From: Lysobacter sp.
GTDB lineage: Bacteria > Pseudomonadota > Gammaproteobacteria > Xanthomonadales > Xanthomonadaceae
NCBI GenBank assembly: GCA_004322525.1
Contig: SCUY01000083.1
Location: 1-40,736 of the forward strand
Direction: 5' to 3'
Length of the DNA: 40,736 nucleotides
This document shows positions 1-40,736 of this stretch, piece by piece. Positions within the stretch are counted from its first letter, which is position 1. Every line of letters begins with the position of its first letter. The notes under the pieces are model-generated. The model did not search any database. It saw nothing but the letters and a program-made list of their open reading frames with translations, and was not told the origin of the DNA. Made by a program: the position numbers and the translations under genes.

Positions 1-908
1 AGGAAATCCTGCAGTTCGTGGCCATCGTGCTCCAGCGACTGCGCCACGCGCGGCTGGTGCCGGCGCAGCCAGTCCATCGCCTTCGCATGCGTATTCATTC
101 CATCGAGCGGATGCAGCGTGGCGTCGCAGACGATGCCGAGCGAATGTTGCCCGGACGACAGCGGGATCAGCCAGAACCAGTAGCCCTCGCCGCACAGGTG
201 ATTGGTGGAGCGCCAGCGGTCGGGCGGCGTGCAACGGCCGAGCCACTGCGGATCGGTGGACCAGTCGTTCGGATCGACGTGCCCGCTCACCCTCCACCAC
301 ACGGCGTTCGCGTCGTGGCCATTGCGTTCGGCCAACCCGAGCTTGCGCTTGAGCAGCCCGGCACGCCCGCTGGCGTCGACCAGCCATCGCGCCGAGATCC
401 CATGGCTCGCGCCGTCCTGCTCGTAGCGCACCACGTGCGGCGCACCGGCCTCGCCCAGCTCCAGCGCGCGCACGACCGCACCGTCGTGCACCATCGCGCC
501 GGCCTCGCGCACGTGGCCGGTGAGGAAATTCTCGAAGCGGCCGCGGTCGATCTGCCACGACGGCACATCCAGCGCCGCGCTGACGCCCAGTTCGGTGCTG
601 CGGTCGAGCTGTGTCTGGCCGTCGCTGAAGAAGAAGCGGAAGCCGAACTTGCGCAGGTGCTCGGCGTCGAGATGACCGCGCAGGCCGAGCACGTGGGAGA
701 AGTAGTGCGCGCCGATCTCGACGGTCGATTCGCCCACCTTGAACGCGCCCTCGCGCACCGGATGTCGCTGGCGCTCGATCACGCTCACGCGCAGCGAGGG
801 GTCGCGTTGGCGCAGCTGCAGGGCGAGCGTGAGCCCGGCGAGGCCACCACCGACGATGACGACATCGACATCGACATGGGTATCGGAATCGGTATCGGGC
901 CCGTGCAT
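1..908 (-). CDS. FAD-dependent oxidoreductase (tryptophan-halogenase/monooxygenase-like), aryl-polyene cluster type; partial, runs off left edge
   Basis: Reverse-strand translation from ATG at 908: MHGPDTDSDTHVDVDVVIVGGGLAGLTLALQLRQRDPSLRVSVIERQRHPVREGAFKVGESTVEIGAHYFSHVLGLRGHL...; Rossmann GGGLAG motif and KVGES motif; open to base 1; starts 1 nt after the upstream gene stop. Not in the supplied ORF track. Confidence 0.88.
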   Translation of the reverse strand, partial: MHGPDTDSDTHVDVDVVIVGGGLAGLTLALQLRQRDPSLRVSVIERQRHPVREGAFKVGESTVEIGAHYFSHVLGLRGHLDAEHLRKFGFRFFFSDGQTQLDRSTELGVSAALDVPSWQIDRGRFENFLTGHVREAGAMVHDGAVVRALELGEAGAPHVVRYEQDGASHGISARWLVDASGRAGLLKRKLGLAERNGHDANAVWWRVSGHVDPNDWSTDPQWLGRCTPPDRWRSTNHLCGEGYWFWLIPLSSGQHSLGIVCDATLHPLDGMNTHAKAMDWLRRHQPRVAQSLEHDGHELQDF

Positions 909-909
909 C

Positions 910-1737
910 TCAGGAGGCCTGCGTGGCGCGCGACGGCGCCGCTGCGAATTCCCCGGTCGGGTCGTGGATCAGTGGCGGAATGGCGCGCGTGCGGCGGTAC
1001 TGTTCGGGCAGGCTTCCTGCGCCCAGCACCTGCGCGACCACATGCGAGGTGATCCGCCACAGGTCGCGCAGGGGACGGAAGTGGCTCTTGCGGAACTTCA
1101 CCGGGCCGGTGTCGGCCTGGTAGCGCGATTCGATCGGGATGGAAACGCAGCGCACGCCGAGCTGCCGCGAAGCGGAAATAAGCAGCTGCGCTTCGTAGAC
1201 GAAATCCTCGCCGGGTATGTCGCCGAGCGCGCAGACCGGGGCGGGATAGAAGCGCTGGCCGCTCTGCGTGTCGGCGATGCGGAAGCCACAGCCGATCGCG
1301 ATGCCCCAGTCGCCGAAATCGTTGGCGATCCGCCGGTGCATGGGCTGCCGCGCACGCTTGCGCAGGCGTGCGCCGATGACGATGTGGCCCGGATACGCAT
1401 TCGCGGCTTCAAGCAGGCGCGGGATGTCGGCGGCCGAATGCTGGCCGTCGCCGTCCATGCTGATCACGCCGTGGAAGCCGCGGCGCATCGCCTCGGCGAA
1501 ACCATCGCGCAGGCCGGCGCCCTTGCCCATCCGGTGCGTATGCCGCAGCACGGTGATGGGCAGGTCGGCCACGCGCTCGACGGTGCCGTCATCGGAGCCG
1601 TCGTCGATCAGGATCACGTTCGGGCAATGCGCGAGCGCACCTTCGACGACGTCGCGGATGCGCAGCTCCTCGTTGAGCGCGGGGATGACGATCGCGATGT
1701 CATCGGGCGACAGCGGGCGGGGCGCGACGTCAGCCAT
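910..1737 (-). CDS. Glycosyltransferase family 2 (dolichol-phosphate-mannosyltransferase-like)
   Basis: IAIVIPALNEELRIRDVVEGAL, LIDDGSDDGT, SMDGDGQH motifs typical of GT-A GT2; overlaps the upstream ORF by 8 bp. Confidence 0.9.
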   Translation of the reverse strand: MADVAPRPLSPDDIAIVIPALNEELRIRDVVEGALAHCPNVILIDDGSDDGTVERVADLPITVLRHTHRMGKGAGLRDGFAEAMRRGFHGVISMDGDGQHSAADIPRLLEAANAYPGHIVIGARLRKRARQPMHRRIANDFGDWGIAIGCGFRIADTQSGQRFYPAPVCALGDIPGEDFVYEAQLLISASRQLGVRCVSIPIESRYQADTGPVKFRKSHFRPLRDLWRITSHVVAQVLGAGSLPEQYRRTRAIPPLIHDPTGEFAAAPSRATQAS

Positions 1738-2512
1738 GGTCGAACTCCACCTTCAACACGCGGGACGGGCCCGCCTTGAGCCGGCACTGTGCCTGCCCGG
1801 CCGCAAGCGCGTCGAACAGCGGCAGCATGGGCGCGCTCGCATTGGCGGCGCCATGGCGGCCGAGCGGGCCGTCGTTCGGCGGCGTGGCGCCGTCCTGGAG
1901 CGAAGCGGTCAGCCGCAGCCGGCCCACGGCGGGCGCATGCGACAGCACCAGCGCACCACCAAGCAGGCCACCACTGGGCGACACCGCGCGCAGCGGGCCG
2001 GCCGATTCGTTGTCATAACCCACCAGCAGTACGGCCTCCGCGCCCGTAGCGAGCTGGGCGAACGCTTCCAGCAGGCCCTGCGCGAAAGTCGCATCGAACG
2101 CGCTGATCGCGGTCGCCGGAGCCATCGCGCCGGCGCCGATGGTCCAGTAGCCCGCCGCGGCGTTGTGTACCGAATTGTGGAAACGTGTCGGCGAGATCGA
2201 CGACGGTTCGTCGATGAGCGTGGTGCACATATAGTCGGTGATGCCCAGTTCACCATGCATTGAAGCGAAGACCGACGGCAGCGTGGCGGGTTCGCGGCCG
2301 GCTTCGGCGCAGGCGGCGAGCGCCACGTCCAGCGCGACCGCTACCGTGCCCGGCGCGCGCCGACGTTCGTTCGCCGGCAACAGATGGGGCGACGGACGCA
2401 CCGGTGCATCGGGCGACAGCAGGCCGTCGCGTGCGAATGCGCAGGCATCGGCCCATGAAGGCAGGCCCGGTGCCCAGAAGCCGATGCCTTCGAGAGTGGC
2501 GGTCAACGTCAT
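1730..2512 (-). CDS. Beta-ketoacyl synthase-like / chain-length-factor-like protein (N-terminal KS domain only)
   Basis: ERRRAPGTVAVALDVALAAC, FHNSVHNAAAGYWTIG, ISAFDATFAQGLLEA; no catalytic Cys where a KS would have it; adjacent to a full KS. Confidence 0.8.
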   Translation of the reverse strand: MTLTATLEGIGFWAPGLPSWADACAFARDGLLSPDAPVRPSPHLLPANERRRAPGTVAVALDVALAACAEAGREPATLPSVFASMHGELGITDYMCTTLIDEPSSISPTRFHNSVHNAAAGYWTIGAGAMAPATAISAFDATFAQGLLEAFAQLATGAEAVLLVGYDNESAGPLRAVSPSGGLLGGALVLSHAPAVGRLRLTASLQDGATPPNDGPLGRHGAANASAPMLPLFDALAAGQAQCRLKAGPSRVLKVEFDHG

Positions 2513-2540
2513 GCGGGCGGGATCCGGGAAAGGCGCGAGG

Positions 2541-3761
2541 TCATGCGCGCGCGAACAGCAACGAGCAGTTGTTGCCGCCGAAGCCGAAAGAATTGTTCAT
2601 CGCGAAGCGCACGTCACGGCATGCATTCTCCAGGCGCACCTGCGGGGCGCAATCGGAATCGGGCGTCTGCGCACCGAGCGTGCCCGGCAGTTCGCCGTGC
2701 TGCAATGCGAGCAGGGCGATCACCGATTCGACGATGCCCGCCGCGCCGAGCGTATGCCCGGTCCAGGCCTTGGTTGAACTGGCATGCAGGCTGTCGGTAA
2801 ACACCGCGCGGATAGCGAGTGATTCGGCGCGGTCATTCGCCGGGGTGGCGGTGCCATGCAGGTTGAGATAGCCGACTTCGGACGCATCCACCCGCCCGCG
2901 CGCCAGTGCATCACGCATCGCGAGCTGCGCGCCGAGCCCTTCCGGATGCGGCGCCGACATGTGGTGCGCGTCGCTCGATTCACCGTAGCCGCGCAGTTGC
3001 AGGCCGGCCTCACCATCACCGGCCCGCTCGAGGAGGGCGAAACCACCGGCCTCGCCGAGTGAAAGCCCGTCGCGCGCCGCATCGAACGGCCGGCAGGGCT
3101 CCTTCGACACCAGCTGCAGCGAATTGAAGCCGTACAGCACGCTGCCGCAGAGGGTGTCGACGCCGCCTACCAGCGCGGCATCGGCCAGGCCCGCCCCGAT
3201 CAGCCGCGCCGCCTGCGCGAACACCTTGGCGCTCGACGAGCAGGCGGTCGCGACCGTCACACAGGGGCCGCGCAGGCCGGTGGCGGCCTGCACGAAGTCG
3301 CCCGGCGAATGCACGGTGTGCACGATCGCGCGGCGCAGGTCGGCAGGGAAAGCCGGGGTGCCGTCCTCGTCGGGTGCGAGCCGTGCATAGGCTTCCTCGG
3401 TGGCGCCGATGCTGGCGGTCGAAGTGCCGATGACCACCGCGACGCGCTCCGCGCCATGGCGTTGCACCGCTTCGGCCACGGCGGCGAGCAGCCCGTCCTG
3501 TTGCAGCGCGATCCATGCAAGCCGGTTGTTGCGGCACTCCCAGTACGCCCATGCCTCGGGGAGCGAAGACGATTCCAGCCCGTCGACGCGGCCGATCCAG
3601 GTGTCGAGCGGTCGCGGGCCGAAATCGTTCGGCCGCAGGCCGCTTCGGTGCTCGCGCAGGGCCGTGCGATGCGCATCCACGCCCCGGCCGAGGGCGCTCG
3701 TCGCAGTGAAGGCCCGGATCGCCAACGGCGCCAAGGGCGATGGAACGGGCGACGACGGCAC
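2541..3761 (-). CDS. Beta-ketoacyl-ACP synthase (FabF-like)
   Basis: ATACSSSAKVF (active Cys), NLHGTATPAND and TGHTLGAAG (catalytic His motifs), FGFGGNNCSLLF C-terminus. Confidence 0.93.
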   Translation of the reverse strand: MPSSPVPSPLAPLAIRAFTATSALGRGVDAHRTALREHRSGLRPNDFGPRPLDTWIGRVDGLESSSLPEAWAYWECRNNRLAWIALQQDGLLAAVAEAVQRHGAERVAVVIGTSTASIGATEEAYARLAPDEDGTPAFPADLRRAIVHTVHSPGDFVQAATGLRGPCVTVATACSSSAKVFAQAARLIGAGLADAALVGGVDTLCGSVLYGFNSLQLVSKEPCRPFDAARDGLSLGEAGGFALLERAGDGEAGLQLRGYGESSDAHHMSAPHPEGLGAQLAMRDALARGRVDASEVGYLNLHGTATPANDRAESLAIRAVFTDSLHASSTKAWTGHTLGAAGIVESVIALLALQHGELPGTLGAQTPDSDCAPQVRLENACRDVRFAMNNSFGFGGNNCSLLFARA

Positions 3762-3874
3762 GCTGGCAACCTTGGGGCGAGGGCCCGGAAGTATGCCAGC
3801 GGTCAGCCTTTGGCTAGTCGCGGCGGCGCATACTGCGGGCGCCGGGAGGGGATTCCGGCTGAACCGTTGAGCCG

Positions 3875-4558
3875 ATGTCCACCCGCGCCTCCCACCAGCT
3901 TTCCCTGTTCGGCGACCGCGACGCCCTCCACACGGGCCTCGTGGCGCTGGCCGCCTGCGTGCTCAGTGCGGGCATCGTCTACCTCGCCTACCTCGTCCAC
4001 GTGGTCCGCACCGCCCGACGCGCGCCCTGCGCCCCCGAGCGTGGCGAACGGCTGCTGGTGTTCGGCAAGCACGCGCCCAACGGCCGGGTGGACGGTGACT
4101 TCGCCGCGCGGCTGGACCGTGCCGCGTACCTGTGGCGGGAGCGTCCCTCGCGGCATGTGGTTCTGCTTGGAGGCGGCGCGGCCGGCGAGCCGAGCGAGGC
4201 GGAAATCGCGCGCACCGGCCTGTTCGCCCGTGGCCTGTCCACCGACACGCCGCTGCAGCTGGAATCCAGCTCGCGCGACACCCTTCAGAACCTGCGCAAT
4301 GCGCGCCAGGTGCTCGGCGGCGCGGTGCGTGAACGGGTGACGCTGCTCAGCAGCCGCTACCACCTGGCCCGCTGCGCGCTGTTCGCCCGCCAGCTCGGCT
4401 TCGACGTGGAACTCTGCGCCGCCGAAGCGACGCTGCCTTGGCGCCCACGCACGCTCATGCGGCTGGCGGGCGAAGCCGCGTATGTCTGCTGGGCGGATAT
4501 CGGCACGCGCTGGGCGCGCCTGACCGGCAACGAGCGGATGCTCGCCCGCGTTACCTGA
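3875..4558 (+). CDS. YdcF/DUF218-family envelope protein
   Basis: N-terminal TM helix, LLVFGKHAPNGRVDGDFAARLDRA, HVVLLGGGAAGEPSEAE, LESSSRDTLQNLRNAR, LLSSRYHLARC: DUF218 pattern. Confidence 0.85.
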   Translation: MSTRASHQLSLFGDRDALHTGLVALAACVLSAGIVYLAYLVHVVRTARRAPCAPERGERLLVFGKHAPNGRVDGDFAARLDRAAYLWRERPSRHVVLLGGGAAGEPSEAEIARTGLFARGLSTDTPLQLESSSRDTLQNLRNARQVLGGAVRERVTLLSSRYHLARCALFARQLGFDVELCAAEATLPWRPRTLMRLAGEAAYVCWADIGTRWARLTGNERMLARVT

Positions 4559-4582
4559 GCCGGCCGGGTCGCGTCGAAAAGA

Positions 4583-4608
4583 AAACGCCCGCATCGCTGC
4601 GGGCGTTT
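4583..4608. terminator. Rho-independent (probably bidirectional) terminator between convergent genes
   Basis: Perfect 11-bp stem aaacgcccgca-tcgc-tgcgggcgttt with flanking A/T tracts between the stops of 3875-4558(+) and 4635-6443(-). Confidence 0.9.
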
Positions 4609-4634
4609 CGTATTTCGCGCGACGGGCAGATCGC

Positions 4635-6443
4635 TCAGCCCTTCTTCGCCTTCTGCTGCGGCACGAACTGCTCGCGCACCGCCTTGGCCAGCAGCTTCGG
4701 CGGCAGCAGGCCCTGGTCGAGCAGGAAGTCGTTGAAGGCCTTGCGGTCGAACTTCTCGCCCAGCGCGAGTTCGGTCTCGGTACGCAGCTGCATCAACTGG
4801 GTATAGCCGTAGAAGTACGAGCCCGCCTGGCCCGGCGACTTCACCGTGTAGCGGTCCACTTCCTGCCGCGCCATCGCCCGCGACAAGCCCACCTTCGTCA
4901 CCAGCCAGTCGAAGGCGGTGTCGCGGTCGGTCAGGCCCAGGTTGAGCATCGGGTCGAGGATCGCGCGGCTGGCACGCAGAAGGCGTAGTTGCAGCGCGAT
5001 CAGCTGGCCGTCGAGCGGCTCGTACGGAACCATCTCCGCCTCGGCGTACAGCGCCCAGCCTTCGACATTGACCGAGTTGAACGCGTACAGCGTGCGCGCC
5101 AGCGAGATGCCGCGCTCGACCATCGCGGTGAACTGCAGCTCGTGGCCCGGGCGGCCTTCGTGCGCGCTCAGCGTCCATGCGCCGGCCGGGTAGTTGAAGT
5201 CGTCGTAGGGGCCGTCAGCGCCGGCATTCGGGTTCGACAGCGGCAGCACGAACACGCCCTGCTGCCCGGTATTGCCGACCAGTGGCGCGGGCAGGAAATG
5301 CGGCGCGGGTTGCGAAGCGTTCTCGGCCGGCGTGCCCACGCGCATCTGCATCGGGCGGTCGGGCAGGGTGACGACGCGGTTGGCCGCGATCAGCCGGTCG
5401 AGCTCCGGCATCACGATGCTGCGGTAGTGCGTCTCGATCTGCGCGTCGGGGATCGGTGCTTTCTTGAGCTGGCGGATCACCGACACGTAATCCGACGGCG
5501 GCCAGCCATGCGCCTTCGCCACCATGCCGGCGACCTGCTGCATCGCATTGCGCGTCTCGGCGAATTCGAGCTGCGCACGCTCGATCAGCACGCGCGGGTC
5601 GATGTCGATGCCCACGCCCTTGAGCGACAGCGCGTAGAGCTCCGGCGGCAGCGAATACGTGGTGCGCGCCTTCGGCAGCACGGTCGACTTCGTCCATTCG
5701 GCGTAGTCGGCGAGTTGCCTGTCGAGCGTGGCGAGCGACGGGCCGGCGTCAATTTTGTATTTGTCGAAGAGCTGGCGGATGCCGGCGCGATAGGTCGCGA
5801 GGTTGTCGAGTGACTGCTGCACTTCCACCTGCGTAGGCATCAGCAGGCCAGCCTCGTTGCGTTCGTCATAACGCTGGCGCGCGAGCGTGGTGAGCGCGGT
5901 GCTGCCCGGCGCGGTGCCGATGTAGGCCTGCAGGCGCTTGAGCGCCATCACACGTCGCGCCTGCGGCGTCTGGTCCGACAGCAGGCCCTGCAGGCCGCCG
6001 AATACGGTCTGACCGACGTCGAGCCAGGGGCGGGTGAGCTTCTCGTTGACGCTGCTGGCCTCGATCGCGTCGTCAGCCGCCTGGATCATGATCTCCAGAT
6101 CCTGGCGGACGTCCGGATCCTTCTCGACGGCCAACTTCGCGCGCAGTTCGTCGCGCGCCTTCGCGGTCGCCTCGCGGTAGCGGGCCGCGTAGCCGGGGCC
6201 GTAGTCGGCGACCTTGTCATCGAAGCCCGGTACGCCGAAGAACGAGAGCTGCTCGGGCTGGAACGGCCCCTGCGCCATCAGCAGGATCTGCGCGTACGCG
6301 TTGCTGCGCGCGACCCAGGCGGGCGCCGGCTTCGGTGCGGCCTTGACGGTGGGCGTCGCGGGACCGGCAGCAGGTTTTGCAGCGACGGCGACGTGGGGCG
6401 CGGCGAGGGCCAGCGCGAGGGCGAGGGCGAGCGGCTTGGTCAT
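4635..6443 (-). CDS. DUF885 family secreted protein (putative metallo-carboxypeptidase)
   Basis: Signal peptide MTKPLALALALALAAPHVAVAA; LSAHEGRPGHELQF (HExxxGHxxQ) and AEAEMV motifs of the DUF885 family. Confidence 0.88.
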   Translation of the reverse strand: MTKPLALALALALAAPHVAVAAKPAAGPATPTVKAAPKPAPAWVARSNAYAQILLMAQGPFQPEQLSFFGVPGFDDKVADYGPGYAARYREATAKARDELRAKLAVEKDPDVRQDLEIMIQAADDAIEASSVNEKLTRPWLDVGQTVFGGLQGLLSDQTPQARRVMALKRLQAYIGTAPGSTALTTLARQRYDERNEAGLLMPTQVEVQQSLDNLATYRAGIRQLFDKYKIDAGPSLATLDRQLADYAEWTKSTVLPKARTTYSLPPELYALSLKGVGIDIDPRVLIERAQLEFAETRNAMQQVAGMVAKAHGWPPSDYVSVIRQLKKAPIPDAQIETHYRSIVMPELDRLIAANRVVTLPDRPMQMRVGTPAENASQPAPHFLPAPLVGNTGQQGVFVLPLSNPNAGADGPYDDFNYPAGAWTLSAHEGRPGHELQFTAMVERGISLARTLYAFNSVNVEGWALYAEAEMVPYEPLDGQLIALQLRLLRASRAILDPMLNLGLTDRDTAFDWLVTKVGLSRAMARQEVDRYTVKSPGQAGSYFYGYTQLMQLRTETELALGEKFDRKAFNDFLLDQGLLPPKLLAKAVREQFVPQQKAKKG

Positions 6444-6544
6444 GGCGATGTCAGGGCTCCGGGGGAAGTGACGAGGATGGCGCGGCCGCGCTAAGCGGCC
6501 ATGCGCCGAAGGTCATGCTGCCGCACGCGGCGGCGCGCGGTGGA

Positions 6545-8875
<2,331 letters not shown>

Positions 8876-8957
8876 TCACGATGCCGGCCACGGCGACGCG
8901 CGCGCGCATCACGCCGGCCGGGCCCGGCCTGCGACGGCCCGCCCGTACACTTGCCGC

Positions 8958-11138
8958 ATGGATGTCTCCCACCTGATCGACGCGCTCAACCCCGCGCAGC
9001 GCGAGGCCGTCTGCGCACCGCCCGGCCATTACCTCGTGCTGGCCGGTGCCGGCTCCGGCAAGACGCGAGTGCTCACCCATCGCATCGCCTGGCTCAACGA
9101 GGTCGAGCGCGTGCCGGTGCACGGCATCCTCGCGGTCACCTTCACCAACAAGGCCGCCGCGGAGATGCGGCATCGCGTCGACATGCAGCTGGTGAACGGC
9201 GCACGCGGCATGTGGCTCGGCACGTTCCATGGCCTCGCGCACCGGCTGCTGCGCCTGCACTTCCAGGAAGCGAAGCTGCCCGAGAGCTTCCAGGTGCTCG
9301 ATTCCGACGACCAGCTGCGGCTGGTCAAGCGCGTGCTGCAGGGCCTCGAACTCGACGACACGCGCTACCCGCCGCGGCAGGCCGCCTGGTGGATCAATGC
9401 GCGCAAGGACGAAGGCCGCCGCCCGCAGCACATCCAGGGCGGCGAGGACGAGTGGACCGACGTCATGCGTCGTATCTACGCCGCCTACCAGGAACGCTGC
9501 GACCGCGCCGGGCTGGTTGACTTCGCCGAGCTGCTGCTGCGCGCGCACGAACTGCTGCGCGACCAGGCGGCACTGCTGTCGCATTACCGCGCGAGGTTCA
9601 GGCAGATCCTGGTCGACGAATTCCAGGACACCAACGACATCCAGTACGCCTTCATCCGCGTGCTGGCCGGCGACACCGGCAACGTGTTCGTTGTCGGCGA
9701 TGACGATCAGGCGATCTACGGCTGGCGCGGCGCGAAGGTGGAGAACGTGCAGAAGTTCCTGCGCGATTTCAGCGAGGCGAAAACCATCCGCCTCGAGCAG
9801 AACTACCGCTCGACGTCGACCATTCTCGACGCCGCCAACGCGGTGATCACGCACAACCCCGGCCGGCTCGGCAAGAAGCTGTGGACCGAGGTCGGCGCCG
9901 GCGAATCGATCGACATGTATGCGGCCTACAACGAGATCGACGAGGCACGCTTCGTCGTCGAACGCATCAAGCAGTGGGTACAGGCCGGCGGCAGCTATCG
10001 CGATACGGCGATCCTGTATCGAAGCAATGCGCAGTCACGCGCGTTCGAGGAAGTGCTGATCGGCGAGCAGTTGCCCTATCGCGTCTACGGCGGCCTGCGC
10101 TTCTTCGAGCGTGCGGAAATCAAGGATTCGCTCGCCTACCTGCGCCTGATCGCCAATCGCGCCGACGACGCGGCGTTCGAGCGCGCGGTGAATACACCGA
10201 CGCGCGGCATCGGCGAGCGCACGCTGGACGAGGTGCGTCGCCTGGCGCGGGCGGAAGGTTTCCCGCTCGCCGTTGCTGCATTGAAGCTCGCGAACAGCAG
10301 CGCGCTGGCGGCACGTGCGCGCAACGCGCTGGCGACCTTCCTCAAGCTGATCGACGACCTGCAGATCGAGTGCATGGAGCGCAACCTGCCGGAGAAGATC
10401 GATCATGTGCTGCTGCGCTCGGGTCTGCGCGAGTTCTATGCGCGCGAGCAGAAGGGCCAGCTGGATTCGCGCATCGAGAACCTCGACGAACTCGTGTCGG
10501 TGGCGTCGCGCTTCAACTATCGCGAGGACGATGAAGAAGATCCGGAGCTGCCGGAACTCGTCGCTTTCCTGTCGTACGCCTCGCTCGAGGCCGGCGAAGG
10601 CCAGGCGCGCGCCAACGAGGACGGCGTGCAGCTGATGACGCTGCACAGCGCGAAAGGGCTCGAATTCCCGCTGGTGTTCCTGGTCGGGCTGGAGGAAGGC
10701 CTGTTCCCGAACAGCAAGTCGGCGGAGGAAGCCGGGCGAATGGAAGAGGAGCGCCGGCTGGCGTACGTGGGCATCACCCGTGCGCGCGAAAAGCTGGTGT
10801 TGAGTTATGCCGAGGCGCGACGCATCCACGGCATGGATATGTATGGCATGCCGTCACGGTTCGTGCGCGAGATCCCCACCGCGCTGGTGCACGAGGTGCG
10901 GCCGAAGGTGCAGGTGTCGCGGCCGGCGTACGGCGCCGGCAGCCGTCGTAGCGACAACGGACTGACCGAGACGCCGGCGATGCCGCTCGGCGCCAATGTG
11001 CGGCATCCCACGTTCGGCGCCGGCACCGTGATCGACGTCGAAGGCAGCGGCGCGCATGCACGCGTGCAGGTGAACTTCGACGATGTCGGCGCGAAATGGC
11101 TGGTGGCGGCGTTCGCGAATCTGCAGAAGGTCGGCTGA
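8958..11138 (+). CDS. uvrD: DNA helicase II UvrD (SF1A)
   Basis: LNPAQREAV, GAGSGKTRVL Walker A, TFTNKAAAEMR, VDEFQDTN, GDDDQAIYGWRGA, LEQNYRST, LMTLHSAKGLEF, YVGITRARE; 726 aa. Confidence 0.96.
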   Translation: MDVSHLIDALNPAQREAVCAPPGHYLVLAGAGSGKTRVLTHRIAWLNEVERVPVHGILAVTFTNKAAAEMRHRVDMQLVNGARGMWLGTFHGLAHRLLRLHFQEAKLPESFQVLDSDDQLRLVKRVLQGLELDDTRYPPRQAAWWINARKDEGRRPQHIQGGEDEWTDVMRRIYAAYQERCDRAGLVDFAELLLRAHELLRDQAALLSHYRARFRQILVDEFQDTNDIQYAFIRVLAGDTGNVFVVGDDDQAIYGWRGAKVENVQKFLRDFSEAKTIRLEQNYRSTSTILDAANAVITHNPGRLGKKLWTEVGAGESIDMYAAYNEIDEARFVVERIKQWVQAGGSYRDTAILYRSNAQSRAFEEVLIGEQLPYRVYGGLRFFERAEIKDSLAYLRLIANRADDAAFERAVNTPTRGIGERTLDEVRRLARAEGFPLAVAALKLANSSALAARARNALATFLKLIDDLQIECMERNLPEKIDHVLLRSGLREFYAREQKGQLDSRIENLDELVSVASRFNYREDDEEDPELPELVAFLSYASLEAGEGQARANEDGVQLMTLHSAKGLEFPLVFLVGLEEGLFPNSKSAEEAGRMEEERRLAYVGITRAREKLVLSYAEARRIHGMDMYGMPSRFVREIPTALVHEVRPKVQVSRPAYGAGSRRSDNGLTETPAMPLGANVRHPTFGAGTVIDVEGSGAHARVQVNFDDVGAKWLVAAFANLQKVG

Positions 11139-11143
11139 AGGCC

Positions 11144-11431
11144 TTACCAGCCGAAGATCTTGTACTGCACCGGCGTGATCGGCCCTTCGCCGCGACGACG
11201 GTCCAGCCGGCCGTCGTTGTCGTCGTCGGTGAGGTAGTAGGTCACGCCCACCTTCGGCACGATCTTCACCACGCGCAGCTGGCCGGCGACGCGGTATTCC
11301 GAGATCACGTCGCCGTTGGGCTGGGTGCGGCTGACCACCCGCGCGTCCTGCAGCCCACGCGTGGGATCGTCCGGAAGGCTCGCGCAGGCAGCGAGCAACA
11401 GGAGGGCGGACGAAAGTAGGGTGCGGTGCAT
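11144..11431 (-). CDS. DUF2782 family small lipoprotein
   Basis: MHRTLLSSALLLLAACASLPDDPTRGLQDARVVSRTQPNGDVISEYRVAGQLRVVKIVPKVGVTYYLTDDDNDGRLDR...; lipobox LLAAC; 95 aa; divergent from polA. The 831-aa track ORF is this gene extended antisense through polA. Confidence 0.85.
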   Translation of the reverse strand: MHRTLLSSALLLLAACASLPDDPTRGLQDARVVSRTQPNGDVISEYRVAGQLRVVKIVPKVGVTYYLTDDDNDGRLDRRRGEGPITPVQYKIFGW

Positions 11432-11521
11432 GACGTGCGCTCCGGTCGGGCCTCCAGCATACGGCCGCCGGCCGTGAACGGCGGGCGCAGGCCCTGCGAC
11501 GGAGGCCCGTAGAATTGGCAG

Positions 11522-14278
11522 ATGAAAAAGTTCGTGCTGATCGATGGCTCCAGCTACCTCTACCGCGCCTTCCATGCGCTGCCGCCGCTGACCAACGAGC
11601 ATGGCGAGCCCACCGGCGCGATGTTCGGCGTGGTCAACATGCTGAAGGCGGTGCTGGCGGAAAAGCCGGATTTCATCGCCTACGTCGTCGACCACCCGGG
11701 CCCGACCTTCCGCGACGATCTGGACCCGCAATACAAGGCCAACCGTGCGCCGATGCCAGATGACCTGCGTGCGCAGGTGCAGCCGGTCTGCGACATCGTG
11801 CACGCGCTGGGCATCACCATCCTCCGTGAGCCCGGCGTCGAGGCCGACGACGTGATCGGCACGCTCGCCCTGCGCGGCTTCGCCGAAGGCCTCGACGTAA
11901 TCGTCTCCACCTCCGACAAGGATTTCGCGCAGCTCGTGCGCGATCCGGTGGACGGCCGCGGCGTCGCCCTGGTCAACACCATGAGCGGCAGCCGGCTGGA
12001 TTCCACGCAGAGCGTGATCGACAAGTTCGGCGTGCGCCCCGACCAGATCATCGACTACCTGGCGCTGATGGGCGACAGCATCGACAACATTCCCGGCGTG
12101 GAGAAGTGCGGGCCCAAGACCGCTGCGAAGTGGCTTGCCGAGTACGGCACGCTCGACAGCGTGGTCGCGAACGCCACTGCCATCAAGGGGCGGATTGGCG
12201 AAAACCTGCGTGCGGTCGTCGGCCGGCTGTCGCTCAACCGTGCGCTCACCACGATCAGGACCGATTGCAGCCTCGACAAAGATCCTTCGGATCTCGCGCT
12301 GCGCGAGCGCGACCTGCCGAAACTGCGCGAGCTGTTCGCGCGCTACGGCATGCGCCAGGCGTTGCGCGATCTGGAAAGCGGCGATGTCGCATCGACGCCG
12401 GCGCGGCCGGGAAGCCGTGTCGTGGCTGCGTCCGCGATGCCCGGAGCGCTCGATCCGGCACTCGCCGTGGCGGGCGAGTACGAGACCGTGCTCACGCTGG
12501 AGCAGCTCGACGCCTGGGTCGAGAAGCTCCGCGCCGCCGTCGAATTTGCCTTCGATACCGAGACCGATTCGCTCGACGCGCTGTGCGCCAACCTTGTAGG
12601 CCTGAGCCTCTCCGTGGAATCGGCGCGCGCGTGCTACATCCCGGTGGCGCACGACTATCCAGGCGCGCCCGCGCAGCTCGACAGGTCCACGGTGCTGCGC
12701 GCACTCGCGCCGCTGCTCGAAGACGCGTCGAAGAAGAAACTTGGCCAGCACGGCAAGTACGACATCCACGTTTTGCGCTGCCACGGCGTCAACGTGCGTG
12801 GCTATTCCGACGACACGATGCTCGAGAGCTTCGTTCTCAATGCGACGGCGTCGCGGCACGACATGGATTCGCTGGCGAAGAAGTACCTCGGCTACGAGAC
12901 GGTGAAGTACACCGATGTGGTCGGCAAGGGCGCGCGGCAGATCGGCTTCTCGCAGGTCGCGCTCGACGATGCCACGCGCTACGCGGCGGAGGATGCCGAT
13001 ATCACCCTGCGTCTGCATCACGCATTGTCGCCGCAGCTTCGCGCGGTCGCATCGCTGGACCATGTGTACCGCGATATCGAGATCCCGCTGATTCCGGTGC
13101 TGGAACGTATCGAGGCGAACGGCGTGCTGATCGATGCCGACGAACTGCGTCGGCAGTCGACGGACATGGCGCGCCGCATGCTGGAGCTGCAGCAGCGCGC
13201 GACGGAAGTCGCCGGCCGCACGTTCAACATGGATTCGCCCAAGCAGATCGGTGCGCTGCTCTTCGACGAGCTCGGCCTGCCGGCCACCGAACGCACGCCC
13301 ACCGGTGCGCCGTCGGTGAATGAATCGGCTTTGGAGGCGATCGCCGACCAGCATGAGCTGCCGCGACTGATCCTGGATTACCGCAGCCTCGCCAAGCTGC
13401 GCGGCACCTACACCGACAAGTTGCCGGAGATGATCAACGCCCGCAGCGGCCGGCTGCATACCAGCTACCACCAGGCCGGTGCGGCAACGGGGCGGCTGGC
13501 GTCGAGCGATCCCAACCTGCAGAACATCCCGATCCGCACCGAGGATGGGCGGCGCATCCGCACTGCGTTCATCGCGCCCGAGGGCCGCCGCATCGTCGCC
13601 TGCGACTACTCGCAGATCGAGTTGCGGATCATGGCGCATCTCTCCGAAGATCCAGCACTGCTGCGCGCATTCACTTCAAACGTCGACGTACATACCGCGA
13701 CCGCGGCGGAAGTGTTCGGCAAGACGATCGACACGGTCGAGCCGGGCGAGCGTCGCGCGGCGAAGGCGATCAACTTCGGCCTGATGTACGGCATGAGTGC
13801 ATTCGGCCTGGCGACGCGGCTGGGTATTTCGCGCGGCGAGGCGCAGGACTACATCGCGCTGTACTTCTCGCGCTATCCCGGCGTGCGCGAGTACATGGAC
13901 CGCACGCGCCAACAGGCGCGCGACCAGGGGTATGTCGAGACGGTGTTCGGCCGGCGGCTGTACCTGGAGAACATCAACGCCCGCAACCAGGGCCTGCGCG
14001 CCGGCGCCGAACGTGCCGCGATCAATGCGCCAATGCAGGGCACCGCGGCCGACATCATCAAGCGCGCGATGATCGACATCCACGGCTGGCTGGACGGCCA
14101 TGCCGAGCGCGCGCTCATGGTGTTGCAGGTGCACGACGAACTGGTCTTCGAGGCTGATGAAGCCTTCGTGCCGACGCTGATCGACGAGGTTGGCCGGAGG
14201 ATGGTCGCGGCGGCGGACCTGCGGGTGCCGCTGGTAGTGGATTCCGGCGTCGGAACGAACTGGGAGGAAGCGCACTGA
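11522..14278 (+). CDS. polA: DNA polymerase I
   Basis: MKKFVLIDGSSYLYRAFHALPPL, FAFDTETDSL (3'-5' exo), VACDYSQIELRIMAHLS, INFGLMYGMS, QVHDELVFE; 918 aa. Confidence 0.98.
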   Translation: MKKFVLIDGSSYLYRAFHALPPLTNEHGEPTGAMFGVVNMLKAVLAEKPDFIAYVVDHPGPTFRDDLDPQYKANRAPMPDDLRAQVQPVCDIVHALGITILREPGVEADDVIGTLALRGFAEGLDVIVSTSDKDFAQLVRDPVDGRGVALVNTMSGSRLDSTQSVIDKFGVRPDQIIDYLALMGDSIDNIPGVEKCGPKTAAKWLAEYGTLDSVVANATAIKGRIGENLRAVVGRLSLNRALTTIRTDCSLDKDPSDLALRERDLPKLRELFARYGMRQALRDLESGDVASTPARPGSRVVAASAMPGALDPALAVAGEYETVLTLEQLDAWVEKLRAAVEFAFDTETDSLDALCANLVGLSLSVESARACYIPVAHDYPGAPAQLDRSTVLRALAPLLEDASKKKLGQHGKYDIHVLRCHGVNVRGYSDDTMLESFVLNATASRHDMDSLAKKYLGYETVKYTDVVGKGARQIGFSQVALDDATRYAAEDADITLRLHHALSPQLRAVASLDHVYRDIEIPLIPVLERIEANGVLIDADELRRQSTDMARRMLELQQRATEVAGRTFNMDSPKQIGALLFDELGLPATERTPTGAPSVNESALEAIADQHELPRLILDYRSLAKLRGTYTDKLPEMINARSGRLHTSYHQAGAATGRLASSDPNLQNIPIRTEDGRRIRTAFIAPEGRRIVACDYSQIELRIMAHLSEDPALLRAFTSNVDVHTATAAEVFGKTIDTVEPGERRAAKAINFGLMYGMSAFGLATRLGISRGEAQDYIALYFSRYPGVREYMDRTRQQARDQGYVETVFGRRLYLENINARNQGLRAGAERAAINAPMQGTAADIIKRAMIDIHGWLDGHAERALMVLQVHDELVFEADEAFVPTLIDEVGRRMVAAADLRVPLVVDSGVGTNWEEAH

Positions 14279-14464
14279 CGCGTGCGCTACGGGCAAGAAG
14301 CGCTGGCGGCTTGATCGTCCCTGGAGGTTGCCCCCGACACAATCTGTAGTGCTTCCGGACGGGCCGGACCCCTGCTGCTTGGGCTGAATAGCCTATGAAC
14401 TTTTTACGGTTGTTTAACGGGTGCCTTCACGGTCCGTGCATGCTGGCGGTGTTTTCATCTCCCT

Positions 14465-14586
14465 GCGCCGGATGCAACGTCCGACGCAGATCCTCCCCTC
14501 CCCTGGAGCGATCCCGGAACGCAAGGTCCCTCCCCAGACCCCGTTCCCCAGCCCCGCCGGCCCCCCTGCCTGCGGGGCTTTTTATT
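14465..14586 (+). ncRNA. sX13-like: Structured sRNA downstream of polA, sX13-like; boundaries approximate
   Basis: No convincing ORF. Consecutive hairpins: 14465-14487; GATCCTCC-[CCTCCCCT]-GGAGcGATC at 14489-14513; GGAACGcaaGGTC-[CCTCCCCA]-GACCcCGTTCC at 14516-14547; 8-bp terminator stem AGCCCCGC/GCGGGGCT with C6-containing loop then TTTTTATT. polA-adjacent position and roughly 115-120 nt size fit sX13 as recalled. Confidence 0.78.
14550..14586 (+). terminator. Rho-independent terminator of the polA-downstream sRNA
   Basis: agccccgc (14550-14557) / gcggggct (14572-14579) followed by ttttattt-like tract. Confidence 0.87.
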
Positions 14587-14701
14587 GCCCGCGGCACCGC
14601 CGGCATCTGCGCAGACCCCTCGCCTCGCCAGTCGATCGCAGTACCCGGGCTTTCGGCGTATCTGTGCCTCCAATCCCGGGCCTGGCCGGTGAAGGGTGTG
14701 C

Positions 14702-16504
14702 TCAATATTCCTTGAGCATCGCGCTCGCATCACGTCCGTCGAAATGCAGCCCATGGCCCGCTTCCGGGACCGGCGGTGGCTGGTACAACGAAACGCGATT
14801 GCGGCCGGCGACCTTCGACCGGTACATCGCCGCATCGGCATGCGCGATCAGCGCCTCGTAGTCGTACCCGGACATGGAGGAGCCCACCACGCCGATGCTG
14901 GTCGCAACGGGAAGCGCGCATCCGGCCGCATTCGCATCGATGTCCGCGATCGACCGGCGGCACTGCTCGGCGATGCGCAGGGCGGCATCGACATCGCAGT
15001 CGATCAGCGTCATGGCGAATTCCTCGCCGCCGATACGGCCGTAGAGATCGCCCTCGCGGCAATGCAGGCGGCCCACGCGCGCGACTTCACGCAGCACCCA
15101 GTCACCGGACGAATGGCCGCACTGGTCATTGATCTGCTTGAAGTGGTCCAGGTCAAGCAACAGCATGCTGACCGGGCGAGCCTGCTGCGAACATGCAAGC
15201 AGCGCCGCCTCCGATCGCGCGCGGAAATCCCGGCGGTTGCTCAGGCCGGTGAGGCTGTCGGTCTCGGCCAGCTGGCGCAGCCAGCCATGCGTACGGCGCG
15301 CGCGCCAGCCCCAGTAGGAGACCGACGCCGCCAGCACGACGAGCAGCGCCACGATCAGGCGGAAGTTCCACGCGGTGCGCTTGGCGACTTCCTGCTGCAG
15401 GCGCAGCAGCTGGTTCTGATTACTGAGCAGGGCGATCGACTGGTTCTTCTTGTTCAGCTCGTGCCGACTCAGCTGGAAGGCGTATTCGCGGGATTTGATG
15501 TCGTCAAGACGCGCCTTGTCGGCTTGGGCATAGCGACGGTAATGGTCGAGCGCCCCGGCGATGTCGCCGCGCTTGAGTGCGACGGTATAGAGCACGCGCT
15601 GTGCCACGACGCCGGCAAGGGAATTCGCATCGATGCCGCGATCGCGCACTATGGCCGTCGCTTGCGCATGCGCAGCGGCGAGATCGCCTTCTTCAAGCTG
15701 GTATTGCGCGAGCAACTGGCGAAGCTCGCCGACCAGGCGTGTGTAGCCGGTGCCCACAGCCTCGGGCAGGCTCGCCTCCAGCAGGGCGATGGCCTGCCGT
15801 CGGCGCCCTGTCCGTGCCCAGTAGTCGGCGAGGGTGGCGCGGATGGCATTGACGGCGATCGGCTCTCGCTGCGCCGCGCAGTCGGCGATCGCCTCGTGCA
15901 CGTCGGAGTCCTCGTCCAGAGAACGCCCCAGGCCATTGAGCGCCCGTACGCGCACCTGGCGGGCGAAGCAACGATTGCGTGGATCCGGCTGCTCAGCGAG
16001 CGCGCGTTCGGCTTCGGCGAGCGCCATGTCGAAATGGCCGAACTCGTTGTAGATCGTGCCGGCTACTCCCATGCTCGTTTGCCGCAGGCCCGCATCGGTG
16101 ACCCGTTCGCGGAGCATCAGTGCACGATCGAGATAGCGCAGACCGGTAAGATAGTCGCGGTTAAGTGCAGAGATATTCGTGATCAGCAGGGCCGCGCGGT
16201 ACTTGAGCTCGGGTTCCGGAGCCTGCTCGACCAGCGCCATCGCATCACCGAGTGCCGCCTGGTAATCACCGGTGATGGTGCGGCGGTAGTCTTGCAGAAG
16301 TCGCAGGTGCCGAAGCTCGCTGGGATCTGCTTCGCTCTTCCGGCGTTGAAGCTCGGCGAGCAGCGCCGTCATGTGTCGGGTGTTCGAACTCTTATGCGTA
16401 TCTGCCTCGCGCAGCAGTTCGCCAAATGGCGTTGCCCGAGCCTGCGCCGCGGGCAACGCCAAAATGATAACGAGACAGAATGTCCGTATTGCCTGAGCTG
16501 CCAC
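14702..16504 (-). CDS. GGDEF diguanylate cyclase with TPR-like periplasmic sensor region
   Basis: Signal peptide, helical repeat N-terminus, TM (FRLIVALLVVLAASVSYWGW), TDSLTGLSNRRDF, GRIGGEEF catalytic motif, RxxD I-site (REGD) five residues upstream of GGEEF. Confidence 0.93.
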   Translation of the reverse strand: MAAQAIRTFCLVIILALPAAQARATPFGELLREADTHKSSNTRHMTALLAELQRRKSEADPSELRHLRLLQDYRRTITGDYQAALGDAMALVEQAPEPELKYRAALLITNISALNRDYLTGLRYLDRALMLRERVTDAGLRQTSMGVAGTIYNEFGHFDMALAEAERALAEQPDPRNRCFARQVRVRALNGLGRSLDEDSDVHEAIADCAAQREPIAVNAIRATLADYWARTGRRRQAIALLEASLPEAVGTGYTRLVGELRQLLAQYQLEEGDLAAAHAQATAIVRDRGIDANSLAGVVAQRVLYTVALKRGDIAGALDHYRRYAQADKARLDDIKSREYAFQLSRHELNKKNQSIALLSNQNQLLRLQQEVAKRTAWNFRLIVALLVVLAASVSYWGWRARRTHGWLRQLAETDSLTGLSNRRDFRARSEAALLACSQQARPVSMLLLDLDHFKQINDQCGHSSGDWVLREVARVGRLHCREGDLYGRIGGEEFAMTLIDCDVDAALRIAEQCRRSIADIDANAAGCALPVATSIGVVGSSMSGYDYEALIAHADAAMYRSKVAGRNRVSLYQPPPVPEAGHGLHFDGRDASAMLKEY

Positions 16505-16520
16505 GCCGGGATCTCCGGGA

Positions 16521-16547
16521 CAACAGCCAGAAACAGGCCGGCTGTTG
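16521..16547. other. Inverted repeat (8-bp perfect stem, 11-nt loop) between the precursor-like ORF and the GGDEF gene
   Basis: caacagcc-agaaacaggcc-ggctgttg; preceded by the near-palindrome ccgggatctccggg; no U-tract. Confidence 0.6.
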
Positions 16548-16560
16548 GCTGAGGATACGC

Positions 16561-16830
16561 CTAGCCGGCGAACGCGTCCGGCGCCTCGGCCGGTTCTGGC
16601 TGGTCATCCACCGGGCCATCTTCCCGTGCTGGCTCTTCCTGATCAGGCGCATAGACCACGCATGCCATGAAGGCACGCCCGCTCATGGCTGCGGCCAAAG
16701 CCGGAGCATCGCCTGTGCGGAATGCGGCGCGCGCTGCCGGATCGAGAGACATCGCCAGATCGGCGGCTGCCCCCTCCCCGGCGTACGGGGTGCGGGCGAG
16801 GTGTTCAAGAAGAGAGATCGCGTCGTACAT
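16561..16830 (-). CDS. Putative split-borosin precursor peptide (SonA-like borosin-binding domain plus C-terminal core/tail), 89 aa
   Basis: MYDAISLLEHLARTPYAGEGAAADLAMSLDPAARAAFRTGDAPALAAAMSGRAFMACVVYAPDQEEPAREDGPVDDQPEPAEAPDAFAG; SD GAAGGA 5-6 nt before ATG; starts 26 nt after the methyltransferase stop; helical 'DPxAxxxFxxGDxxALxxAMSG' followed by a hydrophobic strand resembles SonA organisation. Confidence 0.8.
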   Translation of the reverse strand: MYDAISLLEHLARTPYAGEGAAADLAMSLDPAARAAFRTGDAPALAAAMSGRAFMACVVYAPDQEEPAREDGPVDDQPEPAEAPDAFAG

Positions 16831-16856
16831 GATTTTCCTTCGTTCAAGTTGCCGTT

Positions 16857-17678
16857 TCAAACGGGTCGGGTTGTCTTCGGCGTGGTCGCAGATAGCCGGG
16901 CGAGCCGCATGCGCATCGCCTCGTCGGCGACGAGCGCATGCGCGGGCGGGACGATCAGGGTGGATTGCATGGTCAGCTTGCTGTCGGGCAGGTCCGCGAG
17001 CACCACGCATTCGATGCGCGGCGACACGACGGCTGACGTTGCTGCCTCGTAGATCGTGACGATGTGGTCTGCGGGGTAGTCGAGAAGCAGCCGCTCCACG
17101 AGCACCTGGCGGTGCGCGGGCGTGGTCGCGAAACGCAGGCAGGCCGGATCCCCGACGATGCCGACCTGCCACAGCACGAGATAGGCGGACGCATCGATGC
17201 GGCGCGGATACAGCAGGAGTTGCGTGGCTTCGTAGTGCTGGCAGCCGAAACGGCCCGGGTCGATGCCCATGTCGGCGTAGAGGCAGTCCTCCGCCGAGAC
17301 ACCGGGTTCCATGGCTGCGCCGAAGCCTTCGCGCCGTGCCTGCGCGATCGCATCGTGGGGTACCTGCGCGAACACGCCGGGATGCCCGTAGAACGCGCCG
17401 CAGACACGTCGGCCGCGACGGACTTCATCCAGCATCACGTCGGCCATCTCGCGATAGGTCTCACGGCGCGACTTGCCCTCGGCATAGTAGGGCTGGAGGC
17501 TGATCGCATCCGGTCGCATGGTCTGCAGCCACAGCTCGACGAGCGCATCGGAAGCCGCGACAAACACCACATCGGCCTGCTCGATGTAGGCCCGTGCGCG
17601 CGGGCCCAGATGGGCGCCGAGCATCATTCCCACACCTACGCAGGCGAGGTGGCCCGGCAGCTGTGCGGCGGCGGTCAT
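16857..17678 (-). CDS. Split-borosin peptide alpha-N-methyltransferase (tetrapyrrole methylase fold, SonM-like), 273 aa
   Basis: MTAAAQLPGHLACVGVGMMLGAHLGPRARAYIEQADVVFVAASDALVELWLQTMRPDAISLQPYYAEGKSRRETYREM...GAFYGHPGVFAQVPHDAIAQARREGFGAAMEPGVSAEDCLYADMGIDPGRFGCQHYEATQLLLYPRRIDASAYLVLWQVGIVGD...; YYAEGKSRRETY, FYGHPGVF, MEPGVSAEDCL(Y)ADxGIDPG are hallmarks of borosin-type enzymes. Confidence 0.9.
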   Translation of the reverse strand: MTAAAQLPGHLACVGVGMMLGAHLGPRARAYIEQADVVFVAASDALVELWLQTMRPDAISLQPYYAEGKSRRETYREMADVMLDEVRRGRRVCGAFYGHPGVFAQVPHDAIAQARREGFGAAMEPGVSAEDCLYADMGIDPGRFGCQHYEATQLLLYPRRIDASAYLVLWQVGIVGDPACLRFATTPAHRQVLVERLLLDYPADHIVTIYEAATSAVVSPRIECVVLADLPDSKLTMQSTLIVPPAHALVADEAMRMRLARLSATTPKTTRPV

Positions 17679-17709
17679 GCGGTCGATCCCCTTCGACGAC
17701 AGGACCACC

Positions 17710-18249
17710 CTACCCGTCGGCCGCCCCCATGCCAACCGGCCGACGCCAGCGGTCGTGGTCGAGAATCCACCGGGCGGTGCCGGGGCGATCGGGCGGAGCG
17801 TCCACGAAACCCTGCGCGCAAAGAAGCCGGCGCGACATCCGCTCATTCGGGCCGGCCTGGCACATGCCGGACAGACGGTCGATCGCCAGGTCGTCGAAGG
17901 CATGAGTGACCAGGGCTTCGATCACCTCGTGCGAATAGCGCGCGTTCCACGCGGCGGGTAGGAGCATGAGCCCCATCTCGGTGTCAGGCGCGCGATGCAG
18001 AAGGGCCCCAATACCCACATCGCGCCGGGTGGAGCGTTCTGTAACCGCCCAGACCCGGCATGCCGGCTCGTCGGCCTCATTTGCCCCAACGACGGCACGG
18101 AACGCCCGTGATGCCGCGCCCTCATCAAGTGGCGGGGCGATGCGGGCCATGACGCGCGGGCAGCAATACAGCGCGCGATAGAGACCCTCATGGGCGTCGA
18201 TGAGAGGCGAGAGGTCAAGGTTCGCGGTGGAGAGCGTGGGCAGCGGCAT
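17710..18249 (-). CDS. GNAT family N-acetyltransferase (RimJ/RimL-like)
   Basis: MPLPTLSTANLDLSPLIDAHEGLYRALYCCPRVM...EMGLMLLPAAWNARYSHEVIEALVTHAFDDLAIDRLSGMCQAGPNERMSRRLLCAQGF; 31-nt gap to the methyltransferase gene. Confidence 0.75.
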   Translation of the reverse strand: MPLPTLSTANLDLSPLIDAHEGLYRALYCCPRVMARIAPPLDEGAASRAFRAVVGANEADEPACRVWAVTERSTRRDVGIGALLHRAPDTEMGLMLLPAAWNARYSHEVIEALVTHAFDDLAIDRLSGMCQAGPNERMSRRLLCAQGFVDAPPDRPGTARWILDHDRWRRPVGMGAADG

Positions 18250-18299
18250 TGGGCGGTGCAATGGCCTGGATAGGGTCTGGGCCCGGCATGCGGCAGCCT

Positions 18300-20258
<1,959 letters not shown>

Positions 20259-20408
20259 GCGGATCTCCTCGGCAGCGGACGAGTGTGCCGCAGGTATCCG
20301 CCCGCTTACAGCACCCGCAGCGGCGGGTCGGTCATCGCGGCAGGCGCAGCGCGGCGTAGCGTGGCGAAGCGGGTGGCGCCCTGCAGGAAATGGCGCTGGC
20401 CTACGCCA

Positions 20409-20428
20409 CGTCACGTCACGTCACGTCA
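20409..20428. repeat. Four tandem copies of CGTCA (TGACG on minus strand) at the EF-hand gene stop
   Basis: cgtca cgtca cgtca cgtca read directly; the last TCA is the TGA stop of 20426-20785(-). Confidence 0.9.
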
Positions 20429-20785
20429 CTGCGGCGGTGCGGCCAGTTCGCGCGCGTCGAGGAAGCCGTCGTGGTCGCGATCCTGGCGCCGGAATGTCGC
20501 TTCCAGCGCCGCGCGATGCTCGGCCAGTGAAACCGGTTTTCCACGGCCACCGGGCAGTTCACGGGCGTTGACAATCCCATCGCCATCCACATCCATGCGC
20601 GCGAAGGCATAGCCCATCCAGGCCTGGAATTCCGCCAGCGAAACACGGCCGTCATGGCCGGTGTCCATGCGGGTGAGATAGTCGCGGCTGGATCCGACCG
20701 CCGGCGTCGTCGCATGCAAGCCCGTTGCAACAAGGAAAAGGACGGTGCCAAAGAGCACGGACCCGGTGGGCGACGATACGGCCAT
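20426..20785 (-). CDS. EF-hand domain protein, exported
   Basis: MAVSSPTGSVLFGTVLFLVATGLHA signal; EF-hand loops DTGHDGRVSLAEF, DVDGDGIVNARE, DRDHDGFLDAREL. Confidence 0.85.
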   Translation of the reverse strand: MAVSSPTGSVLFGTVLFLVATGLHATTPAVGSSRDYLTRMDTGHDGRVSLAEFQAWMGYAFARMDVDGDGIVNARELPGGRGKPVSLAEHRAALEATFRRQDRDHDGFLDARELAAPPQ

Positions 20786-20789
20786 CGGC

Positions 20790-21998
20790 TCAGTACGCGG
20801 CCGGCGCCAGCGCATAGCCCTTCAGGCGTGCCGAGAACTGCTGCAGCGAGGCGATGCCGGTGGCCTCGGCTTCCTGGCACCAGGCATGCAGGCGCGCGAG
20901 CATCGCCTTGGCATCGTGCGAGCGGTCGTCGAGCACCTGCGCCAGGCGCGCGCGGTACTCGGTAACGGTCGCGAGCTTCGGACGCTCGGCGAGGAATGCC
21001 GCCAGGCGCGCCTTCTTCTCCTCGTCGAGCCAGCGGCCGCCATCGGCCAGGCCCTTGCGCAACTTCGAAGGCAGCAGGTGGCGGGCCTTCGCGCCCGCTG
21101 CGGCCGCCTCCTCCCGCAATGCGGGCAACGTGACGCTGCGGTAGTAGTCGGTCATCGCCTGGAAGCGGATCGCCAGCAATGCCTTCAGCGTCTCGCCATC
21201 GGGCATGGCGATGTTGGGGCGCACGTCGAGGCTTGGCGCGACGCGCAGCACCCGGGCGAGACCTACCGCCTCGAATGCCTTGATCGCGGCCCAGCCGATG
21301 TCGAACTCCCACTTGCGCAGCGCGAACTTCGCCGACGACGGGAAGGCGTGGTGGTTGTTGTGCAGCTCTTCGCCACCGATCCACACGCCCCATGGGGTGA
21401 GGTTGGTCGCGGTGTCGGCGGTCTCGAAATTGCGGTAGCCCCACCAGTGGCCAAGGCCGTTGACCACGCCCGCCGCCCAGAACGGAATCCACGCCATCTG
21501 GATCGCCCACACGGCGACGCCCTTGAAGCCGAACAGCGCGAAGCTGATGAACAGCAGCAGCGTCGGCCCCCAGGTGGCGAATGGCGTGTACAGGCGACGT
21601 TCGATCCAGTCGTCCGGGCAGCCCTTGCCGTACTTCTCGATGTCATCGCGCTGCGCGCGCGCTTCGCGGTACAGCTCGACACCGCGCCAGAACACGGTGC
21701 CGATGCCCTTGATCTGCGGGCTGTGCGGATCTTCTTCCGTCTCGCACTTGGCGTGGTGCTTGCGATGGATCGCCGCCCACTCGCGGGTGATCATCGAGGT
21801 GGTGAGCCAGCACCAGAAGCGGAAGCAATGCGACAGCACCGGGTGGAAATCCACCGCGCGATGCGCCTGCGAACGGTGCAGGTACAAGGTGACGGTGAGG
21901 ATGGTGAGCTGGGTCGCGACGAGCAGGTAGACTAGCATCGCGCCCCAGCCGAGCTGGAACACGCCACCGGCCAGGAAATCGAGGAACGAAGCGGACAT
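20790..21998 (-). CDS. Acyl-CoA/fatty acid desaturase
   Basis: Histidine boxes HRSQAH, HRKHH and HNNHH; multiple TM helices; 402 aa. Confidence 0.94.
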   Translation of the reverse strand: MSASFLDFLAGGVFQLGWGAMLVYLLVATQLTILTVTLYLHRSQAHRAVDFHPVLSHCFRFWCWLTTSMITREWAAIHRKHHAKCETEEDPHSPQIKGIGTVFWRGVELYREARAQRDDIEKYGKGCPDDWIERRLYTPFATWGPTLLLFISFALFGFKGVAVWAIQMAWIPFWAAGVVNGLGHWWGYRNFETADTATNLTPWGVWIGGEELHNNHHAFPSSAKFALRKWEFDIGWAAIKAFEAVGLARVLRVAPSLDVRPNIAMPDGETLKALLAIRFQAMTDYYRSVTLPALREEAAAAGAKARHLLPSKLRKGLADGGRWLDEEKKARLAAFLAERPKLATVTEYRARLAQVLDDRSHDAKAMLARLHAWCQEAEATGIASLQQFSARLKGYALAPAAY

Positions 21999-22216
21999 CG
22001 GGAACTCCGGGAAAGCGGCCGCAGGCCGTGCCGCGTGGGGCGGCCCCGGCATGATGCCATCCCATCCGGCGCGTAACCTGCGCGCATTGCGTGACCCTGG
22101 CCGCGGTTCATCGACGCGAAAGGCAAGGCCGTCACATCCCGCGTGGACAGCCTTCGGCGCTTGTCTGCAGGCCATCGCGACGCCATGGTGTCGCGTCGCA
22201 CGTCGCGGTCGCCGCC

Positions 22217-23029
22217 ATGCCTGAACTGCCCGAGGTCGAAACCACCCGCCGTGGGCTTGCGCCGCATGTCGAAGGACAACGGGTGGCGGCCGTGATCCTG
22301 CGCCGGCCCGACCTGCGCTGGCCCATTCCCGCGGAAATTTCCACGCGGCTGCCGGGTCGCCGCATCCGTTCAGTGACACGGCGTGCGAAATACCTGCTCC
22401 TCGACACCGACGAGGGTGCTGCGCTTCTGCACCTGGGCATGTCGGGCGCGCTGCGCGTGCTGCCCGCCGCCACGCCGATCCGTGCGCACGACCACGTGGA
22501 CATCGAACTCGACTCCGGCCGCGTGCTGCGCTTCAACGACCCGCGCCGCTTCGGCTGCCTGCTCTGGCAGCCGGCCGGCGAGACCCATCCACTGCTCGCC
22601 GGGCTCGGTCCTGAGCCGCTGTCCGATGCCTTCGACGGCGCCTATCTGTTCCGGCTCAGCCGCGGGCGGCGCGCGCCAGTCAAGGCGTTCCTGATGGATC
22701 AGGCGGCGGTGGTGGGTGTCGGCAACATCTACGCGGCCGAAGCATTGTTCCTGGCGGGCATTTCGCCGCTGCGCGCTGCCGGCAAGGTCTCGCCCGAACG
22801 GTATGAGCGCCTGGCGGCATCCGTGAAAACGGTCCTTGCCCATGCCATCGAGCGGGGCGGCACCACCCTGCGCGATTTCATCGGCCCCGACGGCTCACCC
22901 GGGTATTTCGAGCAGGAACTGTCGGTGTACGGCCGTGGCGGCGAGCCCTGCAAGGCCTGTGGCCGCGTACTGCGCGAGCAGCCGATCGGCCAGCGCGCGA
23001 GTGTCTGGTGCCCGCGCTGCCAGCGCTGA
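22217..23029 (+). CDS. mutM: Formamidopyrimidine-DNA glycosylase
   Basis: N-terminal [27 protein letters not shown]-terminal zinc finger CKACG...CPRCQR. Confidence 0.97.
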
Positions 23030-23129
23030 ACCCCCGCCTGACGCGATAGGCGCGGCGCGCGCCATCGGTCTTTCGGCCCGGCCCGACAACCCTTCTGCGG
23101 CGTATAGTCCCGCCGACAGGACGAAGCCG

Positions 23130-23705
23130 ATGACCGACAGCGCCGACATCACCCAATGGCTCGATGCCGCTCGCGGCGGTAGCCGCGAAGCGCTCGATCG
23201 CGTGCTGGGCGCGCTGTACCAGGAACTGCATGCGATGGCGCGGCGCCAGCTCGCGGGCCAGCACGAGCAGACCCTCGATGCCACCGCGCTGGTGCACGAG
23301 GCCTACCTCAAGCTCATCGGCAATCACGGCGCCACCTTCGAAGACCGCGCGCATTTCTTCGCCTATGCCGCCACTGCGATGCGCAGCGTGGTGGTCGACC
23401 ATGTGCGCCAGCGCCTCGCGCAGAAGCGCGGCGGCGATCTGGAACGCGTCACGTCGCTTCCCGATGACGCCGACGGCGCATTGCCGCTCGACGAGGACCT
23501 GCTCGCGCTCGACAGTGCGCTCGACAAGCTCGCGCTGGTCGATCCACGCCTGGCGCAGGTGGTGGAGCTGCGTTACTTCGGCGGCCTGTCGGAGCTGGAA
23601 ATCGCCGCCCTTCAGGACCGTTCGGAACGCAGCATCCGTCGCGACTGGCAGAAGGCGCGGCTGTTCCTGCTCGCCAGCCTGCAGGACGACGAGCAGGCCG
23701 CCTGA
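23130..23705 (+). CDS. ECF-type RNA polymerase sigma factor (TIGR02999/ECF43-like)
   Basis: ITQWLDAARGGSREALDRVLGALYQELHAMARRQL, TLDATALVHEAYLKL, HFFAYAATAMRSVVVDHVRQRLAQKRGG, VVELRYFGGLSELEIAALQDRSERSIRRDWQKARLFL. Confidence 0.93.
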   Translation: MTDSADITQWLDAARGGSREALDRVLGALYQELHAMARRQLAGQHEQTLDATALVHEAYLKLIGNHGATFEDRAHFFAYAATAMRSVVVDHVRQRLAQKRGGDLERVTSLPDDADGALPLDEDLLALDSALDKLALVDPRLAQVVELRYFGGLSELEIAALQDRSERSIRRDWQKARLFLLASLQDDEQAA

Positions 23706-23724
23706 CCGGCGGACGGCAGGCGCG

Positions 23725-26568
23725 ATGGACGCTTCGCGCTGGCAACGGCTGTCGCCGCATCTGGATGCGCTGCTCGAGCTCGCGCCCGAGGCGCGGGCAG
23801 CGCGCCTGGCCGGTATCCGCATCGAGGATCCCGCGCTGGCGGATGAACTGTCGACGATGCTGGCGTTGGAGGACGGGCGCGACGACTTCCTCGCCGAGCC
23901 GCTCATCGCGCCGCGTGCACTCCTGCGCGAAGGCAGCGAGATAGGCCCGTACCGGCTCGAGTCGCTGCTGGGCGAAGGCGGCATGGGCCAGGTCTGGCGC
24001 GCCTCGCGCGCGGACGGGCTGTACCAGCGCCGGGTTGCGCTGAAACTGCTTCGCCCGGGCCTGGCAGACGAGAACCTGCGGCTGCGGTTCGCGCGTGAAC
24101 GACAGATCCTCGCCAGGCTCGCGCATCCCCACATCGCCGGCCTGCTCGATGCCGGTGTCAGCCCGGAAGGCGTGCCCTACCTCGCCCTCGAATACGTGGA
24201 AGGCGAGCCGATCACGCGCTACTGGCAGCGCTTCGATGTGCCACTGCCCGCGCGCCTGCGCATGTTCCGGCAGGTGTGCGCGGCGGTCAGCCACGCGCAT
24301 GCGAACCTGATCGTGCATTGCGATCTCAAGCCATCGAACATCCTGGTCACGCAGGACGGGCAGGTGCGGCTGCTGGACTTCGGCATCGCCAAGCTGCTCG
24401 ACGGCGCGGCGCCGCGTATCGACCACACCCGCACCGGCGGGCGCGCCTTCACCCTGCACTACGCCGCACCCGAGCAGATCCGCGGCGGTCCGGTGACCAC
24501 GATGACCGATGTCTATTCGCTCGGTGTCGTGCTCTACGAATTGCTGACCGGCACCAAGCCGTACCGGCTAAAGCGCCAGAGCGATGCCGAGTGGGAGGAA
24601 GCGATCCTCGCCTACGATCCGGTGCGGCCCTCGCAGATGCTTCTGCGACAGTCGGAACTGAAAGCCGACCGCACCGAGCGGCAGTTGTTGCGACGACGCG
24701 CGAACCGCCTCTCGGGTGACCTCGACAACATCGTGATGCGCACGCTGTGCAAACAGCCGGACGAGCGCTATCCGTCGGTCGAAGCGATGTCGCAGGATCT
24801 CCAGCACCACCTCGACGGGCTGCCGGTGCAGGCCCGGCCGCAGGGCATGCTCTACCGTGCGCGCAAGTTCATGGGCCGGCATCGCTGGTCGCTCGCCGCC
24901 GCCGTCGCCGCCTTCGCGCTGATTTCGGTCGCCGCAGGCGTCACCTGGTGGCAGAGCCGTCTCGCTTTCGATGAGGCGCGCCGTGCCCAGGCCATGCGCG
25001 GCTTCATCGTCGGGGTCTTCGAGGGCGCGGGAGAAACACCCGACGGCCGCGCGCTGGACCTGCGCTCGCTTCTGGATGCCGCGGTGGTACGTGGCGATCG
25101 CGAGCTTACACGCGAGCCGCGTGCGCAGGCCGAACTGCTCGGGCTCATCGCACGCTTGCGCACGGGCCTGGGCGACTACTCACAGGCAAGCGCGCTGCTC
25201 GACCGCCAGCAGCGGTTGCTGGGGAATGCCGGCGTGCCGGAAAACCTTCGCATCGAATCGCTCGCGCAGCGTGGCGAAGTGCTGCGCAAGATGGGCCATG
25301 CCGATGGCTGCGTGGCCACCATGGCGCCGCTGCTGGGGGACGTGCGCGACGAGCAGTCGGCATCGCCGGTACAGGCCGCGGAGTTCTATTCGCAACTGGG
25401 CCGCTGCCGGCGCGTACTGGGGGCGTCCACCGGCGCCCGCGATCTGTTCCAGCGTGCGCTTGCACTACGCCGCGAGGTGCGCGCGCCCGGCGCGGCCGTG
25501 GCCGGAATCGAAAGCCAGCTCGACCTCGCCGGCCTCGAAGCCGACATTGGCGATACGGACACGGCGCTGCACGACTATGCCCAGGCGCGCGCACGTCTCG
25601 ATGCGGAGGTGGGTGCGCGGCATCCATTGCAGGTGGAGATCGGCCGGCAGGTGGCCGCGTTGCGCCGTCAGAGGGGGGAACCCGGCCGCGCCGAACGCGA
25701 GCTGGTCGACATGCTCGGCATCGCGCAGGCGCTGCATGGCGCGCGCCATCCGGTAACGCTGGCGGTGCGACGCGAACTGGCCGATGCCCTGATCGACCAG
25801 TTCCGCTTCCGCGACGCGGCATTGCCCCTGCGCACACGGCATGCGGTGCTGGCCTCACGCGTTCAGCCGGGCCCGGAGTTGCGTGCAAGCCATCTCGCGC
25901 TTGCACGCGTGGAATGGGAGCTCGACCGGTTGCCGGCCGCGCTCGGGTCGCTGCAGTCCGCGCTCGCGCTCAGCAGGCGCGGTGGTGACGCCGGCCAGGT
26001 CGCCGAGAGCCTGTTCGCGCTCGGGCAGACGCTGCATGAGGCGGGACGCAACAGCGAGGCCATGCCGCTGCTGCGCGAAGCACGGCAATTACGGCTGGAG
26101 CAATACGGCAGCGCCAACGTGCGCGTGGCGGAAGTCGACCGCGTTCTCGGTGAAACGGAGGCCGCTCTCGGGCTCCCCTCCGCCATTCCACGCCTGCTGC
26201 GCGCCGAGCATTTTCTCGCCCTCGGCTACGGGCCTATCCACCCGCAAACGCGTCTGGCTCGCCTCGCCCTCGCGCGGCAGCGTGCCGCGCACGGCGAGCG
26301 CGAAGGCATGCAGGCATTGCAGGAGCTGGCCGCGTCCGCGCGGGGCACGACGCGCCCGCAGCCCATTGCGTGGCGAGCCGCCGCCTATGCCGATGCGATC
26401 CGCTGCAACGGGCGCCAGCGGCTACCCAGCCTGCGTCGCCTCGCGCGCCTGAACGCGGCCGTGAGCGAGGCGCAGCCGGATGGCAGCGTCACCGCCCGCG
26501 AGATCACGCGGCTGTTGCGTCAGTGCCAGCGTCCACGCATCGACTTCATGCCCACGGGAACGCTGTAG
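23725..26568 (+). CDS. Transmembrane Ser/Thr protein kinase with C-terminal TPR-like region
   Basis: LLGEGGMGQVWRA, VALKLL, HCDLKPSNILV, DFGIAK, YAAPEQIRGGPVTTMTDVYSLGVVLYELLTG; TM AAAVAAFALISVAAGVTWW. ATG 23725; the 1134-aa track ORF is an out-of-frame extension through the sigma gene. Confidence 0.94.
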   Translation: MDASRWQRLSPHLDALLELAPEARAARLAGIRIEDPALADELSTMLALEDGRDDFLAEPLIAPRALLREGSEIGPYRLESLLGEGGMGQVWRASRADGLYQRRVALKLLRPGLADENLRLRFARERQILARLAHPHIAGLLDAGVSPEGVPYLALEYVEGEPITRYWQRFDVPLPARLRMFRQVCAAVSHAHANLIVHCDLKPSNILVTQDGQVRLLDFGIAKLLDGAAPRIDHTRTGGRAFTLHYAAPEQIRGGPVTTMTDVYSLGVVLYELLTGTKPYRLKRQSDAEWEEAILAYDPVRPSQMLLRQSELKADRTERQLLRRRANRLSGDLDNIVMRTLCKQPDERYPSVEAMSQDLQHHLDGLPVQARPQGMLYRARKFMGRHRWSLAAAVAAFALISVAAGVTWWQSRLAFDEARRAQAMRGFIVGVFEGAGETPDGRALDLRSLLDAAVVRGDRELTREPRAQAELLGLIARLRTGLGDYSQASALLDRQQRLLGNAGVPENLRIESLAQRGEVLRKMGHADGCVATMAPLLGDVRDEQSASPVQAAEFYSQLGRCRRVLGASTGARDLFQRALALRREVRAPGAAVAGIESQLDLAGLEADIGDTDTALHDYAQARARLDAEVGARHPLQVEIGRQVAALRRQRGEPGRAERELVDMLGIAQALHGARHPVTLAVRRELADALIDQFRFRDAALPLRTRHAVLASRVQPGPELRASHLALARVEWELDRLPAALGSLQSALALSRRGGDAGQVAESLFALGQTLHEAGRNSEAMPLLREARQLRLEQYGSANVRVAEVDRVLGETEAALGLPSAIPRLLRAEHFLALGYGPIHPQTRLARLALARQRAAHGEREGMQALQELAASARGTTRPQPIAWRAAAYADAIRCNGRQRLPSLRRLARLNAAVSEAQPDGSVTAREITRLLRQCQRPRIDFMPTGTL

Positions 26569-26623
26569 CGGGAGCGGCATCCATGGCAGGCGCGTCACGA
26601 CGATCAGTGCCGCGTGGATGGCC

Positions 26624-27286
26624 TTACGGGTCATCCGTTCGCCAACACGAGGGCTGGTCGCGACGCTCCAGCGGCAAGGCGGCCTGCGCCGGGTCGAGGT
26701 TGCCTTCGCCGCGCGAGATCTTCTTGAACTGCGCGCGCGAGACGGAGACATAGCGTTCATTGCCGCCGATCTCCACCTGCGGCCCGTCATGCACCGCGCG
26801 GCCATGTTCATCCACTCGCACGGTCATCGTCGCTTTCTTGCCGGTATGGCAGATCGTCTTGATCTCCTCGAGCTCGTCGGCCCAGGCCAGCAGGTACTGG
26901 CTGCCCTCGAACAACTCGCCGCGGAAATCCGTGCGCAACCCATAGCAGAGCGCCGGCACATGCAGTTCGTCGACGATGTCGCCCAGCTGCCAGGCCTGCG
27001 CGCGAGTGAGGAACTGCGCCTCGTCGACGAGCACGCAATGCAGGCGCCCGTGCGCGGCGATGTCGTTCCGTACGTGCGTGGCGAGATCGTCCTCGCGCGA
27101 GAAGGCGACAGCCTGTGCCTGCAGGCCGATGCGCGAGGCGACGACGCCGGAACCGGCGCGATGGTCGAGCGACGGCGTCATGATCAGCACGCGCATCCCG
27201 CGTTCGCGATAGTTGTGCGCCGACTGCAGCAGCGTCGTCGTCTTGCCGGCGTTCATCGCCGAATAATAGAAATACAGCTTGGCCAT
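26624..27286 (-). CDS. tdk: Thymidine kinase
   Basis: [61 protein letters not shown]. Confidence 0.95.
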
Positions 27287-27386
27287 GCAGCGAAGTCTAG
27301 GCGGTCCGGGCCGCGGCGCCACCGGCCCGCGTCGTTCAGGCGAACGCTGCCCGCTGCGTCACAATACGCGGCCCGCAGGTATCGCC

Positions 27387-29366
27387 ATGCACGGTCTGAA
27401 CCCTCCCCAGCGCGCCGCCGTCGAGCATGTCGACGGGCCTCTTCTCGTGCTGGCTGGCGCCGGCAGCGGCAAGACGCGCGTGATCGTGGAGAAGATCGCG
27501 CACCTGATAGCGTCGGGGCGCATGCCGGCCAGGCGCATCGCGGCGATCACCTTCACCAACAAGTCCGCGCGGGAAATGCGTGAGCGCGTGGCCAAGCGCA
27601 TCAAGGGCGATGCGGCCGAAGGCCTGACGCTCTGCACCTTCCATGCGCTCGGCCTGAAGCTGCTGCAGATCGAACATGCGAAAGCCGGGCTGCGACGCGG
27701 CTTCTCCATCTTCGACGCCGACGACAGTACGGCGCAGATCAAGGATCTGCTGCCCGCCGGCAGCAAGCCCGACGTGATCGATGGCGTGCGCGGCCTGATC
27801 TCGCGAGCGAAGAACGCCGGGCTGTCACCGGCCGAAGCGATACGCGAGGCACGCAGCCCGCGGGAGGTCGAGGCCGCGACGGTCTACGACCTCTACCAGC
27901 AGCGCCTTGCGAGCTTCAACGCCGTCGATTTCGACGACCTGATCCGCCTGCCAGTGCAACTGCTCGAGGCTGATGAGGAGATGCGCCTGGGCTGGCGCGA
28001 GCGCATCGGCTACCTGCTCGTCGACGAATGCCAGGACACCAATGACGCGCAGTACCGCCTGCTCAAAGCACTCGCCGGGCCGAAAGGCCTGTTCACCTGC
28101 GTGGGCGATGACGACCAGTCGATCTATGCCTGGCGCGGCGCGAACCCCGACAACCTGCTGCAGCTCGGCACCGACTATCCGGCACTGCGCATCATCAAGC
28201 TCGAGCAGAACTACCGCTGCAGCAACCGCGTGCTGCGCAGCGCGAATGCGCTGATCGCGAACAATCCGCACGAGCACCTGAAGACACTGTGGTCGGATCA
28301 ACCCGATGGCGAACGTCTGCGCATCTGGGAATGCCGCGACGCGACCCACGAGGCCGAGCGCGTTGCCGGCGAAATCCATTTCATCGCCGCGGCCCGGCAG
28401 GCGCCCTGGAGTGATTTCTGCGTGCTGTTCCGCGGCAACTTCCAGAGCCGCGCGCTCGAAAAATCCCTGCAGCTGATGCGCGTGCCGTATCACCTGTCCG
28501 GTGGCACGGCGTTCCTCGACCGCGGCGAGGTCAAGGACGTGCTGGCCTGGCTGCGTCTGCTCGCCAATCCCGATGACGATGCCGCGTTCCTGCGCGCAGT
28601 GCAGTCGCCCCGGCGCGAGGTCGGTGCAGGCACGCTGGCCAGGCTCGCCGAACTTTCCTCCCAGGCGCACATGCCGATGGCACGGGCGATCGACAATGTC
28701 GGCGCGCTCAAGCAGCTGCCGCCCCGTGCGGCGAATGCGCTCGACACGTTCGCGTCGCTGGTCAAGCAGTTGCGCTCGAAGGCGAACGTGCTGGCTCCCG
28801 CGGACCTGGTGCGTGAGGTCGCCGAGCGCAGCGGGTTGCTCGCCGCCGTGCGCTCGCAGTGCAAGGACGAAGCGGGCTTCCAGCGGCGCAAGGCCAATAT
28901 CGACGAACTCGCTGGCTGGTTCGATGGCAGCCGCCACTCCGGCCCGGGTGAACTCGCCGCACAGCTCGCGTTGCTCTCGCATGCCGACAAGGGCGAGGCC
29001 GGCAATCAGGTGCGTCTGATGAGCCTGCATGCGGCGAAGGGGCTGGAGTTCCGCTACGTCTTCCTCATCGGGCTGGAGGACGGCACCCTCCCGCACGAGG
29101 CGAGCCTCGAAGAAGGCCGGCTGGACGAGGAACGCCGCCTGCTGTACGTCGGCATGACCCGCGCGAAGGAACAGCTGTGGATGTCGTACTCGCGGATGGC
29201 GCAGCGATGGGGCGAGGTGCTGCGCCTCAAGCCGAGCCGTTTCCTGGATGAACTGCCTGCCGCCGAGATCCAGCGGGACGGTGCGGATCCCGCTGTCGAT
29301 GCGGAAAACAGGAAAGCGCGCGCCGACGCGGGATTCGCGGCGATCCGCGCCCTGCTGGACGGCTGA
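27387..29366 (+). CDS. rep: ATP-dependent DNA helicase Rep (SF1A)
   Basis: MHGLNPPQRAAVEHVDGPLLVLAGAGSGKTRVI, ITFTNKSAREM, VDECQDTNDAQY, GDDDQSIYAWRGA, LEQNYRC, LMSLHAAKGLEF; 659 aa. Confidence 0.95.
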   Translation: MHGLNPPQRAAVEHVDGPLLVLAGAGSGKTRVIVEKIAHLIASGRMPARRIAAITFTNKSAREMRERVAKRIKGDAAEGLTLCTFHALGLKLLQIEHAKAGLRRGFSIFDADDSTAQIKDLLPAGSKPDVIDGVRGLISRAKNAGLSPAEAIREARSPREVEAATVYDLYQQRLASFNAVDFDDLIRLPVQLLEADEEMRLGWRERIGYLLVDECQDTNDAQYRLLKALAGPKGLFTCVGDDDQSIYAWRGANPDNLLQLGTDYPALRIIKLEQNYRCSNRVLRSANALIANNPHEHLKTLWSDQPDGERLRIWECRDATHEAERVAGEIHFIAAARQAPWSDFCVLFRGNFQSRALEKSLQLMRVPYHLSGGTAFLDRGEVKDVLAWLRLLANPDDDAAFLRAVQSPRREVGAGTLARLAELSSQAHMPMARAIDNVGALKQLPPRAANALDTFASLVKQLRSKANVLAPADLVREVAERSGLLAAVRSQCKDEAGFQRRKANIDELAGWFDGSRHSGPGELAAQLALLSHADKGEAGNQVRLMSLHAAKGLEFRYVFLIGLEDGTLPHEASLEEGRLDEERRLLYVGMTRAKEQLWMSYSRMAQRWGEVLRLKPSRFLDELPAAEIQRDGADPAVDAENRKARADAGFAAIRALLDG

Positions 29367-29533
29367 CATCGCTCATCCAGGCGCGTGAGACCCGCGCCTG
29401 CATCCGCAGGCCGTCGGGCGAGGCTCATCAGGACGCCAGGCGTGGCGGGATCTGCGTGGCGGCGACACGGTGACGCGGCCGTCCCAGGCTGACGCAACAG
29501 GCTGGATACCCGCATCGGCCCGGCACGAAGCAC

Positions 29534-29563
29534 AAAAAAAAGGGCGGCCCGGAGGCCGCCCTT
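29534..29563 (-). terminator. Strong rho-independent terminator for the autotransporter gene
   Basis: Minus strand: aagggcggcc-tccg-ggccgccctt stem followed by T8 (plus-strand aaaaaaaa at 29534-29541). Confidence 0.9.
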
Positions 29564-29583
29564 CGCCCGGCACGACAGGCCGG

Positions 29584-32500
29584 TCAGAACTGCACGGAGA
29601 CCCGCGCGTTGACGCCATGGTCGCGCGCCTGGTCGGCGTACTGGCCGCTGTAGCCCAGGTCCACGCGGGCGCGCGGCGTGATCCATGCCGCCACGCCGGC
29701 TTCCGCCGTCCACGCGTTGTCGGCGAGGGTCGCGCCGGCCACCGTGAACGCATTGCCGCCCGACCACGACGCGGAGGTCGGCGAGTTCAGGTCGCCGCTG
29801 GCATGGCGATAGCCGACGCCGCCGCGCAACTGCAGCCAGCCCGGCTGCTGGCTGCTGCCAGCCAGGCCGAGGCCGAACCGCACGCCCGCCGTGGTCAGGT
29901 TCACGCTGCTGTCGGCATTGGCCACCGTCAGTGCCGTGCTGCCACCGATCTCGGTGAAGCGGTCGGCCTTGACGCGGACATGTGCGAACTGCGCGAACGG
30001 CTCGACCGACCAGCGCGCGTCGCCGAAGCGGTAGCCGCCTTCGACGAAGGCCTGCATCGTGTTGGCCGAATAGTCCGCGCGCAGCGACTGGTCGACATTG
30101 CCGAACGCCACGCGACGGTTCATGCCGACATCGTGGCGCGCGTAGGCAAGACCGCCGCGGACACCGAAGCCACCGAACGTGCCGCCGCCGTAAACGGCGA
30201 GGTGCTTGTCGTTGACGCTGCCACGCGAGGCGCGCGCCGGGACGCTGACATCGGTGCGCCCGCTACCGGCCAGGCCACCGACGGTCCAGCCGCCCGCGAA
30301 CACGTGGTCGGCGCCGAACAGCACGGCGTTGCCCTGCGCATCGATGCGTGCGGCGTTGCCGTCGGCATGCACGTCACCCCCCGTGGCGAGGCCTTCGGCC
30401 CAGACCGCGGTGGTTCCTTCGCTGTCCGAACCCGGTGCCGCCTGCGCCACGCTGCGCTGCAGCGCCGCCTCGCGCACATGACGGCTGACGTCGACGAGCA
30501 CGCCGCGGGTACTGGCATGCGCTTCGCCGCTCAGGGCATCGAATGCCGGCTGCGCCTGCGCCGGGAACAGCTGGGTCAGCGAGAGGAGCAGCGGGTTGCT
30601 GATGGCCATCGCGTCGGCGGCGGTCGCCACCGCCGCCTGGTTGCGCGTGCGGGCGGCCGTCGCGAGCGCCAGGCCGCGGCCGACATTGAGGCCGACGGCA
30701 GTCGGCGCGTAGTTGAAGGTGAAGCGCAGGAACGGCGAGAACAGGCTGCTGTCGAGGCCGGCGAACTGGCCGGTGACGCCACTGCTCGCGGTCAACAGTG
30801 TGTACTGCTGGCCGAGCAGGAACGTGCCGGGGGTCGCGAGCAGCCGCACGGTGCCGCCCTGCAGCTGGGCATTGCCGGCCACCGCGATGCGGTCCGACGA
30901 ACCGGCGCTGCCGAGTTCGGCGTCGAAGAAGGAACCCGCAGCCTGCGTGTAGGTGCCGGTAACGTTGAGCGTGCCGATGCTGTTGCCCGGCGTCACGGTG
31001 CCGCGGACGGTGAGGTCATTGACCGTACCGGTGCCGCCGAGGCGGCCACCCGCGTTGACGTCCGTCTTGGCGCCGGACTGCACGCCCCTGATCGACGCGA
31101 TGCCGCCGTTGTTGACGACCAGCGCGGTATTGACCAGCGAGCCGTTGAGCAGCAGTACGCCGCCATCGACGCTGACATTGCCGGTCAGTGCATTGATACC
31201 GTCGAGCTCGAGCACGCCCTGGCGGATGGTGGCGCCGGCGAAGCCGTTGTCGCCGCTCAGCCGCAGCCAGCCGATGCCGGACTTGGTCAGCCGCCCCGGG
31301 CCGCCGATGTCATTGGTCCAGTCGTCCCAGGCCAGGCCCGTCCACGTCTTGATGCCACCAGCGGCGCGGTTCATCACCACGTCGGTGTCGACCCGCAGCT
31401 GGCCCGGCCCTTCGATCGCCTTCTTCAGGTCGACCAGGCCCCAGCCGTAGATCTCGTCGACGCCGGCATCACCCAGATCGGTCGCGGTGGTGAGCAGTAC
31501 GTCGCGGATCTGCGGATTGTCGAGATAAGGGAAGCGCTCCATCAGCAGCGCGAGCGCGCCGGTGATGTGCGGGGCGGCCATCGAGGTACCGGTCAGGTCG
31601 CCGTAGCCGTACTCGGGGTTTTCCCCGGTGATGTCCAGGCCGATGACATTGCCGTCCGCATCGCGCACGACATTGCCCTGGATGCTGCCGCCCACCACGC
31701 TGGAGGTGATGTCGGTGCCCGGTGCGGCGATGCACCAGTCCTTGCTCAGCCCGCAAATGCTGGAGCTGCCATCGATCGTGCCGCTCTGGTTGATGTTGAC
31801 AACACTCAGCCAGTACTTGTCGAGGCCCTGCACCCAGCGCGGAAGCGTCGCGTAGATACCGGCGATGTCACCGCTGTTGTTACCGGCGGCGAACACCTGC
31901 AGCATGCCGGTCTGCAACGACGGGTCGGTGTAGGTCGCGAAGTATTCGGCGACGCCCGGCAGGTTGTAGAGGTCGTCCATGTCAGCCGCGGTATTCGGCT
32001 CCTGGCTCAGGCCCCAGCTGTGGTTGATCGCGCGCACGCCCTGCTGCGCCATCTGCTGGTACATGCTGGCGACAGCGGTGCTGTCCGGCCCGATCGCATA
32101 CGACTCGCCGCCCGCGCCGACCAGCGCGTAGAAATCCATGTAGCTGTTGGAGAACAGGCGCGCGGCGCTGAGGTCCGCATTGAAGGCGACGCCGTGGCTG
32201 CCGGTGCCGTCGCGGTTGGCGAGCATGCTGCCGGCGACATGCGTGCCATGCGTCGAGTAGCTGAAGCCGGCGATCGACTCCAGATAGGCCGGCACCCAGT
32301 CGTAGAAATAGCCGATGTCGACCAGGTACTGGACGAGCGCGCGATCCGCGTCGGTGTATTCGAAGTAGTCGATGGCGACGCTGCCGCCGTCGGACGAGAA
32401 GCAGGAGTCCGGGCCGGTCAGCGCGACCGTGTTGGTGCAGGCCGTGCCGTCGCCGAGCAGGTCGGCGATATGGATGCTGCGATTGGCCTTGCCGGAGAAT

Positions 32501-32784
32501 TCCCCATGGCCCAGCGCCACGCCGCTGTCGAAGATGCCCAGGCGCACGCCGCGCCCGGTGAGGCCGCGCGCATAGGCGTATTGCGCATTGATCGCGGCAA
32601 GGCCCCAGTCGGCATTGAATTCGGTGCTCAGCCAGCTGTTCGGATCGCCTGCCTTGCCAGCCTCGGTGTAGGACTGGGCGAATGCCGGCAGGGCGAGGCC
32701 GACGAGCAGGGTGCCGGTGACGGCGCGGGACAGCAGCGAGCGCGCAAGTCCGCCGCTGGCGGCGCGCTTGTTTCGAGTGGTCAT
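29584..32784 (-). CDS. Subtilisin-like (S8) serine protease autotransporter
   Basis: Signal peptide; catalytic LGIFDSG, STHGTHVAGSM, LTGTSMAAPH; autotransporter-associated repeat (GIGWLRLSGDNGFAGATIRQGVLELDG); C-terminal beta-barrel ending VSVQF; 1066 aa. Confidence 0.95.
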   Translation of the reverse strand: MTTRNKRAASGGLARSLLSRAVTGTLLVGLALPAFAQSYTEAGKAGDPNSWLSTEFNADWGLAAINAQYAYARGLTGRGVRLGIFDSGVALGHGEFSGKANRSIHIADLLGDGTACTNTVALTGPDSCFSSDGGSVAIDYFEYTDADRALVQYLVDIGYFYDWVPAYLESIAGFSYSTHGTHVAGSMLANRDGTGSHGVAFNADLSAARLFSNSYMDFYALVGAGGESYAIGPDSTAVASMYQQMAQQGVRAINHSWGLSQEPNTAADMDDLYNLPGVAEYFATYTDPSLQTGMLQVFAAGNNSGDIAGIYATLPRWVQGLDKYWLSVVNINQSGTIDGSSSICGLSKDWCIAAPGTDITSSVVGGSIQGNVVRDADGNVIGLDITGENPEYGYGDLTGTSMAAPHITGALALLMERFPYLDNPQIRDVLLTTATDLGDAGVDEIYGWGLVDLKKAIEGPGQLRVDTDVVMNRAAGGIKTWTGLAWDDWTNDIGGPGRLTKSGIGWLRLSGDNGFAGATIRQGVLELDGINALTGNVSVDGGVLLLNGSLVNTALVVNNGGIASIRGVQSGAKTDVNAGGRLGGTGTVNDLTVRGTVTPGNSIGTLNVTGTYTQAAGSFFDAELGSAGSSDRIAVAGNAQLQGGTVRLLATPGTFLLGQQYTLLTASSGVTGQFAGLDSSLFSPFLRFTFNYAPTAVGLNVGRGLALATAARTRNQAAVATAADAMAISNPLLLSLTQLFPAQAQPAFDALSGEAHASTRGVLVDVSRHVREAALQRSVAQAAPGSDSEGTTAVWAEGLATGGDVHADGNAARIDAQGNAVLFGADHVFAGGWTVGGLAGSGRTDVSVPARASRGSVNDKHLAVYGGGTFGGFGVRGGLAYARHDVGMNRRVAFGNVDQSLRADYSANTMQAFVEGGYRFGDARWSVEPFAQFAHVRVKADRFTEIGGSTALTVANADSSVNLTTAGVRFGLGLAGSSQQPGWLQLRGGVGYRHASGDLNSPTSASWSGGNAFTVAGATLADNAWTAEAGVAAWITPRARVDLGYSGQYADQARDHGVNARVSVQF

Positions 32785-32858
32785 TGGATCCCCATCGGAA
32801 ATGTCGGCCCGTCTCCCCCGTGGCGACGGCGCCGCCCGCCGTCCTGCAGCGGTAGGCC

Positions 32859-32887
32859 TGTATACGCCACAGGCCGATGGCTGTCCA
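32859..32887 (-). promoter_or_regulatory. Sigma-70-type promoter for the autotransporter
   Basis: Minus strand TGGACA-N17-TATACA, about 75-100 bp upstream of ATG 32784; inverted repeat GGCCTG-N9-CAGGCC (32855-32875) overlaps the -10. Confidence 0.65.
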
Positions 32888-33004
32888 GATAAAGTGTGAT
32901 GTAGCCCACAAACCCGATGATGAACGCTTCGGGCTCTGTCCTGCGGCGCCCCGACAACACGTTGAGGAAGAGGCTGACGCCCGGAAGCCTTCGAAAACCA
33001 ACCA

Positions 33005-34063
33005 GTGACCGCGCCGGGTCCGCCATTCGTCAGCCGGTTACATGGTTTTGCGGAGACGCTCGAGCGGCCGCAAGATGCGCCGGTGGCCCAGCCGTCCCCT
33101 GCCGCTGCACTTTCCTTCGCCCGGGCCCTCCGGTGCCTGCTGCTGCTCTGCTTGCTGGTCGCCGGCTGCGGGCCAGCCGAGGACGCACCGCCCCGGTCGC
33201 GCGCCGCACACACCCCTGCCGCCGCGGTGCAACGGCTGATCGATGACCTCCGGCGCGATGACCTCGGGGCGTACGCCGTCCATGCTCTGCCCCCGTCGCT
33301 GTACGCCCAGGCCGACCTCGCCTGGCGCTCGGGCCGAAGCCGCTGGCCGCTCAGCGAGTTGCCGCTGCACGACCAGCTGCCGGCGCTGATAGCGCGTCTG
33401 TCGGCGCCCGGGGCGGAAGCGGTGCTGAGGCAAGGCTACCGCTCCCAGTTCGCCGGCGCGGGCGACGATCTTCGCTCGGCGGCAGCGACTCTCGCGCTGT
33501 TCTCGACGCGCTACCTCGAGCACGAGTCGGAGGCCCCGCGCGAGGAGCGCGAGCATCGGCTGCAGCTGATCCGGGTGTTGGCCGACTGGGGCCGCCAGGG
33601 CCTGCTCGCCGATCCGCGCCGCGTCGAACCCCTGCTGCCCCGCTGGGTCGCCGCGGCCCGGGCCTCCCGCCTGGGCGGCGGTGATACCGCGTTCTCGTCG
33701 GCGGGCATGCACCGCAGCCTGGTCCACCTGCGCCCCCTGCTGCGCGAGGGCAAGGCGAGCCTCGCCACCCTGGGGCTGGACGTGGATGCGGCGCTTGACG
33801 GTGCTCGCATCGAGACTGTCACGGCCACGGCGACCCAGGCCCGCCTGCGCCTGCGCTATCGGCTGGGCGGGCGGGCCGTGGTGGCCATGCTCGACCTCGA
33901 GCGCCGCCCGGAAGGCTGGTTCCTGTCCGACAGCCTCCGCCACGCCCGCGCAGCGATTGTCTCGGGGAGCCCGCGGGCCGGGCCATCGCCCGCCCTTCGG
34001 CATAATGCCGGCGATGGCCCAGCAGACTCCCCTCCCGTTTCCGGACGCGCTCCCCCCCGCTGA
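33005..34063 (+). CDS. Hypothetical lipoprotein (start uncertain; GTG at 33083 plausible)
   Basis: LRCLLLLCLLVAGCG lipobox; ordered helical protein with C-terminal RLRLRYRLGGRAVVAMLDLERRPEGWFLSDSL; a GTG start would give a normal-length signal peptide. Confidence 0.7.
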   Translation: MTAPGPPFVSRLHGFAETLERPQDAPVAQPSPAAALSFARALRCLLLLCLLVAGCGPAEDAPPRSRAAHTPAAAVQRLIDDLRRDDLGAYAVHALPPSLYAQADLAWRSGRSRWPLSELPLHDQLPALIARLSAPGAEAVLRQGYRSQFAGAGDDLRSAAATLALFSTRYLEHESEAPREEREHRLQLIRVLADWGRQGLLADPRRVEPLLPRWVAAARASRLGGGDTAFSSAGMHRSLVHLRPLLREGKASLATLGLDVDAALDGARIETVTATATQARLRLRYRLGGRAVVAMLDLERRPEGWFLSDSLRHARAAIVSGSPRAGPSPALRHNAGDGPADSPPVSGRAPPR

Positions 34064-36746
34064 CGGCCCGCTGCCGCCGGTCTCCGCTGATACGGATGGG
34101 GCCGGCCCGGGCGACGGGACCACCGCCGACCCGGCCCAGCCCGAGCTCCCGATGCCGGATGCACGGTCGTCTGCAGCGGGAGCCGCTCGCACGCGGCAGG
34201 AGGCCAGTCGCAGCAGCCTTCGACGTGATTCCTCCCGCCCGTGGTGGGCACACGCCCTCGGCCGGCTGATGGCGCCCTGGGTGCGGCTCAAGATCGAACC
34301 CCAGACACCGACCGAGCATGTGCCGGACTGGAACGGCGGGCCGGTGTGCTATGTGCTCGAGGACTACGGGCTTTCGAACGCGCTGATCCTCGAGCGCGCC
34401 TGTCGCGAAGCCGGGCTGCCCTCCCCATTGCAGCCACTGCCGGGCGATCCGACCGGCCGCCGACGCGCCTACGTCGCCCTGTCCCGCCGCAATGCCGGGC
34501 CGATCGCACCGCTGCCGGCCATTCCAGTGGTCCATGCGCGTTCCGCGCCGGCCAATGGCAAGTCGCACTCCGAATCACTGGCCCGGCTGATCCAGGCCCA
34601 TCGCGCCGATCCTTCGCTCGACGTCGCGCTCGTGCCGGTGTCGATCTTCGTCGGCCGCGCGCCGGAGAAGACTACCGGCTGGTTTTCGGTGCTGTTCTCG
34701 GAGAACTGGCAGCTGGTGGGCCGCTTCCGGCGCCTGCTCGCCATCGCGCTCAATGGCCGCGATACCTACGTCCGTTTCGCGCCGCCGGTGTCGCTGCGCG
34801 CGATCGCCGACGAAGGCCTGCCCCCGGAGCGCACCGTACGCAAGCTGTCGCGGGTGCTGAGGGCGCACTTCCGCCGCATCCGTACCGCGGTCATCGGCCC
34901 GGACCTCTCCACCCGCCGGTTGCTGGTCGACCGCGTGCTCGCCGCGCCTGCGGTGCTCGAGGCGATCGCCGACCAGGCCCGTCGCGACAGCAGCAGCGCG
35001 GCGGAGGCCTGGAAAAAGGCGCATGCCTTCGCCTACGAGATCGCCGCGGACTACTCGCATCCGGTCGTGCGCTCGGCGAGCTTCCTGCTGGCGCCGGTGT
35101 GGAATCGCATCTATCGGGGCGTGCTGGTCCACCACCTGGACCGCCTGAAGCAGGACGCGCCCGGCAATGAAGTCATCTATGTGCCCTGCCACCGCAGCCA
35201 CATGGACTATCTGCTTATCAGCTACCTGCTCTACACGCGCGGCATCGTGCCGCCGCACATCGCCGCCGGCGTCAACCTCAACCTGCCCGTGGTGGGCACG
35301 CTGCTGCGCAAGGGTGGCGCGTTCTTCCTGCGTCGTTCCATCCGCGGCAGCGCGCTGTATTCCGCGGTGTTCTCCGAATACCTCGCGCAACTCGTTTCGG
35401 GTGGTTATTCCATCGAGTACTTCATCGAGGGCGGGCGCTCGCGCACCGGCCGCCTGCTGCAGCCCAAGGCGGGCATGATCGCGATGACGCTGCGCGCCTA
35501 CCTGCGCGCGCCGACGCGCCCGGTGCTGTTCCAGCCGGTTTACATCGGCTACGAAAAATTGATGGAAGGCCGCAGCTACCTCGACGAACTGTCCGGCAAG
35601 CCGAAGGAAAAGGAATCCATCTGGGCGCTGCTGATGGGCATCCCGAAGGTGCTCGGCTCGAACTACGGGCAGGTCGTGGTGAACTTCGGCGAGCCGATCC
35701 GGCTGACCGACGTGATCGCCTCGCATGCGCCGGACTGGGACGGCGGCGCACTGGGTGAGGACGAGAAGCCGGCCTGGCTCGCTGAAACGGTGGACACGCT
35801 CGCGCTGCGCATCCAGCAGAACATCAACGGCGCCGCCGACGTCAACCCGATCAACCTGCTCGCACTCGCACTGCTGTCCACGCCCAAGCATGCGATGAGC
35901 GAAGCCGATCTGCTGACCCAGATCGCGTTGTCGAAGACACTGCTCGCCCAGCTCCCCTATTCCGACCGCGTCACCGTCACCCCGCACGCACCTGCGGAGA
36001 TCATCGCCCACGGGGAAGAGATCAACGTGCTGACGCGCACGCCGCATCCGCTGGGCGATGTCCTGGATGTCGACGAAGAGAAGTCGGTGTTGCTGAGCTA
36101 CTTCCGCAACAACGTGCTGCACCTGTTCACCGCGCCGGCATGGATCGCCTGCTGTTTCCAGAACACGCGACGCATCACCCTTTCCGAACTGCTGAGGCTC
36201 GGCCGCAGCGTCTACCCCTTCCTGCAGACCGAACTCTTCCTGCCATGGACGGAAGACGAATTCGTCGAGCGCCTGCGCGGCACGGTGGATGTCTTCATCG
36301 CCGAAGGCCTTGTCCGTATGAAGGGCGGGATTGAAGGCGACCTGCTGGTACGCAACGCGAGCCAGTCCGACGAGGTCTTCCGCCTGCGCGCGATCGGCCA
36401 TTCGCTGCAGCAGGCATTCGAGCGTTATTACATCGCGATTTCGGTGCTGGTGAAGAACGGCCCCGGCACGCTGAGTGCAGGCGAGCTGGAAACGCTTTGT
36501 CACCTCGCCGCGCAACGGCTCTCGTTGCTGTACGCGCCCGCCGCTCCCGAGTTCTTCGACAAGAGTCTGTTCCGCGGCTTCATCCTCAAGCTGCGCGAAC
36601 TGAGGCTGGTGTGGGCCGATGCCAATGGCAAGCTGACCTTCGATGATCGCCTCGACACCTGGGCGAAGGACGCGAAGTTCATCCTCGGCCGCGCATTGCG
36701 GCATTCGATCGAGAAAGTGAGCCCCGAGGCGGCGGCAAAACCGTAA
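34014..36746 (+). CDS. plsB: Glycerol-3-phosphate 1-O-acyltransferase
   Basis: IYVPCHRSHMDYLLISYLLYTRG, GAFFLRRS, YFIEGGRSRTGRLLQPKAGM, PVYIGYEKLMEG; about 910 aa. Confidence 0.96.
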   Translation: MAQQTPLPFPDALPPADGPLPPVSADTDGAGPGDGTTADPAQPELPMPDARSSAAGAARTRQEASRSSLRRDSSRPWWAHALGRLMAPWVRLKIEPQTPTEHVPDWNGGPVCYVLEDYGLSNALILERACREAGLPSPLQPLPGDPTGRRRAYVALSRRNAGPIAPLPAIPVVHARSAPANGKSHSESLARLIQAHRADPSLDVALVPVSIFVGRAPEKTTGWFSVLFSENWQLVGRFRRLLAIALNGRDTYVRFAPPVSLRAIADEGLPPERTVRKLSRVLRAHFRRIRTAVIGPDLSTRRLLVDRVLAAPAVLEAIADQARRDSSSAAEAWKKAHAFAYEIAADYSHPVVRSASFLLAPVWNRIYRGVLVHHLDRLKQDAPGNEVIYVPCHRSHMDYLLISYLLYTRGIVPPHIAAGVNLNLPVVGTLLRKGGAFFLRRSIRGSALYSAVFSEYLAQLVSGGYSIEYFIEGGRSRTGRLLQPKAGMIAMTLRAYLRAPTRPVLFQPVYIGYEKLMEGRSYLDELSGKPKEKESIWALLMGIPKVLGSNYGQVVVNFGEPIRLTDVIASHAPDWDGGALGEDEKPAWLAETVDTLALRIQQNINGAADVNPINLLALALLSTPKHAMSEADLLTQIALSKTLLAQLPYSDRVTVTPHAPAEIIAHGEEINVLTRTPHPLGDVLDVDEEKSVLLSYFRNNVLHLFTAPAWIACCFQNTRRITLSELLRLGRSVYPFLQTELFLPWTEDEFVERLRGTVDVFIAEGLVRMKGGIEGDLLVRNASQSDEVFRLRAIGHSLQQAFERYYIAISVLVKNGPGTLSAGELETLCHLAAQRLSLLYAPAAPEFFDKSLFRGFILKLRELRLVWADANGKLTFDDRLDTWAKDAKFILGRALRHSIEKVSPEAAAKP

Positions 36747-36885
36747 GGGCGATTGATGATCGCCGTTCGCAGGCAGCGCCGCTGCGCGCCTGGGTGACCC
36801 GAACCATCGCGCCTTCGGCCGCGTGGCCTCACCGCGCGCCGGTACCGCTTTTCACGATTTCGACTTGCGGATCACCGGCCGCGTG

Positions 36886-37095
36886 TCACGCCGGCTCGTC
36901 GGGGATCAGTGAAGATTCCAGCTTCGTGATGCAGTCCTTGAGCTGCAGCCTGCGCTTTTTCAGACGCGTGATCGCCAGCTCATCGCGGATCGGCGCATGC
37001 TTCAGGCCATCGATCGCCAGATCGAGGTCGCGGTGCTGCTGACGCAGGTCCGCGAGTTGTCGGGCGATGTCAGCAGGAGTCCGGCCGTCGTTCAT
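36886..37095 (-). CDS. YdcH/DUF465 family small protein
   Basis: RQLADLRQQHRDLDLAIDGLKHAPIRDELAITRLKKRRLQLKDCITKLE. Confidence 0.85.
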   Translation of the reverse strand: MNDGRTPADIARQLADLRQQHRDLDLAIDGLKHAPIRDELAITRLKKRRLQLKDCITKLESSLIPDEPA

Positions 37096-37193
37096 GCCAA
37101 GAGCTTAGCCCGCGGACATGACGCGGGCGAGCGGTGCCGGCATGGAGGCGGAAACCGCCATGCGATGCGACAGCGCTTCCGTAGAATGCGCGC

Positions 37194-38102
37194 ATGAGCA
37201 CCGCGCTGCCCGTACCTGTCCTGCCGCTTTCGGCCCCCGCATCCCGCTCACACGCGAGGCCGCCGGCGCACGAGGCCGGCCGGCTCGCCAGGCGCCTGCG
37301 CCACCAGGTCGGCCGCGCGATCGCCGACTTCGGCATGATCGAGGACGGCGACAGGGTCATGGTCTGCCTGTCCGGCGGCAAGGATAGCTACACGATGCTC
37401 GACATCCTTCTGCAGCTGCAGTCGAGAGCGCCGGTGAAATTCGAGCTGGTGGCGGTCAACCTCGACCAGAAGCAGCCGGACTTTCCGGCGCACGTGCTGC
37501 CGCAATACCTTGAATCGATCGGCGTGCAGTACACGATCCTCGAGCAGGACACGTATTCGGTGGTCACGCGTGTCGTGCCCGAAGGCAAGACGATGTGTTC
37601 GCTGTGCTCGCGCCTGCGGCGCGGCGCGCTGTACACGCATGCCGAGCAGCAGGGCTTCACCAAGATCGCGCTTGGCCATCATCGCGACGACCTCGTCGCG
37701 ACGTTCTTCCTCAACCTGTTCTTCCACGCCAAGCTTTCGGGCATGCCGCCCAAGCTGCTCAGCGACGACGGCAAGCACGTCGTGATACGACCGCTTGCCT
37801 ACGTGCGCGAGGAGGACATCGCCGCGTATGCGCAAGCCCGACAGTTCCCGATCATTCCCTGCAACCTGTGCGGATCGCAGGAAAACCTGCAGCGCAAGCA
37901 GGTCATGAAGATGATGGACGCATGGGAACGCGAATCGCCCGGCCGCATCGAGACCATTTCACGCGCGCTCGGTGATATCCGCCCCTCGCAATTGAGCGAT
38001 CCGGCTCTGTTCGATTTCCTGTCGCTCGGTGCACGTGGTGACGCACCGTTGTCGGATACGGGCGCCTGGCTAGCGGGTGATCCGGGCGACAGCAACGGTT
38101 GA
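37194..38102 (+). CDS. ttcA: tRNA 2-thiocytidine(32) synthetase TtcA
   Basis: PP-loop [26 protein letters not shown] and CNLCGSQ cysteine motifs, GHHRDD. Confidence 0.96.
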
Positions 38103-38241
38103 GTTCACTGCCTGCCGCGTCGCTCCAGGGCCGCTCGGCGCCATCAGGCGCCTTCGTCCGCCTCCCAAACCACCATCGGACATGAGCGACGCGTCCGCAT
38201 GACGATGTGCCGCCCACGCCTTTACAAATCACGGATGCCCC

Positions 38242-39150
38242 ATGTTTTTTCGCAATCTGACCCTGTTCCGCTTCCCCACATCCCTCAAGCTCGACGCCTT
38301 CGACGCTGGCCTGGCCGAATGCGCGCTGCGCCCGGTCGGCCCGATGGAGTTGTCAACGCGCGGCTTCATCTCGCCTTTCGGGCGCGATACCGAAGGGCTG
38401 TCGCATGTGCTCGACAACGCGTACTGGCTGGCCAGTGGCAGTGAGGAGCGGCTGCTGCCCGGCGCGGTGGTCAACGATCTGTTGCAGAAGAAGCTCGACG
38501 ACATCGAGCACAAAGAAGGCCGTCGCCCGGGCGGCCGCACGCGCAAGCGCCTGAAGGACGAACTGGTTACCGAGCTGCTGCCGCGGGCGTTCGTACGCCC
38601 CACGCGAACCGACGCGATCCTCGACATGCAGCAGGGCGTCGTGGCCATCGACACGTCGAGCAAAAAATCCGGCGAGAGCGTGGTCAGCGAGATCCGCCGC
38701 GCGCTCGGCAGCTTTCCCGCCCTGCCGCTCAATGCGGAAGTCGCGCCGCGTTCGGTGATGACGGCCTGGCTGGCGGGCGAGACACTGCCCGATGGGCTGA
38801 CGCTTGGCGATGAATGCGAACTGCGTGATGCGCTCGACCAGGGTGCGGTGGTGAAATGCCAGCGCATGGAGCTTGAAAAGAATCCCGAGATCGACAAGCA
38901 CCTGCAGTCCGGCAAGCAGGTCACGCGCCTGGCGCTCACGCTCGACGACCACGTGAGCTTCGTGCTCGGCGAGGACCTCGTCATCCGCAAGTTCAAGCTG
39001 CTCGATGGCGCGGTGGACACGCTGGAGAATACCGAGCGCGAGGATCTGCGCGCGGAACTCGAAGCCCGTTTCGCGCTGATGAGCCACGAGCTGCGACGGC
39101 TGTTCGCTGTGATCGAGCCGGCGCTGAAGCTTTCGAAGGTCGAGGCCTAG
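38242..39150 (+). CDS. rdgC: Recombination-associated protein RdgC
   Basis: MFFRNLTLFRFPTSL, RGFISPFGRD, GRRPGGRTRKRLKDELVTELLPRAF. Confidence 0.96.
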   Translation: MFFRNLTLFRFPTSLKLDAFDAGLAECALRPVGPMELSTRGFISPFGRDTEGLSHVLDNAYWLASGSEERLLPGAVVNDLLQKKLDDIEHKEGRRPGGRTRKRLKDELVTELLPRAFVRPTRTDAILDMQQGVVAIDTSSKKSGESVVSEIRRALGSFPALPLNAEVAPRSVMTAWLAGETLPDGLTLGDECELRDALDQGAVVKCQRMELEKNPEIDKHLQSGKQVTRLALTLDDHVSFVLGEDLVIRKFKLLDGAVDTLENTEREDLRAELEARFALMSHELRRLFAVIEPALKLSKVEA

Positions 39151-39159
39151 CGGCCCGCG

Positions 39160-39960
39160 ATGTTCCATTTCCGTGCCCGTACACCACGCGTCGCCGCGCC
39201 GGAGGTGCCGCGACAGGCGGTGCTGCAGGCGACGCTGCCGGACGGTCGCGTGGTCGATGTGCTGCGCGTGCACCATGCACGCTCGCGCGGCATGCGCCTG
39301 AGCGTTACCGAGCGCGGCATCCGCCTCACGGCGCCGCCGCGCACCAGCGACCGTCGCGCGCTCGCTTTCGTGCAGGAACATGCGGCGTGGCTCGCCGGCC
39401 AACTGGCGCATACCTTCGACGGGATCGATGCACTGCGCATCGGCGAGACGGCATCGCTGCCATTGCGGGGCGTCGATGTGCCGCTGGACTGGGCCGATGG
39501 GCGCTGCCTTCGCGTGCACGGCGACGATGCCGGCGTCACCATCACGCTGCCGGCGCGGGCACGCGAGTCATCGGTGCGCAAGAGCCTCGCGGATTTCTAC
39601 CTGGCCCAGGCGCGCGCCGACGTGGGGCGCTGGCTGCCCGCCTACCTGCCCGGCCTGCCGCGCGCGCCGCGCGACATCGTGATCCGGCCGCTGACCTCGC
39701 TGTGGGGTTCGCTGGCGCCTGACGACCGCATGCGGCTGGATCTCGCGCTGGTGCTCGCGCCCTCCGCAGCATTCGAATACGTACTGGTTCACGAACTCTG
39801 CCACCTGATCCAGCCCAATCACTCCAGCGCGTTCTGGGACGAGGTCGAGCATCGGTTTCCGGGCTGGGAAACGCAGCGCCACCTGCTGCGCTCGCATGGG
39901 CGGCCGATCAAGGCGCGCCTTCGCGCACTGTGCGATGTGCGCAAGGCGGCGTCGGCCTGA
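39160..39960 (+). CDS. YgjP/DUF45-type M48-like zinc metallopeptidase
   Basis: YVLVHELCHLIQPNHSSAFWDEVEHRFPGW (HExxH); VIRPLTSLWGS segment. Confidence 0.9.
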   Translation: MFHFRARTPRVAAPEVPRQAVLQATLPDGRVVDVLRVHHARSRGMRLSVTERGIRLTAPPRTSDRRALAFVQEHAAWLAGQLAHTFDGIDALRIGETASLPLRGVDVPLDWADGRCLRVHGDDAGVTITLPARARESSVRKSLADFYLAQARADVGRWLPAYLPGLPRAPRDIVIRPLTSLWGSLAPDDRMRLDLALVLAPSAAFEYVLVHELCHLIQPNHSSAFWDEVEHRFPGWETQRHLLRSHGRPIKARLRALCDVRKAASA

Positions 39961-40736
39961 TCACGGTGCCACGGCATCATCCACGACGAGGAAATCCGCC
40001 AGTACCGCGGCGACCGCGGCCGGCTGCTCCATGTGCAGGTGATGCCCGCCTTCGATGCCGGTGACGCGCACGTCGCGCAGGCAGGCAACGCGCGCGTCGC
40101 GGACCTCCGCCGGGAAGAACCGGAACGCGGGCTCGGCATGCACGACATACACCGCGCACTCGATCGCGGCGATGACGTCGTGCATCTGTGCTTCGGTCAT
40201 GCGCATGGCGGTGACGCGGGTGAGCCGCGGGTCGCTGCGCCAGGCGAGGCCGTCGCCGTCGGGCGCGGGTGCGAGGCCGCGCTCGACGATCAGGCGCGCC
40301 GATGCCTCGTCGAGCCCTCCAGCCTGCAGCCGTGCGCGCACGGCGGTGGCGATATCCGGGAAACGCCGCCTGCGCGAGCCTGCGGCTTCCCCTTGGGAAG
40401 CGAAAGCTTCGCGCAGGCGGCGCGCGGTGCCACCGGCCTCCTCGACCAGACCACCCAGGCCTTCGATCAGCGCGAGCCGCACGATCCGTTCCGGCGCTGC
40501 GGCCGCGATCAGCGTCGCGACGGCCGCGCCCATCGAATGCCCGAGCAATGTGAAGCGCGCCCAGCCGAGCGCATCGGCCGCGGCGAGCGCGGCACGCGCG
40601 GCGGCGATAAGCGTGTAATCCGCAGCGGGCGGCAGATGCGCGCTCGCGCCGTGTCCCGGCAGGTCGGGCGCCACCAGCTCCACACCGGACAGATACGGCG
40701 CGATCGGAACGAAGCTGGCCGCATTGTCGAGCCAGC
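39961..40736 (-). CDS. Alpha/beta hydrolase, partial (N-terminus beyond right edge)
   Basis: WLDNAASFVPIAPYLSGVELVAPDLPGHGAS...LLGHSMGAAVATL...EGGHHLHMEQP; frame open to window end. Confidence 0.9.
   Translation of the reverse strand, partial: WLDNAASFVPIAPYLSGVELVAPDLPGHGASAHLPPAADYTLIAAARAALAAADALGWARFTLLGHSMGAAVATLIAAAAPERIVRLALIEGLGGLVEEAGGTARRLREAFASQGEAAGSRRRRFPDIATAVRARLQAGGLDEASARLIVERGLAPAPDGDGLAWRSDPRLTRVTAMRMTEAQMHDVIAAIECAVYVVHAEPAFRFFPAEVRDARVACLRDVRVTGIEGGHHLHMEQPAAVAAVLADFLVVDDAVAP

Follow-up and report, generated by a model that had tools for sequence, protein, structure and literature searches.

The window analysed here, a stretch of 40,736 nucleotides from Lysobacter sp., bears on its minus strand a compact run of four genes that encode a GNAT acetyltransferase, a borosin-type alpha-N-methyltransferase (MT), a small protein of 89 residues and a large protein in which a TPR-type domain is joined to a GGDEF domain (Table 1). 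In that order the genes are separated by only 31, 26 and 56 nt, and Shine-Dalgarno-like sequences precede the MT (AAGGGGA), the 89-aa protein (GAAGGA) and the TPR-GGDEF gene (GGAG). A preliminary description of this DNA had proposed a run consisting of the first three genes, in which the small protein possessed a ribosome-binding site of its own. The coordinates, strand, lengths and both gaps of that proposal are exact, and GAAGGA does precede the start of the 89-aa gene, but the run is longer than was supposed, the TPR-GGDEF gene having been overlooked just beyond the region described. This gene belongs to the borosin run. The GNAT, by comparison, is an optional member of the cassette: of the 81 loci compared (80 from relatives together with that of the window, mutually related and not independent of one another), 35 have a GNAT homologue close to the MT and in the same orientation, either upstream of the MT or between the MT and the precursor. 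Elsewhere in the window, positions 20426-20815(-) encode a small protein with the EF-hand-like motifs DTGHDGRVSLAEF, DVDGDGIVNARE and DRDHDGFLDARE, which probably binds calcium.

Table 1. Genes and predicted features of the borosin run (positions in the window)
Feature	Position	Strand	Basis
GNAT acetyltransferase (Acetyltransf_3), 179 aa	17710..18249	-	Pfam PF13302, E 4e-14
Borosin alpha-N-methyltransferase (MT), SonM-like, 273 aa	16857..17678	-	phmmer, SonM 7ltc, E 8e-70
Predicted borosin precursor, 89 aa	16561..16830	-	family profile to SonA, E 0.003-0.008; AlphaFold2 helices
Predicted precursor core, residues 54-64 (FMACVVYAPDQ)	16639..16671	-	family alignment and repeated cores of L049
TPR-GGDEF membrane diguanylate cyclase (by homology), 600 aa, GTG start	14702..16504	-	Pfam GGDEF, E 1e-38; in relatives, too, placed after the precursor
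Predicted periplasmic TPR domain, residues 26-380	15365..16429	-	AlphaFold2 pLDDT 90; Foldseek; two conserved Cys
Predicted transmembrane helix, residues about 381-403	15296..15364	-	mean hydropathy 2.2 over 17 residues
GGDEF domain, residues 413-570	14795..15268	-	Pfam PF00990

The methyltransferase and its precursor

Pfam assigns the enzyme only to the broad family PF00590 (TP_methylase), a label that would equally suit an ordinary tetrapyrrole methylase standing beside an unrelated small protein. In a phmmer search of all PDB sequences, however, the MT matched SonM (7ltc) with an E-value of 8e-70 over residues 9-257, and dbOphM, MroMA and OphMA with E-values of 7e-49 to 2e-45, whereas corrin methylases reached only 0.008-0.02. 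The NCBIfam tetrapyrrole models (CobA/CobM/CysG) scored 13-30 bits against cut-offs of 185-525. The tetrapyrrole methylase was rejected on these scores, the conservation of the adjoining precursor likewise argues against it, and its chance of being correct is very small indeed. Mutation has shown that Y58, R67, Y71 and Y93 of SonM matter (PMC8429565); their equivalents here, Y65, R71, Y75 and Y97, are invariant among ten diverse relatives. This Tyr/Arg/Tyr/Tyr set had already been recognised in the preliminary description, and the four motifs quoted there from the MT all occur in the sequence. Grouping with CobA, CbiF or RsmI had been named as the outcome that would speak against a borosin enzyme. 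The grouping found is instead with SonM and the OphMA-type enzymes, whose E-values are better by over 40 orders of magnitude, with the tetrapyrrole models under their cut-offs and the catalytic residues kept. As had been suggested in preference to the tetrapyrrole label, the enzyme and the small protein almost certainly form a split-borosin pair, with catalytic activity assigned by homology.

Matches to the MT occur in 37 of 61 near relatives (the genome of the window counted in), in 144 of 300 genomes of the order and, in a class-wide sample, in only 10 of 369 genomes, the window's own among them. The relatives that bear it include Lysobacter, Luteimonas, Arenimonas, Rhodanobacter, Dyella, Frateuria, Pseudoxanthomonas and others. 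Since nearly all of the relatives' loci that were read have a similarly built small protein next to the MT, and 37 of the 61 related genomes give a match, the locus is not a product of chance. Six class-level loci from other families (L143-L148) carry divergent borosin-like MTs, mostly accompanied by no recognisable precursor and, in each case, by no TPR sensor.

On sequence grounds the 89-aa protein is a SonA-like borosin precursor, with a predicted layout of helical leader (the borosin binding domain, residues 1-50), core and acidic, Pro-rich tail. A search of the PDB with the single sequence returned no match. A family profile built from 28 members and run against the whole PDB placed SonA chains at the top, with modest E-values of 0.003-0.008 and an alignment over the leader; a LigA-type dioxygenase subunit appeared lower in the same search (E 0.56), and structural homologues of the SonA leader are described as capping dioxygenases in the SonM paper (PMC8429565). 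The AlphaFold2 model displays four helices within residues 2-48 and is unstructured beyond them. With this model Foldseek gave two weak hits only, LigAB alpha and SonA (E 8.7), which were not counted as proof.

Beyond the leader, the family retains a hydrophobic stretch, often with a Cys residue, followed by Pro and acidic residues, which reads FMACVVYAPDQEEP in the protein of the window. The segment FMACVVYAPDQ aligns with the conserved family core pattern hydrophobic-Cys-x-(I/V)-x-(A/S)-P-(D/E), and this unit is taken to be the core because a single precursor, that of locus L049, repeats it four times (LSCLVFTPEE, YFCWVATPEE, YFCAVNTPEL and YFCGVLTPEE). The SonA-like layout claimed in the preliminary description was borne out for the helical leader, and a conserved hydrophobic stretch does lie beyond it; in contrast to SonA, however, this stretch gives way to a mainly acidic tail of some 25 residues in which Glu, Asp and Pro abound. 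Two or three precursor genes are present in several loci, and L010 has them in tandem. Two core-like repeats are also seen in the precursors of L128, L071 and L130, as with TVCCMMLP, repeated in L128.

The TPR-GGDEF sensor and its genomic association

The product of the fourth gene is, by homology, a membrane diguanylate cyclase that would synthesise c-di-GMP. Its 600 residues begin with a signal-like segment, which is followed by the TPR-type domain; a membrane helix then leads to the GGDEF domain, which bears both an intact active site (GGEEF) and the inhibitory I-site (REGD). Among 147 homologues, the GG[DE]EF motif is present in 145, the N-terminal hydrophobic segment together with the pre-GGDEF helix in 132, and a hydrophobic stretch at the position of that helix in all 147 counted.

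For the AlphaFold2 model of the TPR domain (pLDDT 90), the best Foldseek hit in the PDB was Rap with the CSF pheromone (E 7.5e-6, TM about 0.6), with LGN, RapF with its inhibitory peptide, the Rap protein of phage phi3T and NprR among the hits that came after it. This modelled likeness to Rap is suggestive of a peptide receptor and serves as a pointer only, since TPR folds resemble one another; LGN scores like Rap. Of 116 TPR domains linked to borosin genes, 114 retain both Cys residues 179 and 209, a near-invariant pair that would suit a periplasmic disulfide. A specific pairing of these cysteines with Cys-containing cores was considered and found unsupported, as their conservation does not depend on the presence of Cys in the core.

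In 78 of the 81 loci the MT has a TPR-GGDEF gene in the same orientation no more than 4 kb away; in the other three the contig ends directly behind the MT, so that every one of the 78 uncut loci possesses the gene. Within the sample of 300 genomes the strict TPR type was found in 105, of which 101 carry the MT (Fisher p 3e-39, uncorrected for kinship). A further 43 genomes have the MT and no strict TPR match, and in all seven of these that were read a diverged TPR-GGDEF gene stands beside the MT. A second order was searched with SonM itself as the query, and each of the 20 loci read there has a TPR sensor nearby. The output domain of this sensor is GGDEF in the majority, L195, L199 and L200 having a histidine kinase instead; six of the 20 loci come from one genus, presumably Shewanella, and encode MTs that are 67-81% identical to SonM. 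In other families, a TPR domain with a hybrid histidine kinase is encoded near split-borosin genes at L141:9977-12934(-) and L142:10383-13631(+). The TPR-histidine kinase replaces the TPR-GGDEF protein in L142, L195, L199 and L200 and stands beside it in L141, and the kinases joined to TPR in these loci are mostly hybrid. The TPR part of the sensor is accordingly constant while the output, GGDEF or histidine kinase, varies.

The link to a sensor is not universal, since L049 and the six divergent class-level loci (L143-L148) have no TPR sensor nearby. Three further loci (L207, L208 and L209, in genomes G653, G435 and G456) show the reverse, a borosin-type TPR-GGDEF gene with the MT undetected, and may represent orphan receptors, losses or assembly gaps.

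A candidate ligand-receptor cassette

The run may encode a modified peptide together with its own receptor. The MT would bind the 89-aa precursor by its helical leader and, with strong support from homology, methylate amide nitrogens of the backbone in the hydrophobic region around FMACVVYAPDQ. The core, once freed and perhaps acetylated by the GNAT, would by way of proteases and exporters reach the periplasm or the medium, where it could bind the periplasmic TPR domain of the neighbouring cyclase and thereby alter cytoplasmic c-di-GMP synthesis. These last two steps are suggested by the linkage of the genes, by fusion, by the doubling of precursor-sensor pairs, by the swapping of output domains and by the fold. 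A split-borosin cassette with a dedicated TPR receptor is the best explanation of the locus as a whole, with a somewhat better than even chance of being right; that the mature N-methylated peptide is itself the ligand of the neighbouring TPR sensor appears about evenly balanced.

Operon linkage, co-occurrence and the swap of output domains would also be accounted for by a real split borosin whose peptide serves another role, such as metal binding or antibiosis, with the TPR-GGDEF protein as an upstream regulator. Such a sensor would read an external cue, and c-di-GMP would control either production of the peptide or the lifestyle in which it is used; many of the cores, having Cys and acidic residues, could bind metal. 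This alternative is rather unlikely, and three observations are easier to reconcile with a sensor that partners the peptide directly than with one that regulates from a distance. The first is fusion. In four genomes (G035, G022, G011 and G019) the TPR domain, transmembrane segment, GGDEF domain and MT form one uninterrupted ORF (L031:8167-10707(+), L032:679-3696(+), L033:1441-4005(-) and L034:7971-10583(+)), each protein with a signal segment at its start and each gene with a SonA-like precursor gene upstream; Pfam, applied to three of the proteins, detects both domains, the GGDEF ending near residues 567-569 and the methylase starting near 584-593. The second is the duplication of precursor/TPR-GGDEF pairs under one MT, as seen in L075, L089, L102, L116 and L123. 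The third is co-variation of precursor and TPR beyond that of the MT: their distances correlate with r 0.84, and a partial r of 0.54 remains after the MT distance is removed, a value reached in none of 500 mirror-tree permutations, in which phylogeny is only partly controlled. The possibility that the cyclase is linked by chance or by hitch-hiking was rejected, as the proximity holds across different gene orders, in two bacterial orders and as a fusion.

The same GGDEF-MT fusions, in which the MT is placed alongside the cyclase at the membrane, would also suit a single cytoplasmic or membrane complex of precursor, MT and cyclase, in which the uncleaved N-methylated precursor acts within the cell as an allosteric subunit of the cyclase or kinase and no export takes place. 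In favour of such a complex, the precursor lacks a signal peptide, and no gene for a protease or exporter was identified, either in the cassette of the window or as a conserved feature. It sits poorly, however, with L049 (8998-13979(+)), where the four-core precursor and the MT are followed by a C39-peptidase ABC exporter and HlyD, a set that may serve, by analogy, as a precedent for core cleavage and export. The part of the sensor that stays constant while outputs change is, moreover, the TPR domain, which is predicted to be periplasmic, and its two near-invariant cysteines would suit an oxidising compartment. An export-free complex is judged distinctly improbable.

A released peptide that acts on the TPR receptor remains the preferred reading of the locus. 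Its extension to proteobacterial split borosins at large, as peptide signals that form a modular cassette with a periplasmic-TPR cyclase or hybrid kinase, the MT sometimes fused to the receptor, is more tentative and falls a little short of an even chance. Were this to hold, bacterial peptide signals would gain a chemically new class, in which RiPP chemistry is tied directly to c-di-GMP signalling, and TPR-type cyclases and kinases so far lacking an assigned ligand would be provided with one. No biological role for borosins is named in the borosin literature examined, and by 2021 no split-borosin pathway had yet been tied to a final natural product (PMC8429565); a conserved sensor partner with a measurable output (c-di-GMP, biofilm, motility) makes such a role directly testable. 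The Cys-containing and multi-core precursors, along with their enzymes, are also additions for the engineering of N-methylated peptides.

Comparison with known systems

Split borosins are already known, and the MT-precursor pair is a further member of a known family; what sets it apart is the design of the precursor and the sensor cassette. The literature search returned no paper that joins borosins with a diguanylate cyclase, within a scope that left subscription borosin-mining papers, which may note the link, out of reach, and SO_1480 was not mentioned in the literature searched. The nearest relative is the type IV system SonM/SonA of Shewanella oneidensis (7ltc; PMC8429565), which likewise comprises a separate MT of 260-270 residues and a small precursor with a helical leader. 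In both systems the two genes are adjacent on one strand and the SonM residues Y58/R67/Y71/Y93 are kept, and the Shewanella-like loci share the TPR-GGDEF gene with that of Lysobacter. The accessible sections of the SonM paper describe a small conserved gene cluster and do not mention a cyclase (PMC8429565). The core of SonA is formed by its last ten residues, whereas here a core motif with Cys, Pro and acidic residues is followed by the acidic tail, and the GNAT is a further difference from the SonM/SonA locus.

OphMA and the other fused fungal borosins (types I-III) belong to the same MT family, but in these the enzyme is fused to the core; here the two are split, and the fusion seen in relatives joins the MT to the cyclase and not to the core. 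Split architecture is shared with the bacterial types V-X and 0/XI, and bacterial pathways are widespread (PMC11395268, PMC11285071). The type XI borosin is described as a C-terminal MT behind an N-terminal domain of unknown function (PMC11395268), in place of which the fused relatives found here carry TPR-GGDEF.

Among receptors, Rap and NprR of the RRNPP group have the TPR-type superhelix that gave the best structural match to the sensor TPR model, with LGN scoring similarly. The known RRNPP ligands are short peptides whose genes lie next to those of their receptors. RRNPP receptors are, however, cytoplasmic proteins of Gram-positive bacteria that bind unmodified peptides and have other outputs; instead of a cytoplasmic receptor with a Rap phosphatase or DNA-binding part, the present protein has a signal-like segment, a membrane helix and a GGDEF domain, and its TPR domain is predicted to be periplasmic, with output through GGDEF or, in relatives, a histidine kinase.

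A further parallel is RcbB, a TPR-GGDEF cyclase of Vibrio vulnificus, in which the TPR domain controls the GGDEF and a genetically linked partner relieves the inhibition (PMC12282931). RcbB illustrates that a TPR domain can keep a cyclase inactive until its partner binds (PMC12282931). It is, however, predicted to reside in the cytoplasm, and the partner that it responds to is itself a TPR protein, whereas the partner proposed for the Lysobacter sensor is a modified peptide.

Follow-up and report, generated by a model that had tools for sequence, protein, structure and literature searches.

A probable split borosin pair with an acid-tailed precursor next to a TPR-GGDEF gene in Lysobacter

The small open reading frame described here, and the methyltransferase gene that adjoins it, almost certainly encode a split (type IV-like) borosin pair, as judged from homology and gene context. 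They lie in a stretch of 40,736 nucleotides of Lysobacter sp. DNA that was analysed as a whole (the window), on a contig of a 2.4 Mb genome in 318 contigs. The acidic extension that ends the precursor is, on comparison with its orthologues, probably a follower peptide situated past the core, and there is a reasonable likelihood that the processed peptide acts on the TPR-GGDEF protein encoded by the neighbouring gene. The best explanation of the whole locus combines the pair, the follower tail and the sensing of the peptide by a cognate cyclase, and we regard it as having an even chance of being correct in all its parts. The features on which this reading is built are listed in Table 1.

Table 1. 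Position and supporting evidence of the borosin locus features in the window.
Feature	Coordinates	Strand	Evidence
Signal peptide/TM - TPR - TM - GGEEF diguanylate cyclase with RxxD I-site; proposed peptide partner (start codon not proven)	14702..16504	-	Pfam GGDEF 1.3e-38; hydrophobic segments; gene order; co-occurrence; TPR fold
Probable borosin precursor, 89 aa plus stop	16561..16830	-	ORF; ATG start; translation agrees with the earlier note
Proposed follower: acidic tail rich in Pro (residues 64-89), predicted as coil	16564..16641	-	AF2; tail composition; dN/dS
Putative core strand FMACVVYAPD, residues 54-63	16642..16671	-	SonA-based alignment; strand conservation among orthologues
Borosin-binding-domain-like leader, residues 1-52, four predicted helices	16675..16830	-	AF2; SonA homology
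Alpha-N-methyltransferase homologous to SonM; start codon unproven	16857..17678	-	phmmer E 8e-70 to SonM 7ltc; active-site residues
GNAT acetyltransferase (Acetyltransf_3) found repeatedly in such clusters; start approximate	17710..18249	-	Pfam 1.2e-13

The precursor and its methyltransferase

The earlier note, made from the DNA letters without database searches, had identified a SonA-like precursor adjoining a methyltransferase (MT) of the SonM kind, and comparison with proteins of known structure bears this out. A profile built from 37 orthologues of the precursor retrieves SonA chains as its top seven matches in the PDB (E 2.5e-4 to 1.9e-3), the next match standing at 0.29. The family profile is needed for this match because a PDB search with the precursor as a single sequence gave none. 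Searched against the PDB with phmmer, the MT matches SonM (7ltc) at E 8e-70, with OphMA-type enzymes next; corrin or siroheme enzymes match it weakly. The SonM residues Y58, R67, Y71, Y93, F99 and W166, whose roles have been described (PMC8429565), are all kept in the window MT as Y67, R73, Y77, Y99, F105 and W172. The locus displays the features of a split borosin, namely discrete MT and precursor genes, a SonM-like MT, a SonA-homologous leader and a hydrophobic core C-terminal to the leader. In contrast to SonA, the core does not lie at the very C-terminal end, a position that is not a formal criterion of the class. The window precursor carries only one strand and hence is not a multi-core precursor; four cores are found only in L027/L112.

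The AF2 model of the precursor (mean pLDDT 80) features helices at residues 4-13, 19-28, 31-39 and 42-50, followed by coil beyond residue 50. The hydrophobic strand is numbered F54, M55, A56, C57, V58, V59, Y60, A61, P62 and D63. The methylated residues of SonA, L63 and I65 (PMC8429565), align with V58 and Y60 in the HMM alignment. This register is soft because few residues at the alignment end carry it. Backbone N-methylation at V58 and Y60 is a best guess, predicted from the two SonA positions; 29 residues come after Y60, the I65 equivalent in this soft register.

It is extremely improbable that the frame is no borosin gene at all, being either spurious or coding for an acidic protein of another kind next to a methylase of the tetrapyrrole type. 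Such a reading can draw on the failure of Pfam and NCBIfam to provide a family for the frame, or anything meaningful for 37 precursors, on the empty single-sequence search of the PDB and on the Foldseek search of the small model against the PDB, which is not significant (SonA chains make up four of the six matches, but at E > 5). It is opposed by the SonA homology detected by profile, the purifying selection on the precursor, the strict gene context and an MT whose best match is SonM and not a corrin enzyme.

At E <= 1e-3 the MT is found in 52 of the 101 relatives searched; five of these matches are weak (E 3e-5 to 6e-4), and in two genomes such a match is the only one. It is present also in 36 loci of named genomes, the nearest of which belong to Lysobacter, Luteimonas and Rhodanobacter. 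Note that two MT domains share one open frame of 545 aa at G498:C52:3838-5451 and G543:C345:2767-4368, perhaps a tandem-MT borosin enzyme.

The acidic tail

The segment D63-G89 comprises 27 residues, of which 10 are D/E and 5 are P, exactly as counted in the earlier note. The probability of at least 10 acidic residues in 27 is 7e-4 at an assumed base rate of 12%. Far stronger evidence than this single-gene probability is provided by the family-wide mean D/E content, which is 38% in the tails vs 15.5% in the N-terminal domain. The precursors were recovered by iterated HMM searches that yielded 90 rows, including two that give a second start for a gene already tabulated. Their tails are 7% hydrophobic and their core half hydrophobic. 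Tails of at least 10 aa are present in 78 of the 90 rows (the full set of rows has a median of 26), and a net charge of -3 or lower is carried by 69 of these 78. The description of the tail as atypically long thus holds relative to SonA, whose PDB chain of 71 aa indeed ends a few residues (6) beyond I65 as the earlier note has it, but not relative to orthologues of the same order. In the MT tree a single clade (support 96/93, 72 rows) unites all acid-tailed loci of the order, and both SonM and a tail-less clade (100/100, 11 rows) lie outside it; L104, the one row placed elsewhere, is labelled by tail length only and its tail is not acidic. The tail is a clade trait, and not an oddity of the window gene, because the acid-tailed loci of the order share one MT clade.

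Orthologue comparison, put forward earlier as the test that could refute the assignment, finds the hydrophobic strand (ACVVYA in the window) conserved in kind: Cys57 is present in 55 of 74 tailed precursors and is followed in the pattern by P/A and often D/E. Pooled dN/dS over 13 pairs amounts to 0.13 in the tail (95% 0.07-0.20), 0.12 in the core and 0.28 in the leader, values to be read with the near-saturation of pS (0.63) and with the fact that keeping acidity alone would also lower the ratio of the tail. By this measure the tail is under purifying selection. The motif [DE]xPxx[DE] occurs in 44 of 78 tails against a shuffle mean of 24, shared ancestry being still contained in this count. 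The candidate role of a C-terminal AA as ClpXP-like degron was rejected, only 16 of the 90 precursors ending in AA.

The tail varies strongly in the order while the cassette around it is unchanged. L005_2350 ends in CFVFVPD and L057_4883 in CMVMTPD, both in clusters that also contain a tailed paralogue, and the DNA beyond their stops encodes no acidic tail. Reduced relatives terminate in VPDDDDDSEA or FPDDDDED, and one family has tails of few Asp only. In L052, L055, L059 and L062 the tail is Lys/Ala/Pro-rich and histone H1-like (e.g., PPKKKAPAKKKPAKKAPAKK), not acidic, while that of L177 is poly-Pro. The four-core precursor of L027/L112 repeats the strand followed by TPE(E/L), with short spacers and without a long tail. 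This natural range (none, DDDD, about 26 acidic residues, Lys-rich, poly-Pro) offers ready-made variants for the study of tail function.

The L112 locus (also L027, L092) deserves a separate description. Its four-core precursor (L112:5402-5833, + strand) has the cores SCLVFTPEE, YFCWVATPEEE, YFCAVNTPELE and YFCGVLTPEELA. It is accompanied by an MT, a GNAT, a C39-peptidase ABC exporter (7037-9181) and an HlyD protein, and no GGDEF is found within the 12.5 kb examined.

All observations on the tail would be accommodated by a constrained, disordered follower placed after a core that ends near P62-D63. Such an acidic follower would keep the hydrophobic strand soluble and accessible, and would be trimmed at or after P62-D63, presumably on peptide release; it would serve neither as product nor as the principal recognition element. 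The earlier note had offered follower, recognition element and product side by side. The follower is favoured over the other two because natural tail-less, Lys-/Pro-rich and four-core precursors exist. A neutral appendage is disfavoured because of the tail dN/dS of 0.13, and so is an acidic recognition element needed by every MT because tail-less, Lys-rich and poly-Pro precursors share the same clusters. The tail might still belong to the mature product, or be what the TPR sensor reads, with the methylated strand then forming one end of a longer peptide. We consider this unlikely. The dN/dS of the tail is as low as that of the core and tail charge shows a weak negative correlation with TPR charge (Spearman -0.33, p 0.008). 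But phylogeny confounds this correlation, TPRs from the Lys-tailed clade depart from the mean by no more than about 1 SD, and tail length (0 to 41 aa) and composition (acidic, then Lys-rich, then Pro-rich) shift beside a constant cassette. Still less credit is given to a role of the tail in docking to, or accessory recognition by, the MT or the GNAT. The tail is indeed clade-specific, matching one MT clade, and a GNAT is present in most tailed clusters; yet closely related MTs adjoin tail-less and charge-reversed precursors, SonM binds SonA via the leader without such a tail (PMC8429565), and the tailed loci L032, L034, L041, L058 and L060 have no GNAT in the stretch examined.

Association with the TPR-GGDEF gene

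The usual order of genes, all on one strand, is GNAT, MT, precursor and TPR-TM-GGDEF in nearly every locus. The GNAT gene lies beside the MT or precursor gene in most loci, and between them in some. A TPR/GGDEF gene comes after the precursor in 80 of 82 testable cases; in the window genome, which has 34 GGDEF domains in 2.4 Mb, the chance expectation is about 1.5% if roughly 2200 genes are assumed. Gene order across the loci shows that this gene, which the earlier note does not name as a partner, is the tightest association of the precursor. The TPR sensor, searched for with a profile of the sensor part, and the MT also co-occur across genomes. In 150 members of the order that are at least 90% complete, 69 have both, 3 the MT only, 9 the TPR only and 69 neither (Fisher 1e-28), while 41 relatives distribute as 24, 1, 1 and 15 in the same sequence (p 4e-9). 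These tests treat genomes as independent and kinship inflates their p values, but both states occur inside single families. No conserved protease or exporter gene is found in the usual cluster; a C39-peptidase ABC exporter and an HlyD protein are present only in the multi-core relative L112.

Precursor and TPR-GGDEF genes also travel as a unit. Repeated cassettes of the two are found beside one MT in L036, L040, L043, L049, L113, L158, L159 and L177; those of L158, L159 and L177 form tandem arrays around it, with three precursors and five TPRs in L158. Cassettes without an MT in the stretch examined are present in L146, L160, L161, L162, L164, L166, L167, L169 and L170, some with a GNAT upstream; the nearest MT on the L146 contig is 87 kb away. 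In L085-L089 and L091 a SonM-like MT is fused to the C-terminus of TPR-TM-GGDEF, and in most cases a gene for a short SonA-like precursor immediately precedes the fusion. The GGDEF and MT genes of the window are separate and not fused. The idea that every TPR-GGDEF has its own precursor was dismissed, no recognisable one being found beside L152-L155, L163, L165, L168, L172, L173 and L176. Strong hairpins are found directly 3' of some precursor stops (e.g., L004, L005, L006, L035, L057, L068). Hairpins after precursor genes reach z < -2 in 15 of 88 cases, the window value being -1.9. These figures are only suggestive; the hairpins perhaps set the precursor:cyclase ratio.

The TPR-GGDEF protein of the window has an N-terminal hydrophobic segment, a second one at about 377-400, an intact GGEEF and an RxxD I-site. 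The TPR part should be periplasmic because of the placement of the hydrophobic segments. Its AF2 model (pLDDT 94.5) has as best PDB match the pheromone-bound Rap 4gyo (E 1e-5, TM 0.62), with RapF, a phage Rap and LGN close behind; APC/C subunits match as well. The Rap-like fold is support and not proof because TPR superhelices are generic. Two cysteines, C155 and C185 of window:15365-16432 (- strand), are invariant in 33 of 33 TPR sensor sequences, and this conservation would fit a periplasmic disulfide. Note that the precursor strand likewise carries a conserved Cys.

In the pathway that we propose, the leader would dock the precursor on the MT, which would N-methylate the strand at or near V58/Y60. 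Leader and tail would then be removed and the peptide released, to be sensed in a Rap-like manner by the predicted periplasmic TPR of the cognate cyclase. This would set the c-di-GMP output of the cyclase. Some findings speak against signalling: the precursor opens with the leader and shows no obvious secretion signal, although a periplasmic position is predicted for the TPR; the usual cluster offers no conserved protease or exporter gene; nine genomes have the TPR with no MT found; and some TPR-GGDEFs are without a recognisable precursor. The link between precursor and GGDEF may alternatively reflect operon co-inheritance or cytoplasmic co-regulation, the peptide being a secreted metabolite whose production the GGDEF protein reports or regulates. 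The C39-peptidase ABC exporter and HlyD protein that take the place of GGDEF in L112 are in line with that account. We nevertheless judge it to be a minority prospect, as the MT-less cassettes and the co-duplication of precursor and TPR-GGDEF exceed operon inertia, the TPR sensor is nearly restricted to borosin genomes and the MT is fused to TPR-GGDEF in another clade.

Sensing by the cognate cyclase can be extended, at somewhat less than even confidence, to a general form of peptide signalling in Gram-negative bacteria. Backbone-N-methylated peptides of ribosomal origin would be specific ligands of membrane TPR-GGDEF proteins; their cassettes would multiply and scatter, one MT serving many precursors in trans, and the acidic follower would hold the precursor inactive or soluble until release. 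Backbone N-methylation raises membrane permeability and protease resistance. If true, this would be the first signalling role for borosins and would provide a ligand for the sensor class of the window TPR. Should the cassette reading be right, hundreds of Lysobacterales genomes carry borosins with a target evident from the genome, the adjacent TPR-GGDEF. The role of borosins would then be directly testable, and backbone N-methylation would be linked with a bacterial second messenger.

Relation to known systems

Split borosins are already known, and a borosin scheme in print already includes GGDEF (Fig. 1 legend of PMC11395268). At the time of their description no type IV pathway had been assigned a final natural product (PMC8429565), and the literature searched gives no function for these pathways. 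Neither a dedicated TPR-GGDEF partner, nor orphan precursor-receptor cassettes, nor an acidic follower is described in that literature; key genome-mining papers lie outside the search and an earlier description is possible.

The closest characterized system is SonM/SonA of Shewanella oneidensis (PMC8429565), which has in common with the window pair the separate MT and precursor genes, the MT active-site residues, the homologous leader domain and the hydrophobic core C-terminal to it. The two differ in the number of residues after the second methylated site (6 in SonA vs 29 in the window precursor, in the soft register), in the conserved Cys that the window family has at the position of SonA Y62, in the GNAT and TPR-GGDEF context and in the MT, which belongs to a clade apart from that of SonM. 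The GGDEF domain drawn in the borosin scheme of PMC11395268 resembles the window locus in associating a borosin MT with GGDEF, as do the fused proteins of L085-L089 and L091. As far as the legend of that scheme goes, the window differs in that GGDEF has a gene of its own, immediately 3' of the precursor gene. Residues extending well past the core are known from types VII/VIII and cluster-4 borosins, which have about 160 aa after the potential core (PMC11395268) vs about 26 aa of low complexity here. The RRNPP/Rap-Phr systems of Firmicutes share with the window locus the pairing of a gene for a short peptide of secreted type with one for a TPR receptor, and the Rap-like predicted fold of the receptor, a likeness that implies no membership at the sequence level. 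Their receptors are cytoplasmic and act through phosphatase activity or DNA binding, whereas in the window a diguanylate cyclase of the membrane takes the receptor's place. Its signal peptide, TM segment and periplasmic TPR are predictions and its output is GGDEF, and its peptide is, by homology to SonA, probably backbone-N-methylated.
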